Source: Victivallis lenta (GTDB taxonomy: Bacteria; Verrucomicrobiota; Lentisphaeria; Victivallales; Victivallaceae). Taken from it: a DNA stretch of 64,000 nt. A program made the position numbers and the translations under genes. Of the stretch, positions 1 to 64,000 are shown in pieces. The number at the start of each line of letters is the position of its first letter. Position 1 is the stretch's first letter. The notes under the pieces are model-generated. The model was not told the DNA's origin. It searched no databases and saw only the letters and a program-made list of their open reading frames with translations. Where the stretch lies: contig NZ_VUNS01000002.1 in the NCBI RefSeq assembly GCF_009695545.1, positions 1-64,000 on the forward strand, read 5' to 3'.

Positions 1-126
1 GGCTCAACCGCTTTCGAAAGCTACTGGTTCGCTATGAAAAGACAAACGCTTCATATGAGGCATTGCTTCAACTGGCAGCAAGCATCATTGCATTTCGAAA
101 AATTGGGGTTATTTAGGGATAGGCTC
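1..126 (+). mobile_element. Right end of an IS5-type insertion sequence (3' end of transposase gene plus terminal repeat)
   Basis: An open frame enters from the left edge and stops at a TAG at 114-116. Its residues begin LNRFRKLLVRYEKTNASYEA and end in IAFRKIGVI, which matches the conserved C-terminal end of IS5-family DDE transposases (family recognition from memory). About 10 bases after the stop, the outward-reading sequence GAGCCTATCCC on the complementary strand looks like an IS427-group terminal repeat. It is followed by TTA at 127-129, the kind of short target duplication this group makes. The element interrupts a CapD-like gene on the opposite strand. Only the right end is visible, so completeness and copy number are unknown. 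Confidence 0.8.
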
Positions 127-683
127 TTAATCTGTTCGACCCAGAGGGGAATGACCGAACCGCGTGACCCCATGACATTGCCGTAGCGGGTGCAGCAGAT
201 CGTAGTCGGCGCCCCGATTCCGAGCGCCCGTCCCCTGGCGATGGCAACCTTCTCCATCATCGCTTTGGAAATCCCCATGGAGTTGATCGGATAAGCTGCC
301 TTATCCGTCGAAAGCACGACGACGTTGCGCACGCCGTGGGCGATCGCCGACTCCAGAACATTGCTGGTTCCGAGCACATTGGTCTGCACCGCTTCAAGCG
401 GGAAAAACTCGCAGCTCGGCACCTGCTTCAGCGCAGCGGCGCTGAACACGTAATCGACGCCTCCCATCACGCCGTCAACCGCCTGCCGGTCCCGGATATT
501 GCCGATGTAAAATTTGACTTTGGGGTTCTGCAGCTCGTGCCGCATGTCGTCCTGCTTTTTTTCGTCACGCGAAAAAATGCGGATCTCCCTGACCTCGCTG
601 TTGAGAAAACGCCGCAGTACGGCGTTGCCGAAACTGCCGGTGCCGCCGGTAATCAGCAAAACTTTGTCTTTGAATAATGACAT
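51..683 (-). pseudogene. CapD/FlaA1-like UDP-N-acetylglucosamine 4,6-dehydratase, truncated by an IS
   Basis: This is the N-terminal Rossmann half of a short-chain NAD-dependent sugar-nucleotide dehydratase/epimerase of the CapD/FlaA1 family. GGTGSFG at residues 13-19 is the dinucleotide-binding loop. M136-x3-K140 in SMGISKAMMEK replaces the usual YxxxK, as is normal in this family. Homology is intact to VEQIK (residues 182-186), then the frame enters the IS end at position 126 and adds about 24 unrelated residues before a stop. Family members are about 330-340 aa, so roughly the C-terminal 45 percent is lost. The start is an ATG at 683 with an AAGGA about 11 bases upstream. It lay at the 3' end of the polysaccharide operon and would have made a 4-keto-6-deoxy-HexNAc precursor. 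The product is probably inactive. Confidence 0.82.
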
Positions 684-720
684 TGGTTTTCGAATCCTTC
701 TGCTTGTGAAATAATTCCAC

Positions 721-1632
721 TCAATTGACTTTCAAATTCAGATCGCTGCGCATATATTGCTTAAGCTCTCCGGCCGACGGCTTCCGTCCCAGATTCAACT
801 CCAGTTCGTACATTTTAGCGTCGATTAAAAAGCGGTACCAGAACGCCTGAAGCACGGCCCAGATCAGGCCGGGACATCCGTCGAGAAATCCCCCCAGGCA
901 AACATAACGCATAAAAAAATACCCGAATGCCCGCAGGAACGGCGGCAGACGATAATAGCGGCTTTTCTTCCGGTCACGCCCGGCCAGTCCATTCCCGCCG
1001 GCCCCCGGAAACAGACCGCAGCGCCCCCCGACTTCCACCGCCAGTTCCCGGTTGGAATAATTGTTGTGCTTGTCCGTCCACCAGCTGAGCCCGTTCAGAT
1101 TATGGTCCACGAAACGCTGGTTCAAAACAATGGTGCGGCCCGACTTCACCACGCAGCGCTCATCCATCCAGCGCTGTTCCACATACGCCATGCCGCGTCG
1201 CCACAGGCGCAGGATTTTCGGCGGCGCAATCCGTCCGTGACGCATATTCTTCCCCAGAAAGATAACATCCCGCGGCAAATAACATCCGGTAACATCCTGC
1301 GGCATATCCGGGAGCTTCCGCCGGATTTCCGCGATCAGTCCATCCGTAAGATATTCATCGGCATCCATACGCATCACCCACTCTCCCGAACAGGGAAGAT
1401 TCTCCAACGCCCACTGGAACTGCTGCGCCTGGTTGATATATGGATGCTGAACGACATGCGCTCCCTCTGCTTCGGCCAGTTCACAGGTCCGGTCGGAGGA
1501 AAAGCTGTCGACAACGAAAATCTCCCGTGCAATCCTGCCGATATTCCGAATGCACCTGACAATGTGCCGTTCCTCATTGAACGTAAGAATGATTGCCGAA
1601 ACTTGCGGAATCGGAATTGAATGCTGCGTCAT
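721..1632 (-). CDS. Glycosyltransferase family 2
   Basis: A 303-residue GT-A glycosyltransferase likely to transfer a sugar from a nucleotide donor during assembly of the repeat unit at the cytoplasmic face. The N-terminal strand VSAIILTFNE (residues 11-20), the VDSFSSDRT segment and the DAD metal-binding motif at residues 90-92 identify the fold. The middle resembles the LgtF/WaaE-like subgroup (YLPRDVIFLGK, then a WWTDKHNNYSN segment). The frame stays open about 100 codons further upstream into the preceding gene. ATG 1632 is preferred because homology starts there, it lies 57 bases after the preceding stop, and an AAAGGG stretch precedes it. Sugar specificity cannot be read from the sequence. 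Confidence 0.85.
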   Translation of the reverse strand: MTQHSIPIPQVSAIILTFNEERHIVRCIRNIGRIAREIFVVDSFSSDRTCELAEAEGAHVVQHPYINQAQQFQWALENLPCSGEWVMRMDADEYLTDGLIAEIRRKLPDMPQDVTGCYLPRDVIFLGKNMRHGRIAPPKILRLWRRGMAYVEQRWMDERCVVKSGRTIVLNQRFVDHNLNGLSWWTDKHNNYSNRELAVEVGGRCGLFPGAGGNGLAGRDRKKSRYYRLPPFLRAFGYFFMRYVCLGGFLDGCPGLIWAVLQAFWYRFLIDAKMYELELNLGRKPSAGELKQYMRSDLNLKVN

Positions 1633-1688
1633 GTTTTCCCTTTCAACATATCCGCCCGGACCGTCTTCCTTCAACCCGGGGGGAAATC

Positions 1689-2825
1689 TCAATCCACCCT
1701 TATCCATGCAGGTTTTTCCCCGCCATCGACCAGCCAGCGATATGCGGCCGCGGTTCTCCGGCCGATCACGTTCCAGTTGAAATCCTGTTCCATCCAGCGG
1801 CGTCCGGCCTCGCCCATGGCTGCGAGTTCTTCCCGGGGGGTGTCCAGCGCCTCCCGCAGAGCGGGAATCAGCGTTTCCGCCCCGACCGGGACGCACCATC
1901 CGGCATGATGCGCCGGCAGTTCCGTCCACGGCGTGCCGTCGGTGGTGACAACCGGAGTTTTACAGCTCAGAGCTTCGGCCACAGTCATCCCGAAATTCTC
2001 GGTATATGACGGCAGAACATACAGATCCGCTCCGGAATATTCCGCGTTCCGCATATCCCCCCTGGCTTCGCCGTGGAATTCGACCCGCGGCAGACGGGCC
2101 GCCCGGGCCTTCAGACCCGCGGTGTAGGCCGGCTCCCCGGGACCGACGATATGCAGTTCCCAATCCGGATGATCTTCAGCCAGCGCCCGCCATGCCGCCA
2201 AAAGATTTTCGATCCCCTTGACGGGATGCAGCCTGCCCAGGAACAGCAGTTTCCGCCGCACTCCGGAGGTCCGGGGAATCTCCGGCGGCAGATCCACGCC
2301 ATTCGGCAGAATCAACACCGGCTGCTTCAGGCCGAACGCCCGGATTTCACGATACTCTTTTTCACAGGTGGCATGCAGCATATCGGCCCGGAAAAGGTTG
2401 GCATATTGCCCCAGCATCCGGCTGACGCACTTCTTCCACCGCGACCGGTTCAGCGCCCAGGGAGCCAGGCAGCCCCGCGGGCTGATCACCAGCTTGCAGC
2501 GGGTTCCCCGCCGCACGAATTCCGGGTAAATGTTCGGCAGCATCCAAAGGCTGTGATTGTGAATGATATCCGCAGTTTGGCACGCTTCCTGCAGACCACG
2601 CCGCATTTCAGGCGAACGTCCCAGAGCGGGATGCGGGAACCTGTGTCTCGGCCAGGCCTGAACCGCGAAATTCCACTCTTCCCGCGCCGCGGGCAATGGT
2701 GCAAGCGTGTGCAGAGTCAACTTCATGCCGGGAACCGCGGCGACAGCCCCGCAAAGCCGCGGAACCGAGTAGGACGGCCCCGCCGAAACGTTGCCGACAT
2801 ATGGCACAATATTCAGAATTTTCAT
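1689..2825 (-). CDS. Glycosyltransferase family 4 (GT-B)
   Basis: A 378-residue two-domain GT-B transferase. It opens with MKILNIVPYVGNVSAGPSYS, typical of a glycine-containing donor/acceptor loop. The C-terminal domain shows the usual GT4 hallmarks: LLFLGRLHPVKGIENLL, then LPSYTENFGMTVAEALSC with the E-x7-E pair that binds the nucleotide sugar, and PVVTTDGTPW. It acts on cytoplasmic lipid-linked intermediates of the surface polysaccharide. A TTG seven codons upstream (2846) also opens the frame, but ATG 2825 fits the family N-terminus. A 110-base gap separates it from the opine dehydrogenase gene upstream. Sugar specificity is unknown. Confidence 0.87.
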   Translation of the reverse strand: MKILNIVPYVGNVSAGPSYSVPRLCGAVAAVPGMKLTLHTLAPLPAAREEWNFAVQAWPRHRFPHPALGRSPEMRRGLQEACQTADIIHNHSLWMLPNIYPEFVRRGTRCKLVISPRGCLAPWALNRSRWKKCVSRMLGQYANLFRADMLHATCEKEYREIRAFGLKQPVLILPNGVDLPPEIPRTSGVRRKLLFLGRLHPVKGIENLLAAWRALAEDHPDWELHIVGPGEPAYTAGLKARAARLPRVEFHGEARGDMRNAEYSGADLYVLPSYTENFGMTVAEALSCKTPVVTTDGTPWTELPAHHAGWCVPVGAETLIPALREALDTPREELAAMGEAGRRWMEQDFNWNVIGRRTAAAYRWLVDGGEKPAWIRVD

Positions 2826-2957
2826 GATCAGCTGTAAACTTCGCAATTCATATCACATGGAATCGGCGAAAATAAATAATCCTTATTCACCGGGCGGTTC
2901 ATACTCAGCCGCATGCTCCGGTAATCCCGGCCGGAACTCTTTGCCGGAACGGCCATT

Positions 2958-4157
2958 CTATTGTTCTTCGGCGATCACCTGATCGATTGATTCCAAACCG
3001 TACACCGGCGGAATACCGTACGAGAAACCGTTCCTGTCGGCTTCCGGAATCGCAAGCCCTTTTTCCAAAGAGTAGCTTTCGCTGCGAATCGTTTTGGCCC
3101 ATTGCAGAATGATATCAATCATCGGAGTCGGGATGTCCAGCTGATCGGCAAACCATTTGGCAATGCACAGGCCGTAGTTGATATCATCACGGAAAAATCT
3201 ATGGTTTTTATCCAGAGTCCACCGGTTTTTCTCAAATACCACCGGGGGTTTGATGTGATGCAGCGTTTTCGATTCCACAAAAGATTGCCGGATATCGGTA
3301 TTGCATGAGTGATAGCTCAACTTTTCCAATTCAAGATAATTAAGCATATATTGAAAATCACTGCCGGGGAACCGGGCGATGATCCGGTTTCTCACCAGAG
3401 AATATTCATCGTCAAGACGCTGAAGAATGTCTGCGGATTCCTCATCGAAATCCCGGTAAAAATAAGGGATGGCCTCCTCTGAATTCCAGTGATCCCCATA
3501 CCGCCGGAACAATCCGTAACACCGGGCGGGGTGTATGATCTGATTATCCGCCGATAATGTCAGGGAAAGAAAATTCTCCGCCTGTCTCACTGCCCCCCGG
3601 CCAAAATAGCGAAAGCATATATCCTGAAAAAAGCACTCATTCAGCCAGGCGAAATCGGAGCGGGGATATACGGCGGCAACATTGGTCGTCTTCGGCCCAT
3701 AGTTGATGCCGCAATGTCCGTAAGCTTCAATGCGGCAGATCCAGGGCAGCAGCCCGAAAGCAAAATAACCGGTCATTTCCAGCCGGAATTTACGGATGAT
3801 TTCCCGTATCATCCAGTTGACTCCGGCCTGGCCGTAAATGCAGCCGATCCATTGCTTCTTCCGCCTGGAGACATGGGGGGCGATCTGATGCAGCATATTG
3901 CGATACTGGTGGACCGGCAGGCATAAGACAATGATGTCCGCCTCCGGAATCACCGCCGCGGGGTCAGCAGCCGCCCGGGCCAGACGGCCGGTCAAACTCT
4001 GAACCGTGACATTGTCCACATCCCGAACCTGCATGGTCACGGTGGAGCCCCAGCTGTTCGGCCGTTGGGTCAGAAGCGATACTTCATGCCCGCAATGAGA
4101 AAGCATCGGAATCAGTGTATGGGCACTGCTGCCGCCGCCGACAATTGTAATTTTCAT
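2958..4157 (-). CDS. NAD(P)-dependent opine dehydrogenase family protein
   Basis: A 399-residue protein of the octopine/nopaline dehydrogenase family. The dinucleotide-binding loop is GGGSSAHT (residues 7-14), followed by a strand-helix pattern typical of a Rossmann domain. The C-terminal half is all-helical, as in opine dehydrogenases, with conserved-looking HS (SYHSCNTD) and DDINYG segments. Family enzymes reductively condense an amino acid with a 2-keto acid to give an N-(carboxyalkyl) amino acid. It sits four bases after a CapK/PaaK-type adenylating enzyme gene inside the glycosyltransferase operon. This suggests that an opine-like acid is made for attachment to the polymer (inference). 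The substrate is unknown. A reductase acting on a sugar-linked keto group is the alternative. Confidence 0.75.
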   Translation of the reverse strand: MKITIVGGGSSAHTLIPMLSHCGHEVSLLTQRPNSWGSTVTMQVRDVDNVTVQSLTGRLARAAADPAAVIPEADIIVLCLPVHQYRNMLHQIAPHVSRRKKQWIGCIYGQAGVNWMIREIIRKFRLEMTGYFAFGLLPWICRIEAYGHCGINYGPKTTNVAAVYPRSDFAWLNECFFQDICFRYFGRGAVRQAENFLSLTLSADNQIIHPARCYGLFRRYGDHWNSEEAIPYFYRDFDEESADILQRLDDEYSLVRNRIIARFPGSDFQYMLNYLELEKLSYHSCNTDIRQSFVESKTLHHIKPPVVFEKNRWTLDKNHRFFRDDINYGLCIAKWFADQLDIPTPMIDIILQWAKTIRSESYSLEKGLAIPEADRNGFSYGIPPVYGLESIDQVIAEEQ

Positions 4158-4161
4158 CCTT

Positions 4162-5508
4162 TCATCTCCCCGACTGATGGTCTATTTGCGAAATCACGAA
4201 CAATCGTTTCCCGTTTTTCGTCAGGGGAATCCGAGTCACATATTCAATGTCGGTCTGAAGCGTGCCTCCGCTGACGTCATGGATATATGCAGATATCTTT
4301 CGGACGACATCTTCCGGAAGCTTCTCCCGGCAGGGAACAACCAGCAGCTTCAGATGTTCCAGATCAGTCTGAATGAACTGATAGCTGCGTATCCATTCCG
4401 ACAGGTTGTATACCGCCGATGTGATCGCAAACGCCTGCAGCGTCCCGCCGGACGACAGTTTCAGGCATTCGGTCATGCGTCCCAGAACCATGTTCAGCCG
4501 GCGGAACGGCAGCGCATGGCCCTGATCCCCGCCCAGGCGAATGCGGTCGCCGTTCTTATAACGGATAAACGGAAAGGCGAAGCTGTCAAGATTGGTGATT
4601 ACCGCTTCTTCGTCGCCGCCCGTCGATTCGGCGACGATATGGTCTTCGTTGAGCAGCAGGTTGCCGTCGGTATCCGGCTGGGCGATCATTCCAAATTCAA
4701 CTGAACCGTAATTCTCATATACCGGGACCCGGAACACCTCTTCAAACAGTTCCCGCTGTTCCGGATAGAGTTTCTCCGATTCCGAAACCACCGCGCGAAG
4801 CGAGGGGAACAGGCTGCGCGCGTCCCTGCCCGACTCTTTCACCCACCGCGCAATCTCCGCAATGGAGGCGGCATAACCGTGAAAATATACCGGGTTGTAA
4901 CGGCGGATGTTTTCCACTGTACGGGCCAGGTGTTCGGGAGAAACCGTAAGAAAATGAGCATCCACCAGCAGACAGCGGTTGATCATGCTCCAGAGTTTGC
5001 GGCGGCACCGGGCCACGGGCGGCAGCTGTGCCGTCTCGTCAATCCCTTTGACCCAGACCCGCTTGTCTCCCGGACGGATTCCGGCCCGTGCCAGCCCCCG
5101 CCAAAACGTTGCGTAGGTGTAAGTGCGTTCCTTCGGGTCGGAATAGAAACAGAACGGCTCCCCGGTACTTCCGCTGGTATGGCAGCATTCAAGCCTGCTC
5201 CGGTCATATTCATCCGAGATAAATTCCGCTTCGTGCGAGCGAAAGGCCGCCTTGTCCAGAACGGGAAACTGTTCCAGGGACAATGCATCGATATCCCAGT
5301 GATGCTCCTGTGCATAGTTCCGGTAAAACGGCACATGAAGCACCGCATAACGCAGCAGCTTCTGCAATTTCCGCTGCTGAAGCCGTTCGAGCTCCCCGCG
5401 CGTCATATGTTCCACCGCCATGCATCGCCGCCAATCCCGGCAGATATGCGGATGGGTCAACAACTCCTTCAAAAAAAACAATTTAGCAGAACATTGCAAA
5501 AAATACAT
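4162..5508 (-). CDS. CapK/PaaK-type adenylate-forming enzyme
   Basis: A 448-residue member of the phenylacetate-CoA ligase (PaaK)/CapK branch of the acyl-adenylating superfamily. The ATP-binding P-loop-like motif is TSGSTGEP (residues 111-118). ENYGSVEFG corresponds to the acyl-adenylate motif, and TKNGKR near the C-terminus supplies the expected lysine. CapK homologues are common in capsule clusters and are thought to activate a carboxylic acid with ATP, but their exact role is poorly defined. Here the gene ends 4 bases before the opine dehydrogenase start, so the two are surely co-expressed. A reasonable inference is that it activates the opine or another acid for transfer to a sugar amine or hydroxyl. 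Confidence 0.8.
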   Translation of the reverse strand: MYFLQCSAKLFFLKELLTHPHICRDWRRCMAVEHMTRGELERLQQRKLQKLLRYAVLHVPFYRNYAQEHHWDIDALSLEQFPVLDKAAFRSHEAEFISDEYDRSRLECCHTSGSTGEPFCFYSDPKERTYTYATFWRGLARAGIRPGDKRVWVKGIDETAQLPPVARCRRKLWSMINRCLLVDAHFLTVSPEHLARTVENIRRYNPVYFHGYAASIAEIARWVKESGRDARSLFPSLRAVVSESEKLYPEQRELFEEVFRVPVYENYGSVEFGMIAQPDTDGNLLLNEDHIVAESTGGDEEAVITNLDSFAFPFIRYKNGDRIRLGGDQGHALPFRRLNMVLGRMTECLKLSSGGTLQAFAITSAVYNLSEWIRSYQFIQTDLEHLKLLVVPCREKLPEDVVRKISAYIHDVSGGTLQTDIEYVTRIPLTKNGKRLFVISQIDHQSGR

Positions 5509-5529
5509 CGTTTCCGATTCTCCATGACA

Positions 5530-6783
5530 TCATTGACGCAATTGTAAATCCCAATACCATACCTCTCCCCGCAGCAGCGAAAGACACACCCGGAATTTCA
5601 TCTTTTCCTCCGCCGGAGAGAAGACAAGCTGCTGCGAATAACGAGCCGTCCCTTCCTTCGGAATCGTAAAGCTCGGGAAGAGGCGATACCCGATATATTG
5701 ATCCTTTTCGTCGTAGAGATATATGCCGGGCTGAAATTCGGAACCGGCAACTCCGCGGTAGGAAAATTGCAGAAGTCCCCGTTTTCCGCAGGGAAAACTC
5801 TCCTGCGTGCTGATCAGAATCGGGGAAACGCTTTTCATCCGGATTTCGGCTTGTTCCGATGCCTTGTCCCCCGGCAGCCATTCCACCTCGGCCCCGCTGT
5901 CCGGCGCATAGCCGCCATGCGCGAAATTCGCTCCCCAGCCGAGGGGAAGCTTCAGATTTTTTCTCCGGAAAAATGTCAATTCCCCGGGAGGAGTGCCAAA
6001 GGAGGCGGCAAGGAACTCCGGCAATTCACAGGCCTGCTCCGTCCAGATGTTCTTCTCTTCCAGACCGTCGTTCTCCGGCGGCCGGGAATCGGAAGCGGAG
6101 CAGCGCCAAACAGTACACTGCTCTTTTTTCCGAATATTCTTATAGCTGCTGAAAATCCGTCTGCATTCCACGGGGCCGAAACGCCGAACCGGCGAATCCC
6201 TGCCGGCGGGCTCATCGAGGATCAGGTAGACTGCGTCATAAAAGGGAAGATAGTTTTCCGCCGTCATCCCCATCTGCTCCCCGGTGCTGTTTACCGGCTG
6301 CCGGATGCTTTCCACTCCGGCATAATACCCGAATTGCGCCATTCGCTTATTGTAAACCAGGAGCACGGCATTCGGATTTCCCGCTGCGTCCCGTGCGACG
6401 GCCTGTCCGCAGCGTATCGGGAAGTCCCCATACGGATTGATATGCAGGACTTGCCCGACACACCCCAGAAACAATGCGGCGCCGAGCAGATGCGGCAGCC
6501 GCTTTCTCCATTTTGTTTCCGGAAGGAGGCGGGGAAACGCGGTTTCCGACTGCATCATCAGAAAAACGGAAAAGAAAATCATGGGGAGAATCAGCAATAC
6601 GGCATAGCGATGACTGCCGATATATCGAATCCGCCACAACAGCATCCCCGCAAAAAAGAGCGCGCCCCAGAACCACAGGCGATATTTTCTGCGGTACATG
6701 GCCAATACAACCAAACCCGCCAGCGAAGCATAGAAAAAAGGCTCAAATCCGCTTTTGATGACTGGTGTAAAATGCACGATCAT
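5530..6783 (-). CDS. Membrane glycosyltransferase (GT39-like), C-terminal part
   Basis: A 417-residue protein that starts with several hydrophobic helices (SLAGLVVLAMYRR, FWGALFFAGMLL, YAVLLILPMIFFSVF, LLGAALFLGCVG) and continues into a soluble, probably periplasmic domain. YIGSHRYAVLLILP resembles the middle of PMT/ArnT-like transferases that use polyprenyl-phosphate sugars. It lacks the catalytic N-terminal loop, which is encoded by the preceding gene (ATGA overlap at 6780-6783). The last 170 residues (after QCTVWRC) look like a beta-rich carbohydrate-binding-type domain. Either a two-gene enzyme or one gene broken by a frameshift. I cannot tell which from sequence alone. Confidence 0.6.
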   Translation of the reverse strand: MIVHFTPVIKSGFEPFFYASLAGLVVLAMYRRKYRLWFWGALFFAGMLLWRIRYIGSHRYAVLLILPMIFFSVFLMMQSETAFPRLLPETKWRKRLPHLLGAALFLGCVGQVLHINPYGDFPIRCGQAVARDAAGNPNAVLLVYNKRMAQFGYYAGVESIRQPVNSTGEQMGMTAENYLPFYDAVYLILDEPAGRDSPVRRFGPVECRRIFSSYKNIRKKEQCTVWRCSASDSRPPENDGLEEKNIWTEQACELPEFLAASFGTPPGELTFFRRKNLKLPLGWGANFAHGGYAPDSGAEVEWLPGDKASEQAEIRMKSVSPILISTQESFPCGKRGLLQFSYRGVAGSEFQPGIYLYDEKDQYIGYRLFPSFTIPKEGTARYSQQLVFSPAEEKMKFRVCLSLLRGEVWYWDLQLRQ

Positions 6784-7547
6784 ATCCGGAAAACCGCCTG
6801 AACCTTCCCTGTGATATAATTCAAAAAATCACCGGCGGACAAATCCAGCAGACAGAAGAAAAGGATTCCTCCGAAAACGCATCCGAGAAAATAAAACGAC
6901 AGATTTTTCAACGCTTCCCGCAATGAACAGCATTTCAGGAAACAGGCACAACCGATTCCCGCGCAAAACAATATCACCAATTCCAACGCCTCATAACGGC
7001 ATAATGTTCCGGCCGCCGTCAATATGCCGGCCCCTCCCCACAGCCACGCAGCTCTCCTGCCGCAGGCCATCGCCGCGCACAGAATCGCAAGCAGACAAAA
7101 CAGCAGATATAATGATTCCCGCTGCAGCTCATATGAAACCGCCACCAGCGTCGGATGAACGGCGGCCAGTACTCCGCACCATACGGCCCACTTGTTTTTC
7201 ATCCCGAACGCTCTGGCGATTGCCCAGATAATTACCGGAATCACCGCCCCGGCAATGATATTGGTCAGGGCTCCCGCCGTTTCGACTTTCCAGCCCCATG
7301 CGGCATACTGCCCCAGCAGCCGGATGAAAAGCGGGGAAATATAAAAAAGCTCCGGACGGTTTTCCGGCAGAACGCCATCCGCCAATTGGCGGGCGGCCTG
7401 CAAATATAAAATCCCGTCCCGCGAGATGACCGGGTCCCAGACGTAGGAGAAATAACGCACCAGAAAGGAAAAAAGCACGAGAAACGCTCCGAAGTACCAG
7501 AGCGATATCTTCCGGCCCGTACCGTCGCCGCAAAAATCGATCCGCAT
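6780..7547 (-). CDS. Membrane glycosyltransferase (GT39/ArnT-like), N-terminal part
   Basis: About 255 residues. The first hydrophobic helix (ISLWYFGAFLVLFSFLVRY) leads into a periplasmic loop with RDGILYLQAARQL, equivalent to the DE/D-containing first loop of PMT-type transferases; here the acidic residue is the D of SRDG. Further helices follow, including NIIAGAVIPVIIWAIARA and LYLLFCLLAILCAAMACG. QRESLY and CRYEALEL are typical of the family. It stops abruptly after about seven helices at a TGA that overlaps the start of the next gene. ATG 7547 overlaps the capA stop by one base; a GTG at 7550 is an alternative. The enzyme would add a sugar from a lipid carrier on the periplasmic side. Confidence 0.65.
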   Translation of the reverse strand: MRIDFCGDGTGRKISLWYFGAFLVLFSFLVRYFSYVWDPVISRDGILYLQAARQLADGVLPENRPELFYISPLFIRLLGQYAAWGWKVETAGALTNIIAGAVIPVIIWAIARAFGMKNKWAVWCGVLAAVHPTLVAVSYELQRESLYLLFCLLAILCAAMACGRRAAWLWGGAGILTAAGTLCRYEALELVILFCAGIGCACFLKCCSLREALKNLSFYFLGCVFGGILFFCLLDLSAGDFLNYITGKVQAVFRI

Positions 7548-8752
7548 CACAACAGCTCTACCATAATGCGTGCCGCATCCTCCGCGGTGCGGGCTGTCCG
7601 CAGATCCGGATATTCGCCGATTTGAACGCCCAACGCCACGGCAACCGCGCGGCTGTGACTCTCACACTGGAAGAAGTTGAATGGAATCCGGGCGCGGTTC
7701 CGCGTGCGCCGGCTGCAAAGCTTGCGGCCGCTGACGACAGCCCAGGCATCCGCCAGCAGCTCCACGGCATAACGAATCCGGTTGCGCAGCGTCAGCCGGA
7801 CCGGCTGTGCCGCAGGCAGACGCAGCGGAATGCCATACAGACGGTCGAAGTGCCGCAGCACCCCTTCCTGAAAATAGCCGATCACCGCATCTTCGTCCCG
7901 CAGCGCTCTGGCGCAAATGGCCAGATACTCCTGACGTTCCGCCTGTTCCTCCGGCGTGCATTCCCGAATCAGAATCGTTTGCGGACCGGATTTTTCCACC
8001 CGGGTCAGAAATGTTCTCCACTGCAATTTCTTCCCCGAAAAATCCACTGCCGCCGCCACAGACCAGCAATATGGTTCCACATTTCCCCAGCAGGCCGGGT
8101 CGACAACGAAATTCCCCATTCCGTAAAAGATCACTCCTTCGCCATATTGCTCCCAGCCCTGCGGGACATGGGCGTGGTGACCGTGAATCACCGACGCGCC
8201 TTCGTCGATCAGCCGATGATAGAATAGCCGCAACTCCGGATCCGGAAACGGCGAACTCTCCAGGGCGGCATGGCAGGATACGACAACAAAATCGGCCCGT
8301 TTCCGCGCAGCCCTGACCGCATCGAAGACCCATCCCCCGAGCGCCGCAACGCCCGGCCTGCCGCCGTAACTGACGCCGAACTGATGTTCACAGCATCCGA
8401 TCACCGCAATTTCCCGGCCGGATTCCTGAAGAAACATCGGCATTCGCGCCGCCTCCCGCGTCTCCCCCGCGCCGCAGCAGGGGATTCCCCGCGCCGAGAG
8501 CATCGCCAGGGTCGCCCGCATTCCCTCCGGGCCGTAATCCATCATATGATTATTGGCCAGATTGAATGCGAACTCCCGCCGTTCATTACCCAGGGTAACG
8601 TTGTAAAGGTTGGGACCTGCCTTCGGACTCGGCCGGAATCTTTCCGGCGCGTCTCCCAGCACCGGAGCCTCCAGATTGCACAATACCGTGCCGGAAGGAA
8701 GCCGCCAGTCAACCCGGCAGCCTTTCGGAATATAATCGCCGGCCAGAATCAT
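7547..8752 (-). CDS. CapA family (PGA_cap) metallophosphoesterase-like protein
   Basis: A 401-residue CapA/PgsA-like protein with the calcineurin-like fold. LAGDYIP near the start, NLEAP, NLANNHMMDYG and HGHHAHVPQG are the expected metal-ligand motifs (D, N, H, H-x-H). CapA homologues occur in poly-gamma-glutamate and other capsule systems, where their enzymatic role is still uncertain. Unlike PgsA it has no visible N-terminal membrane anchor or signal peptide, so it may act in the cytoplasm. It overlaps both neighbours by only a few bases (ATGA at 8749-8752), which implies translational coupling inside the glycosyltransferase operon. Confidence 0.82.
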   Translation of the reverse strand: MILAGDYIPKGCRVDWRLPSGTVLCNLEAPVLGDAPERFRPSPKAGPNLYNVTLGNERREFAFNLANNHMMDYGPEGMRATLAMLSARGIPCCGAGETREAARMPMFLQESGREIAVIGCCEHQFGVSYGGRPGVAALGGWVFDAVRAARKRADFVVVSCHAALESSPFPDPELRLFYHRLIDEGASVIHGHHAHVPQGWEQYGEGVIFYGMGNFVVDPACWGNVEPYCWSVAAAVDFSGKKLQWRTFLTRVEKSGPQTILIRECTPEEQAERQEYLAICARALRDEDAVIGYFQEGVLRHFDRLYGIPLRLPAAQPVRLTLRNRIRYAVELLADAWAVVSGRKLCSRRTRNRARIPFNFFQCESHSRAVAVALGVQIGEYPDLRTARTAEDAARIMVELL

Positions 8753-9810
8753 TCTGACTCCATCACATTTTCAATGATCCATTCCCAGCGCCGGGCCCAG
8801 TTTTCCGCGGAATATGCCTGGGCATACACCTGCGCCCGCGCTCCGAACTCCGGCAGGGAATCCCGGTGATCGTGCAGATAGAGCATCGCCCGGGTCAGCT
8901 GCCCGGCGTCGCCAGCGGCAAAAACCAGCCCGTCATACAGCTGGCGGACAATATCCAATCCGGAACAGCATGCGTCGGAACAGATGATCGGCAGCCCCGA
9001 AGCCGCAGCTTCCGCCAGCGCCACACCCCACGGTTCATGTTTGCTGGGCAGAATCATCGCGCCATGCCGGCTCAGCTCTTCCTGAAGCTCCTGCGGCTGA
9101 AGGAATCCATGATCGACAACTCCTTCGGTCTGCAGCAGCTGATCCCGCAAATCACCATTGCCGAAGCAATGAAGGGGCCAGGCATCCTGACGCGCCCGGC
9201 GATAACGCCGGTATGCTTCCAGCAGGGTATCCAGTCCTTTGATTTTCGCATAGCGGCCGATGTAGACGAAACTGCGCGGCCAGCCTTCCGGGGCCTTGCG
9301 GCGCACCGCCATCGCCGGACTGAATCGCGCATAGTCGCAGCCGTAAGTGCTGCCGAAAATCCGGTTGGCGGCATACCCGAGATAACGGGCATACTGCCGT
9401 CCGCGTTCCCCGGCCACCACCACGGCACTGGTTCGGCGGACATAGGGGGCGTAGACCACTCTGGCCGCAAACTGCCGCAGCTGACCGCGCCACGCCGCAT
9501 CCATGCACATGACGACCTTTGCCGTTTTCAGTTCCCTGACCCGCAGCAGCTGCCGGAACGGTTTGTAGGAGAAGCCGGAGACAAAAATGAGATCCGGACC
9601 CTGCTGGACCACAGCCCGGACCAGCTTCCCCGCCGACAACTCCTCCGCCGTGAAAATCTGAATGGGCAGCTTCTCCAGAATCTCCGGCGCATAGTGGTAA
9701 CGGGTTTCCGGAGAATAAATCCGCACCTGGAGTCCGCGACAGGCGCATAACGCCTGCCAGCAGGCAGCCATATACCCGGAATACCCGGTCCAGCAAATCG
9801 CAATTTTCAT
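8749..9810 (-). CDS. Glycosyltransferase family 4 (GT-B)
   Basis: A 353-residue GT-B transferase. The N-terminal MKIAICWTGYSGYMAACW is the acceptor-side Rossmann start. The C-terminal domain has FVYIGRYAKIKGLDTLLEAY and LPSKHEPWGVALAEAAASG, giving the E-x7-E motif, with ICSDACCSG after it. ATG 9810 is chosen over a start eight codons upstream because GAGG stands 8 bases before it. It follows the O-antigen ligase gene by 36 bases and overlaps capA by 4. It should add one residue of the repeat unit at the inner membrane. The donor sugar is unknown. Confidence 0.87.
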   Translation of the reverse strand: MKIAICWTGYSGYMAACWQALCACRGLQVRIYSPETRYHYAPEILEKLPIQIFTAEELSAGKLVRAVVQQGPDLIFVSGFSYKPFRQLLRVRELKTAKVVMCMDAAWRGQLRQFAARVVYAPYVRRTSAVVVAGERGRQYARYLGYAANRIFGSTYGCDYARFSPAMAVRRKAPEGWPRSFVYIGRYAKIKGLDTLLEAYRRYRRARQDAWPLHCFGNGDLRDQLLQTEGVVDHGFLQPQELQEELSRHGAMILPSKHEPWGVALAEAAASGLPIICSDACCSGLDIVRQLYDGLVFAAGDAGQLTRAMLYLHDHRDSLPEFGARAQVYAQAYSAENWARRWEWIIENVMESE

Positions 9811-9845
9811 GATATCATCCTCAGAGCTTATCAACGAATAAGTTC

Positions 9846-11084
9846 TTATGGTTCCGGACTGCGGGAAGGCGAAGACAGAAGATCACTGCAACGTCCCTGG
9901 GTCAGCCAGAACAGCACACATAACGGGCTTCCTGCAAAAAAAATGTATCCTTCAATGCAGAGGTGGATCATAAAGAATGCCAGCACTGCCATCCGGAACA
10001 CCGTCTCCAGATTCACATCGTGCGATTTATGCAGAAATACCGCCCACAACCGAAATATCATGGCCGCAACGCACACTCCGCCGAAAATCCCGGTGGAGGC
10101 CAGCACATATATCCAGCCGGAGCCGGGCTCCACCCCGGCATTGTCCATGCTGAGGAAGAAATAATCCGAGCTGTTCGCAAAGCCGTTGCCGAGAACGGGA
10201 TGCTCCGTGAAATCTTCCCATTGGACCTCCCACTTGGATGCACGGGAGTCAAATATGCTGTTGGAACGCTCCAGACCGGCTTGCGTTTTTTCCCATAACG
10301 TTTCGGCCGCATCGTCCCAGCGGGAAAAGGTGGCCGCAGCAATGCCGATCAACACTGCAATCTGAAGCATTGCGAGATGCTTGCGCGTATTGAAAAAAAT
10401 AAAAAACAATACGCCGCAGATCAGCCCCGCCACCGCGCCGCGCGATCCGGACAACATGGCGGCGGCCGTCGCCATGCAAGCCGCCCCCAGCCACAGCCAG
10501 CGCCTGTTTCCGTGAAGCCTCGCCTGATACAGCGCCCAGATTGCGGTGATCGCGGCAAACGGACCGCACAGCATCGGCTGGCTGAATATCCCATGCAGCT
10601 GGCTTCCATAATATTGCGGCAGGAAAGGAATTGCGCATGACAGCAAAGACACTCCGACGCCTGCGGCCAGAAGCCAGTCGAATGTCCGGCTCAGGTGCAG
10701 GCGGAATTGCCGCAAATATCCGGAATCGAGCAGATTGGAAGTCAAAAACATAACCATTCCCCATCCCAGCAGCCGCAGCCACGGGTGAAAGAACTCCGGA
10801 ATGTCGTTGGCTATGATCGAACAGACCGCCGCCAGCCCCAGTACTGCCGCGGCAGGATTGACCTGCAATGCTTTGCCCGGCATTCGCAGCAGCGTCCATC
10901 CCGCGCCGACGCCCCAGATCCCGTAATAAACCGGCAGCGGGACGGGAATTCCGAGCGTGGTATTGCGCAGAATCGTGACGCATCCGATCAGCCAGACAAT
11001 GAATACGTCACCTTTGGACCAGCACTCCGTTTCGTCCTGCGCCGGAACGGCGGCGATGCCGCCGATAACATCACTTTGCGTCAT
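9846..11084 (-). CDS. O-antigen ligase / Wzy-type polymerase family membrane protein
   Basis: A 412-residue polytopic protein with about 10-12 hydrophobic segments (FIVWLIGCVTILRN, AVLGLAAVCSIIAND, LLAAGVGVSLLSCAIPF and others). A large loop near residues 245-320 contains LSGSRGA and HPVLGNGFANS, the sequence style of the Wzy_C/WaaL superfamily. Such proteins polymerise undecaprenyl-linked repeat units or ligate them to lipid A core. The frame opens 32 codons earlier, but ATG 11084 gives an ATGA overlap with the GT2 stop at 11081 and is favoured. No second Wzy or WaaL candidate is in the window, so which of the two roles it has is open. Confidence 0.82.
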   Translation of the reverse strand: MTQSDVIGGIAAVPAQDETECWSKGDVFIVWLIGCVTILRNTTLGIPVPLPVYYGIWGVGAGWTLLRMPGKALQVNPAAAVLGLAAVCSIIANDIPEFFHPWLRLLGWGMVMFLTSNLLDSGYLRQFRLHLSRTFDWLLAAGVGVSLLSCAIPFLPQYYGSQLHGIFSQPMLCGPFAAITAIWALYQARLHGNRRWLWLGAACMATAAAMLSGSRGAVAGLICGVLFFIFFNTRKHLAMLQIAVLIGIAAATFSRWDDAAETLWEKTQAGLERSNSIFDSRASKWEVQWEDFTEHPVLGNGFANSSDYFFLSMDNAGVEPGSGWIYVLASTGIFGGVCVAAMIFRLWAVFLHKSHDVNLETVFRMAVLAFFMIHLCIEGYIFFAGSPLCVLFWLTQGRCSDLLSSPSRSPEP

Positions 11085-12022
11085 CGCCAGAGCCTTTTCC
11101 AGATCCGTGCCGCCGCGATCCGCCAGTACCGCGGCGAGGTCAACGCCTCGATGACCAGATGCAGGCGGCAGGACGGGCAAAAGCGGAAGGCGCTGCAGAA
11201 TTGCGACACGATGTAATTATCCGATACCCGGCGGCGGAGCCGGGCGATCCGCCGATATTGCTCCGGATGTTTTTCCAGATATTTCTGCAGGTCGGCCAGC
11301 TGCTGCAGGTGCGCATATCCCAGCCGGAAACGCATCCGTTCAATTTTATCCCGTCCATCGGTGAATTTACCGCTCAAATTGGAATCGTGCTTGCGGTATT
11401 TGACCAGCGGCGCGTCAATCCGGACAAATTCCCCCAGCAGCAGCGAGCGCAGGCTCATTACAATATCCTCGTTGCGGACTTCTCCTCCCAACGGCCCGAA
11501 CTCGCTGTAAACATCCCGCCGGTAAGCCACGGTTGCTCCGAGAATGGCCGGAATCGTATTCCTGTACGTATAGATTCCGCCATGCTCCGCCGATGCGGAA
11601 CGCGGCAGTACGGCTCCTTCCCCGTCGATAAAATCGCATCCGGACCAAATGCAGGCGGCCTCCGGATATTGCTGCGCGGCACGCGCGACGGCCTCCGCAC
11701 GTTCGGGCAGGGATATGTCATCGCCCGCGGCGCCGATCAGCCACCGGCCGCTGGACAACTCTCCCCACACCTTGCTGGCGTGCATTCCCAATCCCAGATT
11801 CCGTTCATTGCGGTTCAGGATAATCCGGTGCGGTCCGCGATAACCGGCGGCCAGCTCCCGCATGATTTCAAACGTCCGGTCGGTCGAACAATCATCGGAG
11901 AGCACGATTTCCAAAGGCGAGTAGGTCTGGGCAAATGCGCTCAAAACCGATTCCCGGACATATTTCTCCTGGTTGTAGGTCACCAGACAATAGGTCAACA
12001 GAGGTTTTTCTTCAGCGTCCAT
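11081..12022 (-). CDS. Glycosyltransferase family 2
   Basis: A 313-residue GT-A transferase. LTYCLVTYNQEKYVRESV (residues 9-26) is the canonical start, VLSDDCSTDRT binds the nucleotide, and GAAGDDISLPER contains the D-D metal-binding pair in the position of DXD. The C-terminal 60 residues are basic and helical (RRVSDNYIVSQF, then AAARIWKRLWR), suggesting peripheral membrane attachment. It overlaps the wzx stop by 11 bases and the ligase start by 4. It probably starts or extends the repeat unit. Sugar specificity is not predictable. Confidence 0.86.
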   Translation of the reverse strand: MDAEEKPLLTYCLVTYNQEKYVRESVLSAFAQTYSPLEIVLSDDCSTDRTFEIMRELAAGYRGPHRIILNRNERNLGLGMHASKVWGELSSGRWLIGAAGDDISLPERAEAVARAAQQYPEAACIWSGCDFIDGEGAVLPRSASAEHGGIYTYRNTIPAILGATVAYRRDVYSEFGPLGGEVRNEDIVMSLRSLLLGEFVRIDAPLVKYRKHDSNLSGKFTDGRDKIERMRFRLGYAHLQQLADLQKYLEKHPEQYRRIARLRRRVSDNYIVSQFCSAFRFCPSCRLHLVIEALTSPRYWRIAAARIWKRLWR

Positions 12023-13502
12023 GCTTCATCCTTTTTTCCAATAAACGGCGCGGCGAGAAATTCAGGCGGCGGATCAATACATACAGGCAAAGCAGTCCTC
12101 CCGCCCCGGCAAGTCCGCAATTCACCCACAATTGCGTCCACGGAGTCAGACTGCGGGCGAGAAGCAACGTGCCGCACAACCCGATCAGCGCGGCGCCGGT
12201 CAAAACCGGAACCGGCCAGGCGAACCGGATATGATAATAACAGCGCAGTAAACCAACCATCATCCCGCCGGACAGCAGATAATTGACGAACAACGACAAT
12301 GCCGCGCCCTGGACGCCCCAATATCTGATTCCCAGGAACAGCAGCAGAACATGCGTGCTGTGCGGAATCAGCTGCAGCATCACAAACAACTTCCCGTCGC
12401 CGTGAGCAATCACCGCATATCCCAGCGGCCAGACAAATACCTGCCCGAGAATTCCAAACAGAAACAGCCGGATCAAATCCGCCGCCTCCGTAAAACTTGC
12501 GGAGTAGAAAACGGCGACCAGCCACGGCGCCAGCGCCATCATCCCCAGCAGCGCCGGAATCGCCAGCAGGAGCGAAATCTCCAACTGTTCGTTGATCGCG
12601 CGCGCCATCTCCGCCGGACGCGTCACCAAACCCACCAGGCGCGGATAATAATCGGTACCCATTGCGTTCAGAACAAAGCCGATCAAAAACGCGGACAACG
12701 CATAAGCCGCCTGGTACAGGCCGCAGGCATCGACCCCCAGCATTCGGGTCAGCAGCAGCTTGTGAACGAACTGCGACGCCGCCATAATCACCGATGAAGA
12801 CATGAAACAGATACCCAGCTGCAGCATCGGCGTCAGAATACGGCGGTGTTCCGCCGCATTCAGCCTGACCTGCTCCAGATTGATCCTGCGCGCATATAGC
12901 CACGTTACCCCCAGCATGATTCCGGCAATGACAGTCAGCGCAATCACAATCCCGTTTTTTCCCCACAGGAAATAACAGGGTATCGCTCCCATCGCTCCCC
13001 CCAGGGCGGCCCAGACACGGATCTTGCTCAAATCGGCAATCCGCCGCAGCCCCTGGATGACACATTGCTGGCCGGAACAGAGAATTCCCAGCAGCAGCGG
13101 TATGCTCAGCAGCGCAATGCTCCAGGCGTATTCCGGGGATTTGAAGAACCAGCGGGACAGCACGGGAGCCATGCCCACGGTCAGAACGACCCCCAGAGCG
13201 CCTGTAATCCAGATGATATGGCGGTAGGCCGTGACGACGGCACTGATGGACGTCTTACCGCCGGGGCCGTCCTGACCCGCGGCCTCCGCGATCTGCCGGA
13301 CCCCGCTGTTTCCCAGGCCGAAATTGACAATACTGGAAATCAGTGCGATGATGCTGTTGTAGATCTCCAGCAAAGCGAAGCCCTCGGCCCCCAGCAGTAC
13401 CGCCACAACCTTGTTTTGAACCAGATGCACGCTGCCGCTGATGAGCGATGCTCCGCCAATCAGCGAAGTTGCCTTGAATATCTGCCGGTATGAACTGCTC
13501 AT
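12012..13502 (-). CDS. wzx: Wzx-type polysaccharide flippase (MOP superfamily)
   Basis: A 496-residue integral membrane protein with about 12-14 hydrophobic helices spread over its whole length. The N-terminus (SLIGGASLISGSVHLVQNKVVAVLLG, in part) and the PLGYAVIAHGDGKLF segment resemble Wzx/RfbX exporters of lipid-linked O-units. It would flip the undecaprenyl-PP repeat unit to the periplasm, where the ligase/polymerase of the same operon acts. The start ATG 13502 lies 4 bases from the stop of the DUF1796 gene. The symbol denotes function; Wzx sequences diverge too far to assign a subtype. Confidence 0.82.
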   Translation of the reverse strand: MSSSYRQIFKATSLIGGASLISGSVHLVQNKVVAVLLGAEGFALLEIYNSIIALISSIVNFGLGNSGVRQIAEAAGQDGPGGKTSISAVVTAYRHIIWITGALGVVLTVGMAPVLSRWFFKSPEYAWSIALLSIPLLLGILCSGQQCVIQGLRRIADLSKIRVWAALGGAMGAIPCYFLWGKNGIVIALTVIAGIMLGVTWLYARRINLEQVRLNAAEHRRILTPMLQLGICFMSSSVIMAASQFVHKLLLTRMLGVDACGLYQAAYALSAFLIGFVLNAMGTDYYPRLVGLVTRPAEMARAINEQLEISLLLAIPALLGMMALAPWLVAVFYSASFTEAADLIRLFLFGILGQVFVWPLGYAVIAHGDGKLFVMLQLIPHSTHVLLLFLGIRYWGVQGAALSLFVNYLLSGGMMVGLLRCYYHIRFAWPVPVLTGAALIGLCGTLLLARSLTPWTQLWVNCGLAGAGGLLCLYVLIRRLNFSPRRLLEKRMKHGR

Positions 13503-13506
13503 GCCG

Positions 13507-14292
13507 TCATTCCCACAGATTTCCGATCACGACTTCAAACCAATTGCGGAATATCCGCACCGCCGCCTTGAAACGCAGCGGCCTGCTGCGAAACAGGATC
13601 AGGCGGAAGCCGTGCGGTAAACGGTTGATTTCCAGCCGGCGTCCGCGCCCCCGGGGCTGAGGAATTGCGCCAGTCAACCGCATGTCGTCCAGAAAAGAAA
13701 ATTCCATGCATTTATACTTATAAAGATAGGAATGTTTGGATGTGGGAAAATGATAAATCGTCATGCCGTCGAGACATTCCACTTCGAGCCGGGGTGCGCC
13801 GAAGTGCACGATGTGCAAATCCAAAGCCGTTTTAGGGCCGAATTTATCCAGCAGCACCTGCCGCAGCCGGGCGAACTTTGCCGGCTCCAGCTCAAAATCC
13901 GCATCAAAAAGCAATGCGATCCGTTGTGATTTCTTCAAATACTCATACAGCCGCTCAATCCGGCGGCGATATTTGGCCAGCACGGAATCATATTCGTTCC
14001 CGGATGCGGGATCTGCATGGAAATCATGGATGAAACGATATCCGGTCGCCGTGTCCTCACATTGAAAGATGGTGGACTGCCCCCGTTCCTGCGCGGCAAG
14101 CTCACGCAGGTTTCCCCGGCGCATCCAGTCGGCAAAATCATTGCGGAAACATTCCGTCAGCGCCTCAATGGTCCGGTCCGAAACGCAGAACAACCAGTCA
14201 AAAGGCAGGCTCGCCACCCGCAGCCGCCGCTCCTTCAACTGATGCGAAACAGCACAACTGCCGCCCAGCGAGCAGAAAAAATCATAATCCAT
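13507..14292 (-). CDS. DUF1796 family papain-like putative cysteine peptidase
   Basis: A 261-residue protein whose start, FFCSLGGSCAVSHQLKERRL then SLPFDWLF, matches the DUF1796 family pattern S-L-G-x2-C with downstream PFDWL. C13 is the presumed nucleophile. FIHDF (with the candidate catalytic His) and the DADFELEP region fall where the family keeps its other conserved residues. The role of DUF1796 proteins is not established. They are often found with glycosyltransferases and in capsule loci, which fits here. It sits between the acyltransferase and wzx genes with gaps of 4-6 bases. Whether it is a peptidase, transferase or amidase is unknown. Confidence 0.7.
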   Translation of the reverse strand: MDYDFFCSLGGSCAVSHQLKERRLRVASLPFDWLFCVSDRTIEALTECFRNDFADWMRRGNLRELAAQERGQSTIFQCEDTATGYRFIHDFHADPASGNEYDSVLAKYRRRIERLYEYLKKSQRIALLFDADFELEPAKFARLRQVLLDKFGPKTALDLHIVHFGAPRLEVECLDGMTIYHFPTSKHSYLYKYKCMEFSFLDDMRLTGAIPQPRGRGRRLEINRLPHGFRLILFRSRPLRFKAAVRIFRNWFEVVIGNLWE

Positions 14293-14298
14293 TTTTGC

Positions 14299-14898
14299 CT
14301 ACAATGTCCTGATAACTTCAGCGGGAACCCCGGCAGCCAGCGTTCGCGCCGGGACATCCCGGGTGACAACGCTGCCGGCCGCGATGACCGCCCCGTCACC
14401 GATCGTCACGCCTTTCAGAATCGTCACCGAGCTCCCGAGCCACACATTATTTCCGATATGAACCGGGCGGGTTTGACCGTGCCCGCGAAACCGCGTTTCC
14501 GGCGACAAGTCATGGAAATCGGCATCCATGATATTGACATGGTCACCGCATAAGAGCAAATCCCCGACGGTAATTTCCGTCATAGCGCCCAAGGTTACGT
14601 TATTGGAAAACCGGCAATGATTTCCAATTACGATCCGGGCCTCCTGATTCCAGGCCGCCAGGCGGATTTCACCGTTCCCGGAACGCCGGGCGCCCCAGAA
14701 ACCGAAGATATTGTCGGAACCGATCGTCACCGTTCCGCGATTCCCGGTACAGCGCAGGGGGACCAGCAGCCGGTTCCTCCGGCCGGAATTGAGCCTCCCC
14801 CCCCAGATCCATAATGTGCTCCGGAACCGCAGCCGGTAACAATATCCGCGGCACCGCAGCCACACAAAAAAACAGCGCAGCAATAATCGTCGTATCAT
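14299..14898 (-). CDS. Hexapeptide-repeat (left-handed beta-helix) acyltransferase
   Basis: A 199-residue protein. Residues from about 55 onward follow the isoleucine/valine-rich hexapeptide pattern (VTIGSDNIFGF, RIVIGNHC, EITVGDLLLCGDHV, VHIGNNVWLGSSVTIL, VTIGDGAVIAAGSVVTRDV). The family acetylates sugars or amino-sugars. The N-terminal 30 residues are basic and hydrophobic, which suggests membrane association. ATG 14898 has AGGAG 7 bases upstream, overlapping the aminotransferase stop region. Since it follows an FdtA-FdtB pair, it could N-acetylate the 3-amino-3,6-dideoxyhexose made by them, as FdtC does. That assignment is by position only. Confidence 0.8.
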   Translation of the reverse strand: MIRRLLLRCFFVWLRCRGYCYRLRFRSTLWIWGGRLNSGRRNRLLVPLRCTGNRGTVTIGSDNIFGFWGARRSGNGEIRLAAWNQEARIVIGNHCRFSNNVTLGAMTEITVGDLLLCGDHVNIMDADFHDLSPETRFRGHGQTRPVHIGNNVWLGSSVTILKGVTIGDGAVIAAGSVVTRDVPARTLAAGVPAEVIRTL

Positions 14899-14902
14899 TG
14901 AT

Positions 14903-16012
14903 TTACTCCTGCCAGGCGTTGACGGCGGCAATCACCGCCTCGCGTTCCATGCGGGTCAGCGCCGGCCCCATCGGCAGGGAGATCACTTCGGCATGAATCT
15001 TTTCACTGATCGGATAGCGGCGGTCCCGCCACTCGGCATAAGCGGGCTGGCGATGCGGAGGAATGGGATAGTGGATGACCGTGCCAATCCCGTTTTCGCT
15101 CAGATAAGCCTGGAAAGCGTCACGCCGCCGGACCCTGACGGCAAAAATATGCCAGACATGTTCATTCGCCTTGCCAACCACCGGCAGAACGACTGCGGAA
15201 TTATGAATTCCCGCCAGATAATCCGCCGCCGCTTCCCGGCGCCTGCCGTTTTCCTCATCCAGATGGGAAAGCTTCACCCGCAGCATCGCCGCCTGAATTT
15301 CGTCCAGACGGCTGTTATAGCCTTTATAGAGGTTGTGATACTTGTAATCGGAACCGTAATTCCGCAGGGCCCGGATCGCCCCGGCCAATTCCGCATCGCC
15401 GGTGGTGACGGCACCGGCATCGCCGCCGACCGCCCCGAGGTTTTTTCCGGGATAAAAACTATGTGCCGCGGCATCCCCCAGGGCGCCGGATTTTACACCG
15501 CCATGCGCAGCGCCATGCGACTGGGCTCCGTCCTCAATGACCTTGAGGCCGTATTTGCGGGCAATCGGCACGATGCCGCTCATGTCGGCGCACTGCCCGT
15601 AGAGATGAACCGGCAGAATCGCCCTGGTTCTGGGGGTAACGGCCTCTTCGATCCGGGCCGGATCAAGTTCATATGTTGAGAGATCCGGCTCCACGGGCAC
15701 CGGCGTCAGTCCGGCCCGCGAAACGGCGAGAATCGATGCGATGTAAGTATTCGACGGAACGATCACCTCATCGCCGTCGCGCATGAGCCCCATTGCCTTG
15801 TAGCCTTCCAGAATTAGAATCAGGGCGTCAAGCCCGTTGGCGACTCCGACACAGTACGGGGTTCCGACATAGGCGGCATATTCTGCCTCGAATGCCTCCA
15901 CCTCTTTTCCCAGGATGTACCATCCGGATTCCAATACCCTGCGGATGGCGTCCTGATACGCGGCAAAATGAGGCTCATTGACCACGCGATAGTCTAAAAA
16001 CGGGACTTTCAT
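14903..16012 (-). CDS. DegT/DnrJ/EryC1/StrS aminotransferase (FdtB/QdtB-like)
   Basis: A 369-residue PLP-dependent sugar aminotransferase. [16 protein letters not shown] puts the PLP lysine at K190, EDGAQSHGA (E160-D161) is the expected pyridine-binding region, and the protein starts with the VPFLDY motif common to the family. Immediate coupling (ATGA, 16009-16012) to an FdtA/QdtA-like 3,4-ketoisomerase gene makes dTDP-3-keto-6-deoxyhexose the likely substrate. The product would be dTDP-3-amino-3,6-dideoxy-galactose or -glucose (Fuc3N/Qui3N). The dTDP-sugar supply genes rmlA and rmlB are not in the window and must lie elsewhere if this is right. Confidence 0.83.
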
Positions 16013-16419
16013 TGTGCGTTCACATACTCCATATAATCTTCATACCGCCGGATATAATCCGCGGCGTCATAACGTTCCGACGCCAGCACGAGCAGTACCG
16101 CTCCCGGAGTATGCCCGTATTGAATGCCCCATACTCCGGCCGGAAGCAATACGCCCCGGGTCGGCTCATCCAGGCAGAACTCTTTGCGCGAACGCCCGTC
16201 TTCGGCAATCACCCGTACCGCACCGGAAACCGCAATCAGGAACTGATGGCATTTTTTGTGGGCATGCGCTCCCCGCGATTCCGACGGCGGAACATTGTAA
16301 GTATAAAAAATCCGCTTGATCTCAAACGGAAGCACATCGCCCTTTTCCAGCACGCAAAGATCGCCTCGACTGTCGCTGAAACTGGGAATTTCAATGATCC
16401 GGCACTCCTCTAATGACAT
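16009..16419 (-). CDS. FdtA/QdtA-like dTDP-6-deoxy-3,4-keto-hexulose isomerase (WxcM-like cupin)
   Basis: A small 136-residue cupin. Conserved features are [32 protein letters not shown] (the catalytic/metal-lining histidines), VRVIAEDG and GVWGIQY. The family shifts the keto group of dTDP-4-keto-6-deoxyglucose from C4 to C3, ahead of the aminotransferase encoded next. ATG 16419 is chosen because homology begins at [11 protein letters not shown]; 11 codons of open frame lie upstream within the amidohydrolase gene. It overlaps that gene by 10 bases and the aminotransferase by 4. Sequence cannot tell the FdtA (galacto) from the QdtA (gluco) product. Confidence 0.82.
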
Positions 16420-17099
16420 TCTTGCAATTTCTCCATCACTTGCGTAAAACACGTTATGAAATTCTCGTTCAACAAATCCAGCGCATCCAGATTACGGTAA
16501 TATTCGACCACCCCGGCCTGATCGAAAAACGGCGTGTCGGAAGAGAGCAGAACCCGCCTGCGAAACGGCGCATGCAGACTGTAGACAATCGCCTCGTCGA
16601 TATACGGCAGCCCCTCCGGCCTGCGGCCATAACACGCCAGCATGGTATGGGTCAGTGCAAAATCGATATAGATATTCGGCTGAAAATGGCAAATCTTGAT
16701 GAAATCCTGAATCAGATATCCTCCGGAATGGGCGAAGATGAAAAGGATTTCCGGAAACGCCCGGGCGATTCTCCAGTAGTCGCCCGGCTGCCAGTACGGC
16801 TCGTTCAGCGTGTCAAGCATGACCGCAGCCGGACGGTTCAGCCGGATGGACGCCTCCACTTCCGCCGGAGAATACTTCTCCCGCCGCGGGTGGTACTTCA
16901 GCAGCCGGTGCGAAAATTTCTCCTGAAGCTCTCCCGCAGCAACGTAATGGAAACCGAGATACCGCTCCTCCGGACGGTGCAGCGCGAGAACCTGCCGGTT
17001 GTCCAGCGTTCCCGCGACAACAGGCACGCCTTCCAGTCCGACGAAAAAGCCGCCGGCCTCATTGCCCCGGCAATGCAGATGGGCATCGTAAAAAATCAT
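16410..17099 (-). CDS. Amidohydrolase-superfamily protein (metal-dependent hydrolase)
   Basis: A 229-residue TIM-barrel hydrolase. DAHLHCRGN at residues 5-13 gives the HxH metal motif, LIFAHSGG a third histidine, and LLSSDTPFF the metal-binding aspartate. Its size and layout are like small Amidohydro_2/TatD-type enzymes. The substrate is unknown. It overlaps the ATP-grasp gene by 4 bases (ATGA, 17096-17099) and the FdtA-like gene by 10. It therefore belongs to the early part of the polysaccharide operon, and it may hydrolyse an amide or lactone intermediate of the sugar or substituent pathway (inference). Confidence 0.72.
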   Translation of the reverse strand: MIFYDAHLHCRGNEAGGFFVGLEGVPVVAGTLDNRQVLALHRPEERYLGFHYVAAGELQEKFSHRLLKYHPRREKYSPAEVEASIRLNRPAAVMLDTLNEPYWQPGDYWRIARAFPEILFIFAHSGGYLIQDFIKICHFQPNIYIDFALTHTMLACYGRRPEGLPYIDEAIVYSLHAPFRRRVLLSSDTPFFDQAGVVEYYRNLDALDLLNENFITCFTQVMEKLQECH

Positions 17100-18322
17100 T
17101 GACGGCCAACCATCGCCTCAAGCATCTTCTGCTCGGCCTCTTTGATATATTCCACCGTCATCAGCGACTTGGGACCTTCCAGAATTTCATAGCCGATCCG
17201 CTCATTGTCGCTGCCGATCAACGGCACCTGATAGCCTTCCGTCAATCTGGAACGATCCCAGAACCGCGAGGACACAGCTTCATCGGTAAAATCCAGCAGA
17301 TTGCATCTCCGTACAATGCGGGCCCCGGCCGGCAGGTCATAGAAGAAAAACATGGAACTTCGCGTGCTCTGCGGCCTCAGCCCATCCGGCACGGACCCGC
17401 CGTTCAACACATCGAACCAATCCTTGAGAAAATCCCGGCCCGAAACAATATCCACCAGGTCCGAAGCGATACAGCCGCTGGAACGCGCTCCGATTTCCAC
17501 CGGAGAGAGCGTCCCGTCCGGTTTCAGCAGAATTTCCAGATGCCCCAGCGAACAGGAAAAACCGAGCGCCTTGTAACAGCGAACGGCATAATCCGCAATC
17601 TTCCGCTGCAAATCATCAGGCTCGCAGTTGTAATGGAGCTTGACCGCGATTTTATTGCGAACCGCGTTTTCCGTGTGCGTTTTGCGGGAGACGGCATATA
17701 CACTGACATGCCCGTCGGCATCGCCAAGCATTTCCACGGTATACTCCCGGCCGACCACAAACTCCTCGACCGTCACCAGCCGGTCGGAGGCTTCCGCCTG
17801 CGCCTTTTCGAAGGCACGGCGCACCTCATCCCCGGCGGTTCCCCGGGTGATGATGGTTATTCCGCGCGAAGAAGCGGAGTTGTCCGGCTTGATGATGATA
17901 TCCATCCGCTTCGAAAGCTCAAACACGGAATCTTCACAGTGCCGATACTGCCGCGCCTCCCGGTTCAGCAATCCGAGTTCCCGCCAGCGGGCGGTCATCC
18001 GGCATTTTGAGCTGGAATTTTCCAGCCCGGAGTCGGAAATGGTCTTCAGCCCGAGGGCCCGGTGAACTTCCGCCAGCGCGGGAACCGCCAGATCGATGGA
18101 GGTGTAACCGAATTTCACATCCGGCCAGCTTCCATCCCGTTTCAGGGCTTCAATAATCGGCCCGGCGTATTTGACGTCAAGGCGGTAATGCCGGTCGCCG
18201 GTCATCTGGGGATGTTCATTCCAATCGATCACATATACCAGATATCCCTTTTTCTGAAACTTGTTCAGAACTCCGAAGTTCAACTGATTGCCGCCGAACA
18301 GCAAAAATATCGGTTTGCCCAT
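17096..18322 (-). CDS. ATP-grasp carboxylate-amine ligase family protein
   Basis: A 408-residue ATP-grasp enzyme. The pre-ATP-grasp Rossmann-like domain occupies about residues 1-100 (FLLFGGNQLNFGVLNKFQKKG). The nucleotide-binding lobe includes IIIKPDNSASSRGITII, VTVEEFVVGREYTVEM and LEILLKPDGTLSPVEIGARSSG, with the glutamates and asparagine/arginine needed for two magnesium ions. Family members join a carboxylate to an amine or other nucleophile through an acyl-phosphate. It is close to carbamoyl-phosphate-synthase-like and PurK-like groups, but the substrate is unknown. In this operon a ligase attaching an amino acid to a sugar precursor is plausible (inference). Confidence 0.78.
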   Translation of the reverse strand: MGKPIFLLFGGNQLNFGVLNKFQKKGYLVYVIDWNEHPQMTGDRHYRLDVKYAGPIIEALKRDGSWPDVKFGYTSIDLAVPALAEVHRALGLKTISDSGLENSSSKCRMTARWRELGLLNREARQYRHCEDSVFELSKRMDIIIKPDNSASSRGITIITRGTAGDEVRRAFEKAQAEASDRLVTVEEFVVGREYTVEMLGDADGHVSVYAVSRKTHTENAVRNKIAVKLHYNCEPDDLQRKIADYAVRCYKALGFSCSLGHLEILLKPDGTLSPVEIGARSSGCIASDLVDIVSGRDFLKDWFDVLNGGSVPDGLRPQSTRSSMFFFYDLPAGARIVRRCNLLDFTDEAVSSRFWDRSRLTEGYQVPLIGSDNERIGYEILEGPKSLMTVEYIKEAEQKMLEAMVGRQ

Positions 18323-18324
18323 AA

Positions 18325-18981
18325 CTATTCGTCCTCTTCAAGATAACGCTTAAGGCATACGGTGTCATATGTGTCCCACTTCTTAAAATCGATGCAGTTG
18401 AACCAGATATCTTCCTGCTTCTCAATATTCTCAAGCCGGGTTAAAAATTCCGGTCCGATCATATCGCGGGGAATCACAACGACGCCCGTGTCGTCGCAAA
18501 CGGCGATGCCGCCGTCGTATTTTGCACGGCGCTCAGCGACAATCCGCTTCACGTCCTCCGACTCCTCAACATGGTTGTTGAAACAACCGACCGGCGTCAC
18601 GCCCCGGCACCAGACGGGGAACCGGTTTTTGATGAGGTCGTTGGCGTCTCGCATGTGTCCCATCCCCACGACCGCCGCCGCCATCCTGTAGTAGATGAGG
18701 AACTTGCAGATCAGTTCCCCGGCCAGCGCACGCTTGTTGACATGGATTCCGTCCATCAGGACGACCTCGCCTTCCCGAACGTCCCGGGCCTGCTCGTGGA
18801 TGCTCCAGTTGCTTTCGCTGTGGCCGTAGATGTAGTGGATGACTCCCACGCTGTACATGCCGGAGTTGACCGGATGAATATCGTCCAGCACTCCCGTTTT
18901 CCCCAGACAATCGGCGACTTCCGTGGTAGATACCCGATTCCGTTTCAGAAAGTCTAAAATCTGTTTTTGTATTTCACTCAT
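18325..18981 (-). CDS. RraA-fold / HMG-CHA aldolase family protein
   Basis: A 218-residue protein of the RraA-like fold (4-hydroxy-4-methyl-2-oxoglutarate / CHA aldolases and the RNase E regulator RraA). MGHMRDANDL followed by PVWCRGVTPVG corresponds to the G-x3-RD substrate/metal motif, and VCDDTGVVVIP to the second conserved block. ATG 18981 has AGAGG 9 bases upstream. Family aldolases release pyruvate from 4-hydroxy-2-oxo acids. A pyruvate-producing or keto-acid enzyme next to an ATP-grasp ligase and, further down, an opine dehydrogenase could feed one pathway (inference). It heads the block of genes that follow each other with almost no gaps. Confidence 0.75.
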   Translation of the reverse strand: MSEIQKQILDFLKRNRVSTTEVADCLGKTGVLDDIHPVNSGMYSVGVIHYIYGHSESNWSIHEQARDVREGEVVLMDGIHVNKRALAGELICKFLIYYRMAAAVVGMGHMRDANDLIKNRFPVWCRGVTPVGCFNNHVEESEDVKRIVAERRAKYDGGIAVCDDTGVVVIPRDMIGPEFLTRLENIEKQEDIWFNCIDFKKWDTYDTVCLKRYLEEDE

Positions 18982-19246
18982 TTTCGATATCCTCTGTGTC
19001 GATTCCGCAAAACGGCTCTCTTGTTCCCGGCTGCCGGCCATCGCAGCTGCCGGCGGCTGTATGTCAGATTTCAGGCGAAGCAATCCAACGCCGGAATTCC
19101 CGCGTCATCATACGGTCCCTGGTTCACGATCAGAAAACAATCCGCAGCGGGAACGGAACCGCTGCCGTTCTTTCACCTCAAGCACAAAGCGGGCATGACC
19201 GGAATCACCCGATGCCGCCGGCTTAAAGTAAAAAGGAGTTTAAGAA

Positions 19247-19262
19247 CTTATCAGCTGATAAG
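19247..19262. promoter_or_regulatory. 16-bp perfect palindrome, candidate operator
   Basis: CTTATCAGCTGATAAG is a perfect palindrome in an AT-rich patch about 265 bases upstream of the aldolase start (18981). It could bind a dimeric regulator at a promoter for the main polysaccharide block. No regulator family is implied and only the symmetry is observed. Confidence 0.4.
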
Positions 19263-19390
19263 CTTTGAATGAATAATCGCTTAAAAATGCCTTGTCTGGC
19301 GCAGGCCGGAAACAACAGGCCCCCTTCCCGTGCGGGTGCCGGTTTCCCAAATCACGTCCTGCAGCCGCGGCGCATCAGTTTCCGCAACAA

Positions 19391-19436
19391 TTCCGGTGCC
19401 TCGAAACTCGCCGGAACGCGGCTCGAGGCACCGGAA
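19391..19436. repeat. Inverted repeat with 14-bp perfect stem
   Basis: Arms TTCCGGTGCCTCGA (19391-19404) and its complement (19423-19436) enclose an 18-base loop. It lies about 200 bases beyond the stop of the UDP-sugar dehydrogenase gene in the direction of transcription. No T-run follows on either strand, so it is not a standard intrinsic terminator. It may be a pause site, a Rho-independent-like structure of this lineage, or an mRNA 3'-end stabiliser. Confidence 0.55.
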
Positions 19437-19639
19437 ATGCAGATTTTACAGTGGAGGAGCCTTCCCCGATGAATCGGTCAGACAGCCATAACACCCGAGG
19501 AACAGGATGCCGTTATCATACAGATCTCCGTGCCGCCGGCAATGCTGCAAATGCCTCTTCAATCAATTCGGAATCCGGACACGGCGGTGACTATTTTTCG
19601 TTTCCCGGCGGAAACGCTGCGTCACACCGGAACGGCTGC

Positions 19640-20926
19640 CTACAGCCTGCCGTCCACAACTTCCCGCGGCAGGCTCCCTTTGATGTCGAACACCACCGCG
19701 TTGCCATCGCAAAACTTCGTCACATCCATGTCCGTAAATTCGCGGTGTGCCACGGCGAGCACAACCGCATCGTAAACGCCGAAGCGCAATACATCCGCAT
19801 TCTTCACGGATTTCAGACCGTAGAATTTCTCAACCTCCTCCGGTTCCGCCCACGGATCGAAAATATCCACATCGCAACCGAACTCCCGCAGCCCCCTGAC
19901 GACGTCAACCGCATGGCTGTTGCGAATGTCCGGACAGTTTTCCTTGAAGGTGATTCCAAGCTGGAGCACTTTCGCTCCAAGTATCTTGCGCTCTTTCCTG
20001 ATCATCAGTTTAACGATCTCGGCTACGATGTATTTGCCCATGCCGTCGTTGATGCGGCGGCCGGCGAGAATCACTTCGGGCAGGTAGCCCAGCGCCTGCG
20101 CCTTATGGGTCAGATAATACGGATCGACGCCGATGCAGTGTCCCCCGACTAAACCCGGTTTGAATTTCAGGAAGTTCCATTTCGTTCCCGCCGCGGCCAG
20201 CACATCGTTCGTATCGATTCCGATCAGGCGGAAGATCTTCGCCAGCTCGTTCACAAAAGCGATATTCAAATCCCGCTGCGAATTTTCAATCACTTTCGCG
20301 GCTTCCGCGACCTTCATTGAACTGGCCCGGTGCGTCCCGTTCTTCAGAATGCTGCCGTAAAGCGCATCGACGATATCGGCAGTCTCCGGCGTCGAACCGG
20401 AGGTGATCTTCTGAATCTTCGTCAGAGTATGTTCCTTGTCGCCGGGATTGATCCGTTCCGGGCTGTATCCGCAGAAGAAGTCGGTGTTGAATTTCAGGCC
20501 GCTGAATTTTTCCAGAACCGGCACGCACTCCTCTTCGGTGCAGCCCGGATATACCGTGCTCTCGTAAACGACGATCGCTCCCGGCTTCATCACCTTGCCG
20601 ACGGTTTCGCTCGCTTTATACAACGGCGTCAAATCCGGGCGGTTGTACTGATCCACCGGCGTCGGCACGGTCACGATAAAAATATCCCGGTCTTTCAGGT
20701 CGGCCGGGTCGCCGGAGTATTTCAGGCGAATCGCGGCTTTCAAGTCCTCCGATGAGGTTTCGAGCGTCGTATCTTCCCCCCGGCGCAATGCTTCCAGGCG
20801 TTCCGGTTTCACATCGAAACCGACGGTGTCATACTTCCGGCCGAATTCGACCGCCAGCGGCAACCCCACGTAACCGAGCCCGATCAAGCCGATTTTTATC
20901 TCTCCACTCTTAATTTTCAACAGCAT
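19640..20926 (-). CDS. UDP-N-acetyl-hexosamine 6-dehydrogenase (WbpA/TviB/WbpO-like nucleotide-sugar dehydrogenase)
   Basis: A 428-residue three-domain UDP-glucose/GDP-mannose dehydrogenase-family enzyme. GLGYVGLPLA (residues 16-25) is the NAD-binding loop. TVPTPVD and YESTVYPG are conserved in the NAD domain. K211 and N215 lie in AAKVIENSQRD. GGHCIGVDPYYL gives the catalytic C264. LGITFKENCPDIRNS is the UDP-binding part. The sequence style (VPTPVDQYNRPDL, GLKFNTDFFCGYSPERINPGD) is that of TviB/WbpO, which oxidise UDP-GlcNAc or UDP-GalNAc to the uronic acid in two NAD-dependent steps. The start has GGGGAG 8 bases upstream. It is the first enzyme gene behind the NusG-like regulator and implies an acidic HexNAcA residue in the polymer. 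Confidence 0.88.
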   Translation of the reverse strand: MLLKIKSGEIKIGLIGLGYVGLPLAVEFGRKYDTVGFDVKPERLEALRRGEDTTLETSSEDLKAAIRLKYSGDPADLKDRDIFIVTVPTPVDQYNRPDLTPLYKASETVGKVMKPGAIVVYESTVYPGCTEEECVPVLEKFSGLKFNTDFFCGYSPERINPGDKEHTLTKIQKITSGSTPETADIVDALYGSILKNGTHRASSMKVAEAAKVIENSQRDLNIAFVNELAKIFRLIGIDTNDVLAAAGTKWNFLKFKPGLVGGHCIGVDPYYLTHKAQALGYLPEVILAGRRINDGMGKYIVAEIVKLMIRKERKILGAKVLQLGITFKENCPDIRNSHAVDVVRGLREFGCDVDIFDPWAEPEEVEKFYGLKSVKNADVLRFGVYDAVVLAVAHREFTDMDVTKFCDGNAVVFDIKGSLPREVVDGRL

Positions 20927-21444
20927 ACTTCCGGCTCCCCTGAAAATAAGTATGTTTTGGTTTCAATGTTCTTTGCAAATTTCATTTTATGGCGTCAACA
21001 ATCCGTTTCATCACCTCAGAAACTATTCTCGAGATACCAGAAAGGAGATTATTTTCAACCTGTTGAAAAAACAGCGTTACGAAAGCGCCGTCGAATTCAG
21101 CCTGCAGATGTCCATTGCCGGCTTGACCGCGCAAAACGAGAGGACCGCCTGACCGCGCGAACTTCATGCCCGGCGATCAGCTCTCCGGAACCGATTGCCG
21201 GAAGCCGGAGGAGGTTTTGCCGATTCGCATCGCGCGTTTCAGAAAGCCGTTCCCGCCGGCAAAGCGCTTCCGTCTGTCTGATGATTCCGCCGCCGCAACC
21301 GGGAGGGAATCAATAGAACGGAACGCATTCAGGCAGCATTCGGCAATGGAATTGCCTTCCCGGCCACAGGCCGCAGAAACGCAGCTTCCATGATATCGAT
21401 CCGTAAGCGGCTGCCGAACCGCGTTCTCCGAAAGACAGAACGAT
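20927..21444. other. Non-coding gap between dehydrogenase and NusG-like genes
   Basis: These 518 bases contain no gene I can support. The first 80 bases on the dehydrogenase side are AT-rich and hold a weak promoter-like pair reading toward the dehydrogenase (TTGCAA, 18 bases, CATACT), too poor to call. The rest is GC-rich without codon structure on either strand. A long untranslated spacer behind a specialised NusG paralogue is usual in capsule loci. Confidence 0.5.
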
Positions 21445-22008
21445 TCACAAACAGAAATCTTTGCGGTTTACAAAATCGACCGGCAGCTCAACCGTCATAA
21501 CAACCGGTATGGCGGCAAGCTGCACAACAACGGTCTCATGATTTTTAAACCGTTTAATTTGGGCGACCTCACCTTTCAAATAACCTTTCGTTATGACGAC
21601 CGGATCATTGATTTGCAGGTTCGTCATAACTTCCACTTTGTGAGTCTGCGCTAAAATTTCATATTTCCGGACCGTTCGCAAATCTTTCAACAGACTTGCA
21701 GAATCATAATCATTCAGATAGAAAACCTTCAGAAGGTTTCTGTTAATTCGTGTTAAATCGAAGCCGTGACGAACAATGGAAGCAAAAACGTATCCTCCCC
21801 CGAACATGGGAACCATTCTCGTATAGATGCGATGCTGGTATTCGGTTGTCTTTTTAATCAACGGCAAATAACAGATGACGTTCTGTGCTTTTAATGCCTC
21901 GTATAACTTTATCTCGCAAAGAGACTTGGATTTGAAATACATCCAAGCGCTTCCTTCATGAACCCTGAGTAAATCGCTGTAGATATCATCATCCAAGTGT
22001 TCTTCCAT
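21445..22008 (-). CDS. NusG/RfaH-family specialised transcription antiterminator (UpxY-like)
   Basis: A 187-residue NusG paralogue. The N-terminal NGN domain (about residues 15-115) includes AWMYFKSKSLCEIKLYEALK, CYLPLIKKTTEYQHR and MFGGGYVFASI. The C-terminal KOW domain (about 130-180) includes INDPVVITKGYLKGEVAQI. In Bacteroides, UpxY proteins and in enterobacteria RfaH bind RNA polymerase and prevent premature termination in long polysaccharide operons. Being first in this locus strongly supports that role. ATG 22008 has GAGG 5 bases upstream; a GTG two codons earlier opens the frame but lacks a site. Base composition is more AT-rich than the housekeeping genes. No canonical ops element was found in the leader. 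Confidence 0.85.
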   Translation of the reverse strand: MEEHLDDDIYSDLLRVHEGSAWMYFKSKSLCEIKLYEALKAQNVICYLPLIKKTTEYQHRIYTRMVPMFGGGYVFASIVRHGFDLTRINRNLLKVFYLNDYDSASLLKDLRTVRKYEILAQTHKVEVMTNLQINDPVVITKGYLKGEVAQIKRFKNHETVVVQLAAIPVVMTVELPVDFVNRKDFCL

Positions 22009-22043
22009 TGTCACCTCAAAACAAGTAATCCGGGCAGCGCGAA

Positions 22044-22075
22044 GCGATAGCTTTTAGGGGTTCTAAAGCTATCGC
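22044..22075 (-). promoter_or_regulatory. Leader hairpin with 11-bp perfect stem
   Basis: GCGATAGCTTT (22044-22054) pairs perfectly with 22065-22075 around a 10-base loop. It lies 36 bases upstream of the NusG-like start codon, in the transcribed leader. Its position suits a pause or recruitment element for the antiterminator, or control of ribosome access. No T-run follows, so it is not a terminator by itself. Confidence 0.6.
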
Positions 22076-22082
22076 AAATACG

Positions 22083-22128
22083 AAAGACAGCCGCATTCCG
22101 TTCAGAACTGGAATTCGCGGCTGTCTTT
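22083..22128. terminator. Strong hairpin resembling an intrinsic terminator / attenuator
   Basis: AAAGACAGCCGCATTCC (22083-22099) pairs with 22110-22128 with a 2-base bulge and a 10-base loop. On the plus strand it is followed by TTTTT, so it would terminate plus-strand transcripts, but no plus-strand gene precedes it. On the minus strand it ends in GTCTTTCG, a weaker tract, and sits within the antiterminator leader, where it may act as an attenuator. The stop codon of the leader ORF (22102-22296) falls inside this stem-loop. Confidence 0.55.
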
Positions 22129-22296
22129 TTCTGAATGGCAAAATGCCGCCGGAGAGACAAAAAACCTCTCAACGACACAAAGCTGGATTTTTTTATATTC
22201 GTTCCGGGAATCGGAACAGGGCGAAGCCCCTGCCTGAATCCCGGCATGCAACCTGCCTGCAGAAAATCCGATCCGATGACCGGCGCCATCAAGCAT
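22102..22296 (-). CDS. Candidate 64-residue leader peptide upstream of the NusG-like gene
   Basis: An ATG at 22296 is preceded at 6 bases by GGAGGAG, among the best ribosome-binding sites in the locus. The site itself lies in a small GCGGA/TCCGC hairpin. The 64-codon frame ends at 22102 within the strong hairpin at 22083-22128. The peptide (starts MLDGAGHRIGF, ends SREFQF) resembles no known family and has no protein-like pattern. If translated, the ribosome would reach the hairpin and open it, so the value would be regulatory. It may equally be chance. Confidence 0.3.
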   Translation of the reverse strand: MLDGAGHRIGFSAGRLHAGIQAGASPCSDSRNEYKKIQLCVVERFFVSPAAFCHSEKDSREFQF

Positions 22297-22415
22297 TGCG
22301 GACTCCTCCGCAACTGTTTTCCGGGAGCGGGAACACAAAAATACCGTAGCCGGCATCGCTGCTGAAATCATCACTTCGCTGTTCCCTTGTCCCTGTTAAT
22401 TTTCTTCAGATTAAT

Positions 22416-22443
22416 ATTATAGCGTAATTTCCCGTAATGTCAA
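22416..22443 (-). promoter_or_regulatory. Near-consensus sigma70 promoter for the polysaccharide locus
   Basis: Reading the minus strand, TTGACA (22443-22438), 16 bases, then TATAAT (22421-22416): both hexamers are perfect consensus. The predicted start near 22409 gives a leader of about 400 bases before the antiterminator ATG at 22008. This is the clearest promoter in the window and implies strong initiation, with control exerted afterwards in the leader. Confidence 0.8.
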
Positions 22444-22793
22444 CATATGCAGCACTGAAAAATACGGCTTTCTTCACTGCCGTCAACGTTTTTCCTCTCT
22501 CTGAATCATTCCGCCGCAGCTCTCACGGCAACCGTTCATGCTGCCGGGCAGCAGCCTGTTATCCGGCTCGTTTAACGCAGACAATCGGAAGTAATCGGCC
22601 AGGTCCTCTCCGCCAAATCGGTCGACCTCACAGGAAACACAGGTTCCAGCACCGGCTTCATCATCGCGGACGGCGTCGAAATCCGAAACCGCACGGACGC
22701 ATGGCGTTCTTCAGGCTCCGCAAAGCATGGAAACGATCCGCCGCGGGGCGCCTGCCGCGCTGTTTTTCGCGGAGCGGCACGCCGGCATGCGCA
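22444..22793. other. Gap between capsule promoter and U32 peptidase gene; possible gene remnant
   Basis: No intact gene. On the plus strand about 22594-22703 reads as a protein-like stretch of roughly 37 residues (VIGQVLSAKSVDLTG, then TGFIIADGVEIRNR) without start codon or ribosome site; its frame then decays. It could be a fragment of a beta-helix or FapA-like protein left by deletion, or chance. Nothing else is visible. Confidence 0.3.
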
Positions 22794-24842
22794 TCATTTC
22801 CACTCATTCTTCCTGAAATCGACCGGCTCCGCGACGTAAAGCTTCGAAAGGCCGTTTCCCCGCACAACCCGGAAGCGCCTGCCGCGCCCGTCCGTCCATG
22901 CAGAACCCGGCAGCTCAAGCCTGGTGACGAGCAGCGCCGCGCCGGAACGGTCCGATTCGACCAGCGGCAGCGGAGACTTTTCCCGGAAGGCGGCAAGCGC
23001 TTCTTCATCCAGCTCAGCAAACGGTTCGACCGCACACACGCCCCGGCATTTCAGCTCACGCACCGCCTCCGAATTGCAGACCGGCAGCGGAAAACCCGCG
23101 ATAATCCGCACATCGGGAAATTCCCGCAGAAGCTCCAGCCCGTGCAGCGCTCCGATCTGAAACACGCGGACGCCCGAATCGCAGGCCGCCCGGAGCCTTT
23201 TCCGCAGCGCCGGAAGTTCCGCCTCAGGCGTGAATCCGGGCAGGATCATCCGCTCCCCTTCCGGAGCAGGAGGAACCTCCCCCGGCAACGCACGGCTGTC
23301 GCGGTAAAAACGGTACAGCGCTTCGGCCAGCTCGGGGCGCAGGTTTTCCGGCCGCAACCTCTGCGCCGCCCACTCCCAGAATTCACGCCGCAGCGTCTTG
23401 AGGAGGCTCGCCGGGACGAAGAACGCGCCCTCCACCACGGCTTCGACCTCCGGCGCCGACCACGGCTCCGGGACAGCCGAAGCAAATTCCGCCGCCGCGA
23501 TTCCGGCAGTGAACGGCCGCTTTCCGGCCGGAGCGAAATCGACGGCGCGACGCCAGCATTCCCCGGGCAGCTCCGCAATCGTTCCCGTCCACTCCGCCGC
23601 CGTCAGGCGCAGCGAAACGGCGAGCGGATGACGCCCGGGAGGAAGCGCCGCGGCCTGGCGGCTGAAATCGTAACCGTTCTCCCCGATCTTGTAGAGCAGC
23701 CAGCCCGGTTCTGCCCGGAACTCCCCCGGGATGAAACAGTTCGCCCCGGCCCGGACCTTCACCGCGCTTTTTCCCTGAAACCGCAGGTCGATCAGCGTAA
23801 AGCTCTCCCCTTCCCCGCCCTCGGGCGGCACCAGCCGGAGCCGGTCGCCGAGATGGAGCCGTTCCAACGCCGTAACAGACAGCCCGGCACGCGCGTACTT
23901 CCCGACTTTCGCCGCCGCCACACCGAAGGAACCAAGCCGCCCGGCATCGATCAGGGAGCTGTATTCGTTCGCAAAATAAAAACCGTTCGACGGCCGCCGC
24001 GTCGCCGTCGACCGCAGAAGCTTCTCCGCTTCCAGCAGCAGTTCCGGCGGGGAATCGACCGGTCCGTCCAGCAGCAGCCGGTAGGCCTTCACGGTTTTCC
24101 AGACATAATCCGGCGAACGGAGCCGCCCTTCGATCTTCAGCGAAGCGACCCCGATCCGCCTCAGCTCCGGCAGCAGCGGCACACCGTACAGATCGCGCGG
24201 GGAGAGCAGGAATCCGGAACGGCCGGCCGCATCATATATTCTGCGGCACGGCTGCTTGCACTTGCCGCGGTTGCCGCTCCAGCCCCCCAGTGCCGACGAG
24301 AGCAGACACTGCCCGGAAAGCGAACAGCAGAGCGACCCGTGAATGAACACCTCAAGTTCGAGCGTGGAACGCGCCGCGATTTTCCGCAGCTCGTCGAGCG
24401 TAACCTGCCGCTCGAGGATCACGCGGCGGATTCCGAGCCGGGCCGCCGCCGCGACTCCGGCCGAGTTGTGAATTCCCATCTGCGTCGAAGCGTGAAGCAC
24501 GAGCGACGGAAAATACTCCCGCGCCAGGTTGAGCACACCGAGATCCTGCACGATCAGCGCATCCGGCCGCAGCTTCGCAAGTTCGGCCAGATACGCCGCA
24601 ACCTCGGAAAGTTCCGTCTCCTTCACCAGCGTATTCAGCGTCAGGTAGAGCTTCCGTCCGCGGCCGTGGGCGTAATCAAGCAGCCGGGCGAGCGAATCCG
24701 GAGTGAAGTTCTGCGCCCGTTCGCGCGCGTTGAACTTGCCGAGCCCGCAATAAACGGCGTCGGCCCCGGCATCGTAGGCGGCGAGCGCCGTCTCGAGGTT
24801 TCCGGCCGGAGCCAGCAGTTCGGGAGTTGCCGCCGGTTTCAT
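22794..24842 (-). CDS. Peptidase U32 family protein (RlhA/TrhP-like)
   Basis: A 682-residue U32 protein. The N-terminal TIM-barrel part starts ELLAPAGNLETALAAYDAGADAVYCG. The family signature region is ELEVFIHGSLCCSLSGQC with downstream GNRGKCKQPCRR, a cysteine set thought to hold an Fe-S cluster. Bacterial U32 proteins with this domain (RlhA, TrhP) take part in rRNA or tRNA hydroxylation, although some are annotated as collagenases. A second half of about 300 residues (from about 390) is the extended form, with a further barrel-like repeat (VFQIGALHGLELLREF) resembling a degenerate copy of the first. It overlaps the helicase gene by 4 bases (ATGA). Confidence 0.82.
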   Translation of the reverse strand: MKPAATPELLAPAGNLETALAAYDAGADAVYCGLGKFNARERAQNFTPDSLARLLDYAHGRGRKLYLTLNTLVKETELSEVAAYLAELAKLRPDALIVQDLGVLNLAREYFPSLVLHASTQMGIHNSAGVAAAARLGIRRVILERQVTLDELRKIAARSTLELEVFIHGSLCCSLSGQCLLSSALGGWSGNRGKCKQPCRRIYDAAGRSGFLLSPRDLYGVPLLPELRRIGVASLKIEGRLRSPDYVWKTVKAYRLLLDGPVDSPPELLLEAEKLLRSTATRRPSNGFYFANEYSSLIDAGRLGSFGVAAAKVGKYARAGLSVTALERLHLGDRLRLVPPEGGEGESFTLIDLRFQGKSAVKVRAGANCFIPGEFRAEPGWLLYKIGENGYDFSRQAAALPPGRHPLAVSLRLTAAEWTGTIAELPGECWRRAVDFAPAGKRPFTAGIAAAEFASAVPEPWSAPEVEAVVEGAFFVPASLLKTLRREFWEWAAQRLRPENLRPELAEALYRFYRDSRALPGEVPPAPEGERMILPGFTPEAELPALRKRLRAACDSGVRVFQIGALHGLELLREFPDVRIIAGFPLPVCNSEAVRELKCRGVCAVEPFAELDEEALAAFREKSPLPLVESDRSGAALLVTRLELPGSAWTDGRGRRFRVVRGNGLSKLYVAEPVDFRKNEWK

Positions 24843-26221
24843 TTCCGGTATGCCTTGTGTTCGCGGCGGCGGGCGCTGACTCCCTCTTCGCTGGTTCCGG
24901 CGCTGACCAGCTCATACAGCAGCGCCTGTTCCTTGCCGGGAGCCGGACGCAGGATGCGGCCCAGCCGCTGCACATGCTCCCGGACGCTCGCCGAACCGGA
25001 GAGAATGATCCCGACCGCCACGGCCGGAACGTCAACACCTTCATTCAGCACCTTGCTCGTCACAAGCACGGTATAGGTTCCGGCGCGGAACAGATCGAGG
25101 AACTCCTTGCGCTCGCCCGGCTTCGTCCGGTGGGTGATCACAGGCCAGCAGAAGCGGCGCCCGAGGTCGTAAGCGGCCGCATTGTCGGCGGTGAAGATGA
25201 TGATCCGCTCCCCGGCGTGGCGGTTCACGATCTCCCAGACCATGCGGATCTTCGCCTCCCCGCCGCGCGCGATGCGGCGCTGTTCGAGAAAGGCGCGGAA
25301 CACATCGCGGCCGCCCGGCAGCCGGGCGCAGAGCCCGAGGAACCGGCCCCACTCCGATTTGAAACGGAAATTCAACCGGTTCGCGGCCAGAAAATCGGTA
25401 TAGATTCTGCGGTTGCGCTCATACGCCTCCGCCTCGTCCGGGTCGAGTTCCACCGGCACCGGAATCGTCCGGTAACGGGAGAGCACCTTGCCCTCAAGGT
25501 CGCCGATCTCGATCCGGCAGACGATCGGGCCGAGCAGGTCCTCCAGCACGGCGGCGCGATCGTCCGGCAATTCGGGCGTTGCCGACAATCCGAGCCGGTA
25601 CGGTGCGATCGACATGGCGGCGGCCAGACGTGTTTCGGGACCCGGCAGATGGTGGCATTCGTCCGCCACCAGCAGCGCGAAACGGCCGCCGATGAACTCC
25701 ATGTTCAGCACAGCCGAATCATAAGTGCTGACGGTCAGTTCGCGAATCGTGTGCTCCCCTCCCCCGAGCATGCCGATTTCACGCTGAAAGAAGTGTTCGA
25801 GCACGCCGACCCACTGCCCGAGCAGATCGAGCGTCGGCACGAGATAGATCGCCGGACGCTTCAGGTATGCGGTGGCCATGACGGCCAGCACGGTCTTGCC
25901 GCTGCCGGTCGGCAGCGCGGCCACGCCCCGGTAGAGCCCGGAACGCCAGGCGTTGAACGCCGTCGTCTGGTGAGGGCGCGGGACAAGCTCGACGGCGAGC
26001 GAAAGATCTTCGATGGGAGCAAAGGCGCGGGCCCGGTCGTCGATCTCGATGCCGGACTCCTGAAAAGCGATGACGATCGGGGCGTAATCGCAGCCTCTGC
26101 CGCGGAAATTCCGGGTTCTGTCATCATAACGGAAAAGCCGGAGCAACTTATCCGGCAAAGCATCGCGGCTGACGCCGGAGAGCGCCAGGGTTCCGGCTTC
26201 GAACGAAAGGACCGGCTTCAT
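24839..26221 (-). CDS. Superfamily 2 helicase, XPB/ERCC3-like
   Basis: A 460-residue DEAD/DEAH helicase. ALPTGSGKT is Walker A, VADECHH is motif II, GLSATPE motif III, VTSKVLNEGVDVP and QRLGRILRP motifs V and VI. The N-terminal 80 residues lack the usual DRD of archaeal XPB but the core follows the XPB/SSL2 layout (RPHQTTAFNAW as Q-like motif). Such stand-alone bacterial helicases are poorly studied and are linked to DNA repair. The upstream stop and the ATG share one base (TGATG), and its stop overlaps the U32 gene, so all three genes of this operon are translationally coupled. GTG 26224 is an alternative start. Confidence 0.82.
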   Translation of the reverse strand: MKPVLSFEAGTLALSGVSRDALPDKLLRLFRYDDRTRNFRGRGCDYAPIVIAFQESGIEIDDRARAFAPIEDLSLAVELVPRPHQTTAFNAWRSGLYRGVAALPTGSGKTVLAVMATAYLKRPAIYLVPTLDLLGQWVGVLEHFFQREIGMLGGGEHTIRELTVSTYDSAVLNMEFIGGRFALLVADECHHLPGPETRLAAAMSIAPYRLGLSATPELPDDRAAVLEDLLGPIVCRIEIGDLEGKVLSRYRTIPVPVELDPDEAEAYERNRRIYTDFLAANRLNFRFKSEWGRFLGLCARLPGGRDVFRAFLEQRRIARGGEAKIRMVWEIVNRHAGERIIIFTADNAAAYDLGRRFCWPVITHRTKPGERKEFLDLFRAGTYTVLVTSKVLNEGVDVPAVAVGIILSGSASVREHVQRLGRILRPAPGKEQALLYELVSAGTSEEGVSARRREHKAYRK

Positions 26222-26499
26222 CACAGCTTCTGCGGACGGAACGACCCGATCGCCCAGACGACCAGAAACACCGTAATTGCGATGATCGCCGCAGTCCAGC
26301 CGTACTGCGCCAGCCGCCGGCCGAAATGCTCCAGGCGGCCGCAGACCAGAAGGAACAGCACGATCAGGATTCCGACGGCGACGCCGGCGGTGAGCCCCCA
26401 GCGCCGCCCCTTCTTCCAGTCGGGATAGTCCGGGATATCCACCGCCTCGACCTGCCGGAGCAACTCCTTCAGCCGGGGATCGTCTTCCGGGTCACGCAT
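26221..26499 (-). CDS. Small two-helix membrane protein, unknown function
   Basis: A 92-residue protein with a charged N-terminal 33 residues (PEDDPRLKELLRQVEAVDIP) followed by two hydrophobic helices, TAGVAVGILIVLFLLVCG and AAIIAITVFLVVWAIG. The linker is basic, so the N-terminus is probably cytoplasmic. I recognise no family. An AGGAG stands 10 bases before the ATG. It heads the coupled helicase-U32 peptidase operon. Confidence 0.65.
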   Translation of the reverse strand: MRDPEDDPRLKELLRQVEAVDIPDYPDWKKGRRWGLTAGVAVGILIVLFLLVCGRLEHFGRRLAQYGWTAAIIAITVFLVVWAIGSFRPQKL

Positions 26500-26522
26500 T
26501 CAAGCCGCTCTCCTTCCTGTTC

Positions 26523-26554
26523 TCCGGCCGGAAGACGGAACTCCTCCGGCCGGA
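26523..26554. repeat. Two copies of palindrome TCCGGCCGGA forming a hairpin
   Basis: TCCGGCCGGA occurs at 26523-26532 and 26545-26554. Each copy is self-complementary and together they can form a 10-bp stem with a 12-base loop. It lies directly after the repeat-protein gene in its direction of transcription, where it may act as a 3'-end structure. No T-run follows. Confidence 0.45.
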
Positions 26555-26562
26555 CGGGTCGA

Positions 26563-27297
26563 TCAGAAGTTGAAGTTCAGGATCGGGAATACCGGAATCC
26601 ACGCATCCTTGCTGTAATTGATGAATCCGAACTGCATTCCCTTGCCGTCCGTCATATTGAAGAGGCCGAGCTGCAGCGAGCCGCCCTTTTCTCCGGCCAT
26701 GTTCACAAAGCCGCACTGGATGCCGGTGAACGGACCGTCGGCAATGCTGACCGCGCCGGCCTGGAAGCCGGTGAAGCCCTTCGACAGCGCGAGCGCGAGA
26801 CCGCCCTGAATGCCGGTGAAGTTCCCGGCCTGCGAAATCAGCGCGAACTGGGCGCCCTGCACATCACCGGCCAGCGCATACGGCCCGGTCGCCTGAAGAC
26901 CGTTCAGGGAGCCGGTATTCAGGGTCGTCACGAACGCGGCCTGAACGCCGTTCAGGTCCTTGCTCTTGACGATGACCCAGCTGGCCTGCGCGCCGTTGAT
27001 CGTGTCGGTGCCCGAATAGACCCACGACACCTCCAGACCGTAGACGGAACCGATGCCACCGGAGGCGACCCAGCCGGTCTTGAGGCCGAAAACATTCGAA
27101 TTCCAGGTCGAATTCGGCACGTTCGGCAGGAAAACGAGCTGGAAAATCGTCCATTTGTCCAGCGGCTGCGGGACATCCGGATCATTGTAATAGAGTTCCT
27201 TCGCCTGAACGCGCGGTTCCGGAACCGGAGCCGCCGCGGCGGAGAACATCCCGACGGTGCAGCCGAGCATCAATGCGGACAACAGATATTTTTTCAT
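26563..27297 (-). CDS. Secreted LA_2272-type surface repeat protein
   Basis: A 244-residue exported protein. A classical signal peptide (MKKYLLSALMLGCTVGMFS, cleavage near AAAA at 20-24) precedes a mature part built from about eight short repeats of the form G-hydrophobic-Q-x-G/A (LNGVQAAF, LNGLQATG, VQGAQFAL, FTGIQGGL, FTGFQAGA, FTGIQCGF, LQLGLFN, MQFGFIN). This pattern is that of LA_2272 surface repeats known from Leptospira and others, probably a beta-solenoid. It ends in ILNFNF, an aromatic C-terminus as in outer-membrane proteins. AGGAG lies 9 bases before the ATG. It forms a tandem pair with the next gene. Function is unknown. Confidence 0.72.
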   Translation of the reverse strand: MKKYLLSALMLGCTVGMFSAAAAPVPEPRVQAKELYYNDPDVPQPLDKWTIFQLVFLPNVPNSTWNSNVFGLKTGWVASGGIGSVYGLEVSWVYSGTDTINGAQASWVIVKSKDLNGVQAAFVTTLNTGSLNGLQATGPYALAGDVQGAQFALISQAGNFTGIQGGLALALSKGFTGFQAGAVSIADGPFTGIQCGFVNMAGEKGGSLQLGLFNMTDGKGMQFGFINYSKDAWIPVFPILNFNF

Positions 27298-27324
27298 GAT
27301 GGTTTACTCCTCTTTCGTAACGCT

Positions 27325-27822
27325 TCAGAAATTGAAATTGACGATCGGCAGACAGAAGACCGGGCCGTTCTCGATGAAATTCAGGAGACCGATCTGGAAC
27401 GTCTCGTCATCGGCGAAGTTCACGATTCCGAGCTGAAGCCCGCAGACCTTGACCGACATGTTGACCAGTGAGAACTGAATGCCGGTCACCTCCTGCGCAT
27501 CGCAGGCGATGAGGCTGCACTGCAGACCGTTCACTTCGTCGGTGCCGGCCCAGAGCACCGATGCCTCGACGCCGTAGACCGGAGCTTCGCCCGCGCTGAC
27601 CGGGGCGCCGACCTTGACGCCGTTGGTCTGCATATACCCGGCGTCGGTCGGGACGCCCGGAAAGAACTGCAGATTGATGAACGTCCACGGGTAGACCGGC
27701 GGCGGCAGCGTGTAAGCCTTGACCGGCTCAGCCTTGACGGCTTCCGCCGGAGCCGCCGGTTCGGCCGCCGCCGCGCCGAACGCCAGCAGCGCGAACATCG
27801 ACATCAGAAAAAAATTTTTCAT
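27325..27822 (-). CDS. Secreted LA_2272-type repeat protein, shorter paralogue
   Basis: A 165-residue exported protein. A signal peptide (MKNFFLMSMFALLAFGAAAA) is followed by an Ala/Pro/Glu-rich linker (AEPAAPAEAVKAEPVKA). PPPVYPWTFINLQFFPGVPT parallels the QPLDKWTIFQLVFLPNVPN region of the neighbouring protein. Four or so repeats follow (VNGLQCSL, VTGIQFSL, VCGLQLGI, FQIGLLN) and the C-terminus is PIVNFNF. It is clearly a paralogue of the downstream gene. ATG 27822 has AGGAGGAG about 7 bases before it; the frame extends upstream without a good start. Function is unknown; surface location is likely. Confidence 0.72.
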   Translation of the reverse strand: MKNFFLMSMFALLAFGAAAAEPAAPAEAVKAEPVKAYTLPPPVYPWTFINLQFFPGVPTDAGYMQTNGVKVGAPVSAGEAPVYGVEASVLWAGTDEVNGLQCSLIACDAQEVTGIQFSLVNMSVKVCGLQLGIVNFADDETFQIGLLNFIENGPVFCLPIVNFNF

Positions 27823-27857
27823 ACTCTCTTCTCCTCCTGTTTTAGTTAAAGGATGGG

Positions 27858-28835
27858 TTAATATAAGCCGATATCTCCGAGATTGCAAGCAGAAAGATCC
27901 GCGGGGAGCGGAGATTCCGCGACGACGGTCTCTCCGGAAAGCGGATGGCGCAGCTCAAGACGGGCCGAATGCAGCGCCTGGCGCGGCAGCACGAGCCTGG
28001 CCCGGTCTTCGTCCGTAATGGCGTTGGAACGGATCTTCAGATAGATCGAGTCGTCCGGCCCGTACAACTTGTCTCCCAGCAGCGGAAACCCGAGCGAGAA
28101 CAGCGTGGCGCGAATCTGGTGGAGCCGCCCGGTTTCGGGAACGGCCCGCACCATGCTGAACTTCCGGCCCGGCTTCTCCGGGCAGAGAAGCGTCCTTGCC
28201 GACTCGATCTCCACAGCTCCGGCGGGAGGACGTTCCCCGGCGACGAACCGGCGCTTCTTGCGGACCGGGCTCGCCGTATCCCGCACCAGAAAGCCGTACG
28301 CCTCGACCGGCTCCGGGAAGGAGCCGAAAACAAGCGCGAGATACTCCTTCCGGACCGGCCAGGAGGGTTTGCCGAGCTTCGCCGCGACCTTCGGGTTCTT
28401 CGCGGCGATCAGCAGCCCGGAGGTTTCGCGGTCAAGCCGGTTCACCAGATGGATTTTCCCGTAAACCGAACACAGCATATGCCAGAGCGTATGCCGGAAG
28501 AACGGGCCGGAAGGGTGCACGCAAAGGTTGCCGGGCTTATCCACGATCAGAAGCTCGTCGTCCTCGTAAGCGATCCGGTACGACAGCTCGGCTTCCGGCT
28601 CCGGAAGGTCCCCCGGAAAATATTCGAGCCTGTCGTGCAGCGCGAGAATCCGCTCCGGCTCCGCCGGAAGGTCGTTGACCAGAATCTCGCGCCGCGCAAT
28701 GCGCTCGCGCCACTCGTCCGCGCTGCGGTAAGTGAAGCGCGCGGCCAGATAATCGTCGAGCCGCAGCCCGACGCCGCTCCAGTCGATCGAACTGCGGATG
28801 ACCCGACGGGTCAGATCCTCAAACTGATTTTTCAT
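27858..28835 (-). CDS. RluA-family 23S rRNA / tRNA pseudouridine synthase
   Basis: A 325-residue RluA-type pseudouridine synthase. An S4-like RNA-binding domain spans about 20-75 (GLRLDDYLAARF, REILVND). The catalytic motif is VNRLDRETSGLL with D135; the usual His of HRLD is Asn here, a change seen in some members. ETGRLHQIRATLFSLGFPLLGDKLYG is the other conserved block. The frame is open far upstream, but a promoter at 28923-28951 sets transcription start after the longer starts, so ATG 28835 is chosen. The modified position cannot be predicted. Confidence 0.85.
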   Translation of the reverse strand: MKNQFEDLTRRVIRSSIDWSGVGLRLDDYLAARFTYRSADEWRERIARREILVNDLPAEPERILALHDRLEYFPGDLPEPEAELSYRIAYEDDELLIVDKPGNLCVHPSGPFFRHTLWHMLCSVYGKIHLVNRLDRETSGLLIAAKNPKVAAKLGKPSWPVRKEYLALVFGSFPEPVEAYGFLVRDTASPVRKKRRFVAGERPPAGAVEIESARTLLCPEKPGRKFSMVRAVPETGRLHQIRATLFSLGFPLLGDKLYGPDDSIYLKIRSNAITDEDRARLVLPRQALHSARLELRHPLSGETVVAESPLPADLSACNLGDIGLY

Positions 28836-28922
28836 CTTCCCTGCGCTCCCTGCCGGACGGCGCCGCGGCGGTCCGGCACACGTTTTCTTCAGAAAAATAT
28901 GGATTTCCGCGTCGCTTTGCTT

Positions 28923-28951
28923 ACTATACACCCTCGCCCCCCGCCGGTCAA
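28923..28951 (-). promoter_or_regulatory. Sigma70-type promoter for the pseudouridine synthase gene
   Basis: On the minus strand TTGACC (28951-28946), 17 bases, TATAGT (28928-28923). The start would fall near 28916, giving an 80-base leader to ATG 28835. The rest of the 376-base gap up to nrdD (28952-29136) is AT-rich and shows no gene. Confidence 0.7.
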
Positions 28952-29136
28952 CTCCGGAAAGCAAAATGAATTTCCGCATTTTTAACCGGCCGGTTATTCC
29001 CTTAAAAACGAAAATTCCCGCAAACGCTTTGCACATCCAATACTTACGGAATTCGAGCCGTTCCGGGAGCCCGTTTTCCGGAAAAGTCAAGCATTTTTCA
29101 GGAAAAATATTTTCAAGAATAGCTATCAAAATCACT

Positions 29137-29165
29137 TGAAAGACACTATCCATAGTGATATCTTA
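29137..29165 (+). promoter_or_regulatory. nrdD promoter
   Basis: TTGAAA (29137-29142), 17 bases, TATCTT (29160-29165). The spacer consists almost exactly of the first NrdR-like box. Predicted start near 29172 leaves a 40-base leader with GAGGAGG before ATG 29212. Confidence 0.7.
29144..29159 (+). promoter_or_regulatory. NrdR-like box 1
   Basis: ACACTATCCATAGTGA matches the NrdR-box pattern ACACWATATATWGTGT at 13 of 16 positions and is nearly symmetrical. It sits between -35 and -10 of the nrdD promoter, a position suited to repression by the ATP-cone regulator NrdR, whose gene is not in the window. Confidence 0.65.
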
Positions 29166-29174
29166 TGGGGACAA

Positions 29175-29190
29175 CACAAGATATAGATAA
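29175..29190 (+). promoter_or_regulatory. NrdR-like box 2
   Basis: ACACAAGATATAGATA agrees with the NrdR pattern at 12 of 16 positions. It begins exactly 31 bp after box 1, three helical turns, the usual arrangement of paired NrdR boxes. It covers the predicted transcription start region. Confidence 0.55.
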
Positions 29191-29211
29191 CCATTTTGAG
29201 GAGGAGCCACC

Positions 29212-31545
29212 ATGCTGAAAAATATCGTAAAACGCGACGGACGAATCGCTTTGTACGACGAATCAAAGATCGCCGGCGCAATTTTAAAGGCGATGGCCGC
29301 ATCGAGCGAAGGCAATCCCGCCGATGCGCCGCGGATCGCCGAAGAGGTCGGCCGGGTCATCGAAGAACGGCTCTCCGACCGGATTCCGCAGGTGGAGGAG
29401 ATTCAGGATGCGGTGGAAGTCGCCCTGATGCGCAACGGTTACGAATCGGTCGCCAAGCAGTACATTCTTTACCGCGCCGGGCGCACCCGCACCCGCGAGA
29501 TGAAAACCGGGCTCATGAAGATTTACGACGAGCTGACCAACGCCTCCGCCAACGCCTCGGACATGAAGCGCGACAATGCGAACATCGACGGCGACACCGC
29601 GATGGGCGTCATGCTCAAATACGGCTGCGAAGGCGCCAAGGACTACTATGAGAAGTACCTGCTGACTCCGGAGCAGGCTCAGGCTCACCGCTCCGGCGAC
29701 ATCCACATCCATGATTTCGATTTCTACGCCCTGACCACGACCTGCTGCCAGATCGATTTGCTGAAACTGTTCAAGGGCGGCTTCTCGACCGGTCACGGCT
29801 TTCTGCGCGAACCGAACGACATTCAGAGCTACTCGGCGCTGGCCTGCATCGCCATTCAGTCCAACCAGAACGACCAGCACGGCGGGCAGTCGATCGTGAA
29901 TTTCGACTACGGCCTCGCCCCGGGCGTGGCGAAAAGCTACCGGAAGTTCTATCTCATGAACCTCTTCAAGGCGGCGCAGATCCTCGCCCCCGAGAAGGAG
30001 CTCAAGCTCGAGGACTTCAAGAAAATGGCCGCCGCAATCAGGGAAGAGAGCGATTTCGGCCCGCAGCTCGGCGGCAACCGCGACTATGAGGAACGCGAAC
30101 TCGCGCGGCTGACCGAAATGCTCGGCAGCGGCGAACGCGCGGCAAAGGCGCAGGAGTTCGCGCTGCGCGATTCCGAGCCCGAAACCGACAAGGCGACCTA
30201 TCAGGCGATGGAGGCGCTGATCCACAATCTGAATACGATGCACTCCCGCGCCGGCGCCCAGACGCCGTTCAGTTCGATCAATTACGGCATGGACACCACG
30301 CCGGAGGGGCGCATGGTCATCAAGAACGTCCTGCTGGCCACCGAAGCCGGGCTCGGCCACGGCGAGACCCCGATCTTCCCGATCCACATTTTCCGGGTCA
30401 AGGAGGGAATCAACTACAATCCGGGCGAGCCGAACTACGACCTGTTCAAGCTTGCCTGCCGGGTCTCGGCGAAGCGGCTCTTCCCGAACTTCTCGTTCGT
30501 GGATGCTCCGTTCAACAAACAGTATTACAAGCCCGGCCACCCCGAAACGGAGATCGCCTACATGGGCTGCCGGACCCGCGTGATCGGCAACGTCTACGAT
30601 CCGGAGCGGCAGATTACGAACGGCCGCGGCAACCTCTCGTTCACGTCGATCAACCTGCCGCGCCTCGCGATCGAGGCGAAAGGCGACGAAAAGAAGTTCT
30701 TCGACAGCCTGTACGACATGATGCGCCTCGTGGTCGGCCAGCTGAACGACCGCTTCGAAATCCAGGCGCGGAAAAAGGTCCGCAACTTCCCGTTTCTGAT
30801 GGGCCAGGGTGTCTGGATCGACTCCGAGAAGCTCGGCATGGACGATGAAGTGCGCGAAGTGCTGAAGCACGGCACGCTTTCGATCGGCTTCATCGGGCTG
30901 GCCGAAGCGCTGACCGCTCTCTACGGCCATCATCACGGCGAAAGCGACGAAATGCAGGCCAAGGGACTCGAGATCATCGGGAAAATGCGCAAGTTCGTCG
31001 ACGACCTGTCGGCGCAGACCGGCATGAACTACACGCTGCTGGCGACGCCGGCCGAGGGGCTCTCGGGCCGCTTCATCCGGATCGACCGCAAGAAGTACGG
31101 CGAGATCAAGGGCGTGACCGACAAGGAGTATTACACGAACAGCTTCCACATTCCGGTCTGGTACAAGATTTCGGCGTTCGACAAGATCCGCAAGGAGGCG
31201 CCGTACCACGCGCTGACCAACGCCGGGCACATCTCGTATGTGGAACTCGACGGCGACACGGCGGAAAACCTCGAGGCGTTCGAAGCGATCGTCCGCGCCA
31301 TGCACGATGCCGGAATCGGCTACGGCTCGATCAACCATCCGGTCGACCGCGACCCGGTCTGCGGCTACAACGGCATCATCGGCGAAACCTGTCCGAAGTG
31401 TCACCGCCACGAGGAGCCGGGCATGCCGAAATTCGAGCGGATCCGCCGGATCACCGGCTATCTGGTCGGAACGCTCGAACGCTTCAACAACGCGAAACAG
31501 GCGGAGGAGCGCTCCCGCGTCAAGCACGGAGTGGGCTTCAATTGA
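29212..31545 (+). CDS. nrdD: Anaerobic (class III) ribonucleoside-triphosphate reductase
   Basis: A 777-residue glycyl-radical enzyme reducing NTPs to dNTPs without oxygen. Residues 1-95 are an ATP-cone (KNIVKRDGRIALYDESKIAGAI in part) for allosteric control. The barrel includes DIHIHDFDFYAL, TTTCCQIDLLKLF and HGGQSIVNFDYG. The radical site is RITGYLVG with G749 near the C-terminus. The zinc site before it has only three clear cysteines (C717, C727, C730); the position of the first ligand holds Asp714, so H731 or D714 may replace it. A GAGGAGG precedes the ATG. nrdG follows by one base. Regulation by NrdR is suggested by two boxes in the promoter. Confidence 0.93.
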   Translation: MLKNIVKRDGRIALYDESKIAGAILKAMAASSEGNPADAPRIAEEVGRVIEERLSDRIPQVEEIQDAVEVALMRNGYESVAKQYILYRAGRTRTREMKTGLMKIYDELTNASANASDMKRDNANIDGDTAMGVMLKYGCEGAKDYYEKYLLTPEQAQAHRSGDIHIHDFDFYALTTTCCQIDLLKLFKGGFSTGHGFLREPNDIQSYSALACIAIQSNQNDQHGGQSIVNFDYGLAPGVAKSYRKFYLMNLFKAAQILAPEKELKLEDFKKMAAAIREESDFGPQLGGNRDYEERELARLTEMLGSGERAAKAQEFALRDSEPETDKATYQAMEALIHNLNTMHSRAGAQTPFSSINYGMDTTPEGRMVIKNVLLATEAGLGHGETPIFPIHIFRVKEGINYNPGEPNYDLFKLACRVSAKRLFPNFSFVDAPFNKQYYKPGHPETEIAYMGCRTRVIGNVYDPERQITNGRGNLSFTSINLPRLAIEAKGDEKKFFDSLYDMMRLVVGQLNDRFEIQARKKVRNFPFLMGQGVWIDSEKLGMDDEVREVLKHGTLSIGFIGLAEALTALYGHHHGESDEMQAKGLEIIGKMRKFVDDLSAQTGMNYTLLATPAEGLSGRFIRIDRKKYGEIKGVTDKEYYTNSFHIPVWYKISAFDKIRKEAPYHALTNAGHISYVELDGDTAENLEAFEAIVRAMHDAGIGYGSINHPVDRDPVCGYNGIIGETCPKCHRHEEPGMPKFERIRRITGYLVGTLERFNNAKQAEERSRVKHGVGFN

Positions 31546-31546
31546 A

Positions 31547-32161
31547 ATGACGCCGGAGGAGAAAATATTCCGCCCGTCGGAAGAGGAGCCGGAGGCCGCT
31601 GAAGCAGCCTCCGTTTTTTCCGCCGCGCCTCACGGCCGCTCCGGCCTCATCAACCTTGCCGGATTCGACGACGAGTCGATCACGAACGGCCCGGGGCTCC
31701 GCGCCGTGGTTTACGCGCAGGGGTGTCCGCACGGCTGCCCGGGCTGCCACAACCCGCAGACGCACGCCTTCGGGACCGGCCGGGACTGCACGCCCCGGGA
31801 GCTCTTCGAACGCATCCGCCGCAATCCGCTGGTGAGCGGCGTGACTTTTTCCGGCGGCGAGCCGCTTTCACAGCCCTCCGGCTTTGCGGAACTGGCGGCA
31901 CTGCTGAAGGAGACCGGCTACGAGATTGCGATCTACACCGGCTACCGGTTCGAGGAGCTGCTGAAGATGCGCAACCCGGCCGTCCGCCGGCTGCTTGAGC
32001 AGGCGGACGTCCTGGTCGACGGCCCGTACCGCGAGCGGGAACGCAACATTCTGCTGCGCTTCCGCGGCAGCGCGAACCAGCGCATCCTGAACCTCCCGGC
32101 CTCCCTCAAAGCCGGCCAGGCCATCCTGATGCCTCCCGGCCGCTGGCGCGAAAACGCATAA
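31547..32161 (+). CDS. nrdG: Anaerobic ribonucleotide reductase-activating radical SAM protein
   Basis: A 204-residue radical SAM activase. C60-x3-C64-x2-C67 (CPHGCPGCHN) binds the 4Fe-4S cluster and GVTFSGGEPLSQP binds S-adenosylmethionine. It installs the glycyl radical on NrdD, encoded one base upstream. ATG 31547 is preferred; the open frame extends into nrdD. The N-terminal 33 residues before INLAGFDDESITNGPG are acidic and longer than in most NrdG. The closing ILNLPASLKAGQAILMPP is the typical C-terminus. Confidence 0.92.
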   Translation: MTPEEKIFRPSEEEPEAAEAASVFSAAPHGRSGLINLAGFDDESITNGPGLRAVVYAQGCPHGCPGCHNPQTHAFGTGRDCTPRELFERIRRNPLVSGVTFSGGEPLSQPSGFAELAALLKETGYEIAIYTGYRFEELLKMRNPAVRRLLEQADVLVDGPYRERERNILLRFRGSANQRILNLPASLKAGQAILMPPGRWRENA

Positions 32162-32187
32162 CCGTTAATCGGCTTCTCTCTCCCTGA

Positions 32188-32798
32188 ATCGAGAAGGAGG
32201 GAAATTTGAGTGATGCTCAAATTTCCCTCCTCTCACACCACCGGACGTACGGTTCCGTATCCGGCGGTTCCGAAGTTCCATCGTCTTTGCTGTAAATGCT
32301 GTGTTGTTTGATGCACCATAGATACCCCCATACCTGCCGGGCATGTCTCTTTCGACGGCTTCAGGAATCCTCACCTGAATTTCTGCTTCCCCACAACTTC
32401 GAAAATACAGTCTTGATTTTCCTTCAGCTCGGTCCTTTGTGCATTGCCACACTACTATGACCTCTGCTGACTTCTGCGCCCTCATCACACGACATCACTG
32501 CCGCATTAGCCTAAGCTAGAGCGCAGATCTCCCCAAACAATGCGCACGACTTTCACATTTATGCCCGTCCGATCTACATGAAACGTTTCCGGACAGGTTT
32601 CGGACTTTGATGATTGTGGCCATCTCATCCATGTCTCATGCCTATTATCGGCTTCCTGTTCGTCGGGCCAATGCTTTGCTATGGACTTCCTTCAGATTCC
32701 GGCTCGCGGCGGACACCCTTACCCAGTCGCTGTAGCCTTCTCCCTGTTGGGCGGCTTCGGAACTTTCACCCGTTAGTCGTGCGCCCTGCCGGGCACAC
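32188..32798 (-). ncRNA. Group IIC (bacterial class C) intron ribozyme without intron-encoded protein
   Basis: On the minus strand the element begins GTGTGCCCGGCAGGGCGCAC at 32798, the typical IIC 5' end. It then shows the class C core landmarks GGGTGAAAGTTCCGAAG, GGGTGTCCGCC, GGAATCTGAAGGAAG and CAGAAGTCAGCAGAGGTCAT, in the order known from the Oceanobacillus iheyensis intron. Domain V lies at about 32229-32271 and contains AACCGCC, TACGGAACCGTA and GGTGGTGTGAGAGG. Domain VI is a 15-bp perfect hairpin (32196-32230), and the 3' end is CTCGAT at 32188. At 611 bases there is no reverse transcriptase; domain IV holds only a ~110-codon remnant frame. The insertion point is three bases after the T-run of the prepilin terminator hairpin, exactly the target type of this class. 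Confidence 0.88.
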
Positions 32799-32801
32799 CA
32801 C

Positions 32802-32832
32802 AAAACGGCAGAACTTTCAGCTCTGCCGTTTT
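32802..32832 (-). terminator. Intrinsic terminator of the prepilin cassette (bidirectional symmetry)
   Basis: AAAACGGCAGA (32802-32812) pairs with TCTGCCGTTTT (32822-32832) around a 9-base loop, 12 bases past the last gene of the cassette. On the minus strand the stem ends in TTTT. On the plus strand it ends in TTTTTT and could stop transcripts leaving nrdDG as well. It is the insertion target of the adjacent group IIC intron. Confidence 0.82.
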
Positions 32833-32844
32833 TTCCGGAAACAA

Positions 32845-35800
32845 TTACAACAGATCAGCGTTGTAATTCCTGGATTCAAGAAACTCAATGTTCCTTACCT
32901 TGATCTTACCGGTGGCAGGATTCCGGTCAAATGTAACGAGAATCTTCATTTCACCGGTAATATCATCGAAATATATTCCTTTCGAGGAATTCAGATCGAA
33001 TGTGCCATACTTGGCATCATGTTTAACCAAATTACCGTCCGAATCGAGCCGATACACCAGGCCGTCCACATCCTGAATCGTCTGAGCAATGATGACCGCC
33101 TGAAACGTCGTGAGAGGTGCGGGACCGGCTTTCATCAGATTCATGACCTTACCAGCGACTTCCTCTTTCTCACGATCCGTATCCGCATCACTCGGAATCA
33201 GCACTTTTCCTCCGCCGACCCGGGTCTGTCGGAGAATTTCGGATCTGGCCAGAAGTGTATCTGTCATTCCTCCAACCGCATTTAGAATATCCATGAGATT
33301 TGTATACGGCGTACTTGCAATCGTCAAGTCATATTCACCGCGCCAATTCGCCTCTGTATCCTGCAGCATGGCGCCAAGCCAATACGCATTATCCTCTATC
33401 GGGAATGCGCTTCCTTCGGTTTTCAACATATTCCAGTCGATTTTGCCGTAGGACCGCGCTCTATTGCCAAGCTTGACTTGATCCAGAATCGCTCCGTCAC
33501 CATCATAGTACGAGGTTCCGGCCACGTTATTACCCGCATTCCACTGCGGGTCCATATGATCTTCAATCGGGAACGTATCCCCATCCGCCGTCGCCGATGC
33601 ACTCCCGACTTTAGCAGCATTCTTCAGGTTGATCGTCTGCCACTGCGCCGCCCGGTGAATCGCCCCGAGTTCCCAAAGTGAGAGCATCGGCTTATTCCGA
33701 ATATAGGCAGTGGAGAGATGCCCGATCACTTTACCGCTGGAGTCCGTAGTGGACTTGGCATCATCACGCCAGGCTGGGTCCGTCACCAATTCCGCATCTC
33801 CGTCGGACGCTTTACCGGACGGATCCGCCTCTTTGTTGACCAACCCATGATCGAGAGATTCGGCAAATGTCACTTTCGTCAAGTCAAGATTCATCGTCAG
33901 TAAGTTCGTCTCATCGTACCCGAGTGAATTTGAACCGGCAACTACCGAAAGGTCATATTCAACCCAGTTAATGTCCGCCAACGGGCTCCAATCGCTTTCG
34001 CTCGGACTTCCAGGATTGAGCTTCGCAAACAGATTCTGGCGCGGGTCCCTCGCCTGCATGCCAGCAATCACCAGCTTCCGGAATTCCGGTTCGAGCGCAA
34101 ATGAATCATCCGCCATCGGAATGGCTCCATCCGTAACTTTCTTGGTAAATAATTGCTTAGCCGGCAATGTGATCACATCACTCCAACGGACAAAATCGGC
34201 ACCGGTCAGCTCCCCCGTAGAACCGCCGTCCGGACCAGTCAGCACAATTCCATTGACCTCAAAAGAAGCCTCGACAATATCAAAATTGGCCTTAAAATCA
34301 GTGATTCCGGTGATGGCGGCACCTCCCGTTTTCTCCTGTAGCACCTGGGCAAAATCCAATGTGGCATTCAATTCCGGCAGAGTCTTGCTGGCGATCAGGT
34401 AACCGTCTTTCCAAAGGGTTGAGGTACATTCAATTTCTTCGGTAAACGGAACAGTCGCCAATGTGAACTCCTGCTCCTTTTCAAAGTCAGCTGAAGAACC
34501 AGCCGGGGGATTGAAACTAACTTTTCCCGTGCCCTTGATTTTCAGTTTGATTGTCATCGCTTTCAGATGAATGAGCAGCTTATAATTGTCCGAACTGGTC
34601 TTCGCATAAATATTGATCAATTCACCGATCATCTCCGGGGTAATCGTGACGTTGACCTTCAAATCCTTGCCATTGGCACCCGTCAACGTCGGATTGATAT
34701 CCAACCCGATGGCAAATTCATTGATATAAGGGGTCTTCTCATTGCCAGTATATTCCGGGAAAGCGCCTCCGGAGATAACATTGTTCTTCCATTCGGAAGC
34801 CGGCACATCCGAAGTCGGGACCGAATCTTTATCACAATAATCGATGATATTCGCCGCAATCTGCTTGCGCCGGAATTCTAATGTCGTAAACCCCCCCTTG
34901 TCCGAACCGATCATATTCAGAAAACGCAGACCGGAGGTCAGCGGCGAGGCCGCATCCTTGTCCGTAACATCGAACGTAGTACTGTTACGGAATTCGACCG
35001 GATCCTTCATCAGCTCCTGCACTGCCGCATCCGAATTCAGCTCGACACCATTCAAGGAAGTCCCCTCGAAGTCACCCCAATCATCCCTGTTCATATTGAA
35101 ACGATGATAATATCTGCGCACCAGTTCCCCGGAAGTACCGTCAACAGCCGATTCGAATACCTCCATCTCGCCCGGCCAAATTCCGTCATCAAACCAACGC
35201 TTCAGCCACTTCGTTTTTTTCATCTCTTCGGTTGTCCACTCCGACGCCCAGCCTTGTCGAAAAATATCGAGAGTCGGCGCCAGAGAACCAATGATTGTCT
35301 CAGGCTTCGTCGTCCAGAACGACAGCGGCGTATTACCGAGCGGAACTTCTTCGATCGAACCATAAAGCGGATCCGTCGCCGCTGGATTCTTCATGTCCAG
35401 CACCTGATGCAGATTGATACGGCTGTCGGACCGCGGCGGCAAAACACGATATGCATAACGACCAATGATCCGCCGGTCATCCCCGCTCATGCCGTTATCA
35501 ACAAAAATCCAATCCGGTTTACGCTTCTCATCCCCGGAAACGCCTTCCAGATCCGCATAAAACTGATCGTCCGAATCCTGTACTTTATCGGCATCGGGGG
35601 TATGGTCGAAACGAATCCGCTGATAAGCAGGCAACTCCACATCAAGGGTATCAGCAATGCTTGATTTGGTCTCCGTGTCATCTTTGATACTAATATCGTC
35701 ATCACTGCGCTTTTCGTAATGACTGACGATTGTCGAGAGATCCGACACAATGATGTCATCGGTACCGGTAGAACCATCATTCGTTTTTCTGGAATTACCA

Positions 35801-36024
35801 AGATTATACTGGTACAGCATCACAGCCCCGGCGACCCGGTTGATCGCGCCGAGCGCCAGCACTTTCGCCTGGCTCCGGCTACTGTTATTATAAGCCACTT
35901 TCCGGGATATCACCGAATTGGTGACGAAGGCAAGTCCCAGAATCATCAGAAGCGAAAGAATCCCCAAAGCGAAAAGCAGGGCAATTCCACGCTCCCGGAT
36001 TCGTTTGTCGGTTTGGTTGTTCAT
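32845..36024 (-). CDS. Large prepilin-like protein (Verru_Chthon cassette protein A-like)
   Basis: A 1059-residue protein with one N-terminal hydrophobic helix (GIALLFALGILSLLMILGLA, residues 13-32) followed by a polar helix, in the style of PilX/GspK minor pseudopilins (RGIALLF start). The remainder is a large soluble, mostly beta-rich and acidic region without recognised domains, presumably outside the cytoplasm. Size, N-terminus and its position as last gene of a four-gene prepilin cassette resemble family Verru_Chthon A of Verrucomicrobia/Lentisphaerota (from memory). It might cap a pseudopilus as GspK does. Codon use is more AT-rich than the housekeeping genes. A terminator follows. Confidence 0.68.
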   Translation of the reverse strand: MNNQTDKRIRERGIALLFALGILSLLMILGLAFVTNSVISRKVAYNNSSRSQAKVLALGAINRVAGAVMLYQYNLGNSRKTNDGSTGTDDIIVSDLSTIVSHYEKRSDDDISIKDDTETKSSIADTLDVELPAYQRIRFDHTPDADKVQDSDDQFYADLEGVSGDEKRKPDWIFVDNGMSGDDRRIIGRYAYRVLPPRSDSRINLHQVLDMKNPAATDPLYGSIEEVPLGNTPLSFWTTKPETIIGSLAPTLDIFRQGWASEWTTEEMKKTKWLKRWFDDGIWPGEMEVFESAVDGTSGELVRRYYHRFNMNRDDWGDFEGTSLNGVELNSDAAVQELMKDPVEFRNSTTFDVTDKDAASPLTSGLRFLNMIGSDKGGFTTLEFRRKQIAANIIDYCDKDSVPTSDVPASEWKNNVISGGAFPEYTGNEKTPYINEFAIGLDINPTLTGANGKDLKVNVTITPEMIGELINIYAKTSSDNYKLLIHLKAMTIKLKIKGTGKVSFNPPAGSSADFEKEQEFTLATVPFTEEIECTSTLWKDGYLIASKTLPELNATLDFAQVLQEKTGGAAITGITDFKANFDIVEASFEVNGIVLTGPDGGSTGELTGADFVRWSDVITLPAKQLFTKKVTDGAIPMADDSFALEPEFRKLVIAGMQARDPRQNLFAKLNPGSPSESDWSPLADINWVEYDLSVVAGSNSLGYDETNLLTMNLDLTKVTFAESLDHGLVNKEADPSGKASDGDAELVTDPAWRDDAKSTTDSSGKVIGHLSTAYIRNKPMLSLWELGAIHRAAQWQTINLKNAAKVGSASATADGDTFPIEDHMDPQWNAGNNVAGTSYYDGDGAILDQVKLGNRARSYGKIDWNMLKTEGSAFPIEDNAYWLGAMLQDTEANWRGEYDLTIASTPYTNLMDILNAVGGMTDTLLARSEILRQTRVGGGKVLIPSDADTDREKEEVAGKVMNLMKAGPAPLTTFQAVIIAQTIQDVDGLVYRLDSDGNLVKHDAKYGTFDLNSSKGIYFDDITGEMKILVTFDRNPATGKIKVRNIEFLESRNYNADLL

Positions 36025-36046
36025 GGCAAATTATCCCCAGACAATG

Positions 36047-36841
36047 TTAATTGACCGTTTCAGTGATATCATCGAAAAATACCGTCCGGACAAAAGTCCG
36101 CTCGTTCTGCTGCAAAAATTCAGCCCGGCGCTCTTTTTGATCCGCATTGCTCGCCGGCATCTGCTTCCAGATATCGAAGCTCTTCTGATCTAGCATATAG
36201 AGCTTAACTTCCACCAACTTGGGAACCCTCTCCGTCGTCGTATCCGGAGGATTTACTGACGGTGAAGTACGCCGATTATCTGGATCGGCAATGGTGAATC
36301 CAGTCACCCGTTCCGCCACAATACTACCATCTACACTACGAACAGTACTCTCCAGATCCGTAGCGGAATCATTCATGCTCGCATATCCGCCCGTAGAGCC
36401 AAAAGCACGAAAATAGCTTTCGTATTTATTAGTTAAATCGTTGCTGCATAGAGTGCGGACTATCAGCGTATTATCTGTACCGTCCATTGAAAATCGAACG
36501 GCGCGCACCCGGTCACCGCCACCGACATTCGATGAAGTTTTGGTAAAAAAACAGATGGCATCATTCTTGCGGTTGTTATCTGCATCACTATAGTCGCCGT
36601 AAGTGATGACAAACGGCAAGTTCTTCTCCGTCGAAACCTGCGACTGCAGCAGATTCGTCACAAGATCCATCGCCACACGTCCATTCGCATAGATGTCGTT
36701 TCGCTTTTCCATTCCGGTCCAGACCCGCTGGGCTCCAACGAAAAACTGCAACATCATCGCCAACATGATAACAAAAACCGCCATGGAAACCAGCAGTTCA
36801 ATCAACGTAAAACGCTGTTTCCCGAATTTTTTCCTGCTCAT
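36047..36841 (-). CDS. Type II secretion/type IV pilin-like minor prepilin (Verru_Chthon C-like)
   Basis: A 264-residue protein. QRFTLIELLVSMAVFVIMLAMM (residues 9-30) is a textbook prepilin signal: basic leader, then F+1-T-L-I-E+5 and a hydrophobic helix. After cleavage and N-methylation by a prepilin peptidase (not in window) it would join a pseudopilus. The domain after the helix (QRVWTGMEKRNDIYANGRVAMDLV) resembles GspJ/PilW-type minor pilins and Verru_Chthon C. It lies 22 bases upstream of the large A-like gene and just 1 base after the B-like gene. Confidence 0.78.
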   Translation of the reverse strand: MSRKKFGKQRFTLIELLVSMAVFVIMLAMMLQFFVGAQRVWTGMEKRNDIYANGRVAMDLVTNLLQSQVSTEKNLPFVITYGDYSDADNNRKNDAICFFTKTSSNVGGGDRVRAVRFSMDGTDNTLIVRTLCSNDLTNKYESYFRAFGSTGGYASMNDSATDLESTVRSVDGSIVAERVTGFTIADPDNRRTSPSVNPPDTTTERVPKLVEVKLYMLDQKSFDIWKQMPASNADQKERRAEFLQQNERTFVRTVFFDDITETVN

Positions 36842-36842
36842 A

Positions 36843-37529
36843 TTAAAATACCCCGTTATAAGTGGAATTGATTGCGGGAGTCAGTTGGAAGGTCGGATTA
36901 AAGATATCCAGAACAAACAGGCGCCTTTCTCGCAAGTAGTCGCTGCCCTTCTTGTACGGAACATCGGCCGGCCAGCTCAATTCAAGGTAGACCAAGCGCT
37001 CATAATTGTCTGAAACAGCAAGTGTTCCCCGCGTATAAGGAGCGCCCGCCTGAGCCCAATCACGGTACTCGATCTTCACATCCTCGGCCCATAATCTGGC
37101 TTCTGCGCTGAAGTCAACAACTTCCTCATCGTTGACAAAACTCTTCTGCTCATACCGGAATACATCGCCGCTGGGAGAAAGCAGAAGATTGTCGAAACCG
37201 GAGATACTTTCAAATGAATCGGAATCGATATTCTTTTCGTTTCGATTGTCAGTGTCCTTCAAACCTCCGATCAAACCGGAAGACATATTCAACGGTTTGC
37301 GGAAGTCGTCATTGATCCGCATCTGAACATACCCGAGTAAATATTCCGCCACATCCGCAGTGTTGTTGTCTGCAATCGCCGCCTTGTTCGCATTGATACC
37401 GACCGGAAACAGTACCATAATACTGGTAATACCGATGCCGATCACAGCCAGCGCCAACGCGACCTCAACCATATTGAAGCCGTGTTTCACATAACGTTTT
37501 TTCATGATTGAATATACTCCGCTCTTCAT
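36843..37529 (-). CDS. Prepilin-like protein (Verru_Chthon B-like, GspI/PilV type)
   Basis: A 228-residue protein. GFNMVEVALALAVIGIGITSIM carries the prepilin site (G-1, F+1, E+5) and hydrophobic helix, followed by VLFPVGINANKAAIADNNTADVAEYLLGYVQ. This LPVG-like extension after the helix is typical of Verru_Chthon B. It is translationally coupled (ATGA, 37526-37529) to the preceding prepilin gene. A second ATG at 37505 would give a shorter leader of nine residues; coupling favours 37529. Function is presumed in a pseudopilus. Confidence 0.76.
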   Translation of the reverse strand: MKSGVYSIMKKRYVKHGFNMVEVALALAVIGIGITSIMVLFPVGINANKAAIADNNTADVAEYLLGYVQMRINDDFRKPLNMSSGLIGGLKDTDNRNEKNIDSDSFESISGFDNLLLSPSGDVFRYEQKSFVNDEEVVDFSAEARLWAEDVKIEYRDWAQAGAPYTRGTLAVSDNYERLVYLELSWPADVPYKKGSDYLRERRLFVLDIFNPTFQLTPAINSTYNGVF

Positions 37530-38251
37530 TGGATATACTCCACTTTCCCTGTGAATTGATTAACCCTCAGCTTCAGAAAGTTTGTCGGCTTCTCATCCAG
37601 TTTGGCTCCAGACTCCCGGACTGGATAGACTATCTGATCAGAGGGAGCGTCAAGTGCTTCCGCAACAACAAAATACATTGTTTGATTCTTTAAACCGCCA
37701 TACGGGGTAAATACAACAGCACAGTGATTGAGCGTACCGGTCGGCATCGCCTCAGTCGTATCCGGAACCAGCAGATTCAACATGCCGCTGCCGAACTCAC
37801 TGTTGCTACCGCTCGTTTTGCCCAACACACCTTTGCACCCGCCTCCCGATTCAACGCCGGGACTGGAATCATCCGCATAGACCAGCATCGCACCGTTCGG
37901 ACTGTTCTTCCATTCTCCCTGCGGAACCCATTTAACGAAGGTATAGTCAGAGCCCCCTGTCGGCTCCACATAAGCCAGACGGAACCCGCCGTAACAGAAC
38001 CATTTGGTCTCGTCATTTTTCCAAGTGGCGCGATTGCTGGGCAGAATCAAAGCGACATACTTCCGAGAAGCGGCGGCGAGGGATTGCGCCTGCTCCAATC
38101 CCAACTTCAAATTCGAAGCCAGTTGATCGACCTTGTTGCCTTTGATCATCCTGTTGAAAGCCGGCAGCATCAGAAGCATCAAAACTCCCATCAACAGCAT
38201 CACGGCCAACAGTTCGATCAACGTAAAGTTTCGGCGTTTTCTTTTGTTCAT
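37526..38251 (-). CDS. Prepilin-like protein (Verru_Chthon D-like, GspH/FimT type)
   Basis: A 241-residue protein. RRNFTLIELLAVMLLMGVLMLLML (residues 6-29) is a prepilin signal with E+5. NKVDQLASNLKLGLEQAQSLAAASRKYVALILP follows the GspH/FimT pattern (helix then first strand). It is the first gene of the four-gene cassette; order D-B-C-A with overlaps or very small gaps. A promoter lies at 38326-38354. The prepilin peptidase, ATPase and secretin are not encoded nearby. Confidence 0.78.
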   Translation of the reverse strand: MNKRKRRNFTLIELLAVMLLMGVLMLLMLPAFNRMIKGNKVDQLASNLKLGLEQAQSLAAASRKYVALILPSNRATWKNDETKWFCYGGFRLAYVEPTGGSDYTFVKWVPQGEWKNSPNGAMLVYADDSSPGVESGGGCKGVLGKTSGSNSEFGSGMLNLLVPDTTEAMPTGTLNHCAVVFTPYGGLKNQTMYFVVAEALDAPSDQIVYPVRESGAKLDEKPTNFLKLRVNQFTGKVEYIQ

Positions 38252-38325
38252 GGTTCCTGTTCCACTACATTTGACTTCATATCTGATCGCTTTCCATTGG
38301 AAAAAATTTCCAGTCCGCTGAATCT

Positions 38326-38354
38326 ACTATAGGAGCGTGATGATAATTTTTCAA
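38326..38354 (-). promoter_or_regulatory. Sigma70-type promoter of the prepilin cassette
   Basis: Minus strand: TTGAAA (38354-38349), 17 bases, TATAGT (38331-38326). Predicted start near 38319, about 68 bases before the first ATG (38251). It stands back to back with the FKBP gene promoter in this 351-base divergent gap, in which I see nothing else. Confidence 0.72.
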
Positions 38355-38533
38355 TCTCCCGGCCGGAACTTTTTTCAAAAAACTCCCGTCACTTATCCGT
38401 TTTTTCAATTCCTGCCCATGAGGGGAAGTAACGGAGAAATGACGGATCGCGTTCTCCTTCCCTCAGATACACCCGATTCCGGAAGAAACCGGCAGCTTTC
38501 CCCGACTTCGTGCGTTTTTTCCGCAATTGCGAC

Positions 38534-38562
38534 TTGAAAACCTGCGTCCCGGCGACTACTGT
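38534..38562 (+). promoter_or_regulatory. Sigma70-type promoter of the FKBP gene
   Basis: TTGAAA (38534-38539), 17 bases, TACTGT (38557-38562). Predicted start near 38570, followed by AAGGAG and ATG 38603. This excludes the longer open frame that begins at 38510. Confidence 0.65.
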
Positions 38563-38602
38563 ATCCGGACGTCTCTTTCACATTCAACACTTAAGGAGTA
38601 TT

Positions 38603-39229
38603 ATGAGCGACCAGTTCAAGAACGAAATCGACCGGATGAGCTACGCCATGGGCATGAACATGGGCGAGTATCTGACCCGTACCCCGCTCGAAATCAACCT
38701 CGACGCCGCACGGGAAGGCATCGCCGATTTCATCAGCAAAGCCCCGAAGCTCTCCCAGGAGGAATACGTCGCCATGATGCAGCTCCTTCAACAGAAGATG
38801 CAGGAGGCCGGGCGCCGCCAGATGGAGCAGCTCGCCGCCGCAAACGCGACCGCCGAGAAGAACTTCATGGCCGAAAACGCCGGAAAAGCCGGCGTCACCG
38901 TCACGCCGAGCGGACTTCAGTATGAAGTAATCAAAGCCGGCAGCGGCCCGAAACCCTCCGCGAGCGACACCGTCCGCGTCCATTATGTCGGCACCCTGCT
39001 CGACGGCACGAAGTTCGACAGCTCCATCGACCGCGGAGAACCGGCCGAATTCGGCGTGAACCAGGTCATCGCCGGATGGACCGAGGCGCTGCAGCTCATG
39101 CCGGTCGGCAGCAAATACAAGCTCTACATCCCGGCTGCCATCGCTTACGGCGCCCAGGGAGCCGGCCAGGCGATCCCCCCGAACGCGGCGCTGATTTTCG
39201 AAGTCGAACTGCTCGACATCGTCAAATAA
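38603..39229 (+). CDS. FKBP-type peptidyl-prolyl cis-trans isomerase (FkpA/FklB-like)
   Basis: A 208-residue isomerase. The N-terminal helical dimerisation domain (about 1-95: MSYAMGMNMGEYLTRTPLEI, QLLQQKMQEAGRRQMEQ) resembles the FKBP_N domain. The FKBP domain (about 105-208) has VTVTPSGLQYEVIKAGSG, VRVHYVGTLLDGTKFDSS, VIAGWTEALQLMPVGSKY and AYGAQGAGQAIPPNAALIF, with the aromatic active-site residues in place. There is no signal peptide, so it is FklB-like and cytoplasmic. A GC-rich hairpin (about 39234-39276) with no T-run lies between it and the AraC gene. Confidence 0.9.
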   Translation: MSDQFKNEIDRMSYAMGMNMGEYLTRTPLEINLDAAREGIADFISKAPKLSQEEYVAMMQLLQQKMQEAGRRQMEQLAAANATAEKNFMAENAGKAGVTVTPSGLQYEVIKAGSGPKPSASDTVRVHYVGTLLDGTKFDSSIDRGEPAEFGVNQVIAGWTEALQLMPVGSKYKLYIPAAIAYGAQGAGQAIPPNAALIFEVELLDIVK

Positions 39230-39292
39230 CCGAGCGGGCCGGAGGAGGAGCGGACGACCGCCCCCCCTCCGGAGCCCGCCCCCCGACCCGCC

Positions 39293-40150
39293 ATGCGACT
39301 CTCCCGATTCCAGCCGGATTCCTTTCCGCTCAAGGTGCTGCACTTCGACCATCAGAGCACCATCGACGTGCATGAGCATGTCTTTCACGAGCTCGTCCTG
39401 GTCGTCGCCGGAGAGGGGCGTCATGTGACTCCGGCCGAAGAGTACACGCTTTCGGCCGGCGACATCTTCCTGATCAAACCGGGCAATCCGCACGGCTACG
39501 AGGTCGAGCACGATTTTTCGCTGTTCAACATCCTGTACGAACCCGAGCGGCTCAATCTCCCGCTTTTCGACCTGGCCGACGAACCCGGCTACCGGGCCTT
39601 TTTCGAGCTTGAGCCGGAACTGCGTCGCCAGTTCGGCTTCCGCAAGCATTTCCGGCTCGGGAAAAGCCAGTTGGATGAGCTCACGCTCCTCGTCGAACGC
39701 ATGAAGTTCGAAACCGAATCGGAAGAGGCCGGACACCGGTTCCGCGCCGTGGCGCTTTTCATGCGGCTGTTCGAACGCATCGCGCGCGTATTCAGCAGCT
39801 CGACGCTGTTCCGCGAGAACGACGAACTCTTCCGGCTCAGCGAAGTCGTCAGCTATCTGGAACAGCACCTGACCGAGACCATGACGGTCGCCGGGCTTGC
39901 GGAGCGGGCCGCCATGTCGCCGGCCACCCTGAACCGCGCTTTCCGGAGGACCGTCGGCAAGTCGCCGATGAATTATCTGAACGATCTGCGGATCAGCGAA
40001 GCTGAACTGCTGCTTCTGCGGAAGCCGTCCCTGCCGATCGCCGAAGTCGCCGCCGAATGCGGTTTCGACGACAGCAACTACTTTTCACGGCTGTTCAAGA
40101 AACGAACCGGCTGCACGCCGCGCTCGTTCCGGCAGCGGAATTCGAACTAG
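39293..40150 (+). CDS. AraC-family transcriptional regulator with cupin sensor domain
   Basis: A 285-residue regulator. The N-terminal cupin (about 15-110) contains HEHVFHELVLVVAGEG and LSAGDIFLIKPGNPHGYEV, as in RhaS/RhaR-type sugar sensors. The C-terminal pair of helix-turn-helix motifs (about 185-285) includes MTVAGLAERAAMSPATLNRA and LPIAEVAAECGFDDSNYFSR, then FKKRTGCTPRSFR. It probably responds to a small carbohydrate, but no catabolic operon adjoins it. The ATG lies in a C-rich stretch without a good ribosome site. An LD-carboxypeptidase gene follows by 10 bases. Confidence 0.87.
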   Translation: MRLSRFQPDSFPLKVLHFDHQSTIDVHEHVFHELVLVVAGEGRHVTPAEEYTLSAGDIFLIKPGNPHGYEVEHDFSLFNILYEPERLNLPLFDLADEPGYRAFFELEPELRRQFGFRKHFRLGKSQLDELTLLVERMKFETESEEAGHRFRAVALFMRLFERIARVFSSSTLFRENDELFRLSEVVSYLEQHLTETMTVAGLAERAAMSPATLNRAFRRTVGKSPMNYLNDLRISEAELLLLRKPSLPIAEVAAECGFDDSNYFSRLFKKRTGCTPRSFRQRNSN

Positions 40151-40160
40151 AGGCATCAAG

Positions 40161-41045
40161 TTGTACGACATCTTCCACGTTCCCGGCATCATCGCCCCGG
40201 CCGGAAAGCTCCGGCCGGATAAATTCGACACGGGCGTCGCCTATCTGCGCGCGACCGGCAGGGAGCCGAGGTTCGGCGCCCATGTGAACGGCCCCTCCGA
40301 CACAGCCTACCTTTCCGCCGATGCCGAAGCGCGCGCATCGGACCTGACCGAACTCTGGCTCGACCCGAAGATCGACCTGCTGCTGGCCGTGCGCGGCGGT
40401 TTCGGCTCGGCCCACCTGCTGCCGCTGCTCGACTGGCGGATGCTGAAAAACCGCCCGGAACTGCCGCTGGCGGGATTCAGCGACATCACGGCGCTGCACT
40501 GGGCGATGGAGAAAGCCGGCGCCGGGCGTCCGATCGCCGGGCCGATGCTCGGCAAGCTGGCGGAAAGCGCCGCGTCGCCTTATACGGCGAAGTTTCACGC
40601 CCTCGCCTTCCGGCCCGGCGCGTATGAGCTGCCGCCGGCCGGCGAATACGGTTCGCTGACCGAACTCAGGAGCGGCAGAGCCTCCGGCTTGCCGCTGGTC
40701 GGCAACCTCTCCGTCGCCGCAACGCTCTGCGGAACGCCGTTCCTGCCGGACGCGGCCGGACGAATCCTGATCCTCGAGGACCTGAACGAACCGGCTTACA
40801 AACTCGACCGCTGCCTGACCATGCTCGAACAGAACGGCCTCTTCGAATGCTGTGCCGGAGTGATTTTCGGGCAATTCACCGACTGCGCGGATGAAGCGGA
40901 GCTTCGAAAGCTCTTCCGCCGCTTTGCGGCAAAGGTGAACGGGCCGGTCATCGCCAACTTCCCGTTCGGCCACATTCTGCCGATGGCCACGCTCGACTTC
41001 CATCGCGAACTCAGCATCGACAACGGCCGGATCACGATACTCTGA
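40161..41045 (+). CDS. LD-carboxypeptidase / S66 peptidase (LdcA-MccF family)
   Basis: A 294-residue S66 serine peptidase. AVRGGFGSAHLL is the RGGYG-type motif, AGFSDITALHWA places the nucleophile Ser in the G-F/Y-S-D motif, LILEDLNEPAYKLDR carries the catalytic Glu and FPFGHILPM the His. The family cleaves murein tetrapeptides (LdcA, recycling) or microcin C-type peptides (MccF). The start is TTG 40161, with GAGG 7 bases upstream; no ATG fits the family N-terminus (HVPGIIAPAGKL). It is probably co-transcribed with the AraC gene. Confidence 0.85.
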   Translation: MYDIFHVPGIIAPAGKLRPDKFDTGVAYLRATGREPRFGAHVNGPSDTAYLSADAEARASDLTELWLDPKIDLLLAVRGGFGSAHLLPLLDWRMLKNRPELPLAGFSDITALHWAMEKAGAGRPIAGPMLGKLAESAASPYTAKFHALAFRPGAYELPPAGEYGSLTELRSGRASGLPLVGNLSVAATLCGTPFLPDAAGRILILEDLNEPAYKLDRCLTMLEQNGLFECCAGVIFGQFTDCADEAELRKLFRRFAAKVNGPVIANFPFGHILPMATLDFHRELSIDNGRITIL

Positions 41046-41130
41046 CCCCCGCTTCACCGCCCGCAATCGAAGCGGGCAAGGAAGTCTGCAGCGGCGCGGC
41101 CGCCCTGACGAACGTGCGGACGGGCCGGGT

Positions 41131-41919
41131 TCAGCGGAATTTCGCGGTGCGGACATCCTCGGCATAGGCGGTCACTGCTTCGCGGAAAAGGCGGCCGAGC
41201 TCGGCGTAGCGGCGCGCGTGCTTCGGCGTGAACTCCTCGAACAATCCGAGCAGGTCGTTCAACACCTGGACCTGCCCGTCGCAGTCCGGACCGGAACCGA
41301 TTCCGATGGTCGGAATCGAAATATTTTCCGAGATCATTTTGCCGACTTCGGACGGCATGCATTCGAGGACGGTGGCAAAAGCGCCGGCGGCCTCGACTTT
41401 CCTGGCGTCTTCGAGCAGCCGCGCCGCGTCTTCCGGCGTCTTGCCGGTCAGCTTGTAGCCGCCCGCGGTCATGATGTGCTGCGGCAGCAGCCCGAGATGC
41501 GCCAGCACCGGGATGCCGCTGCCGACCAGCTTCGCAATCAGCGGAGCAACCTCCGCGCCGCCTTCGAGCTTGATTGCGTCGGCGCCGGCCTCCTTCAGGG
41601 CGCGCCCGGCGTTGCGGAGCGCCTCTTCATCGCTGGCCTGATAGCTCATGAACGGCATATCGAAAATCACGAATGCATCGGGCGCGCCGCGCCGCACGGC
41701 TTTGGCGTGGTGCAGCGCCTCCTCCATGGTGAGCGGGAGCGTGTTCTTGTAGCCGAGCACGGTCATGGCCAGAGAGTCGCCGACCAGCAGCGAATCGACC
41801 CCGGCGGAGTGACAGATGGCCGCACCCGGGGCGTCGTAGACGGTCAGCATGGAAATTTTTTCGCCGGCGGCCTTGCGTTTGCGGAACGTCCCGACGGTGA
41901 CTTTGTTGTTTACGCTCAT
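41131..41919 (-). CDS. panB: 3-methyl-2-oxobutanoate hydroxymethyltransferase
   Basis: A 262-residue (alpha/beta)8 enzyme of pantothenate synthesis. It transfers a hydroxymethyl group from 5,10-methylene-THF to 2-oxoisovalerate to give ketopantoate. MLTVYDAPGAAICHSAGVD, LLVGDSLAMTVLGY (metal-binding D of VGDS), LPLTMEEALHHAKAVRRG, IKLEGG and IPVLAHLGLLPQ are hallmarks, with the GIGSGPDCDGQVQVLNDLLG block near the end. AGAGGAGG precedes the ATG. It stands alone on the minus strand, divergent from RNase R. panC and panD are not in the window. Confidence 0.95.
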   Translation of the reverse strand: MSVNNKVTVGTFRKRKAAGEKISMLTVYDAPGAAICHSAGVDSLLVGDSLAMTVLGYKNTLPLTMEEALHHAKAVRRGAPDAFVIFDMPFMSYQASDEEALRNAGRALKEAGADAIKLEGGAEVAPLIAKLVGSGIPVLAHLGLLPQHIMTAGGYKLTGKTPEDAARLLEDARKVEAAGAFATVLECMPSEVGKMISENISIPTIGIGSGPDCDGQVQVLNDLLGLFEEFTPKHARRYAELGRLFREAVTAYAEDVRTAKFR

Positions 41920-42043
41920 GAAAAACCTCCTCTTTGCCCGGAATTATTCGTTGAAAAGACCGCTTTCCGGGAGCCTGCCGCTTCCGGCAGACCGCTTTCT
42001 TTTTATTAATATGCGTTGTTAACGGGATTTTTTCAAATTTTTT

Positions 42044-42072
42044 TTGCACTTTCGAGCTTGGCGTGGTATGTT
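42044..42072 (+). promoter_or_regulatory. Sigma70-type promoter of the RNase R gene
   Basis: TTGCAC (42044-42049), 17 bases, TATGTT (42067-42072). The start would fall near 42080, with GGAGGG before ATG 42120. Upstream lies an AT-rich stretch shared with the divergent panB gene, where I could not settle a promoter. Confidence 0.6.
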
Positions 42073-42119
42073 GAAAACGAATGGAATGCACCGATGAATT
42101 CGGATTATGGAGGGTTTTT

Positions 42120-44108
42120 ATGAAAAAAGAAAAAAAGAAACGGCTGCACCGCATTGCCGAGCGGGCGAAGGTGCGCCGCGAACGGAAACTCGAGACGGTG
42201 AACGGGAAAATCACGATCACGCACTCCGGGTTCGGTTTTGTGACGCTGCCGGAGAACGAGCAGGGCGAAAAGCCGGAGGATGTCTTCATTCCGCCGCAGT
42301 TCGTCGGAGACGCGATGGACGGCGACGACGTGAAAGTCGCGCTTCTGCCGCCGCGCGACGACCACCCCGGCGACCGCGACAGGGGGCCGGCCGGGAAAGT
42401 CATCGAAGTAATCGGCCGGAACCGTGAGGAGCTGGTCGGGGAACTGCTGGCCGGGCACCGGGTCCGGCCGCTCAACAAGCGCATGCCGGACGAAATCGAG
42501 ATATCCGGTTCCCGGAACGGCGCCAAACGGGGCGACTGGGTGAAGGTCAAACTGCTGAGCCATGAGGACGGTGTCTGGCGCGGCGCGGTCCGTAGGGTGC
42601 TCGGGCGCGCCGGCGTCATCGCCGCCGACCTCGACGCCGTCATGGCGGAATACGATCTGGCCCCGGTTTACTCCGCGAAGGATGACGAGGAGGCCGCGAA
42701 AATCGAGCCGCGGGAGATTGCGCGCGAAGATCATACCGGCGCGCTGACGCTGACCATCGACCCCTTCGACGCGAAGGATTTCGACGATGCGCTGTCGATT
42801 GCGCCCGGCGAAAAGCCGTCCGAAGTCGTGATCGGCGTGCATATCTCCGACGTGGCCGCCTTCATCGCGCCGAAGTCGAAGTTCGACAAGCAGGCCGAAA
42901 AGCGTTCGTTCAGCTGCTACCTGCCGGGACGGACGCTGCCGATGCTGCCGAAGGCGCTGACCGCGAAGATCAGTCTGCAGGCCGGCGTGAACTCCAATGC
43001 GCACTCGGTGTTCCTGACGGTCGAGAAGGAGACGGGGCGGGTCGTCTCGTTCCGCCGCTGCCACACGGTCGTCAAAGTCGATCACCGGCTCAACTATGAA
43101 GAGGTGCAGGAGTTCCTCGATCACGGCAAAGCACCGGCCGACTGGTCGGACGGGCTCAAAAAGGAGCTCCGGCTCATGCTCGACGTAACCCGGAACATGC
43201 GGAAATACCGCAAGGCGGCGGAAGGCTTCATCGAACTCGACCTTCCCGAAGTCCGCGTACTCTGCAGCGAGGCCGACAACAAGATCCTCGGCATGGTTTC
43301 GAAAATGCCGCGCGAGTCGGAACAGCTGGTCGAGGAGTGCATGCTCGCTGCCAATTCAGCCGTCGGCACCGAACTCGGCGAAAAGGGAATCGCCGGAATC
43401 TACCGCGTCCACCCGCAGCCGGACCCCGAGAAAATCGCAGAATTCACCGGCATCATGGAGGACTCTTTCGGGCTCACTCCGGGCGACCTGACCGAGCGCA
43501 AGGCGTGCAACGCCTTTCTGGCCGGGCTGCCGGACGATCCGCGCCGGCCGGTGATCCTGAGTTTGATGCTGCGGTCGATGCCGCGCGCGTATTACCTCGA
43601 AAAACCGGCGCTGCACTTCGGGCTCGGCAAAACCCGTTACGCCCATTTCACGAGCCCGATCCGGCGTTACCCGGACCTCATCGTGCATCAGCAGCTCTGG
43701 AATTACGACACGAAAACGCGCACCCGCACCGCGGCGACCATGACCCGCGTGGCGGCCGACTGTTCGATGAAGGAGGAGAACAACGACGCCGCCTACTTCG
43801 CCGCGAACGACCGGCTCAAGCTCCGTTATCTGGAGGAGCGCCTCGACGCCGGGCTCGACAATTTCTACGAAGGGGTGATCGTCAAGGTCGTCGCGAACGG
43901 AATTCAGGTCGATATCCGCGCGCTCGGCATGTACGGCTTCGTCGAACGCGAACGGCTGCCGGGGGAATTCCGCCGCAGCGAATTCGGCTTCCGGCAGGAG
44001 CGCGGGCACAAGAACTACAAGCCGGGCGATTTCATCTATCTGCAGCTGTCGCATATCGATTTCGCGCGCGGCACCGCGCTTTTCGTGCCGGCCGGACACG
44101 CGAGGTAG
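42120..44108 (+). CDS. rnr: Ribonuclease R (RNase II/R family 3'-5' exoribonuclease)
   Basis: A 662-residue exoribonuclease. A basic N-terminus (KKEKKKRLHRIAERAKVRR) and a cold-shock-like OB domain (about 25-170) precede the RNB domain (about 205-545), with the catalytic TIDPFDAKDFDDALS carrying the metal-binding aspartates, and HFTSPIRRYPDLIVHQ. An S1 domain ends the protein (FYEGVIVKVVANGIQVDI onward). It degrades structured RNA in the cytoplasm. GGAGGG stands 5 bases before ATG 42120; a start 13 codons earlier lies too close to the promoter. The next gene begins 3 bases after its stop. Confidence 0.94.
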   Translation: MKKEKKKRLHRIAERAKVRRERKLETVNGKITITHSGFGFVTLPENEQGEKPEDVFIPPQFVGDAMDGDDVKVALLPPRDDHPGDRDRGPAGKVIEVIGRNREELVGELLAGHRVRPLNKRMPDEIEISGSRNGAKRGDWVKVKLLSHEDGVWRGAVRRVLGRAGVIAADLDAVMAEYDLAPVYSAKDDEEAAKIEPREIAREDHTGALTLTIDPFDAKDFDDALSIAPGEKPSEVVIGVHISDVAAFIAPKSKFDKQAEKRSFSCYLPGRTLPMLPKALTAKISLQAGVNSNAHSVFLTVEKETGRVVSFRRCHTVVKVDHRLNYEEVQEFLDHGKAPADWSDGLKKELRLMLDVTRNMRKYRKAAEGFIELDLPEVRVLCSEADNKILGMVSKMPRESEQLVEECMLAANSAVGTELGEKGIAGIYRVHPQPDPEKIAEFTGIMEDSFGLTPGDLTERKACNAFLAGLPDDPRRPVILSLMLRSMPRAYYLEKPALHFGLGKTRYAHFTSPIRRYPDLIVHQQLWNYDTKTRTRTAATMTRVAADCSMKEENNDAAYFAANDRLKLRYLEERLDAGLDNFYEGVIVKVVANGIQVDIRALGMYGFVERERLPGEFRRSEFGFRQERGHKNYKPGDFIYLQLSHIDFARGTALFVPAGHAR

Positions 44109-44111
44109 CCG

Positions 44112-44684
44112 ATGAGCCACGGATATTCGATGAAGCATATCGGAATCACGATCGTGATTTCGCTGGCGGTCGTCGTGCTGATCTCCCCGCTGCTGCGGCC
44201 GAAGGGGGACGGCCCGGCGCCGGTCGCGGCCGGGAAAGCGGCCGTCACGCCGGAGCTGCGCGCGGCCGTGCGGGAGTACCGCGATAAAATGACGGCCCTG
44301 TACCGGAGCGCCGAGCTGAAGTATGAAGCCGGAGCACTGCCGCTGAGTGATGTATGGGAGGCGGAGCTCCGCAGCCAGCTCGCGGCGCTCGACGATTTTG
44401 CGCTCGATGCGCCGGCCGGAAGGGACGGCGCCGTCACCCGCGCGGTCGTCACCGCTTACTTCCGGGACGAAATCTACCGGGTGTGGAAGGATAACCTCGC
44501 TGCGCTGGACGAGGATGAACAGTTCCGGATCACCGAAGAATGCTGCTTCGCCCGGATCGAGCTCGCCCGGCGGCTGCCGGAGGCGGCGGACAACGCCGCT
44601 TTCGCCTCCGCCCGCGCCGCCTGGGAGAAGGAGCACAGCGTGGAAAATTTGAAGAAGATGTTTGATGCGGAAATAGAAAAATGA
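44112..44684 (+). CDS. Single-pass membrane protein of unknown function
   Basis: A 190-residue protein. One N-terminal helix (IGITIVISLAVVVLISPLL, residues 10-28) anchors a mostly helical, charged domain (VREYRDKMTALYRSAELKYEAG, then FRITEECCFARIELARR). I recognise no family. It lies 3 bases after rnr and overlaps the GH63-like gene by 4 (ATGA, 44681-44684), so it belongs to that operon. The topology (short basic inside, long domain outside) suggests a periplasmic domain. Confidence 0.6.
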   Translation: MSHGYSMKHIGITIVISLAVVVLISPLLRPKGDGPAPVAAGKAAVTPELRAAVREYRDKMTALYRSAELKYEAGALPLSDVWEAELRSQLAALDDFALDAPAGRDGAVTRAVVTAYFRDEIYRVWKDNLAALDEDEQFRITEECCFARIELARRLPEAADNAAFASARAAWEKEHSVENLKKMFDAEIEK

Positions 44685-47332
44685 ACGATTTGCACCGGCT
44701 TGACGGCTTTCACGACCTCACTCTGCCGGAGTGGGGCCCTTACTCGAAAAAATATTTCGGAATCTCCCACCTCGCCGACCGGGAAAACGGCATGCGGTTC
44801 GATTTCACGGTCGCGCCCGCCATTTACCGGCGGCAGCTCGGGGTGCCGGACGCGCTGCGTCCCTCCGGCTATCTGCCGTGGGACGTCTCCGCGGATCTCG
44901 AGGATTACAGCTGCCGCCAGCAGCTCGAATCGAAGGACCGCATTTATGCGGACGTGCGGTTCGCGCGGATCACGGACCGGGTGCGGCTGGTCGAATGCCG
45001 CTGCGTGAACAACTCCGAGCTGGCGGCGGCGTTCGGCGTCCATCTGCTTTCGAGCCTGGAAGCGCCTCCCGAAAAGCGGGTCGTCCCGGTTCTGCCGGAG
45101 GGAGTAGTCTGGCTCGACTCGCTCGACCACGCCGGGCTTCTCCGGGCAAAGATGCGTCCGCAGGACAATCTGGTCTACGACGGGCTGCGGCGCGGCGAAC
45201 TCCGCATATCCGGCACGGTCCGCGGCGGCTGCATCGAGTGGGGGGAAGAGGCGGGCGACCGGCTGCGCTTCCGGCTGCCGTCCCCGGTCGCCGGACCGAC
45301 CGTCGCGGCGCTCCGCTGCCGCGTCCCGGCCGGGAAAACGGCTGAACTTCTCATCAACGGCGTTGCGGCCGCGATTGCGGGAACCGGAGAGTGGGAGCTG
45401 GTCACGGCGGGACTTCCCGCCGTCGAAGCCGGGGAGCTTGAGCTTGTTTCAACCGGCGGCGCCGCGTGGCGGATTGACGGCATCGCCGTCGGCGCCCGGG
45501 CCGCGGAGAGCGCTTTCGTTCCGGCGGAGATGAGCGTAACGCCTGAAATCGCGCCGGGGCCTGTCCCGAACAGCCGGATTCTTTCGTACCAATCGGTCGC
45601 CCCGGTTTACGGCATCCTCTGGAGCTTCGATTCGGATTTCGTGCGCCACTACCGCGCAAGGTCGATGAACGAGGTCCTGCTTTACAACGACGAGGTTCAC
45701 CAGCCGTTCTTCGGCGGCAGCGCCCTGCGCGAAGGGGAAGAGGAGTGGGTCGATGCCGTCATGCAGCCGCTCGTGGCGCCTCCGGGACAGTCGGTGACGG
45801 TCTACGCCGTGGTCTGTTCCGGCTCGCGCGGCGAGGTTGAAACGGCCCTGCGCGAAGCGGCGGAGAACAAGCCGCGCTTTCCGGAAATGGCGGAGGAGTC
45901 GCGCCGGAGAAGCTTCCGGGCCGAGTCGACCGAAGCCGGCGCGCCCTATCGGTTCAGCCGGGAACGGCTCGCGGCGGTCACGCTGACCAACGTGGTTTTC
46001 CCGACCTGGTTCAAGGGGCAGAATGTCAGGCACCATGCGCCGGGGCGGCGCTGGAACTGCCTCTACACCTGGGACTCCGGCTTCATCGGGCTCGGGCTGC
46101 TTGAGCTCGGAACCCGGCTCGCGGTCGAGAACCTGAACGCCTACCTGACCGGTCCGGAGGATGACGAATGCGCGTTCATCCATCACGGCTCCCCGGTTCC
46201 GGTGCAGTTCTATTTGTTCGCCGAGCTGATGAACCGGACCGGCGACCGGGAGCTGGCGAAGTACTTCTACCCGAAACTCCGTCATTACTACCGGTTCATG
46301 GCGGGCCGCGCGCCCTCTTCGACCATGCGCGGCAGCGGGCGCAATACGCTGATCCGCAGCTGGGACTATTTTTATAATTCGGGCGGCTGGGACGATTACC
46401 CGCCGCAGCTCTACATCCACGCGCACAAGCTGCACGACGCGGCTCCGGCCGTCGGCAGCTCGCACGTGATCCGCGCCGCGAAGATCCTGCGCGGCACGGC
46501 CGCCGAGCTCGGCATTGAGGACGACATCGGCATGTACAACGCCGATATCGCGATGCTCGAAGGGCTGCTTCAGAAAGAGTCGTGGGACGAGGCTGCCGGC
46601 GTTTTCAGCTACGTCCGGCACGACGCCGGAGACCGGCCGTGCGGGATTCTCCGGCACGAGAGCGGCGCAAACTTCAATCTCGGGCTCGACGGCGCCGCGC
46701 CGCTGCTGGCCGGCATCTGCACGCCGGAACAGAAGGAGGCGCTCTGGCGGCGGCTTGAAAGCCCGGACCACTGCTGGACGCCCTGCGGAATTTCAACCGT
46801 CGACCGCAGCGCGCCGTACTACCGGCAGGACGGTTACTGGAACGGTTCGATCTGGATGCCGCACCAGTGGTTCTTCTGGAAGGCGGCGCTCGACGACGGC
46901 CGGGCCGACTTCGCGTGGCGGATCGCCCGGACCGCGCTCACCGTATACGAGCGCGAAACGGCCGAATCACGCGGCTGCTACGAGCACTTCACGATCGCGG
47001 CCGGGCGCGGCGGCGGCTGGCACCATTTTTCAGCGCTTTCGTGTCCGGTGCTGGCCTGGTTCGGGGCGTATTTCGTGCCGGGGCGGCTGACGGGCGGCCT
47101 CGAAGCCGCCATCCGGGAGTTTTCGGCCGGGGAAAACGAATGGCGCGCGTCGCTCGAGATCGGCGGTTATCCGGGTGAAGGGAATGCGACCTTCCTCGCC
47201 GTGACCGGTCCGGGCGAATGGCGCGCAAGGTACGGCAATCGGGAGTATCCGGTGCGCGGCCGCGTTCCGGGCACGGTCGAATTCGATCTTCCGCGCGGCA
47301 GTTCGGGAGCGCTGGTGCTCCGCCAGGCTTGA
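44681..47332 (+). CDS. GH63-like (trehalase/glucosidase-fold) glycoside hydrolase
   Basis: An 883-residue enzyme. The N-terminal two-fifths is beta-rich (FDFTVAPAIYRRQLGVPDAL and later strands). The C-terminal (alpha/alpha)6 barrel (about 425-830) has RRWNCLYTWDSGFIGLGLLELG, where the aspartate of TWDSGF matches the GH63 general-acid region. It also has SWDYFYNSGGWDDYPPQ and YYRQDGYWNGSIWMPHQW, and ESRGCYEHF supplies the likely base Glu. Related clan GH-G enzymes cleave alpha-glucosides. There is no signal peptide, so it should act in the cytoplasm. The substrate is unknown; no transporter adjoins it. Confidence 0.72.
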   Translation: MNDLHRLDGFHDLTLPEWGPYSKKYFGISHLADRENGMRFDFTVAPAIYRRQLGVPDALRPSGYLPWDVSADLEDYSCRQQLESKDRIYADVRFARITDRVRLVECRCVNNSELAAAFGVHLLSSLEAPPEKRVVPVLPEGVVWLDSLDHAGLLRAKMRPQDNLVYDGLRRGELRISGTVRGGCIEWGEEAGDRLRFRLPSPVAGPTVAALRCRVPAGKTAELLINGVAAAIAGTGEWELVTAGLPAVEAGELELVSTGGAAWRIDGIAVGARAAESAFVPAEMSVTPEIAPGPVPNSRILSYQSVAPVYGILWSFDSDFVRHYRARSMNEVLLYNDEVHQPFFGGSALREGEEEWVDAVMQPLVAPPGQSVTVYAVVCSGSRGEVETALREAAENKPRFPEMAEESRRRSFRAESTEAGAPYRFSRERLAAVTLTNVVFPTWFKGQNVRHHAPGRRWNCLYTWDSGFIGLGLLELGTRLAVENLNAYLTGPEDDECAFIHHGSPVPVQFYLFAELMNRTGDRELAKYFYPKLRHYYRFMAGRAPSSTMRGSGRNTLIRSWDYFYNSGGWDDYPPQLYIHAHKLHDAAPAVGSSHVIRAAKILRGTAAELGIEDDIGMYNADIAMLEGLLQKESWDEAAGVFSYVRHDAGDRPCGILRHESGANFNLGLDGAAPLLAGICTPEQKEALWRRLESPDHCWTPCGISTVDRSAPYYRQDGYWNGSIWMPHQWFFWKAALDDGRADFAWRIARTALTVYERETAESRGCYEHFTIAAGRGGGWHHFSALSCPVLAWFGAYFVPGRLTGGLEAAIREFSAGENEWRASLEIGGYPGEGNATFLAVTGPGEWRARYGNREYPVRGRVPGTVEFDLPRGSSGALVLRQA

Positions 47333-47351
47333 AGAAATCGCGCATTCCTCC

Positions 47352-47380
47352 TTGCGTTATCGGGTCTGAAGGTGTATATT
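47352..47380 (+). promoter_or_regulatory. Sigma70-type promoter of the HD hydrolase-kinase operon
   Basis: TTGCGT (47352-47357), 17 bases, TATATT (47375-47380). Predicted start near 47388, so the GTG at 47372 cannot be used and ATG 47408 is the real start. Confidence 0.6.
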
Positions 47381-47407
47381 CCACAGGATCAAACGGAAGG
47401 CGGCGGA

Positions 47408-48013
47408 ATGGACGAAAAGCGCGTGGAAGAGTGGGCGGTGAAGTGGATCGGGGAGAACCTCGATCCGCGCCGTTGGTGCTACCATCACCTCGGGCACGTC
47501 CGGGACGTTGTGGCCGATGCCGCCGAGTTCGGGCGCCTCTCCGGGCTGCCGGAGCCTGAGCTGTCGCTGCTGCGCGCTGCCGGCTGGCTGCACGATACGG
47601 GTTATGCGATCGATCCCGCAAACCACGAAGAGGCCTCGGCGCGCAAGGCGCAGGAAGTTCTGCCGCAGCTCGGCTGCACCCCGGAGGAAACCCTGCGCGT
47701 CACCGGCCTGATCCGGGCCACCAGCCTCGAGCGGGAACCGGCGGAGCTGGCGGAGCGGATCATGCGCGATGCCGACATCGGCCGGCTCGGCACGGCGGAT
47801 TTCGTCGGCGCCGCGCTCCTGCTGCGGCGCGAGCTGGCCCATTGCGGCCGGCAGTTCACCGATCTGGAATTCTGGCAATTCGAATCCGGCTTTCTCGGGA
47901 AAACGGAATTTTACACAGCCGCCGCCCGGAGACTCCGCGGCGCCGGTCTCGAACGGAACCGCGCCTGGGTCCTCAACGAGGTGGCCCGGCTGGAACGCGA
48001 GGAGAAAGCATGA
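47408..48013 (+). CDS. HD-domain phosphohydrolase
   Basis: A 201-residue HD-superfamily protein. The metal ligands are visible as H of YHHLGHVRDV, H-D of GWLHDTGY and D of RDADIGRLG. Members hydrolyse phosphate esters of nucleotides, including signalling nucleotides; no second domain narrows this down. A purine-rich GGAAGG site precedes ATG 47408. It overlaps the kinase gene by 4 bases (ATGA, 48010-48013), so the two products are made together and may form a signalling unit. Confidence 0.8.
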   Translation: MDEKRVEEWAVKWIGENLDPRRWCYHHLGHVRDVVADAAEFGRLSGLPEPELSLLRAAGWLHDTGYAIDPANHEEASARKAQEVLPQLGCTPEETLRVTGLIRATSLEREPAELAERIMRDADIGRLGTADFVGAALLLRRELAHCGRQFTDLEFWQFESGFLGKTEFYTAAARRLRGAGLERNRAWVLNEVARLEREEKA

Positions 48014-49008
48014 ATACGCTGCGGGTGCTCGAGGGGCGGGAACGGTATGAACTCATTCACCTCATCGCCGAGGGCGGCATGGGGACGGTCTTCAAAGCCA
48101 GGAAGATCGGCGTGGCCGGGTTCGAGAAGGTCGTCGCAATCAAGATGATGCGGAACAAATTTTCGGACAGCGAGGCCTATGTCCGGAATTTCATCAGCGA
48201 GGCGAAGCTCGTCGCGAACCTGATTCACGAGAATATCGTGCAGATCTACCATCTCGACCGCTTCAACGACGTCTACTATTTCGTGATCGAATATGTGGAC
48301 GGCGTATCGCTTTACGAATTCATCGATTTCCACGCCAAGCTGAAAAAGCGCACGCCGCTGGATCTGGCGATCTTCATCGCGGCGCGGGTGGCGCGGGGGC
48401 TGGCCTACGCGCACAGCCGCCGCGGTCCGGACGGCAAACCGCTCGGGATCGTCCACTGCGACGTCTGCCCGCACAACATCCTCATCAACACCGAAGGGGT
48501 GCCGAAAATCACGGATTTCGGCATTGCGCGGATCACTTCGAAGTCCGCGGCGGAGCGGCATGTCTCCGGCAAGCTCGCATTCATGGCGCCGGAGCAGGCG
48601 CGGCTCGAGGAGGTGGATTTCCGGGCGGACCTCTATGCGCTCGGAATCGTCCTCTTCTATATGGTATCGGGCAAAATGGCGCGCGATGTGACGCTGCCGC
48701 CGAACGAGCAGCTGGCTCTGGCGCGCGAAAACCGCATCGACTGGACGCTGCTGCCGGAGGAGCTGCCGGAAGAGGTGGCCGACATGCTCCGCCGCATGCT
48801 GGCGACGGACCCCGGTGAACGCTATTCCGATACGGCGCTTCTGGCGCGCGATCTCGAATATTTCATTTACAAAGACGGCTACGGCCCGACCATCGTCACG
48901 CTGGCCGATTATATGCGCCGGCTGATGCCGGGACGGTTCGGAATCGAGCCGGCCGGCCCCGAAACGATCGGGGACAGCGACCGTACCGTGGTCATAACCC
49001 CGCAATAA
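48010..49008 (+). CDS. Hanks-type Ser/Thr protein kinase with HCD catalytic loop
   Basis: A 332-residue cytoplasmic kinase without a transmembrane or sensor domain. IAEGGMGTVFKA is the glycine-rich loop, K45 in VAIK and the Glu of ISEAKL form the salt bridge, DFG is at 169-171 and MAPEQ is the APE motif. The catalytic loop reads HCDVCPHN (149-156): Asp151 and Asn156 are present but the usual Arg of HRD is Cys150, making it a non-RD kinase, which generally does not need activation-loop phosphorylation. The last 40 residues are a tail ending DSDRTVVITPQ, a possible FHA-binding site. AGGAG precedes the ATG. Confidence 0.87.
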   Translation: MNTLRVLEGRERYELIHLIAEGGMGTVFKARKIGVAGFEKVVAIKMMRNKFSDSEAYVRNFISEAKLVANLIHENIVQIYHLDRFNDVYYFVIEYVDGVSLYEFIDFHAKLKKRTPLDLAIFIAARVARGLAYAHSRRGPDGKPLGIVHCDVCPHNILINTEGVPKITDFGIARITSKSAAERHVSGKLAFMAPEQARLEEVDFRADLYALGIVLFYMVSGKMARDVTLPPNEQLALARENRIDWTLLPEELPEEVADMLRRMLATDPGERYSDTALLARDLEYFIYKDGYGPTIVTLADYMRRLMPGRFGIEPAGPETIGDSDRTVVITPQ

Positions 49009-49023
49009 GAAGGATTTCCGAAT

Positions 49024-49839
49024 ATGACTTTCATGGAGAAGCTCAAGCATTCGTCGCAGGTGAACCGCAGTCTGGTCTGTGTCGGGCTCGACCCGGAACG
49101 CACGAAGCTGCCGGAGTGCGTCCGGGAGAAGGAGCATGCGCTGTTTGAGTTCAACCGCGCGATCATCGACGCGACCGCCGACTGGGTCTGCGCCTACAAG
49201 CCGCAGGCCGCCTATTACGCCGGGCAGAACGCCGACGAGGATCTGAAGCTGACCATCGATTACATCCATGAGCGCGCGCCGGAGATTCCGGTGATCCTCG
49301 ATGTGAAGCGCGGCGATATCGGTTCGACCGCGACGATGTACGCGAAGGAGGCATTCGAGCGCTACAACGCCGACGCCGTGACGGTCAACCCGTACATGGG
49401 GTTCGATACCCTGAAACCGTTCCTCGACCATGCCGACAAAGGGGTCATCATCCTCTGCCGCACCTCAAACCCGAATTCGGGCGACCTGCAGAACCTGGTC
49501 TGCGGCGGAAAGATGGTTTATGAGCACGTCGCGCTGCTGGCCCGCGACAGGTGGAACTACAACGGCAACGCGGCGCTGGTGATCGGGGCGACCTATCCGG
49601 AAGAGCTGCGGCATGTCCGCGAGCTCTGCCCCGACATGCCGTTTCTCGTGCCGGGCGTCGGCGCGCAGGGCGGCGACGTCGAGAAGGTCGTGAAGTTCGG
49701 CTGCGACCGGACCGGGCACGGCATCGTGATCAACTCGTCGCGCGGCATCATCTACGCCGATAAAACCGAAAACTTTGCCGCGGGAGCGGGGAACGCCGCG
49801 CGCGAACTGCGCGACCTCGTGAACTCCTTCCGCGACTGA
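49024..49839 (+). CDS. pyrF: Orotidine 5'-phosphate decarboxylase, type 2
   Basis: A 271-residue TIM-barrel enzyme converting OMP to UMP. VCVGLDPERTKLP near the start and ILDVKRGDIGSTA with K95 define the long (type 2) PyrF family of about 270-280 residues, as opposed to the 230-residue E. coli type. LVPGVGAQGGD and INSSRGIIYA form the phosphate-binding end. It follows the kinase gene by 15 bases with AGAAGGA as ribosome site. der follows by 15 bases. Confidence 0.94.
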   Translation: MTFMEKLKHSSQVNRSLVCVGLDPERTKLPECVREKEHALFEFNRAIIDATADWVCAYKPQAAYYAGQNADEDLKLTIDYIHERAPEIPVILDVKRGDIGSTATMYAKEAFERYNADAVTVNPYMGFDTLKPFLDHADKGVIILCRTSNPNSGDLQNLVCGGKMVYEHVALLARDRWNYNGNAALVIGATYPEELRHVRELCPDMPFLVPGVGAQGGDVEKVVKFGCDRTGHGIVINSSRGIIYADKTENFAAGAGNAARELRDLVNSFRD

Positions 49840-49854
49840 ACAGAAAGAACCGTT

Positions 49855-51414
49855 ATGCCGATCACATCAGGACCGGAAACTAAAAAAAGCGCCGCGCTGC
49901 CGACCATCGCGATCGTCGGCCGCCCGAACGTCGGGAAGTCGTCGCTGTTCAACGCGATCGTCGGACGGCGGGTTTCGATCGTGCATGAGATGCCCGGCGT
50001 GACCCGCGACCGCGTCGTGGCGCCGCTTGCGCGCGGCGTCCGCCGCTTTCAGCTCATCGACACGGGCGGGCTCGGGATGCTGCCGGGCGAAAGCCGCAAG
50101 GTCGACGTCTGGGACAGCCGAATCGCCGACCAGGTCAAGGTCGCCGTGGAGGACGCCGACGTGCTGATTTTCGTCGCGAACGTCCAGGACGGCGTCGTGA
50201 ACCTCGACGAGGAGGTCGCCCGCAAGCTGCGCGAATCCGGCAAGCCGGTGCTGCTGGCCGCCAACAAGTGCGACAATCCGGCGCTGGCCGACCAGGCGGT
50301 GGAGTTCATGCGGCTCGGTTTCGCCGAAGTGTACCCGGTGTCGTGTCTGCACCGGAACGGCGTGAATGCGCTGGTCGAATCCGCGATCGGGCTGCTGCCC
50401 GAGACGGAGCGCCCGCGGGAAGACGGCGGCGTGGACGGGCTTGACTCCGAAAATATCGCCCGCAAGCTCAACATCGCCGTGGTCGGCCGCCCGAACGTCG
50501 GCAAATCCTCTCTCGTGAACGCGCTGCTCGGCGAGGAGCGCGTCATGGTCAGTGATGTGGCCGGGACCACCCGCGATGCAATCGATGTCGACTTCGAGCT
50601 GCGTTTCCGCGGTGCAATGCATCCGGCCACGCTGGTCGATACGGCCGGGCTGCGCAAAACCGCCAAGGTCGACACGGTCGTCGAATATTTCAGCGTGATG
50701 CGTGCGAAGAGCGCGATCGAGCGGGCGGATTTGATTTTATTCGTCGTCGAGGCGAGTCCCGACGGCGTGACCGCGCAGGACCGCCGCATCGCCGGGCTGA
50801 TCCAGCAGTCCGGCAAGGGGTGCGTCCTGGTGGCGAACAAATTCGACGTCTACAAGGAGACGTACAAGGTCAAGCAGATGGAGTCCGAGGTCCGCTACTC
50901 GCTGCCCGGCATGAATTATGCGCCGCTTGTTTTCGTGAGCGCGCGCGACCGCTGGAACCTCGACGGGCTGCTGGACCGGATCGCCGGGGTCATGGAGCAG
51001 CTTGAGCTGAAGATTCCGACCGGCGTGCTGAACCGGGTCATCACGGACGCCTTCGAGGGGCATACGCCGCCGGTGGTCGGCGCGGCTCCGCTGAAGCTCT
51101 TTTACGCGTCGATGATCGGCATGACGCCGCCCCGGATTCTGTTGTTCGTGAACAATCCGAAATATTGCGCGGACAACTACCTGACGTTTCTCCGGAATGT
51201 GGTGCGCAACGCGTTCGACCTCTCGGGGCTCCCGATCGAGATCGAGCTGCGCGAACGGCCCAAAAAGGTCCTGAGCATCCGCAGCGAGCCGGGGATGCCG
51301 CGGAAGCGCGGTTCCCGCAAGCCCGCCGCCGCGCCGGAGAAAAAGTCAGGGAAACCCGCCGCAGGAAAATCCGCGCCCCGTAAGGGCGCACCGAAAAAGA
51401 GAGGGAGAAAATGA
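49855..51414 (+). CDS. der: GTPase Der (EngA), 50S ribosome assembly
   Basis: A 519-residue double-Era GTPase. The two G domains each have GRPNVGKSS (22-30 and about 209), DTGGLG and DTAGLR as G3, and NKCD and NKFD as G4. The KH-like domain begins near 385 (GVLNRVITDAFEGHTPPV). The C-terminal tail after about 480 is long and Lys/Ala/Pro-rich (KSGKPAAGKSAPRKGAPKKR), more than in E. coli, and may touch rRNA. It overlaps the following gene by 4 bases (ATGA, 51411-51414). Confidence 0.95.
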   Translation: MPITSGPETKKSAALPTIAIVGRPNVGKSSLFNAIVGRRVSIVHEMPGVTRDRVVAPLARGVRRFQLIDTGGLGMLPGESRKVDVWDSRIADQVKVAVEDADVLIFVANVQDGVVNLDEEVARKLRESGKPVLLAANKCDNPALADQAVEFMRLGFAEVYPVSCLHRNGVNALVESAIGLLPETERPREDGGVDGLDSENIARKLNIAVVGRPNVGKSSLVNALLGEERVMVSDVAGTTRDAIDVDFELRFRGAMHPATLVDTAGLRKTAKVDTVVEYFSVMRAKSAIERADLILFVVEASPDGVTAQDRRIAGLIQQSGKGCVLVANKFDVYKETYKVKQMESEVRYSLPGMNYAPLVFVSARDRWNLDGLLDRIAGVMEQLELKIPTGVLNRVITDAFEGHTPPVVGAAPLKLFYASMIGMTPPRILLFVNNPKYCADNYLTFLRNVVRNAFDLSGLPIEIELRERPKKVLSIRSEPGMPRKRGSRKPAAAPEKKSGKPAAGKSAPRKGAPKKRGRK

Positions 51415-51860
51415 GCAGCAAAGAGATCGAAATCAAGCGCTTCATGGCGCAGAAGCTTGAAGAGGGCGAATCGCTCTCCGACATCCAGAAACTCGTGAAC
51501 GAGGCGTTCGGGACCCGGATGACCTTCATGGATATCCGCATTCTCGCCTCCGAACTCGAAGACGTCGACTGGGGTGCGCTCGACCCGGCGCCGGCCCCGG
51601 CTCCGGAAAAGAAAGAACCGGCCGAAGGAGAGGCATCCGCTCCGGCCGCCGGCGACGGCGGCACTGTGGTCGAGATCAGCAAGCTCGTGCGTCCCGGCAC
51701 CGCACTTTCGGGCACGGTCCGGTTCCGGAACGGAGCGACGGCCGACTGGTATGTCGATTCGTACGGGCGGCTCGGAATCGAAAACCTCCAGGGCGAAAAT
51801 CCGGGCGAGGAGGATGTGCGCGACTTCCAGACCGAGCTGCAGAAACAGCTCGGCAGGTAG
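51411..51860 (+). CDS. Small protein of unknown function coupled to der
   Basis: A 149-residue protein with three parts: a helical N-terminus of about 55 residues (EIEIKRFMAQKLEEGESLSDIQKLVNEAF, in part, then MTFMDIRILASELEDVDW) that looks like a compact helix-turn-helix-type bundle; a Pro/Ala/Glu-rich linker (57-80); and a short C-terminal domain (VRFRNGATADWYVDSYGRLGIE) of beta character. I do not recognise the family. Translational coupling to der suggests a link to ribosome assembly or merely co-expression. Confidence 0.62.
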   Translation: MSSKEIEIKRFMAQKLEEGESLSDIQKLVNEAFGTRMTFMDIRILASELEDVDWGALDPAPAPAPEKKEPAEGEASAPAAGDGGTVVEISKLVRPGTALSGTVRFRNGATADWYVDSYGRLGIENLQGENPGEEDVRDFQTELQKQLGR

Positions 51861-51884
51861 GAGAAGCGGAGCAGGAGCCGGTCT

Positions 51885-54800
51885 GTGCGGATGAAGAAGC
51901 TGCTTAAATTTACCTTTTTTGTGCTGTTTCCCGCCGCGCTGGTGCTGGTCCTTGCGTTTTTTTTCCTGACCGGCTCCTTTTTCCTGACCACGGTTGCACT
52001 GCCGTTCCTGAGCAGCCGGGCCGGGGTGGAGATCACGGCGGAACGGGTCGAGCTGTCGGTATTCCGCTCCCGGGTCCGCATGGAAAAACTGCGGGTCGGC
52101 GCGGAAAAAAGCCCGATCTTTCAGGCGGCGCGGGCGGAGGGCGGCTTCGACTGGGCGATGCTGGCCGGGGGAGCTCCGAAGCTCGAGGATGTGACGCTCG
52201 ACGGAGCGGCGCTGACGCTCTACCACACGGGGAACGGAAGCTGGAACGTGTTTCCTCCGGCAGCGGCGGAGATGCCGCCGGACAAGTCCGCGGCTCCGTC
52301 GAAAAAGCCGCGCAAGCCGTTCCGGATCGACCTGAGCCGGGTCACGGTGCGCGACTCGAGGCTCCGGCTGATCTTCGGAGATCCCGAGGCGGGGAGCGCC
52401 TTTGAATTGTCGGGGCTCGATTTCACGACCGACCGCTTCGCGAACGGGAAACCGTTCCGGCTGGAGGGGAACGGCAGGCTGCGGCTCGCATCGAGCCGGG
52501 CCAACCACATCGACGCGGGCAAGGCGGCGTTCGTTTTCGAAGCCGGGCTCGGGGAAGATCTCGTGCCGGGGAGCTTCCGGGCCGACTGCCGGTTCTCCGG
52601 GCTGTTCGGTTCGATCAGCGGGGAGCCGTTCAATGACGGCGCGCTGGAGCTCGCATTTCACGGCAGGCAGGGGGACGGGCGGCTGGCGCTGGAGAAGCTG
52701 ACCCTCGTGCAATCGCAGGGCGGCAAGGTCCAGAGCGAAGTCGAGCTGTCGGGCGAAGTCGGATACCAGCCGTTCGAAATCCGGGCGGATGTCGACATCC
52801 GACGCCTTTCCGAAGAGGTCACGTCTCTCCTGTTCGACCTCGGTTTCGGTTTCAACCCCGGACGTGCGGTCGTTCAGTACCGCGGCGATTTTTCCTATGC
52901 AAAACGGCGGCTGGCGGCGACCGGAACGCTGCGGGCGGACCGGACCGGCGACGCGATTTTCGACCTGGAGCGGATCGCGCTGCCGCCGCTGCGGCTGGAG
53001 GGCGAATACGATTTTGCGGTCGATCTGGAGGAGAGCTCGATCGACCTGCGGAAGTTTGCGCTGACCTTGAACGAGAAGGAGAGCGAATCCGCTTCGTTCC
53101 GGCTGCGCCGGCCGATCCGTTACTCCTGGCGCGAGGGGGCCGAGTCCACCGACCAGCGCGCGACGTTCGACCTCGAATGCAGCGCGTTCGACCTGAAGCT
53201 GCTGCGTTTCCTGATTCCGGGCGACTCGGCGTTTCAATTCGATTCGGGCTACTTCACATCGCGCATGCAGCTGACCTTGCGGCACAACCTCTCCTCGTTT
53301 TCACTGCTCGGCAGCGGGCGGATCAACAACAGCTCGTGCCGCTGGGAAGGGCGGAAATTCGAACTGGCCGAGATCCTGGCCGGGCTCGATGTTGAAATCC
53401 GGCGGGATTTCCACTGGAATCTGCGGAATCTCTCCCTTGCGCTCAAAAGCCGCGACGCCGATCTCGGAAGCGCAAATTTTTCGGGAGAAGGCGAGCTGAC
53501 CGACCTGGCCGGAAAACTCACCGGCCGGCTCGAACGGCTGACGCCGGAGCTGGCGGCCTGGCTCTTTCCGTCCCTCGGACCGTTTCTGCCGGAGTACCGG
53601 AAACTGAAGCTCGGTGCGGCCGAAGTCGGCTTTTCCGTGGAGAAACCGACCGGGGACGACCCGGTCATCCTGAAGCAGCTGACGGCCCGGATCGATCGCG
53701 GCGGACAGCCGGCGCTCGAGCTCAAAACCGGCTCCTACCGCTTCGGCAACACCGGCGAGAACCGGATCGGCGAGCTGAAGCTGCAGCTCGCCGGCGAGCT
53801 GCCCGCATCGGCTTTCAACGAATATCTCGGCGGAGAGATGCGGTTCGACGCGGGCAAGGTAAAGCTTTCGGCGGCCGGTTCGCTGGCCCATGACTTCCGC
53901 TCGGCGGTTTTTTCGGGGGAAGTGTCGTTCGACGAGCTTGCGGCGGCGGCATACGGGAAGGATTACCGGGATTTCTCCGCCCAATGCGCATTTTCGTGTT
54001 ATATGCCGAATATGCGGCTGGTCGAGTTCCGGACACTGAATTTCTATCTGCGGCGCGCGGGTAAACCGGCCCTGCGTCTCGAATGTCCCGGCTCGTGGGA
54101 TCTCGGTAAAGAGAGCTATGCCGGCGAATGGGCGGTCCGCTATCTGAACGAACAGTTTCTCACGCTGCTCGACCCGTCGCGGTTTTCCGAAGCCCAGCTG
54201 ACCGGAAAGGTCCAGGTCAGCGCCCGGGAGAATTTCGGTGTGGTGAAGGCGGCCGCAGCTTTCGACCTCGCCAAACTCGTTCTGCCGTCGTCGGCGGATG
54301 TGTTTTCCGGCAGCTTTTCGCTGACGCTGGAGCGTGATGAGCGCCGCCTCCTGCTGCGCCGGCTGGTTGCCGGGCTCAAGCAGGGCGAGGAGCCGCTCTT
54401 CGACCTCGAAGGGGAGTGCCGGGTCGACCTCTCTTCACCGGGGGGGGCGGTGACGGCCCAGCTCGCGGCCTCGTCGATCGACGCGCCGAAGCTGCTCGCC
54501 CTGATTCCGGACCGCGCGGCTCCTCCGCCCGCGGCCGCGCCGGAGAAGCCGCAGCTCGATTTCGGGCCCCGCCCGATTGATTTCGGCTGTCGTCTCTCGA
54601 ATATCCGGTTTACGCCGGAACTGACGGCGGAGCTCGATACGCGGCTGCGCCTGCGCGCCGACTCCATTTCGACCGACCATCTGCTGCTGCAGGTCAACAA
54701 CGCCCGCTATGACGGGGAGTTCCGCGGAATCAACACGCCGCGCGGCATCGCGTTTTCGACCGCGCTGCGCGGCAGCGAGCCGCTTTCGCTGCCGCCCCTG

Positions 54801-55511
54801 ATGGAACTGATCGTCGGCAGCTCCCAGGCGGGGGCAGCCGGAACCCTGCGGGATCTGAATCTAACGCTGCGCTTCCTCGAAGACGGCCGGCCGGATTCAT
54901 GGCTCGACACCATGTCCGGTTCGCTGGCGATGGAGCTGCGCGATATGGTGATCCCGAACACGGTGACGAACGGTCCGTTCGGCAAGCTGCTGCTGTTCCC
55001 GATCGAGATGGCGGGGCAGCTGAATTCCCTGCTGCCGGAAGACCTGGCGGCCTGGAAGGAAAGCGTGATCAGCAGCGAGTCGCTGAAGCGGCAGCTGCGG
55101 ACGGTCGAGCTCGCGGAGGGGCGGGTCAAGCTGCACGCGAACGACGGCCGGGTCCAGGTCGACGAGTGCGCGTTTTTCGGAGACTGGGTGAGCCGCCTCG
55201 CCTTCTCCGGCTGGTTCGACCTGGCCGGGGAGCGACGGCTGGAGCTGACTTCGGTCCTGACCGTCGGCGGCATTCAGACGACGATCCCGATCGAAGGAAC
55301 GATCGAAGACCCGGAGGTCCGCCTTGAGGCGGTCGCTGCCGGTTCGCTCGGCGCACTGCTCAAGAAAATCAAGGAGCTGAATCTGATCGGCACCTCGGCC
55401 GACCCGGAAGACCCGGACAAACTCGAACCCGTGATCATGATCGACAAGCTGCCGAGCGCCGGAACGATCCGCGAGCTTCAGAACTTATTCAAAGAACTTT
55501 GGAAGAATTGA
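51885..55511 (+). CDS. AsmA/TamB-like envelope biogenesis protein
   Basis: A 1208-residue protein with one N-terminal membrane helix (FTFFVLFPAALVLVLAFFFL) followed by a long beta-rich region (VEITAERVELSVFRSRVRMEKLRVG), the typical AsmA/YhdP/DUF748 start. The end (LELTSVLTVGGIQTTIPIEGTIEDPEVRLE then LLKKIKELNLIG) is like the AsmA C-terminal region. These proteins are thought to form grooves carrying phospholipid between membranes, which fits a diderm host. GTG 51885 has AGGAG 7 bases upstream; ATG 51891 is less well placed. It has no close relative in the window. Confidence 0.78.
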   Translation: MRMKKLLKFTFFVLFPAALVLVLAFFFLTGSFFLTTVALPFLSSRAGVEITAERVELSVFRSRVRMEKLRVGAEKSPIFQAARAEGGFDWAMLAGGAPKLEDVTLDGAALTLYHTGNGSWNVFPPAAAEMPPDKSAAPSKKPRKPFRIDLSRVTVRDSRLRLIFGDPEAGSAFELSGLDFTTDRFANGKPFRLEGNGRLRLASSRANHIDAGKAAFVFEAGLGEDLVPGSFRADCRFSGLFGSISGEPFNDGALELAFHGRQGDGRLALEKLTLVQSQGGKVQSEVELSGEVGYQPFEIRADVDIRRLSEEVTSLLFDLGFGFNPGRAVVQYRGDFSYAKRRLAATGTLRADRTGDAIFDLERIALPPLRLEGEYDFAVDLEESSIDLRKFALTLNEKESESASFRLRRPIRYSWREGAESTDQRATFDLECSAFDLKLLRFLIPGDSAFQFDSGYFTSRMQLTLRHNLSSFSLLGSGRINNSSCRWEGRKFELAEILAGLDVEIRRDFHWNLRNLSLALKSRDADLGSANFSGEGELTDLAGKLTGRLERLTPELAAWLFPSLGPFLPEYRKLKLGAAEVGFSVEKPTGDDPVILKQLTARIDRGGQPALELKTGSYRFGNTGENRIGELKLQLAGELPASAFNEYLGGEMRFDAGKVKLSAAGSLAHDFRSAVFSGEVSFDELAAAAYGKDYRDFSAQCAFSCYMPNMRLVEFRTLNFYLRRAGKPALRLECPGSWDLGKESYAGEWAVRYLNEQFLTLLDPSRFSEAQLTGKVQVSARENFGVVKAAAAFDLAKLVLPSSADVFSGSFSLTLERDERRLLLRRLVAGLKQGEEPLFDLEGECRVDLSSPGGAVTAQLAASSIDAPKLLALIPDRAAPPPAAAPEKPQLDFGPRPIDFGCRLSNIRFTPELTAELDTRLRLRADSISTDHLLLQVNNARYDGEFRGINTPRGIAFSTALRGSEPLSLPPLMELIVGSSQAGAAGTLRDLNLTLRFLEDGRPDSWLDTMSGSLAMELRDMVIPNTVTNGPFGKLLLFPIEMAGQLNSLLPEDLAAWKESVISSESLKRQLRTVELAEGRVKLHANDGRVQVDECAFFGDWVSRLAFSGWFDLAGERRLELTSVLTVGGIQTTIPIEGTIEDPEVRLEAVAAGSLGALLKKIKELNLIGTSADPEDPDKLEPVIMIDKLPSAGTIRELQNLFKELWKN

Positions 55512-55514
55512 AAA

Positions 55515-56336
55515 ATGGAACTGTTTGACTCACATTTTCACTATTACGGCGAAACCTCGCCGGTCGAATATTTCCGCAACGTCATGGCGGAAGCGGCCGT
55601 TCCGCCGCAGAGCGATGCGGGCGTGCCGGAGAAACTTTACCTGATGGCGGCCGGCGGCGACTACCTCGAAAGCTGCCGGTCGCGCGAGTTCGCGCAGGTC
55701 ATCGAAACCGCTTATTTCGCGGCCGGCGTGCATCCGCACAACGCGGACAAGTTTCTCGCCGAAGCGAACGATTTCGCCGTTTTCCGCGGCCACCCGAAGC
55801 TGAAAGCGATCGGAGAGCTCGGGCTCGACTACTTTTATGAACACTCGTCGCGCGCCGAGCAGATGGAAGTGTTCAGGCGCTTTCTGGAGCTCGCGCTCGC
55901 CTGGGACCTGCCGGCAATCGTCCATCTGCGCGACAAGGACGGCGTCTGGACCGCTTACGAGGACGGCCTTGCGCTGCTGACGCCGTTCGCGGCGGCGGGA
56001 GGCCGTTTCGTCGTCCACTGCTTCTCCGGCACGCCGGCGTGGGCGGAGAAGTTTCTCGCGCTCGGCGCCTGTCTCGGCGTGACCGGGCTCGTCACCTTCA
56101 ACCGTGCGGACAATATCCGCGAGACGCTCGCCGTGATTCCGGACGACCGGCTGCTGATCGAAACCGATTCGCCGTATCTCGCGCCGGTGCCGCACCGCGG
56201 CGTCGAAAATCACCCCGGCTTTCTCGTGCTGATCGCGGCCCGCGTCGCCGCCGAACGGCGGCGCGAACTCGAATCGATCGCCCGGCTCACCACGGAAAAC
56301 GCGCGCCGGTTTTTCCGGATCGAGGTGGAGCCATGA
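55515..56336 (+). CDS. TatD-family metal-dependent hydrolase
   Basis: A 273-residue TIM-barrel nuclease. DSHFHYY gives the HxH pair, GELGLDYFY the Glu, VHLRDK and VHCFSG further histidines, and IETDSPYLAP the aspartate: the full TatD metal set. Family enzymes are DNases and D-aminoacyl hydrolases. It starts 3 bases after the AsmA-like gene and overlaps nudC by 4 (ATGA, 56333-56336). The numbering is shifted by an insertion near residues 30-45 relative to E. coli TatD. Confidence 0.88.
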   Translation: MELFDSHFHYYGETSPVEYFRNVMAEAAVPPQSDAGVPEKLYLMAAGGDYLESCRSREFAQVIETAYFAAGVHPHNADKFLAEANDFAVFRGHPKLKAIGELGLDYFYEHSSRAEQMEVFRRFLELALAWDLPAIVHLRDKDGVWTAYEDGLALLTPFAAAGGRFVVHCFSGTPAWAEKFLALGACLGVTGLVTFNRADNIRETLAVIPDDRLLIETDSPYLAPVPHRGVENHPGFLVLIAARVAAERRRELESIARLTTENARRFFRIEVEP

Positions 56337-57154
56337 GCATTTTCTTCCCCGCGGCGGCGGCGGTCCGGACGGTCCCGGCCGCTCCGGACGAGGTTCTGAT
56401 CGCGCTGCCCGGCGACCGGGTGATCCTCTCCGGCACCGGACATCTGCCGCGTGCCGCCGAGTGGCCGGTCGACGGCGACCGGCTGGAGTTCGGCCGTCTC
56501 GACGGGGCGGCCTGTTCACTCGTCGGCGAAGAAAATTTGCGCGTGCCGGAGACGTTCCGGGAGATTGAGGTCCGCTTCGCTTTCACGGTCCTGCCCGAAC
56601 CGGAGCAGATCGCGGTCTGCCGCGCGCGCACGCTGGCGAACTGGCGGCGCAACCGCCGGTTCTGCGGAGCGTGCGGACTCGAACTTGTCGATCTTGCCGA
56701 CGAATGTGCGCGCAAGTGTCCCGGCTGCGGAACCGTGTTCTATCCTCAGATCTCCCCGGCCGTGATCGTCGCCGTGACCGATGCCGCGGGAAGGCTGCTT
56801 CTGGCGCACAACGGAAAATTCCGGGAGGGGCTGTACAGCCTGGTCGCCGGATTCGTCGAGCCGGGCGAATCGATGGAGTCGGCGGTTCACCGTGAAATCC
56901 GCGAGGAGGTCGGCGTCGAAGTGAAAAATCTCCGTTACATGGGCAGTCAGAGCTGGCCGTTCCCGAACTCGCTCATGATCGGCTTCACGGCCGAATATGC
57001 CGGGGGAGTTCTCCGGCCGGACGGCGTTGAAATCACCGACGCCGGTTTCTTCACTCCGCGGGAAATGCCGGCGGTCCCGCCGCCCGGCTCGATTTCACGG
57101 ACCTTGATCGACAACTGGTTGCAAACTTATGGGAGAACGCATACGGATGAATGA
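56333..57154 (+). CDS. nudC: NADH pyrophosphatase / RNA deNADding enzyme
   Basis: A 273-residue Nudix hydrolase. A four-cysteine zinc ribbon (C111, C114, C129, C132) is followed by the Nudix box at 173-194 (GFVEPGES then REIREEVG), and SQSWPFPNSLMIGF is the NudC-specific SQPWPFPxS motif in slightly changed form (SQSWPFPNS). It cleaves NADH and removes NAD caps from RNA. GGTGGAG precedes the start. The membrane protein gene that follows overlaps its last codons. Confidence 0.92.
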   Translation: MSIFFPAAAAVRTVPAAPDEVLIALPGDRVILSGTGHLPRAAEWPVDGDRLEFGRLDGAACSLVGEENLRVPETFREIEVRFAFTVLPEPEQIAVCRARTLANWRRNRRFCGACGLELVDLADECARKCPGCGTVFYPQISPAVIVAVTDAAGRLLLAHNGKFREGLYSLVAGFVEPGESMESAVHREIREEVGVEVKNLRYMGSQSWPFPNSLMIGFTAEYAGGVLRPDGVEITDAGFFTPREMPAVPPPGSISRTLIDNWLQTYGRTHTDE

Positions 57155-57692
57155 ACTTCTGTTTTATCGGATCGCACTCGGCGCCGCGGGGATTCTCTTC
57201 GCACTGTTCGCGGCGTGGACCTTCCGGCTGTCGCCGGGAAATCTTTCCCGTTTCGAAGCATGGCCGCGGCGGCGGCTGCCCGGCATGCTGATCGGCTGGG
57301 CGGCGCTGGCGATCTGCGTCCCGCACGCGGAAGTGGTTTCGCCGGGCTTCCTCGTGCCGCTTCTGTGGCCGCTGGCGATTGCGGTGCCGATCCTCGGCTA
57401 CTTTTTCGTCGATTATCCGCTGGCGCGGGCGCTCGGCGGAATTTCCATTCTCGGCGCGTATTACTTCATCCACAAAAGCTTCGAATGGCATACGCCGCTT
57501 CTCGGCGCTCTGGTCGTGCCGGCGTGGATTTTCGGCATCGCCGGAATCTGGGTGTCGGGCAAGCCGTGCGCGCTGCGGGACTGGATCCGGCTTTGCGCCG
57601 GGTCGAAAACCTGGCGTTCGGTCAGTGCCGCGTTCTGGTGCATCCTGACGCTGGCGCTCTTCTGGAGCGCCGCCATGACGACGGGAGAATGA
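57147..57692 (+). CDS. Multi-pass membrane protein of unknown function
   Basis: About 181 residues with five or so hydrophobic helices (IALGAAGILFALFAAWTF, LPGMLIGWAALAICVPH, PLLWPLAIAVPILGYFF, LLGALVVPAWIFGIAGIW, AAFWCILTLALFWSA). I recognise no family. Starts at 57129 and 57147 are possible; the second has GGGAG 11 bases upstream. It overlaps nudC by 8 bases and precedes rsmG by 4, so it belongs to the same transcript. Confidence 0.6.
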   Translation: MNELLFYRIALGAAGILFALFAAWTFRLSPGNLSRFEAWPRRRLPGMLIGWAALAICVPHAEVVSPGFLVPLLWPLAIAVPILGYFFVDYPLARALGGISILGAYYFIHKSFEWHTPLLGALVVPAWIFGIAGIWVSGKPCALRDWIRLCAGSKTWRSVSAAFWCILTLALFWSAAMTTGE

Positions 57693-57696
57693 CGCC

Positions 57697-58362
57697 ATGA
57701 GTTTCAGCCTTGCCTCCTATGCCGCTTCGTGCGGTGTGCCGGACCCGGAAGGATTCGCCGCGCTGAGCCGGCAGCTCCGGGAAATCATCGTCGAAACCAA
57801 CCGGACCATGAACCTGACCCGCATCACGGAACCGGAGGAGTTTGCGGTCAAGCATGTCGCGGATTCGATCGCCATCGCCCGCGAATTTCCGTTCCTGACC
57901 TCCGAATACACGAAAATCGCCGACATCGGCTGCGGTGCGGGTTTTCCGTCGCTGGTGCTTGCGCTCGCCTTTCCGAATCTTCGCCTGACGGCGATCGACT
58001 CGACCGGCAAAAAGGCCGCCTTCGTCGAACGGGCGGCAAAGGAACTCGGGCTGAAGAACGTCCGGGTGATCCACGGCCGCAGCTGCGAACTGAACCGCCG
58101 CCCCGAAATCCGGCACCAGTTCGACGTCGTGACGGCGCGCGCCGTGGCTCCGGCCCCGGTCATCTATCTCGACGCCTGTGATTTCATCAAGCGCAAGAGC
58201 GGGCGGTTCATCCTGTACAAAACTCCGCAGCAGGCCGCAGAAGACCTCCCGGCGCTCGAAATCGCCTGCCGGAAACTGCCGGTGCTCTGGCATGCGACGG
58301 AGCCTTTCGAGCTCCCCGAAAATGCCGGACAGCGCCTGTTTCTCTACTCCACACCCCGCTAA
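57697..58362 (+). CDS. rsmG: 16S rRNA (guanine-527 N7)-methyltransferase
   Basis: A 221-residue Rossmann methyltransferase. TNRTMNLTRITEPEEFAVKHVADS is the GidB/RsmG opening, DIGCGAGFP (76-84) binds S-adenosylmethionine, and TAIDSTGKKAAFVE and DVVTARAVAP complete the family pattern. It modifies G527 of 16S rRNA; loss gives low-level streptomycin resistance in other bacteria. It closes the run of genes from the AsmA-like protein. Here it is not next to mnmG, parA or parB. Confidence 0.93.
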   Translation: MSFSLASYAASCGVPDPEGFAALSRQLREIIVETNRTMNLTRITEPEEFAVKHVADSIAIAREFPFLTSEYTKIADIGCGAGFPSLVLALAFPNLRLTAIDSTGKKAAFVERAAKELGLKNVRVIHGRSCELNRRPEIRHQFDVVTARAVAPAPVIYLDACDFIKRKSGRFILYKTPQQAAEDLPALEIACRKLPVLWHATEPFELPENAGQRLFLYSTPR

Positions 58363-58456
58363 CGCCATTTTCGCGGGTTGCGGGATTATGGCAGGCTGGC
58401 GCAAGGGGAGTGCCGGCGCGGAGGGCTCCGGCGGAGTCAGAGACAACGCCTGATTC

Positions 58457-58491
58457 GGAGAGCACACGCCTTCCCGGGGCGCATGCTCTCC
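58457..58491. terminator. Hairpin in the convergent gap after rsmG
   Basis: GGAGAGCA (58457-58464) pairs with TGCTCTCC (58484-58491), with an inner CGCC/GGCG-type pairing. It lies between the ends of rsmG and the convergent aldo/keto reductase gene. There is no clear T-run on either strand, so efficiency as a terminator is uncertain. Confidence 0.4.
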
Positions 58492-58521
58492 GGGCATCCG
58501 CACGGCAGGCCGCCGGTACTT

Positions 58522-59676
58522 TTACGCTCCGAACTGCGCTTTCGCCTGCTTCATTCTCGCCATCACCGGAACATCGAACGGGCAGCGCTTTTCGCATGCC
58601 CCGCACGACACACACTCCGCCGCCTTGTGCGCGAGGCTGTCGTAATGCGCCCGGACCGTCGGCGGAACCGTCCCCTCCGCCTCCGCCAGGTCGAGGTAGC
58701 GGTTGACCTGCGCGATGTCGATATGCGCCACGCACGGCAGGCAGTGGTTGCAATACATGCAATGCCCCTTCGGATTGAAGCGCGGCTCCGCGGCAAAGAT
58801 GTGCGAGTAATCCCTCTCCCGTTCCGGCAGCGACTCGTAACGGACCGCCGCCGCCACCTCCTCCGGCGTCTGCACTCCCACCACGATGCTCGAAACCGCC
58901 GGCCGGGTCAATGCATAATGGATGCACTGCGGCACCGTCATCGCCACACCGAACGGCGAACGCTTCGCATCCAGCAGCAGCCCGGCGCCGAGCCCCTTCA
59001 TGACCACGATGCCGACCCCCTTTGCATCGCAGGCGCGGTACAATTCGCTGCGGGCGCGGCTGACGCCGCGGATCTCGGCCGACTCAAAGGCCGTCCCATT
59101 GATCTGAATCAGTTCCTCGATCGCCTCCTGGTGCAGCAGGTCGTAGGCGGGGTTCAAGCTGAACATCAGCACATCGATCAACCCGCGGTTCACGGCTTCG
59201 AGCGCAATCGAGGAAATATGGCTGCTGAGCCCGATCGCCCGGATGACCCCCTTCCGCTTCAGTTCAAGCACGTACCGGTAGATTTCCCCGTTGAAAATCG
59301 CATCGAAGTCGGCCTTGTTGTCGACCATATGGATCATGCCGATATCGATGTAATCGGTTCCGAGCCGGTCGAGCAGGTCCTGAAAAAAGAACTTCGTTTC
59401 GGCAAGGTCGAGCGTCCGGCCGTACTGGCCGTCTTTCCAGACGGCGCGGAAGTGGCCCTGCACGACGGCACGGTCCCGCCGCCCCGCCAGTCCCCGGCCG
59501 ATGTTCGTCCGGACATTCGGCTCCGACATGAAAACATCGAACAGATTGATCCCCGCGTCGAGCGCGGCGTGCACAGTCCGCTCCACAATTGCGGACTCCT
59601 TGCCTTCGAGGTGTTCACCGCCGAATCCGACTTCCGAAACCGCGATTCCGGTTCCGCCGAGCTCTCTGTAAATCAT
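58522..59676 (-). CDS. Aldo/keto reductase with C-terminal 4Fe-4S ferredoxin domain
   Basis: A 384-residue enzyme. The AKR barrel (about 1-290) starts YRELGGTGIAVSEVGFGGEHLEG. The usual catalytic Tyr position reads FDVFMSEPN, so the Tyr seems replaced, while LAGR..QGHF and IGMIHMVD keep family style. The C-terminus carries cysteine motifs CMYCNHCLPC and CVSCGACEKRC, enough for two 4Fe-4S clusters, as in the Fe-S AKR subgroup of anaerobes. It probably uses ferredoxin-type electrons on an unknown substrate. ATG 59676 has GGAGG 7 bases upstream; an adjacent ATG at 59679 is closer than optimal. Confidence 0.85.
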   Translation of the reverse strand: MIYRELGGTGIAVSEVGFGGEHLEGKESAIVERTVHAALDAGINLFDVFMSEPNVRTNIGRGLAGRRDRAVVQGHFRAVWKDGQYGRTLDLAETKFFFQDLLDRLGTDYIDIGMIHMVDNKADFDAIFNGEIYRYVLELKRKGVIRAIGLSSHISSIALEAVNRGLIDVLMFSLNPAYDLLHQEAIEELIQINGTAFESAEIRGVSRARSELYRACDAKGVGIVVMKGLGAGLLLDAKRSPFGVAMTVPQCIHYALTRPAVSSIVVGVQTPEEVAAAVRYESLPERERDYSHIFAAEPRFNPKGHCMYCNHCLPCVAHIDIAQVNRYLDLAEAEGTVPPTVRAHYDSLAHKAAECVSCGACEKRCPFDVPVMARMKQAKAQFGA

Positions 59677-59768
59677 CATCCTGCCTCCCGTTGTAATTGA
59701 CAGGAATATAAGGCGCCGCGGACAAAATGCAAGTTTATTTCGGAGAAACACGGAATTTGTCCTTTCTT

Positions 59769-59791
59769 TCCCGGCAAACCGGGAGTATAAT
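59769..59791 (+). promoter_or_regulatory. Candidate regulated promoter of the flavodoxin operon
   Basis: TATAAT at 59786-59791 is a perfect -10. No good -35 exists at normal distance; instead the spacer holds an inverted repeat TCCCGG-CAAA-CCGGGA (59769-59784). TTGTCC lies 23 bases upstream of the -10, too far for unassisted initiation. Activator dependence or repression through the inverted repeat is possible. Confidence 0.45.
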
Positions 59792-59882
59792 ATGTAAAAA
59801 AGAACAAGTGAAATGAGGAGGACCCATTTCCGGACGGAATTGCTTCCGCTCCGCCCGGAGGTCCGGCAAGGAGAAGCCCGTC

Positions 59883-60377
59883 ATGAAAATTGCAATTATC
59901 TATTTCAGTAAAACCGGCAGAACCCGCGCCATGGCCGAAGTCATCGCCGACGGCGCCGGAAGCGTTTCCGGCGTCGAGGTCCGCCTGTTCGAGCTCGACC
60001 GCATCGACAAGAGTTACCTCGCCGAATGCAAAGCCGTGTTCTTCGGCACGCCGACCTATCTGGCCAGCACCTGCTGGGAGCTCAAGAAGTGGTTCGACGA
60101 ATCGACGATGTATCCGCTGGCCGGCAAACTCGGCGCCGTATTCGCCACCGCCGATTTCGCGCAGGGCGGCGCCGACGTCGCGATCCAGAGCGTGCTCGGG
60201 CACATGCTGGTCAAGGGGATGCTGGTCTATTCCGGCGGCGGCGCCTGGGGGCTGCCGTACATCCATCTCGGCGCCGTCGCGCTCAAAGAGAACTTCGAGG
60301 CGAGCAAGCCGATGTTCCGCACGTTCGGCGAACGGGTCGCCCAAAAGGCGAAAGAGCTTTTCGAACCGGGGAAGTGA
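59883..60377 (+). CDS. Flavodoxin-family protein
   Basis: A 164-residue FMN-binding protein. YFSKTGRTRAMAEVIADG binds the FMN phosphate (the T/S-x-T-G-x-T type loop appears as SKTGRTR), FFGTPTYLAST is the second loop, and ATADFAQGGAD the third. It is close to WrbA-like/flavodoxin_5-type NAD(P)H-dependent reductases or to electron-carrier flavodoxins. AAGGAG precedes the ATG. It opens an operon with a DUF6624 gene and a MATE transporter. Confidence 0.85.
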   Translation: MKIAIIYFSKTGRTRAMAEVIADGAGSVSGVEVRLFELDRIDKSYLAECKAVFFGTPTYLASTCWELKKWFDESTMYPLAGKLGAVFATADFAQGGADVAIQSVLGHMLVKGMLVYSGGGAWGLPYIHLGAVALKENFEASKPMFRTFGERVAQKAKELFEPGK

Positions 60378-60381
60378 TCGC

Positions 60382-60999
60382 GTGGACGCAGATTTCCGGA
60401 TGATCGCCGAAGAGCTGGTCCGCCGCCGCGAGCACGATTTTTCCGTGCGGGAACGCCTGCTCGAAGCAGGGCGGCTGAATGACGGCTACGACCCCGAAAT
60501 GGAGGCGGTCCATCTCGGCAACGCCGCCTGGCTCGAAGCCGTCGTCGAAAAATACGGCTACCCGACCATCGGCCGGGTCGGGGCGGACGCCTCGAACGCG
60601 GCATGGCTCATCATCCAGCACGCCATCAGCCGCCCCGCCTTCCTGCGCCGGATGCTCGCCGTGCTCCGCTCCCAGCCGGAACACGAGGCCGACCCGAAAA
60701 ACGCGGCTTACCTTGAGGACCGCATCCGGATGTATGAAGGAAAGCCGCAGCGCTACGGAACCCAGTTCGACCGGGACGACGACGGCCTGCTTTCGCCCGT
60801 CCCGTGCGACGACCCGGCACTGGTCGACCGCCGCCGCGCCGCGCTCGGCCTGCCCCCGCTCGCCGAAGTCACCGCCGAAATGCGCAAGCGGGACACGAGG
60901 CGCCCGACCCGGGAGGAGCTCGAACGGCACCGCGCCCGCTGCCGGGCCTGGCTCATCGAAACCGGATGGCGGATTCCGCCGCAGGAGAACAGCCGATGA
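60382..60999 (+). CDS. DUF6624-like protein of unknown function
   Basis: A 205-residue soluble protein. YGYPTIGRVGADASNAAWLIIQHA and AYLEDRIRMYEGKPQRYGTQF, in part, match the recurring pattern of DUF6624 (Y-G-x-P, Q-H, DR, YGTQ), from memory. The function is not known. GTG 60382, with a GGGGAA site 8 bases upstream, is the likely start; an ATG 6 codons later is possible. It overlaps the MATE gene by 4 bases (ATGA). Confidence 0.68.
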   Translation: MDADFRMIAEELVRRREHDFSVRERLLEAGRLNDGYDPEMEAVHLGNAAWLEAVVEKYGYPTIGRVGADASNAAWLIIQHAISRPAFLRRMLAVLRSQPEHEADPKNAAYLEDRIRMYEGKPQRYGTQFDRDDDGLLSPVPCDDPALVDRRRAALGLPPLAEVTAEMRKRDTRRPTREELERHRARCRAWLIETGWRIPPQENSR

Positions 61000-62324
61000 A
61001 CCGGCTCGGCAACTGCGAAATCTTCCGGGTCGCCGGCCCGATTCTCCTCAGTCTCCTGTTTCAGCAGATGATCGGCCTCACCGACACCGCCTTTCTCGGA
61101 CGGGTCGGAGAAGTCGAGCTCGGAGCCGCCGCGCTCGGCAGCGTCTGGTTTCTCGCCGTCTACATGCTCGGCTTCGGCTTCAGCGTCGGCGTGCAGATCC
61201 TGATCGCGCGCTGCAACGGCGAAGGACACCACAGCGAAATCGGCCGGATTTTCTATTCCGGAATCGCGTTCCAGCTCCTGCTGGCCTGCATCGTGTTCGC
61301 GCTCTCCCGGCTGCTGTCGCCGCTCCTGCTGCCCCGCATGATCCGTTCCCCGGAGGTCTGTGCGGCCACGGCGAGCTATCTCGAATACCGCAGTTACGGA
61401 TTCTTCTTCGTCTACCTGGCGGTCATGTTCCGCGCCTTTTACGTCGGCATCACCCGCACGCACATCCTGACCTTCAACTCCGTCGTCATGGTGCTGGCCA
61501 ACGCCGTACTCAACTACGCGCTGATCTTCGGCAAATTCGGTTTCCCGGCCATGGGAATCGCCGGCGCCGCCATCGCCTCAAGCGCGGCGGAGCTTTTTTC
61601 CGTGCTTTTCTACTGCATTTACACGCGCTGCCGGGTCGACCTGCACAAATACCGGCTCGAAAAGATATTCACCTTCGATTTCGCCGTTCTGCGGCGCGTG
61701 CTGAATCTTTCGGTGTGGACCATGCTCCAGTCGTTCGTTTCGGTCAGCGTCTGGTTCTTCTTTTTCATCGCGGTCGAACATCTCGGAGAGCGTCCGCTCG
61801 CCGTGATCAACCTCGTCCGCAACGTCTCGGCTCTCGTTTTCATCTTCACGAACGCCTTTGCCACGGCGGCAAGCTCGCTGGTCAGCAACCTGATCGGCGC
61901 GGACCGCACCGATGAAGTCATGGAACTCGGGCGGCGCATCGCCGTGCTCGCCCTCGTCATCGTCTCCCCGTTCCTGCTCTTCGTCGCGCTGTTCCCGCAG
62001 ACCGTTCTCGGCGTCTTCACCGGGAATGCGGAGCTGATCGCCGCCGCGGCCGGAACGCTGATCGTCATGGCCGCGATCCAGCCGCTCCAGATCGTCGCCG
62101 GAATCTGGTTCAACGTCGTCTCCGGCACAGGCAGCACCCGGACCGCGCTTTTCATCGAAGTCGGCACACTGCTGGTCTACCTCGTCTCAGTCTGGTACAT
62201 TGTCCTTTTCCGCCGGCTCGGAACCGGCTGGTGCTGGAGCACCGAATTCTATTACAGCTTCGTCATGCTCGCCGCGTCCCTCTGGTATCTGAAGAAAGCC
62301 CGCTGGCAGGGCCGCCGAATCTGA
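60996..62324 (+). CDS. MATE-family efflux transporter
   Basis: A 442-residue membrane protein with about 12 helices. FRVAGPILLSLLFQQMIGLTDTAFLGRVGEVELGA, in part, is the classical MATE opening, and the second half (VLRRVLNLSVWTMLQSFVSVS) repeats it, as expected of two six-helix bundles. MATE pumps export cationic compounds using sodium or protons; the DinF/NorM subgroup is not clear. AGGAG lies 9 bases before ATG 60996. The frame upstream is part of the DUF6624 gene. Confidence 0.87.
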   Translation: MNRLGNCEIFRVAGPILLSLLFQQMIGLTDTAFLGRVGEVELGAAALGSVWFLAVYMLGFGFSVGVQILIARCNGEGHHSEIGRIFYSGIAFQLLLACIVFALSRLLSPLLLPRMIRSPEVCAATASYLEYRSYGFFFVYLAVMFRAFYVGITRTHILTFNSVVMVLANAVLNYALIFGKFGFPAMGIAGAAIASSAAELFSVLFYCIYTRCRVDLHKYRLEKIFTFDFAVLRRVLNLSVWTMLQSFVSVSVWFFFFIAVEHLGERPLAVINLVRNVSALVFIFTNAFATAASSLVSNLIGADRTDEVMELGRRIAVLALVIVSPFLLFVALFPQTVLGVFTGNAELIAAAAGTLIVMAAIQPLQIVAGIWFNVVSGTGSTRTALFIEVGTLLVYLVSVWYIVLFRRLGTGWCWSTEFYYSFVMLAASLWYLKKARWQGRRI

Positions 62325-62337
62325 CGCAACGCGCGCA

Positions 62338-63186
62338 TCACTCTTCCGCCGCGAACTCTTTCAGCAACGCGATCTCCTTCGCCCAGAGCGTTTCGTCCGG
62401 CGTCTCGAGGATGAGCGGGATGCCGTCGAATCGGTCGTCCGCCAGCAGCCGGCGGAAGAAATCGAGCCCGAGCTCGCCTTTGCCGATGCTGTTGTGCCGG
62501 TCGAGCCGGCCGCCGAGGACGCTCTTCGAATCGTTCAGGTGCATGCCCTGAAGATATTCGAATCCGATCAGGCGTTCAAATTCCGAAAAGGTCTTTTCAT
62601 ATCCCTCCGGCGTAGCGAGATCGTAGCCGGCCGCATAGGTGTGGCAGGTGTCGAGGCAGACGCCGACGCGGCCGGGCCGGTCGGTCAGCTCCAACATCGC
62701 CGCAATCTGCTCGAAGGCGAAACCGACGTTCGTCCCCTGCCCTGCGGTATTCTCAAAAACCGCGCAGACATTCGGAACCGTATCAACCGCCTCGCGGACG
62801 CTCGCAGCAATCAGCTTCAGGTCCTCCTCGAGCGTCACCTCCTTCAGATGGCTGCCGGGATGGAAATTCAGCTTCACAAGCCCGAGCGCGTCGCAGCGCT
62901 TCAGCTCGTCGATAAAGGCCGCAAGCGAACGCTTCCGCTTCTCCGCATCCGGCTGGCCGAGGTTGATCAGATAGGTGTCGTGCGGCAGGATCAGTTCCGG
63001 TTTGTAGCCGTATTTTTCACAATTCGCCCGAAAGGCCGCAATCGACTCCTCCGCCAGCGGCGGCGCGCTCCACTGACGCTGGTTCTTCGTGAACATCGCA
63101 AACGCGGTCGCGCCGATCCCGTGTGCATTCAGCGGCGCGTTTTCAACACCGCCCGAAATGCTGACATGTGCTCCGATATATTTCAT
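62338..63186 (-). CDS. nfo: Endonuclease IV (AP endonuclease)
   Basis: A 282-residue zinc-dependent AP endonuclease. YIGAHVSISGGVENAPLNA is the family opening, then LNFHPGSHL, ENTAGQGTNVGF (Glu ligand), VCLDTCHTYAAGYD and HLNDSKSVLGGRLDRHNSIGKG supply the trinuclear zinc ligands. It nicks DNA at abasic sites. ATG 63186 has AGAGGAG 7 bases upstream; six open codons precede it. It overlaps the upstream gene by 4 bases (ATGA). Confidence 0.94.
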   Translation of the reverse strand: MKYIGAHVSISGGVENAPLNAHGIGATAFAMFTKNQRQWSAPPLAEESIAAFRANCEKYGYKPELILPHDTYLINLGQPDAEKRKRSLAAFIDELKRCDALGLVKLNFHPGSHLKEVTLEEDLKLIAASVREAVDTVPNVCAVFENTAGQGTNVGFAFEQIAAMLELTDRPGRVGVCLDTCHTYAAGYDLATPEGYEKTFSEFERLIGFEYLQGMHLNDSKSVLGGRLDRHNSIGKGELGLDFFRRLLADDRFDGIPLILETPDETLWAKEIALLKEFAAEE

Positions 63187-63986
63187 AGATGCTCTCCTCT
63201 CCACAGTGCGTCACAGGTTTCCACCATGCGCCGGACCGAAATTTCGTGGCCGACGCAGTTCATTTCATTCTGCACGCTCATCAGCCGCGGCGACTGTCTG
63301 AGCAGCGGAATCTTCTCCGCCCAGTCGATCGTGCCGAGCCCCGGCAGCGTATGCGCGTCGTTCAAACCGTCGTTGTCGTGCAGATGGCAGCAGACGATAT
63401 GGGGCGTCAGCCGCTCGAGAATCCGCTCCTGCAGCTGCGGCTTTCCGTGCCAGAGGGTGTCGCGGATATATTCGCACAGCATGTCCGGCCGTTTGCCGGG
63501 CGTCGCGGTCATGACGTTCTCGTGCCCGGAGTCGTAGCAACAGCCGAGATACGGCGAATCGATCCGTTCGAAAATCGCCAGCAGCTCCCCGATCGTGTCG
63601 GTCGGAGCGATGATGTTCTCGATCGCCACGGTCACTCCGGCTTTCTCCGCCGCCGGGAGCAGCTCCTCAAGCGCCGCGACGGCGAGGTCGCGCAGCACCG
63701 GCACCGGCGGGGCGTCCGCGCGTTTGCAGATCGAATCCCCGATATGGATCACGATGCTGCCGGCGCCGGCCTCCCCGGCGGCTTCGATCATGCGTTTCTG
63801 ATTCCGCAGCATGAGTTTCCGCGCATCGGAATCCGTCTCGTTCAGGTCCCAGGCGTTTCCCCACGGCGCATGGGCGCCGTCGAAACGCATGCTGAACCGG
63901 GAACAGAGCGAAAGCACCGATTTGCGGAACTCCGGCTCTTCCGCAAAGCGGGGCAGGAGAAAGTGGGTCAGAATCAGCCGGTTCAC
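63183..63986 (-). CDS. Sugar phosphate isomerase/epimerase-like TIM-barrel protein (start may lie beyond the window)
   Basis: At least 267 residues of an AP-endonuclease-2-like (xylose isomerase-like) barrel. VAIENIIAPTDTIGELLAI, GCCYDSGHENV, HIVCCHLHDNDGLNDAHTLPGLGTIDW and the final NEMN match the Glu/Asp/His metal ligands of this superfamily (E of IEN, D-x-x-H, H of HLHD, E). The GTG at 63986 is the only visible start and lacks a ribosome site. The frame remains open to the right edge, so the true start may be outside. The substrate is unknown. Confidence 0.75.
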   Translation of the reverse strand: MNRLILTHFLLPRFAEEPEFRKSVLSLCSRFSMRFDGAHAPWGNAWDLNETDSDARKLMLRNQKRMIEAAGEAGAGSIVIHIGDSICKRADAPPVPVLRDLAVAALEELLPAAEKAGVTVAIENIIAPTDTIGELLAIFERIDSPYLGCCYDSGHENVMTATPGKRPDMLCEYIRDTLWHGKPQLQERILERLTPHIVCCHLHDNDGLNDAHTLPGLGTIDWAEKIPLLRQSPRLMSVQNEMNCVGHEISVRRMVETCDALWRGEHL

Positions 63987-64000
63987 GCCGTTGTCGCGGA

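Follow-up and report, generated by a model that had tools for sequence, protein, structure and literature searches.

The intron and its insertion site

The window analysed here is a stretch of 64,000 nucleotides (64 kb) from the genome of Victivallis lenta. At 32188..32798, on the minus strand, it carries a group IIC intron of 611 nt (GUGUG...GAU) without a reverse transcriptase (RT). The element was delimited with the use of Rfam models and by alignment with an RT-bearing relative, G315. On the minus strand, it begins at 32798 with GTGTGCCCGGC (starting GTGTGCCC) and ends at 32188 with CTTCTCGAT (ending CTCGAT). The original prediction had named the object and its coordinates exactly; the strand, which it left unstated, is the minus strand.

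Reading along the minus strand, one meets the end of a GspK-like gene at 32845, a stem-loop followed by TTTT, the triplet GTG, and the intron. The upstream gene (32845..36024, minus strand) encodes a GspK-like pseudopilin recognised by a weak N-terminal match only. On the other side of the intron lies nrdG (31547..32161, plus strand) in convergent orientation. The 5′ exon is formed by the intrinsic terminator of the GspK-like gene, a stem-loop with TTTT (32802..32828, minus strand; stem CGGCAGA...TCTGCCG). The T-run ends at 32802, and the intron therefore starts 3 bases beyond it, just as had been claimed for the terminator of the prepilin gene. The terminator is a known target of class C introns (Miura et al. 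PMC8919778), and the relatives whose 5′ flank can be read likewise begin, for the most part, directly behind T-run terminators. The 5′ exon ends with IBS1 (UUGUG; 32799..32803, minus strand), 5 nt that pair with EBS1 (CACAA; 32614..32618, minus strand) in a loop of domain I, at the same position as the EBS1 loop of the relatives. By direct reading the match extends over 5 bp, and we estimate the chance of such a match at about 1% or less.

The terminator stem (window positions 32802-32832) has T-runs on both strands, with TTTTTT on the opposite strand, and could serve both convergent units. The long hairpin of domain VI (D6) was also considered as a plus-strand 3′ end for nrdG, and no evidence for this role was found. 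Upstream of the GspK-like gene, at 36047-37529 of the window, there are two small prepilin-like genes with weak matches to Verru_Chthon cassette B and C. An empty site was not found in congeners, where the GspK-like homologues are 35-44% identical and are never adjoined by nrdG.

Fold, class and branch point

The Rfam scan of the whole 64-kb window gave exactly two matches above the curated cut-offs, and both are located at the intron. The main part of domain I (32542..32713, minus strand) matched RF02001 with 136.1 bits (E 5.9e-28). Domains II-III together with the start of domain IV (32432..32509, minus strand; conserved AGAAGTCAGCAGAGGTCATAGTAG) matched RF01998 with 60.9 bits (E 1.8e-08). 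In a 1-kb scan, domains V and VI (D5-D6) matched RF00029 slightly below its cut-off (37.9 bits vs. 40, E 1.1e-05). All three matches lie on a single strand and in the expected order, which bears out the earlier claim that the class C landmarks follow one another in order. Domain V (32237..32268, minus strand) is fully paired and has a CGC triad at 32264-32266, a 2-nt bulge and a GAAC loop, whereas domain VI (32190..32234, minus strand) forms a near-perfect long hairpin. The element thus has domains I-III, V and VI in the order of a group II intron, together with a GUGYG start and an AY end. Compared with shuffled sequences, the fold is more stable with z of -4.2 for the whole intron and -7.5 for D5-D6.

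The structure of domains I-III was predicted from an alignment of eleven relatives, and the same alignment was then used for the test of base pairs. At the 89 consensus pairs, 94.6% of the cells were paired as compared with 79.5% after shuffling, a value reached in 0 of 500 shuffles. Changes on both sides were observed in 50 of the 89 pairs, and the signal was lost when the partner was slid. Despite the use of one alignment for both prediction and test, the size of this covariation effect leaves no doubt about the structure of domains I-III. The window copy keeps 85 of the consensus pairs and the RT-bearing relatives keep 81 to 89, while two decayed copies from G133 keep 70 and 68 (19 and 21 broken). 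The RF02001 score of the window copy is also within the range of the RT-bearing copies.

The CGC triad in domain V is a mark of group IIC, and the insertion directly behind an intrinsic terminator is characteristic of the same group. The RTs of the nearest RT-bearing relatives point the same way, as they fall with class C RTs. The RT of the related intron from G006, named a group II RT/maturase by NCBIfam, scored 446 bits with the GsI-IIC RT, 379 bits with the 7uim RT, and 138 bits with LtrA. The G315 RT shares 60% identity with an Azoarcus IIC RT and about 47% with the G006 RT. These data support the group IIC identity of the window intron.

Comparison and folding showed that the branch-point position in domain VI (32194, minus strand) is occupied by U instead of the bulged A. 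The relatives read CCTACTCGAT at this place and the window copy reads CCTTCTCGAT. In the 19 distinct D5-D6 sequences whose 3′ end could be read, the branch base is A in 17, U in the window copy, and G in L102. The decayed G133 copy c41 has an apparent U too, but was left out of this count on account of its deviating end. In the folded structure a bulged U takes the place of the bulged A seen in G315 and in the Citrobacter copy. The bulged adenosine of group II introns, a usual but not universal feature, is therefore missing. The original prediction of 611 bases, an intact domain V and no RT stands on all three points; what it lacked is that domain VI has no branch-point A.

On their own, IIC introns splice almost exclusively by hydrolysis, while branching and mobility need the protein (Smathers and Robart 2020, PMC7161350). 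Plant organelle introns without a bulged A also splice by hydrolysis (PMC4513849). Since branching of IIC introns requires the RT, splicing of the window copy would be hydrolytic at most. Judging from its sequence, it is possible that the copy may splice as a ribozyme in this way alone. Its immobility is expected from two independent losses, those of the RT and of the branch-point A.

Loss of the reverse transcriptase

An RT is absent from the intron itself and from the window. Among 198 genomes of the class that were searched, G315, a member of the same order but of another family, proved to carry an RT-bearing intron of 1883 nt. It is about 80% identical to the window intron over nt 1-277 and in D5-D6. 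Domain IV of the window copy (32271..32451, minus strand) is shortened to about 181 nt as compared with about 1450 nt in G315, and the RT coding part is gone. Within it, the stretch 32357..32437 (minus strand) is homologous to the leader of the G315 RT (local score of 24.5 vs. 11.1, sd 2.2, for shuffled sequences; 0/500). The second half of domain IV matched the 3′ part of the G315 domain IV no better than shuffled sequences (70/500 equally good), and consequently the right-hand deletion breakpoint could not be located. The existence of the RT-bearing G315 form and the retained leader RNA support a deletion inside domain IV as the cause of RT loss. Such a deletion had been proposed earlier on the basis of a remnant frame; the frame itself proved unlike an RT, as none of three frames scored above shuffles against the G315 RT and NCBIfam gave no match.

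The genome (5.55 Mb, 78 contigs, 99.9% complete) was searched as a whole for RVT_1 proteins, and none were found. A DNA search of the genome gave one intron copy, and a second weak match turned out to come from the opposite strand of the D6 hairpin. Likewise, there is one RF02001 match and one RF00029 match genome-wide. Full-length RT-bearing copies or other short copies are absent from the genome. With neither an RT/maturase of its own nor an RT relative in the genome, the window copy does not qualify as a mobile group II intron. The earlier suggestion that a related protein could mobilise it in trans is contradicted, as far as a protein of this genome is concerned, by the lack of RVT_1 and of a second intron sequence, and by the lost branch-point A. 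Draft assemblies of relatives carry intron pieces at contig ends and none lie at the contig ends of this genome, which makes an unassembled multicopy RT-bearing intron in the strain unlikely. An RT-bearing intron may reside on a plasmid missing from the assembly. Close copies were not found among viral contigs and phage records.

Origin of the window copy and comparison with known introns

We consider it likely that the window copy is a stranded, recently immobilised deletion derivative, left behind a terminator and now in early decay. A group IIC intron would have entered the pseudopilin gene's terminator by reverse splicing, with the terminator and the EBS1-IBS1 pairing, both of which are observed here, as its guides. 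The RT would have been removed by the deletion in domain IV, before or after insertion, and the branch-point A in domain VI would then have changed to U. The latter change probably followed the insertion, because IIC introns move in the form of a branched lariat RNP, which is dependent on the RT (PMC7161350). We infer both the age of the insertion and the order of events. In a genome without RT the copy is no longer mobile; its core is nearly intact, so hydrolytic self-splicing may persist when read-through transcripts arrive. Located behind a terminator and between convergent genes, the intron is probably seldom transcribed, with no visible selection for splicing.

When domains I-III were compared with those of G315 and two G133 copies, 15 changes specific to the window copy were found, 7 at unpaired and 8 at paired positions. 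Three of the paired changes break a pair and five leave a standard pair; no double compensation was seen among them. In the two G133 copies, 30 and 33 specific changes were counted, with 10 and 8 pair breaks. In the tree, from which G315 was left out, the window copy is on a short branch beside the long G133 branches. The pattern is that expected of a younger copy in slight decay; given the small numbers, weak constraint may be compatible with it as well. Two points speak against a relic: the well-kept core (85/89 pairs, RF02001 score) is also expected under constraint, and the D6 hairpin is unusually perfect.

In a rival reading, the intron would be a working IIC ribozyme restricted to hydrolysis, which excises itself from read-through RNA. 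We regard this as unlikely. The absence of RT would make the branch-point A useless and its loss would cost nothing, and the kept pairs, the intact D5, the conserved J2/3-domain III stretch and the EBS1-IBS1 match all agree with such a ribozyme, but the three broken pairs and the lack of a double compensatory change among its own substitutions do not. Although protein-free hydrolysis of IIC introns (PMC7161350) and the plant organelle introns without a bulged A (PMC4513849) provide precedents, at a non-coding site behind a terminator splicing would bring no visible benefit. An orphan IIC ribozyme that still splices hydrolytically in its host although RT and branch-point A are both gone would be a splicing-only RNA; for this we see a rather small chance.

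It is also quite improbable that the intron was already RT-less when it was inserted, having been mobilised in trans by an outside RT, supplied by a mobile plasmid or by a resident intron that has since been lost. This route has been demonstrated for the ORF-less introns of Thermosynechococcus elongatus, which multiplied in trans after an ORF had been deleted (PMC2882425), and proteobacterial plasmids carry, at different terminators, RT-less IIC introns that are homologous in domain IV. The genome studied here, however, has no RT and no second copy, the branch-point A is lost, and the domain IV of the window copy was found in no other genome searched. A chance mosaic or a misidentified repeat is refuted by three Rfam models that match significantly and in order, and by the 80% identical RT-bearing relative.

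The window copy, which we thus hold to be a stranded derivative, most likely belongs to a known group, the RT-less bacterial group II introns, and is not a new kind of element. It has in common with the mobile IIC introns GsI-IIC and Ta.it.I1 the domain order, the CGC triad, the terminator target and the EBS1-IBS1 pairing, and differs from them in the absent RT, the shortened domain IV and the change of the branch-point A to U. According to a 2015 review, ORF-less introns are rare in bacteria and nearly always have an RT relative in the genome, with C.te.I1 named as the sole exception (Zimmerly and Semper, PMC4424553). The latter intron from Clostridium tetani splices in vivo (PMC3919590). It resembles the window copy in lacking both an ORF and an RT relative within its genome, and in having hydrolytic splicing as the relevant route. 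However, C.te.I1 has been set beside IIB1 introns, is located within a surface-layer gene and has demonstrated splicing, whereas the window copy is a IIC intron behind a terminator, present once, devoid of the branch A and at most a candidate for splicing. The T. elongatus introns, like the window copy, lost the RT by a deletion in domain IV and kept a remnant of the leader, but they are multicopy and are driven in trans by resident RTs. With our finding, the rare orphan RT-less introns include a IIC member whose branch point is naturally substituted. It also offers a small test object for the question of whether IIC introns that have lost their protein can survive through hydrolytic splicing or simply degenerate.

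The proteobacterial plasmid introns mentioned above (L136:2382-3065, L152:1502-2183, L153:1502-2183, L154:1502-2180) were found in Citrobacter freundii, Pseudomonas alcaligenes, Aeromonas caviae and P. putida, each at a different terminator. They share with the window copy the IIC class, the lack of RT and the insertion at terminators. They are about 680-690 nt long and, unlike the window copy, occupy several sites and keep both a conserved non-coding domain IV and the branch-point A. Over nearly the full length, including about 230 nt of non-coding domain IV, they are 78-80% identical to the Citrobacter copy. They look like an RT-less lineage moved in trans, which may merit separate study more than the window copy does. 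On the Pseudomonas plasmid pHD6515-VIM, two IIC introns are joined head to tail, the second (L138:2504-2600) beginning immediately where the first has its 3′ end.

G133 carries three decayed IIC relatives of the window copy (L034, L035 and L036), and these were the only exact matches in a pattern scan of GTDB genomes. Two of the three have apparent remnants of an RT N-terminus in domain IV. An RT fragment from the same genome, L110, was considered as their driver and rejected, since its AGC-type D5 and 25% RT identity place it in a different class. In G150, the copy with the branch base G (L102:520-1056) has a large internal deletion that fused domain I to the RT C-terminus, and domains II-III are gone. 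Finally, L105, L107 and L169 (from G197, G215 and G325) correspond to at most nt 1-227 of the window intron, at its 5′ end, with 82-85% identity; they represent 5′ fragments, with no domain V downstream within the fetched stretch.
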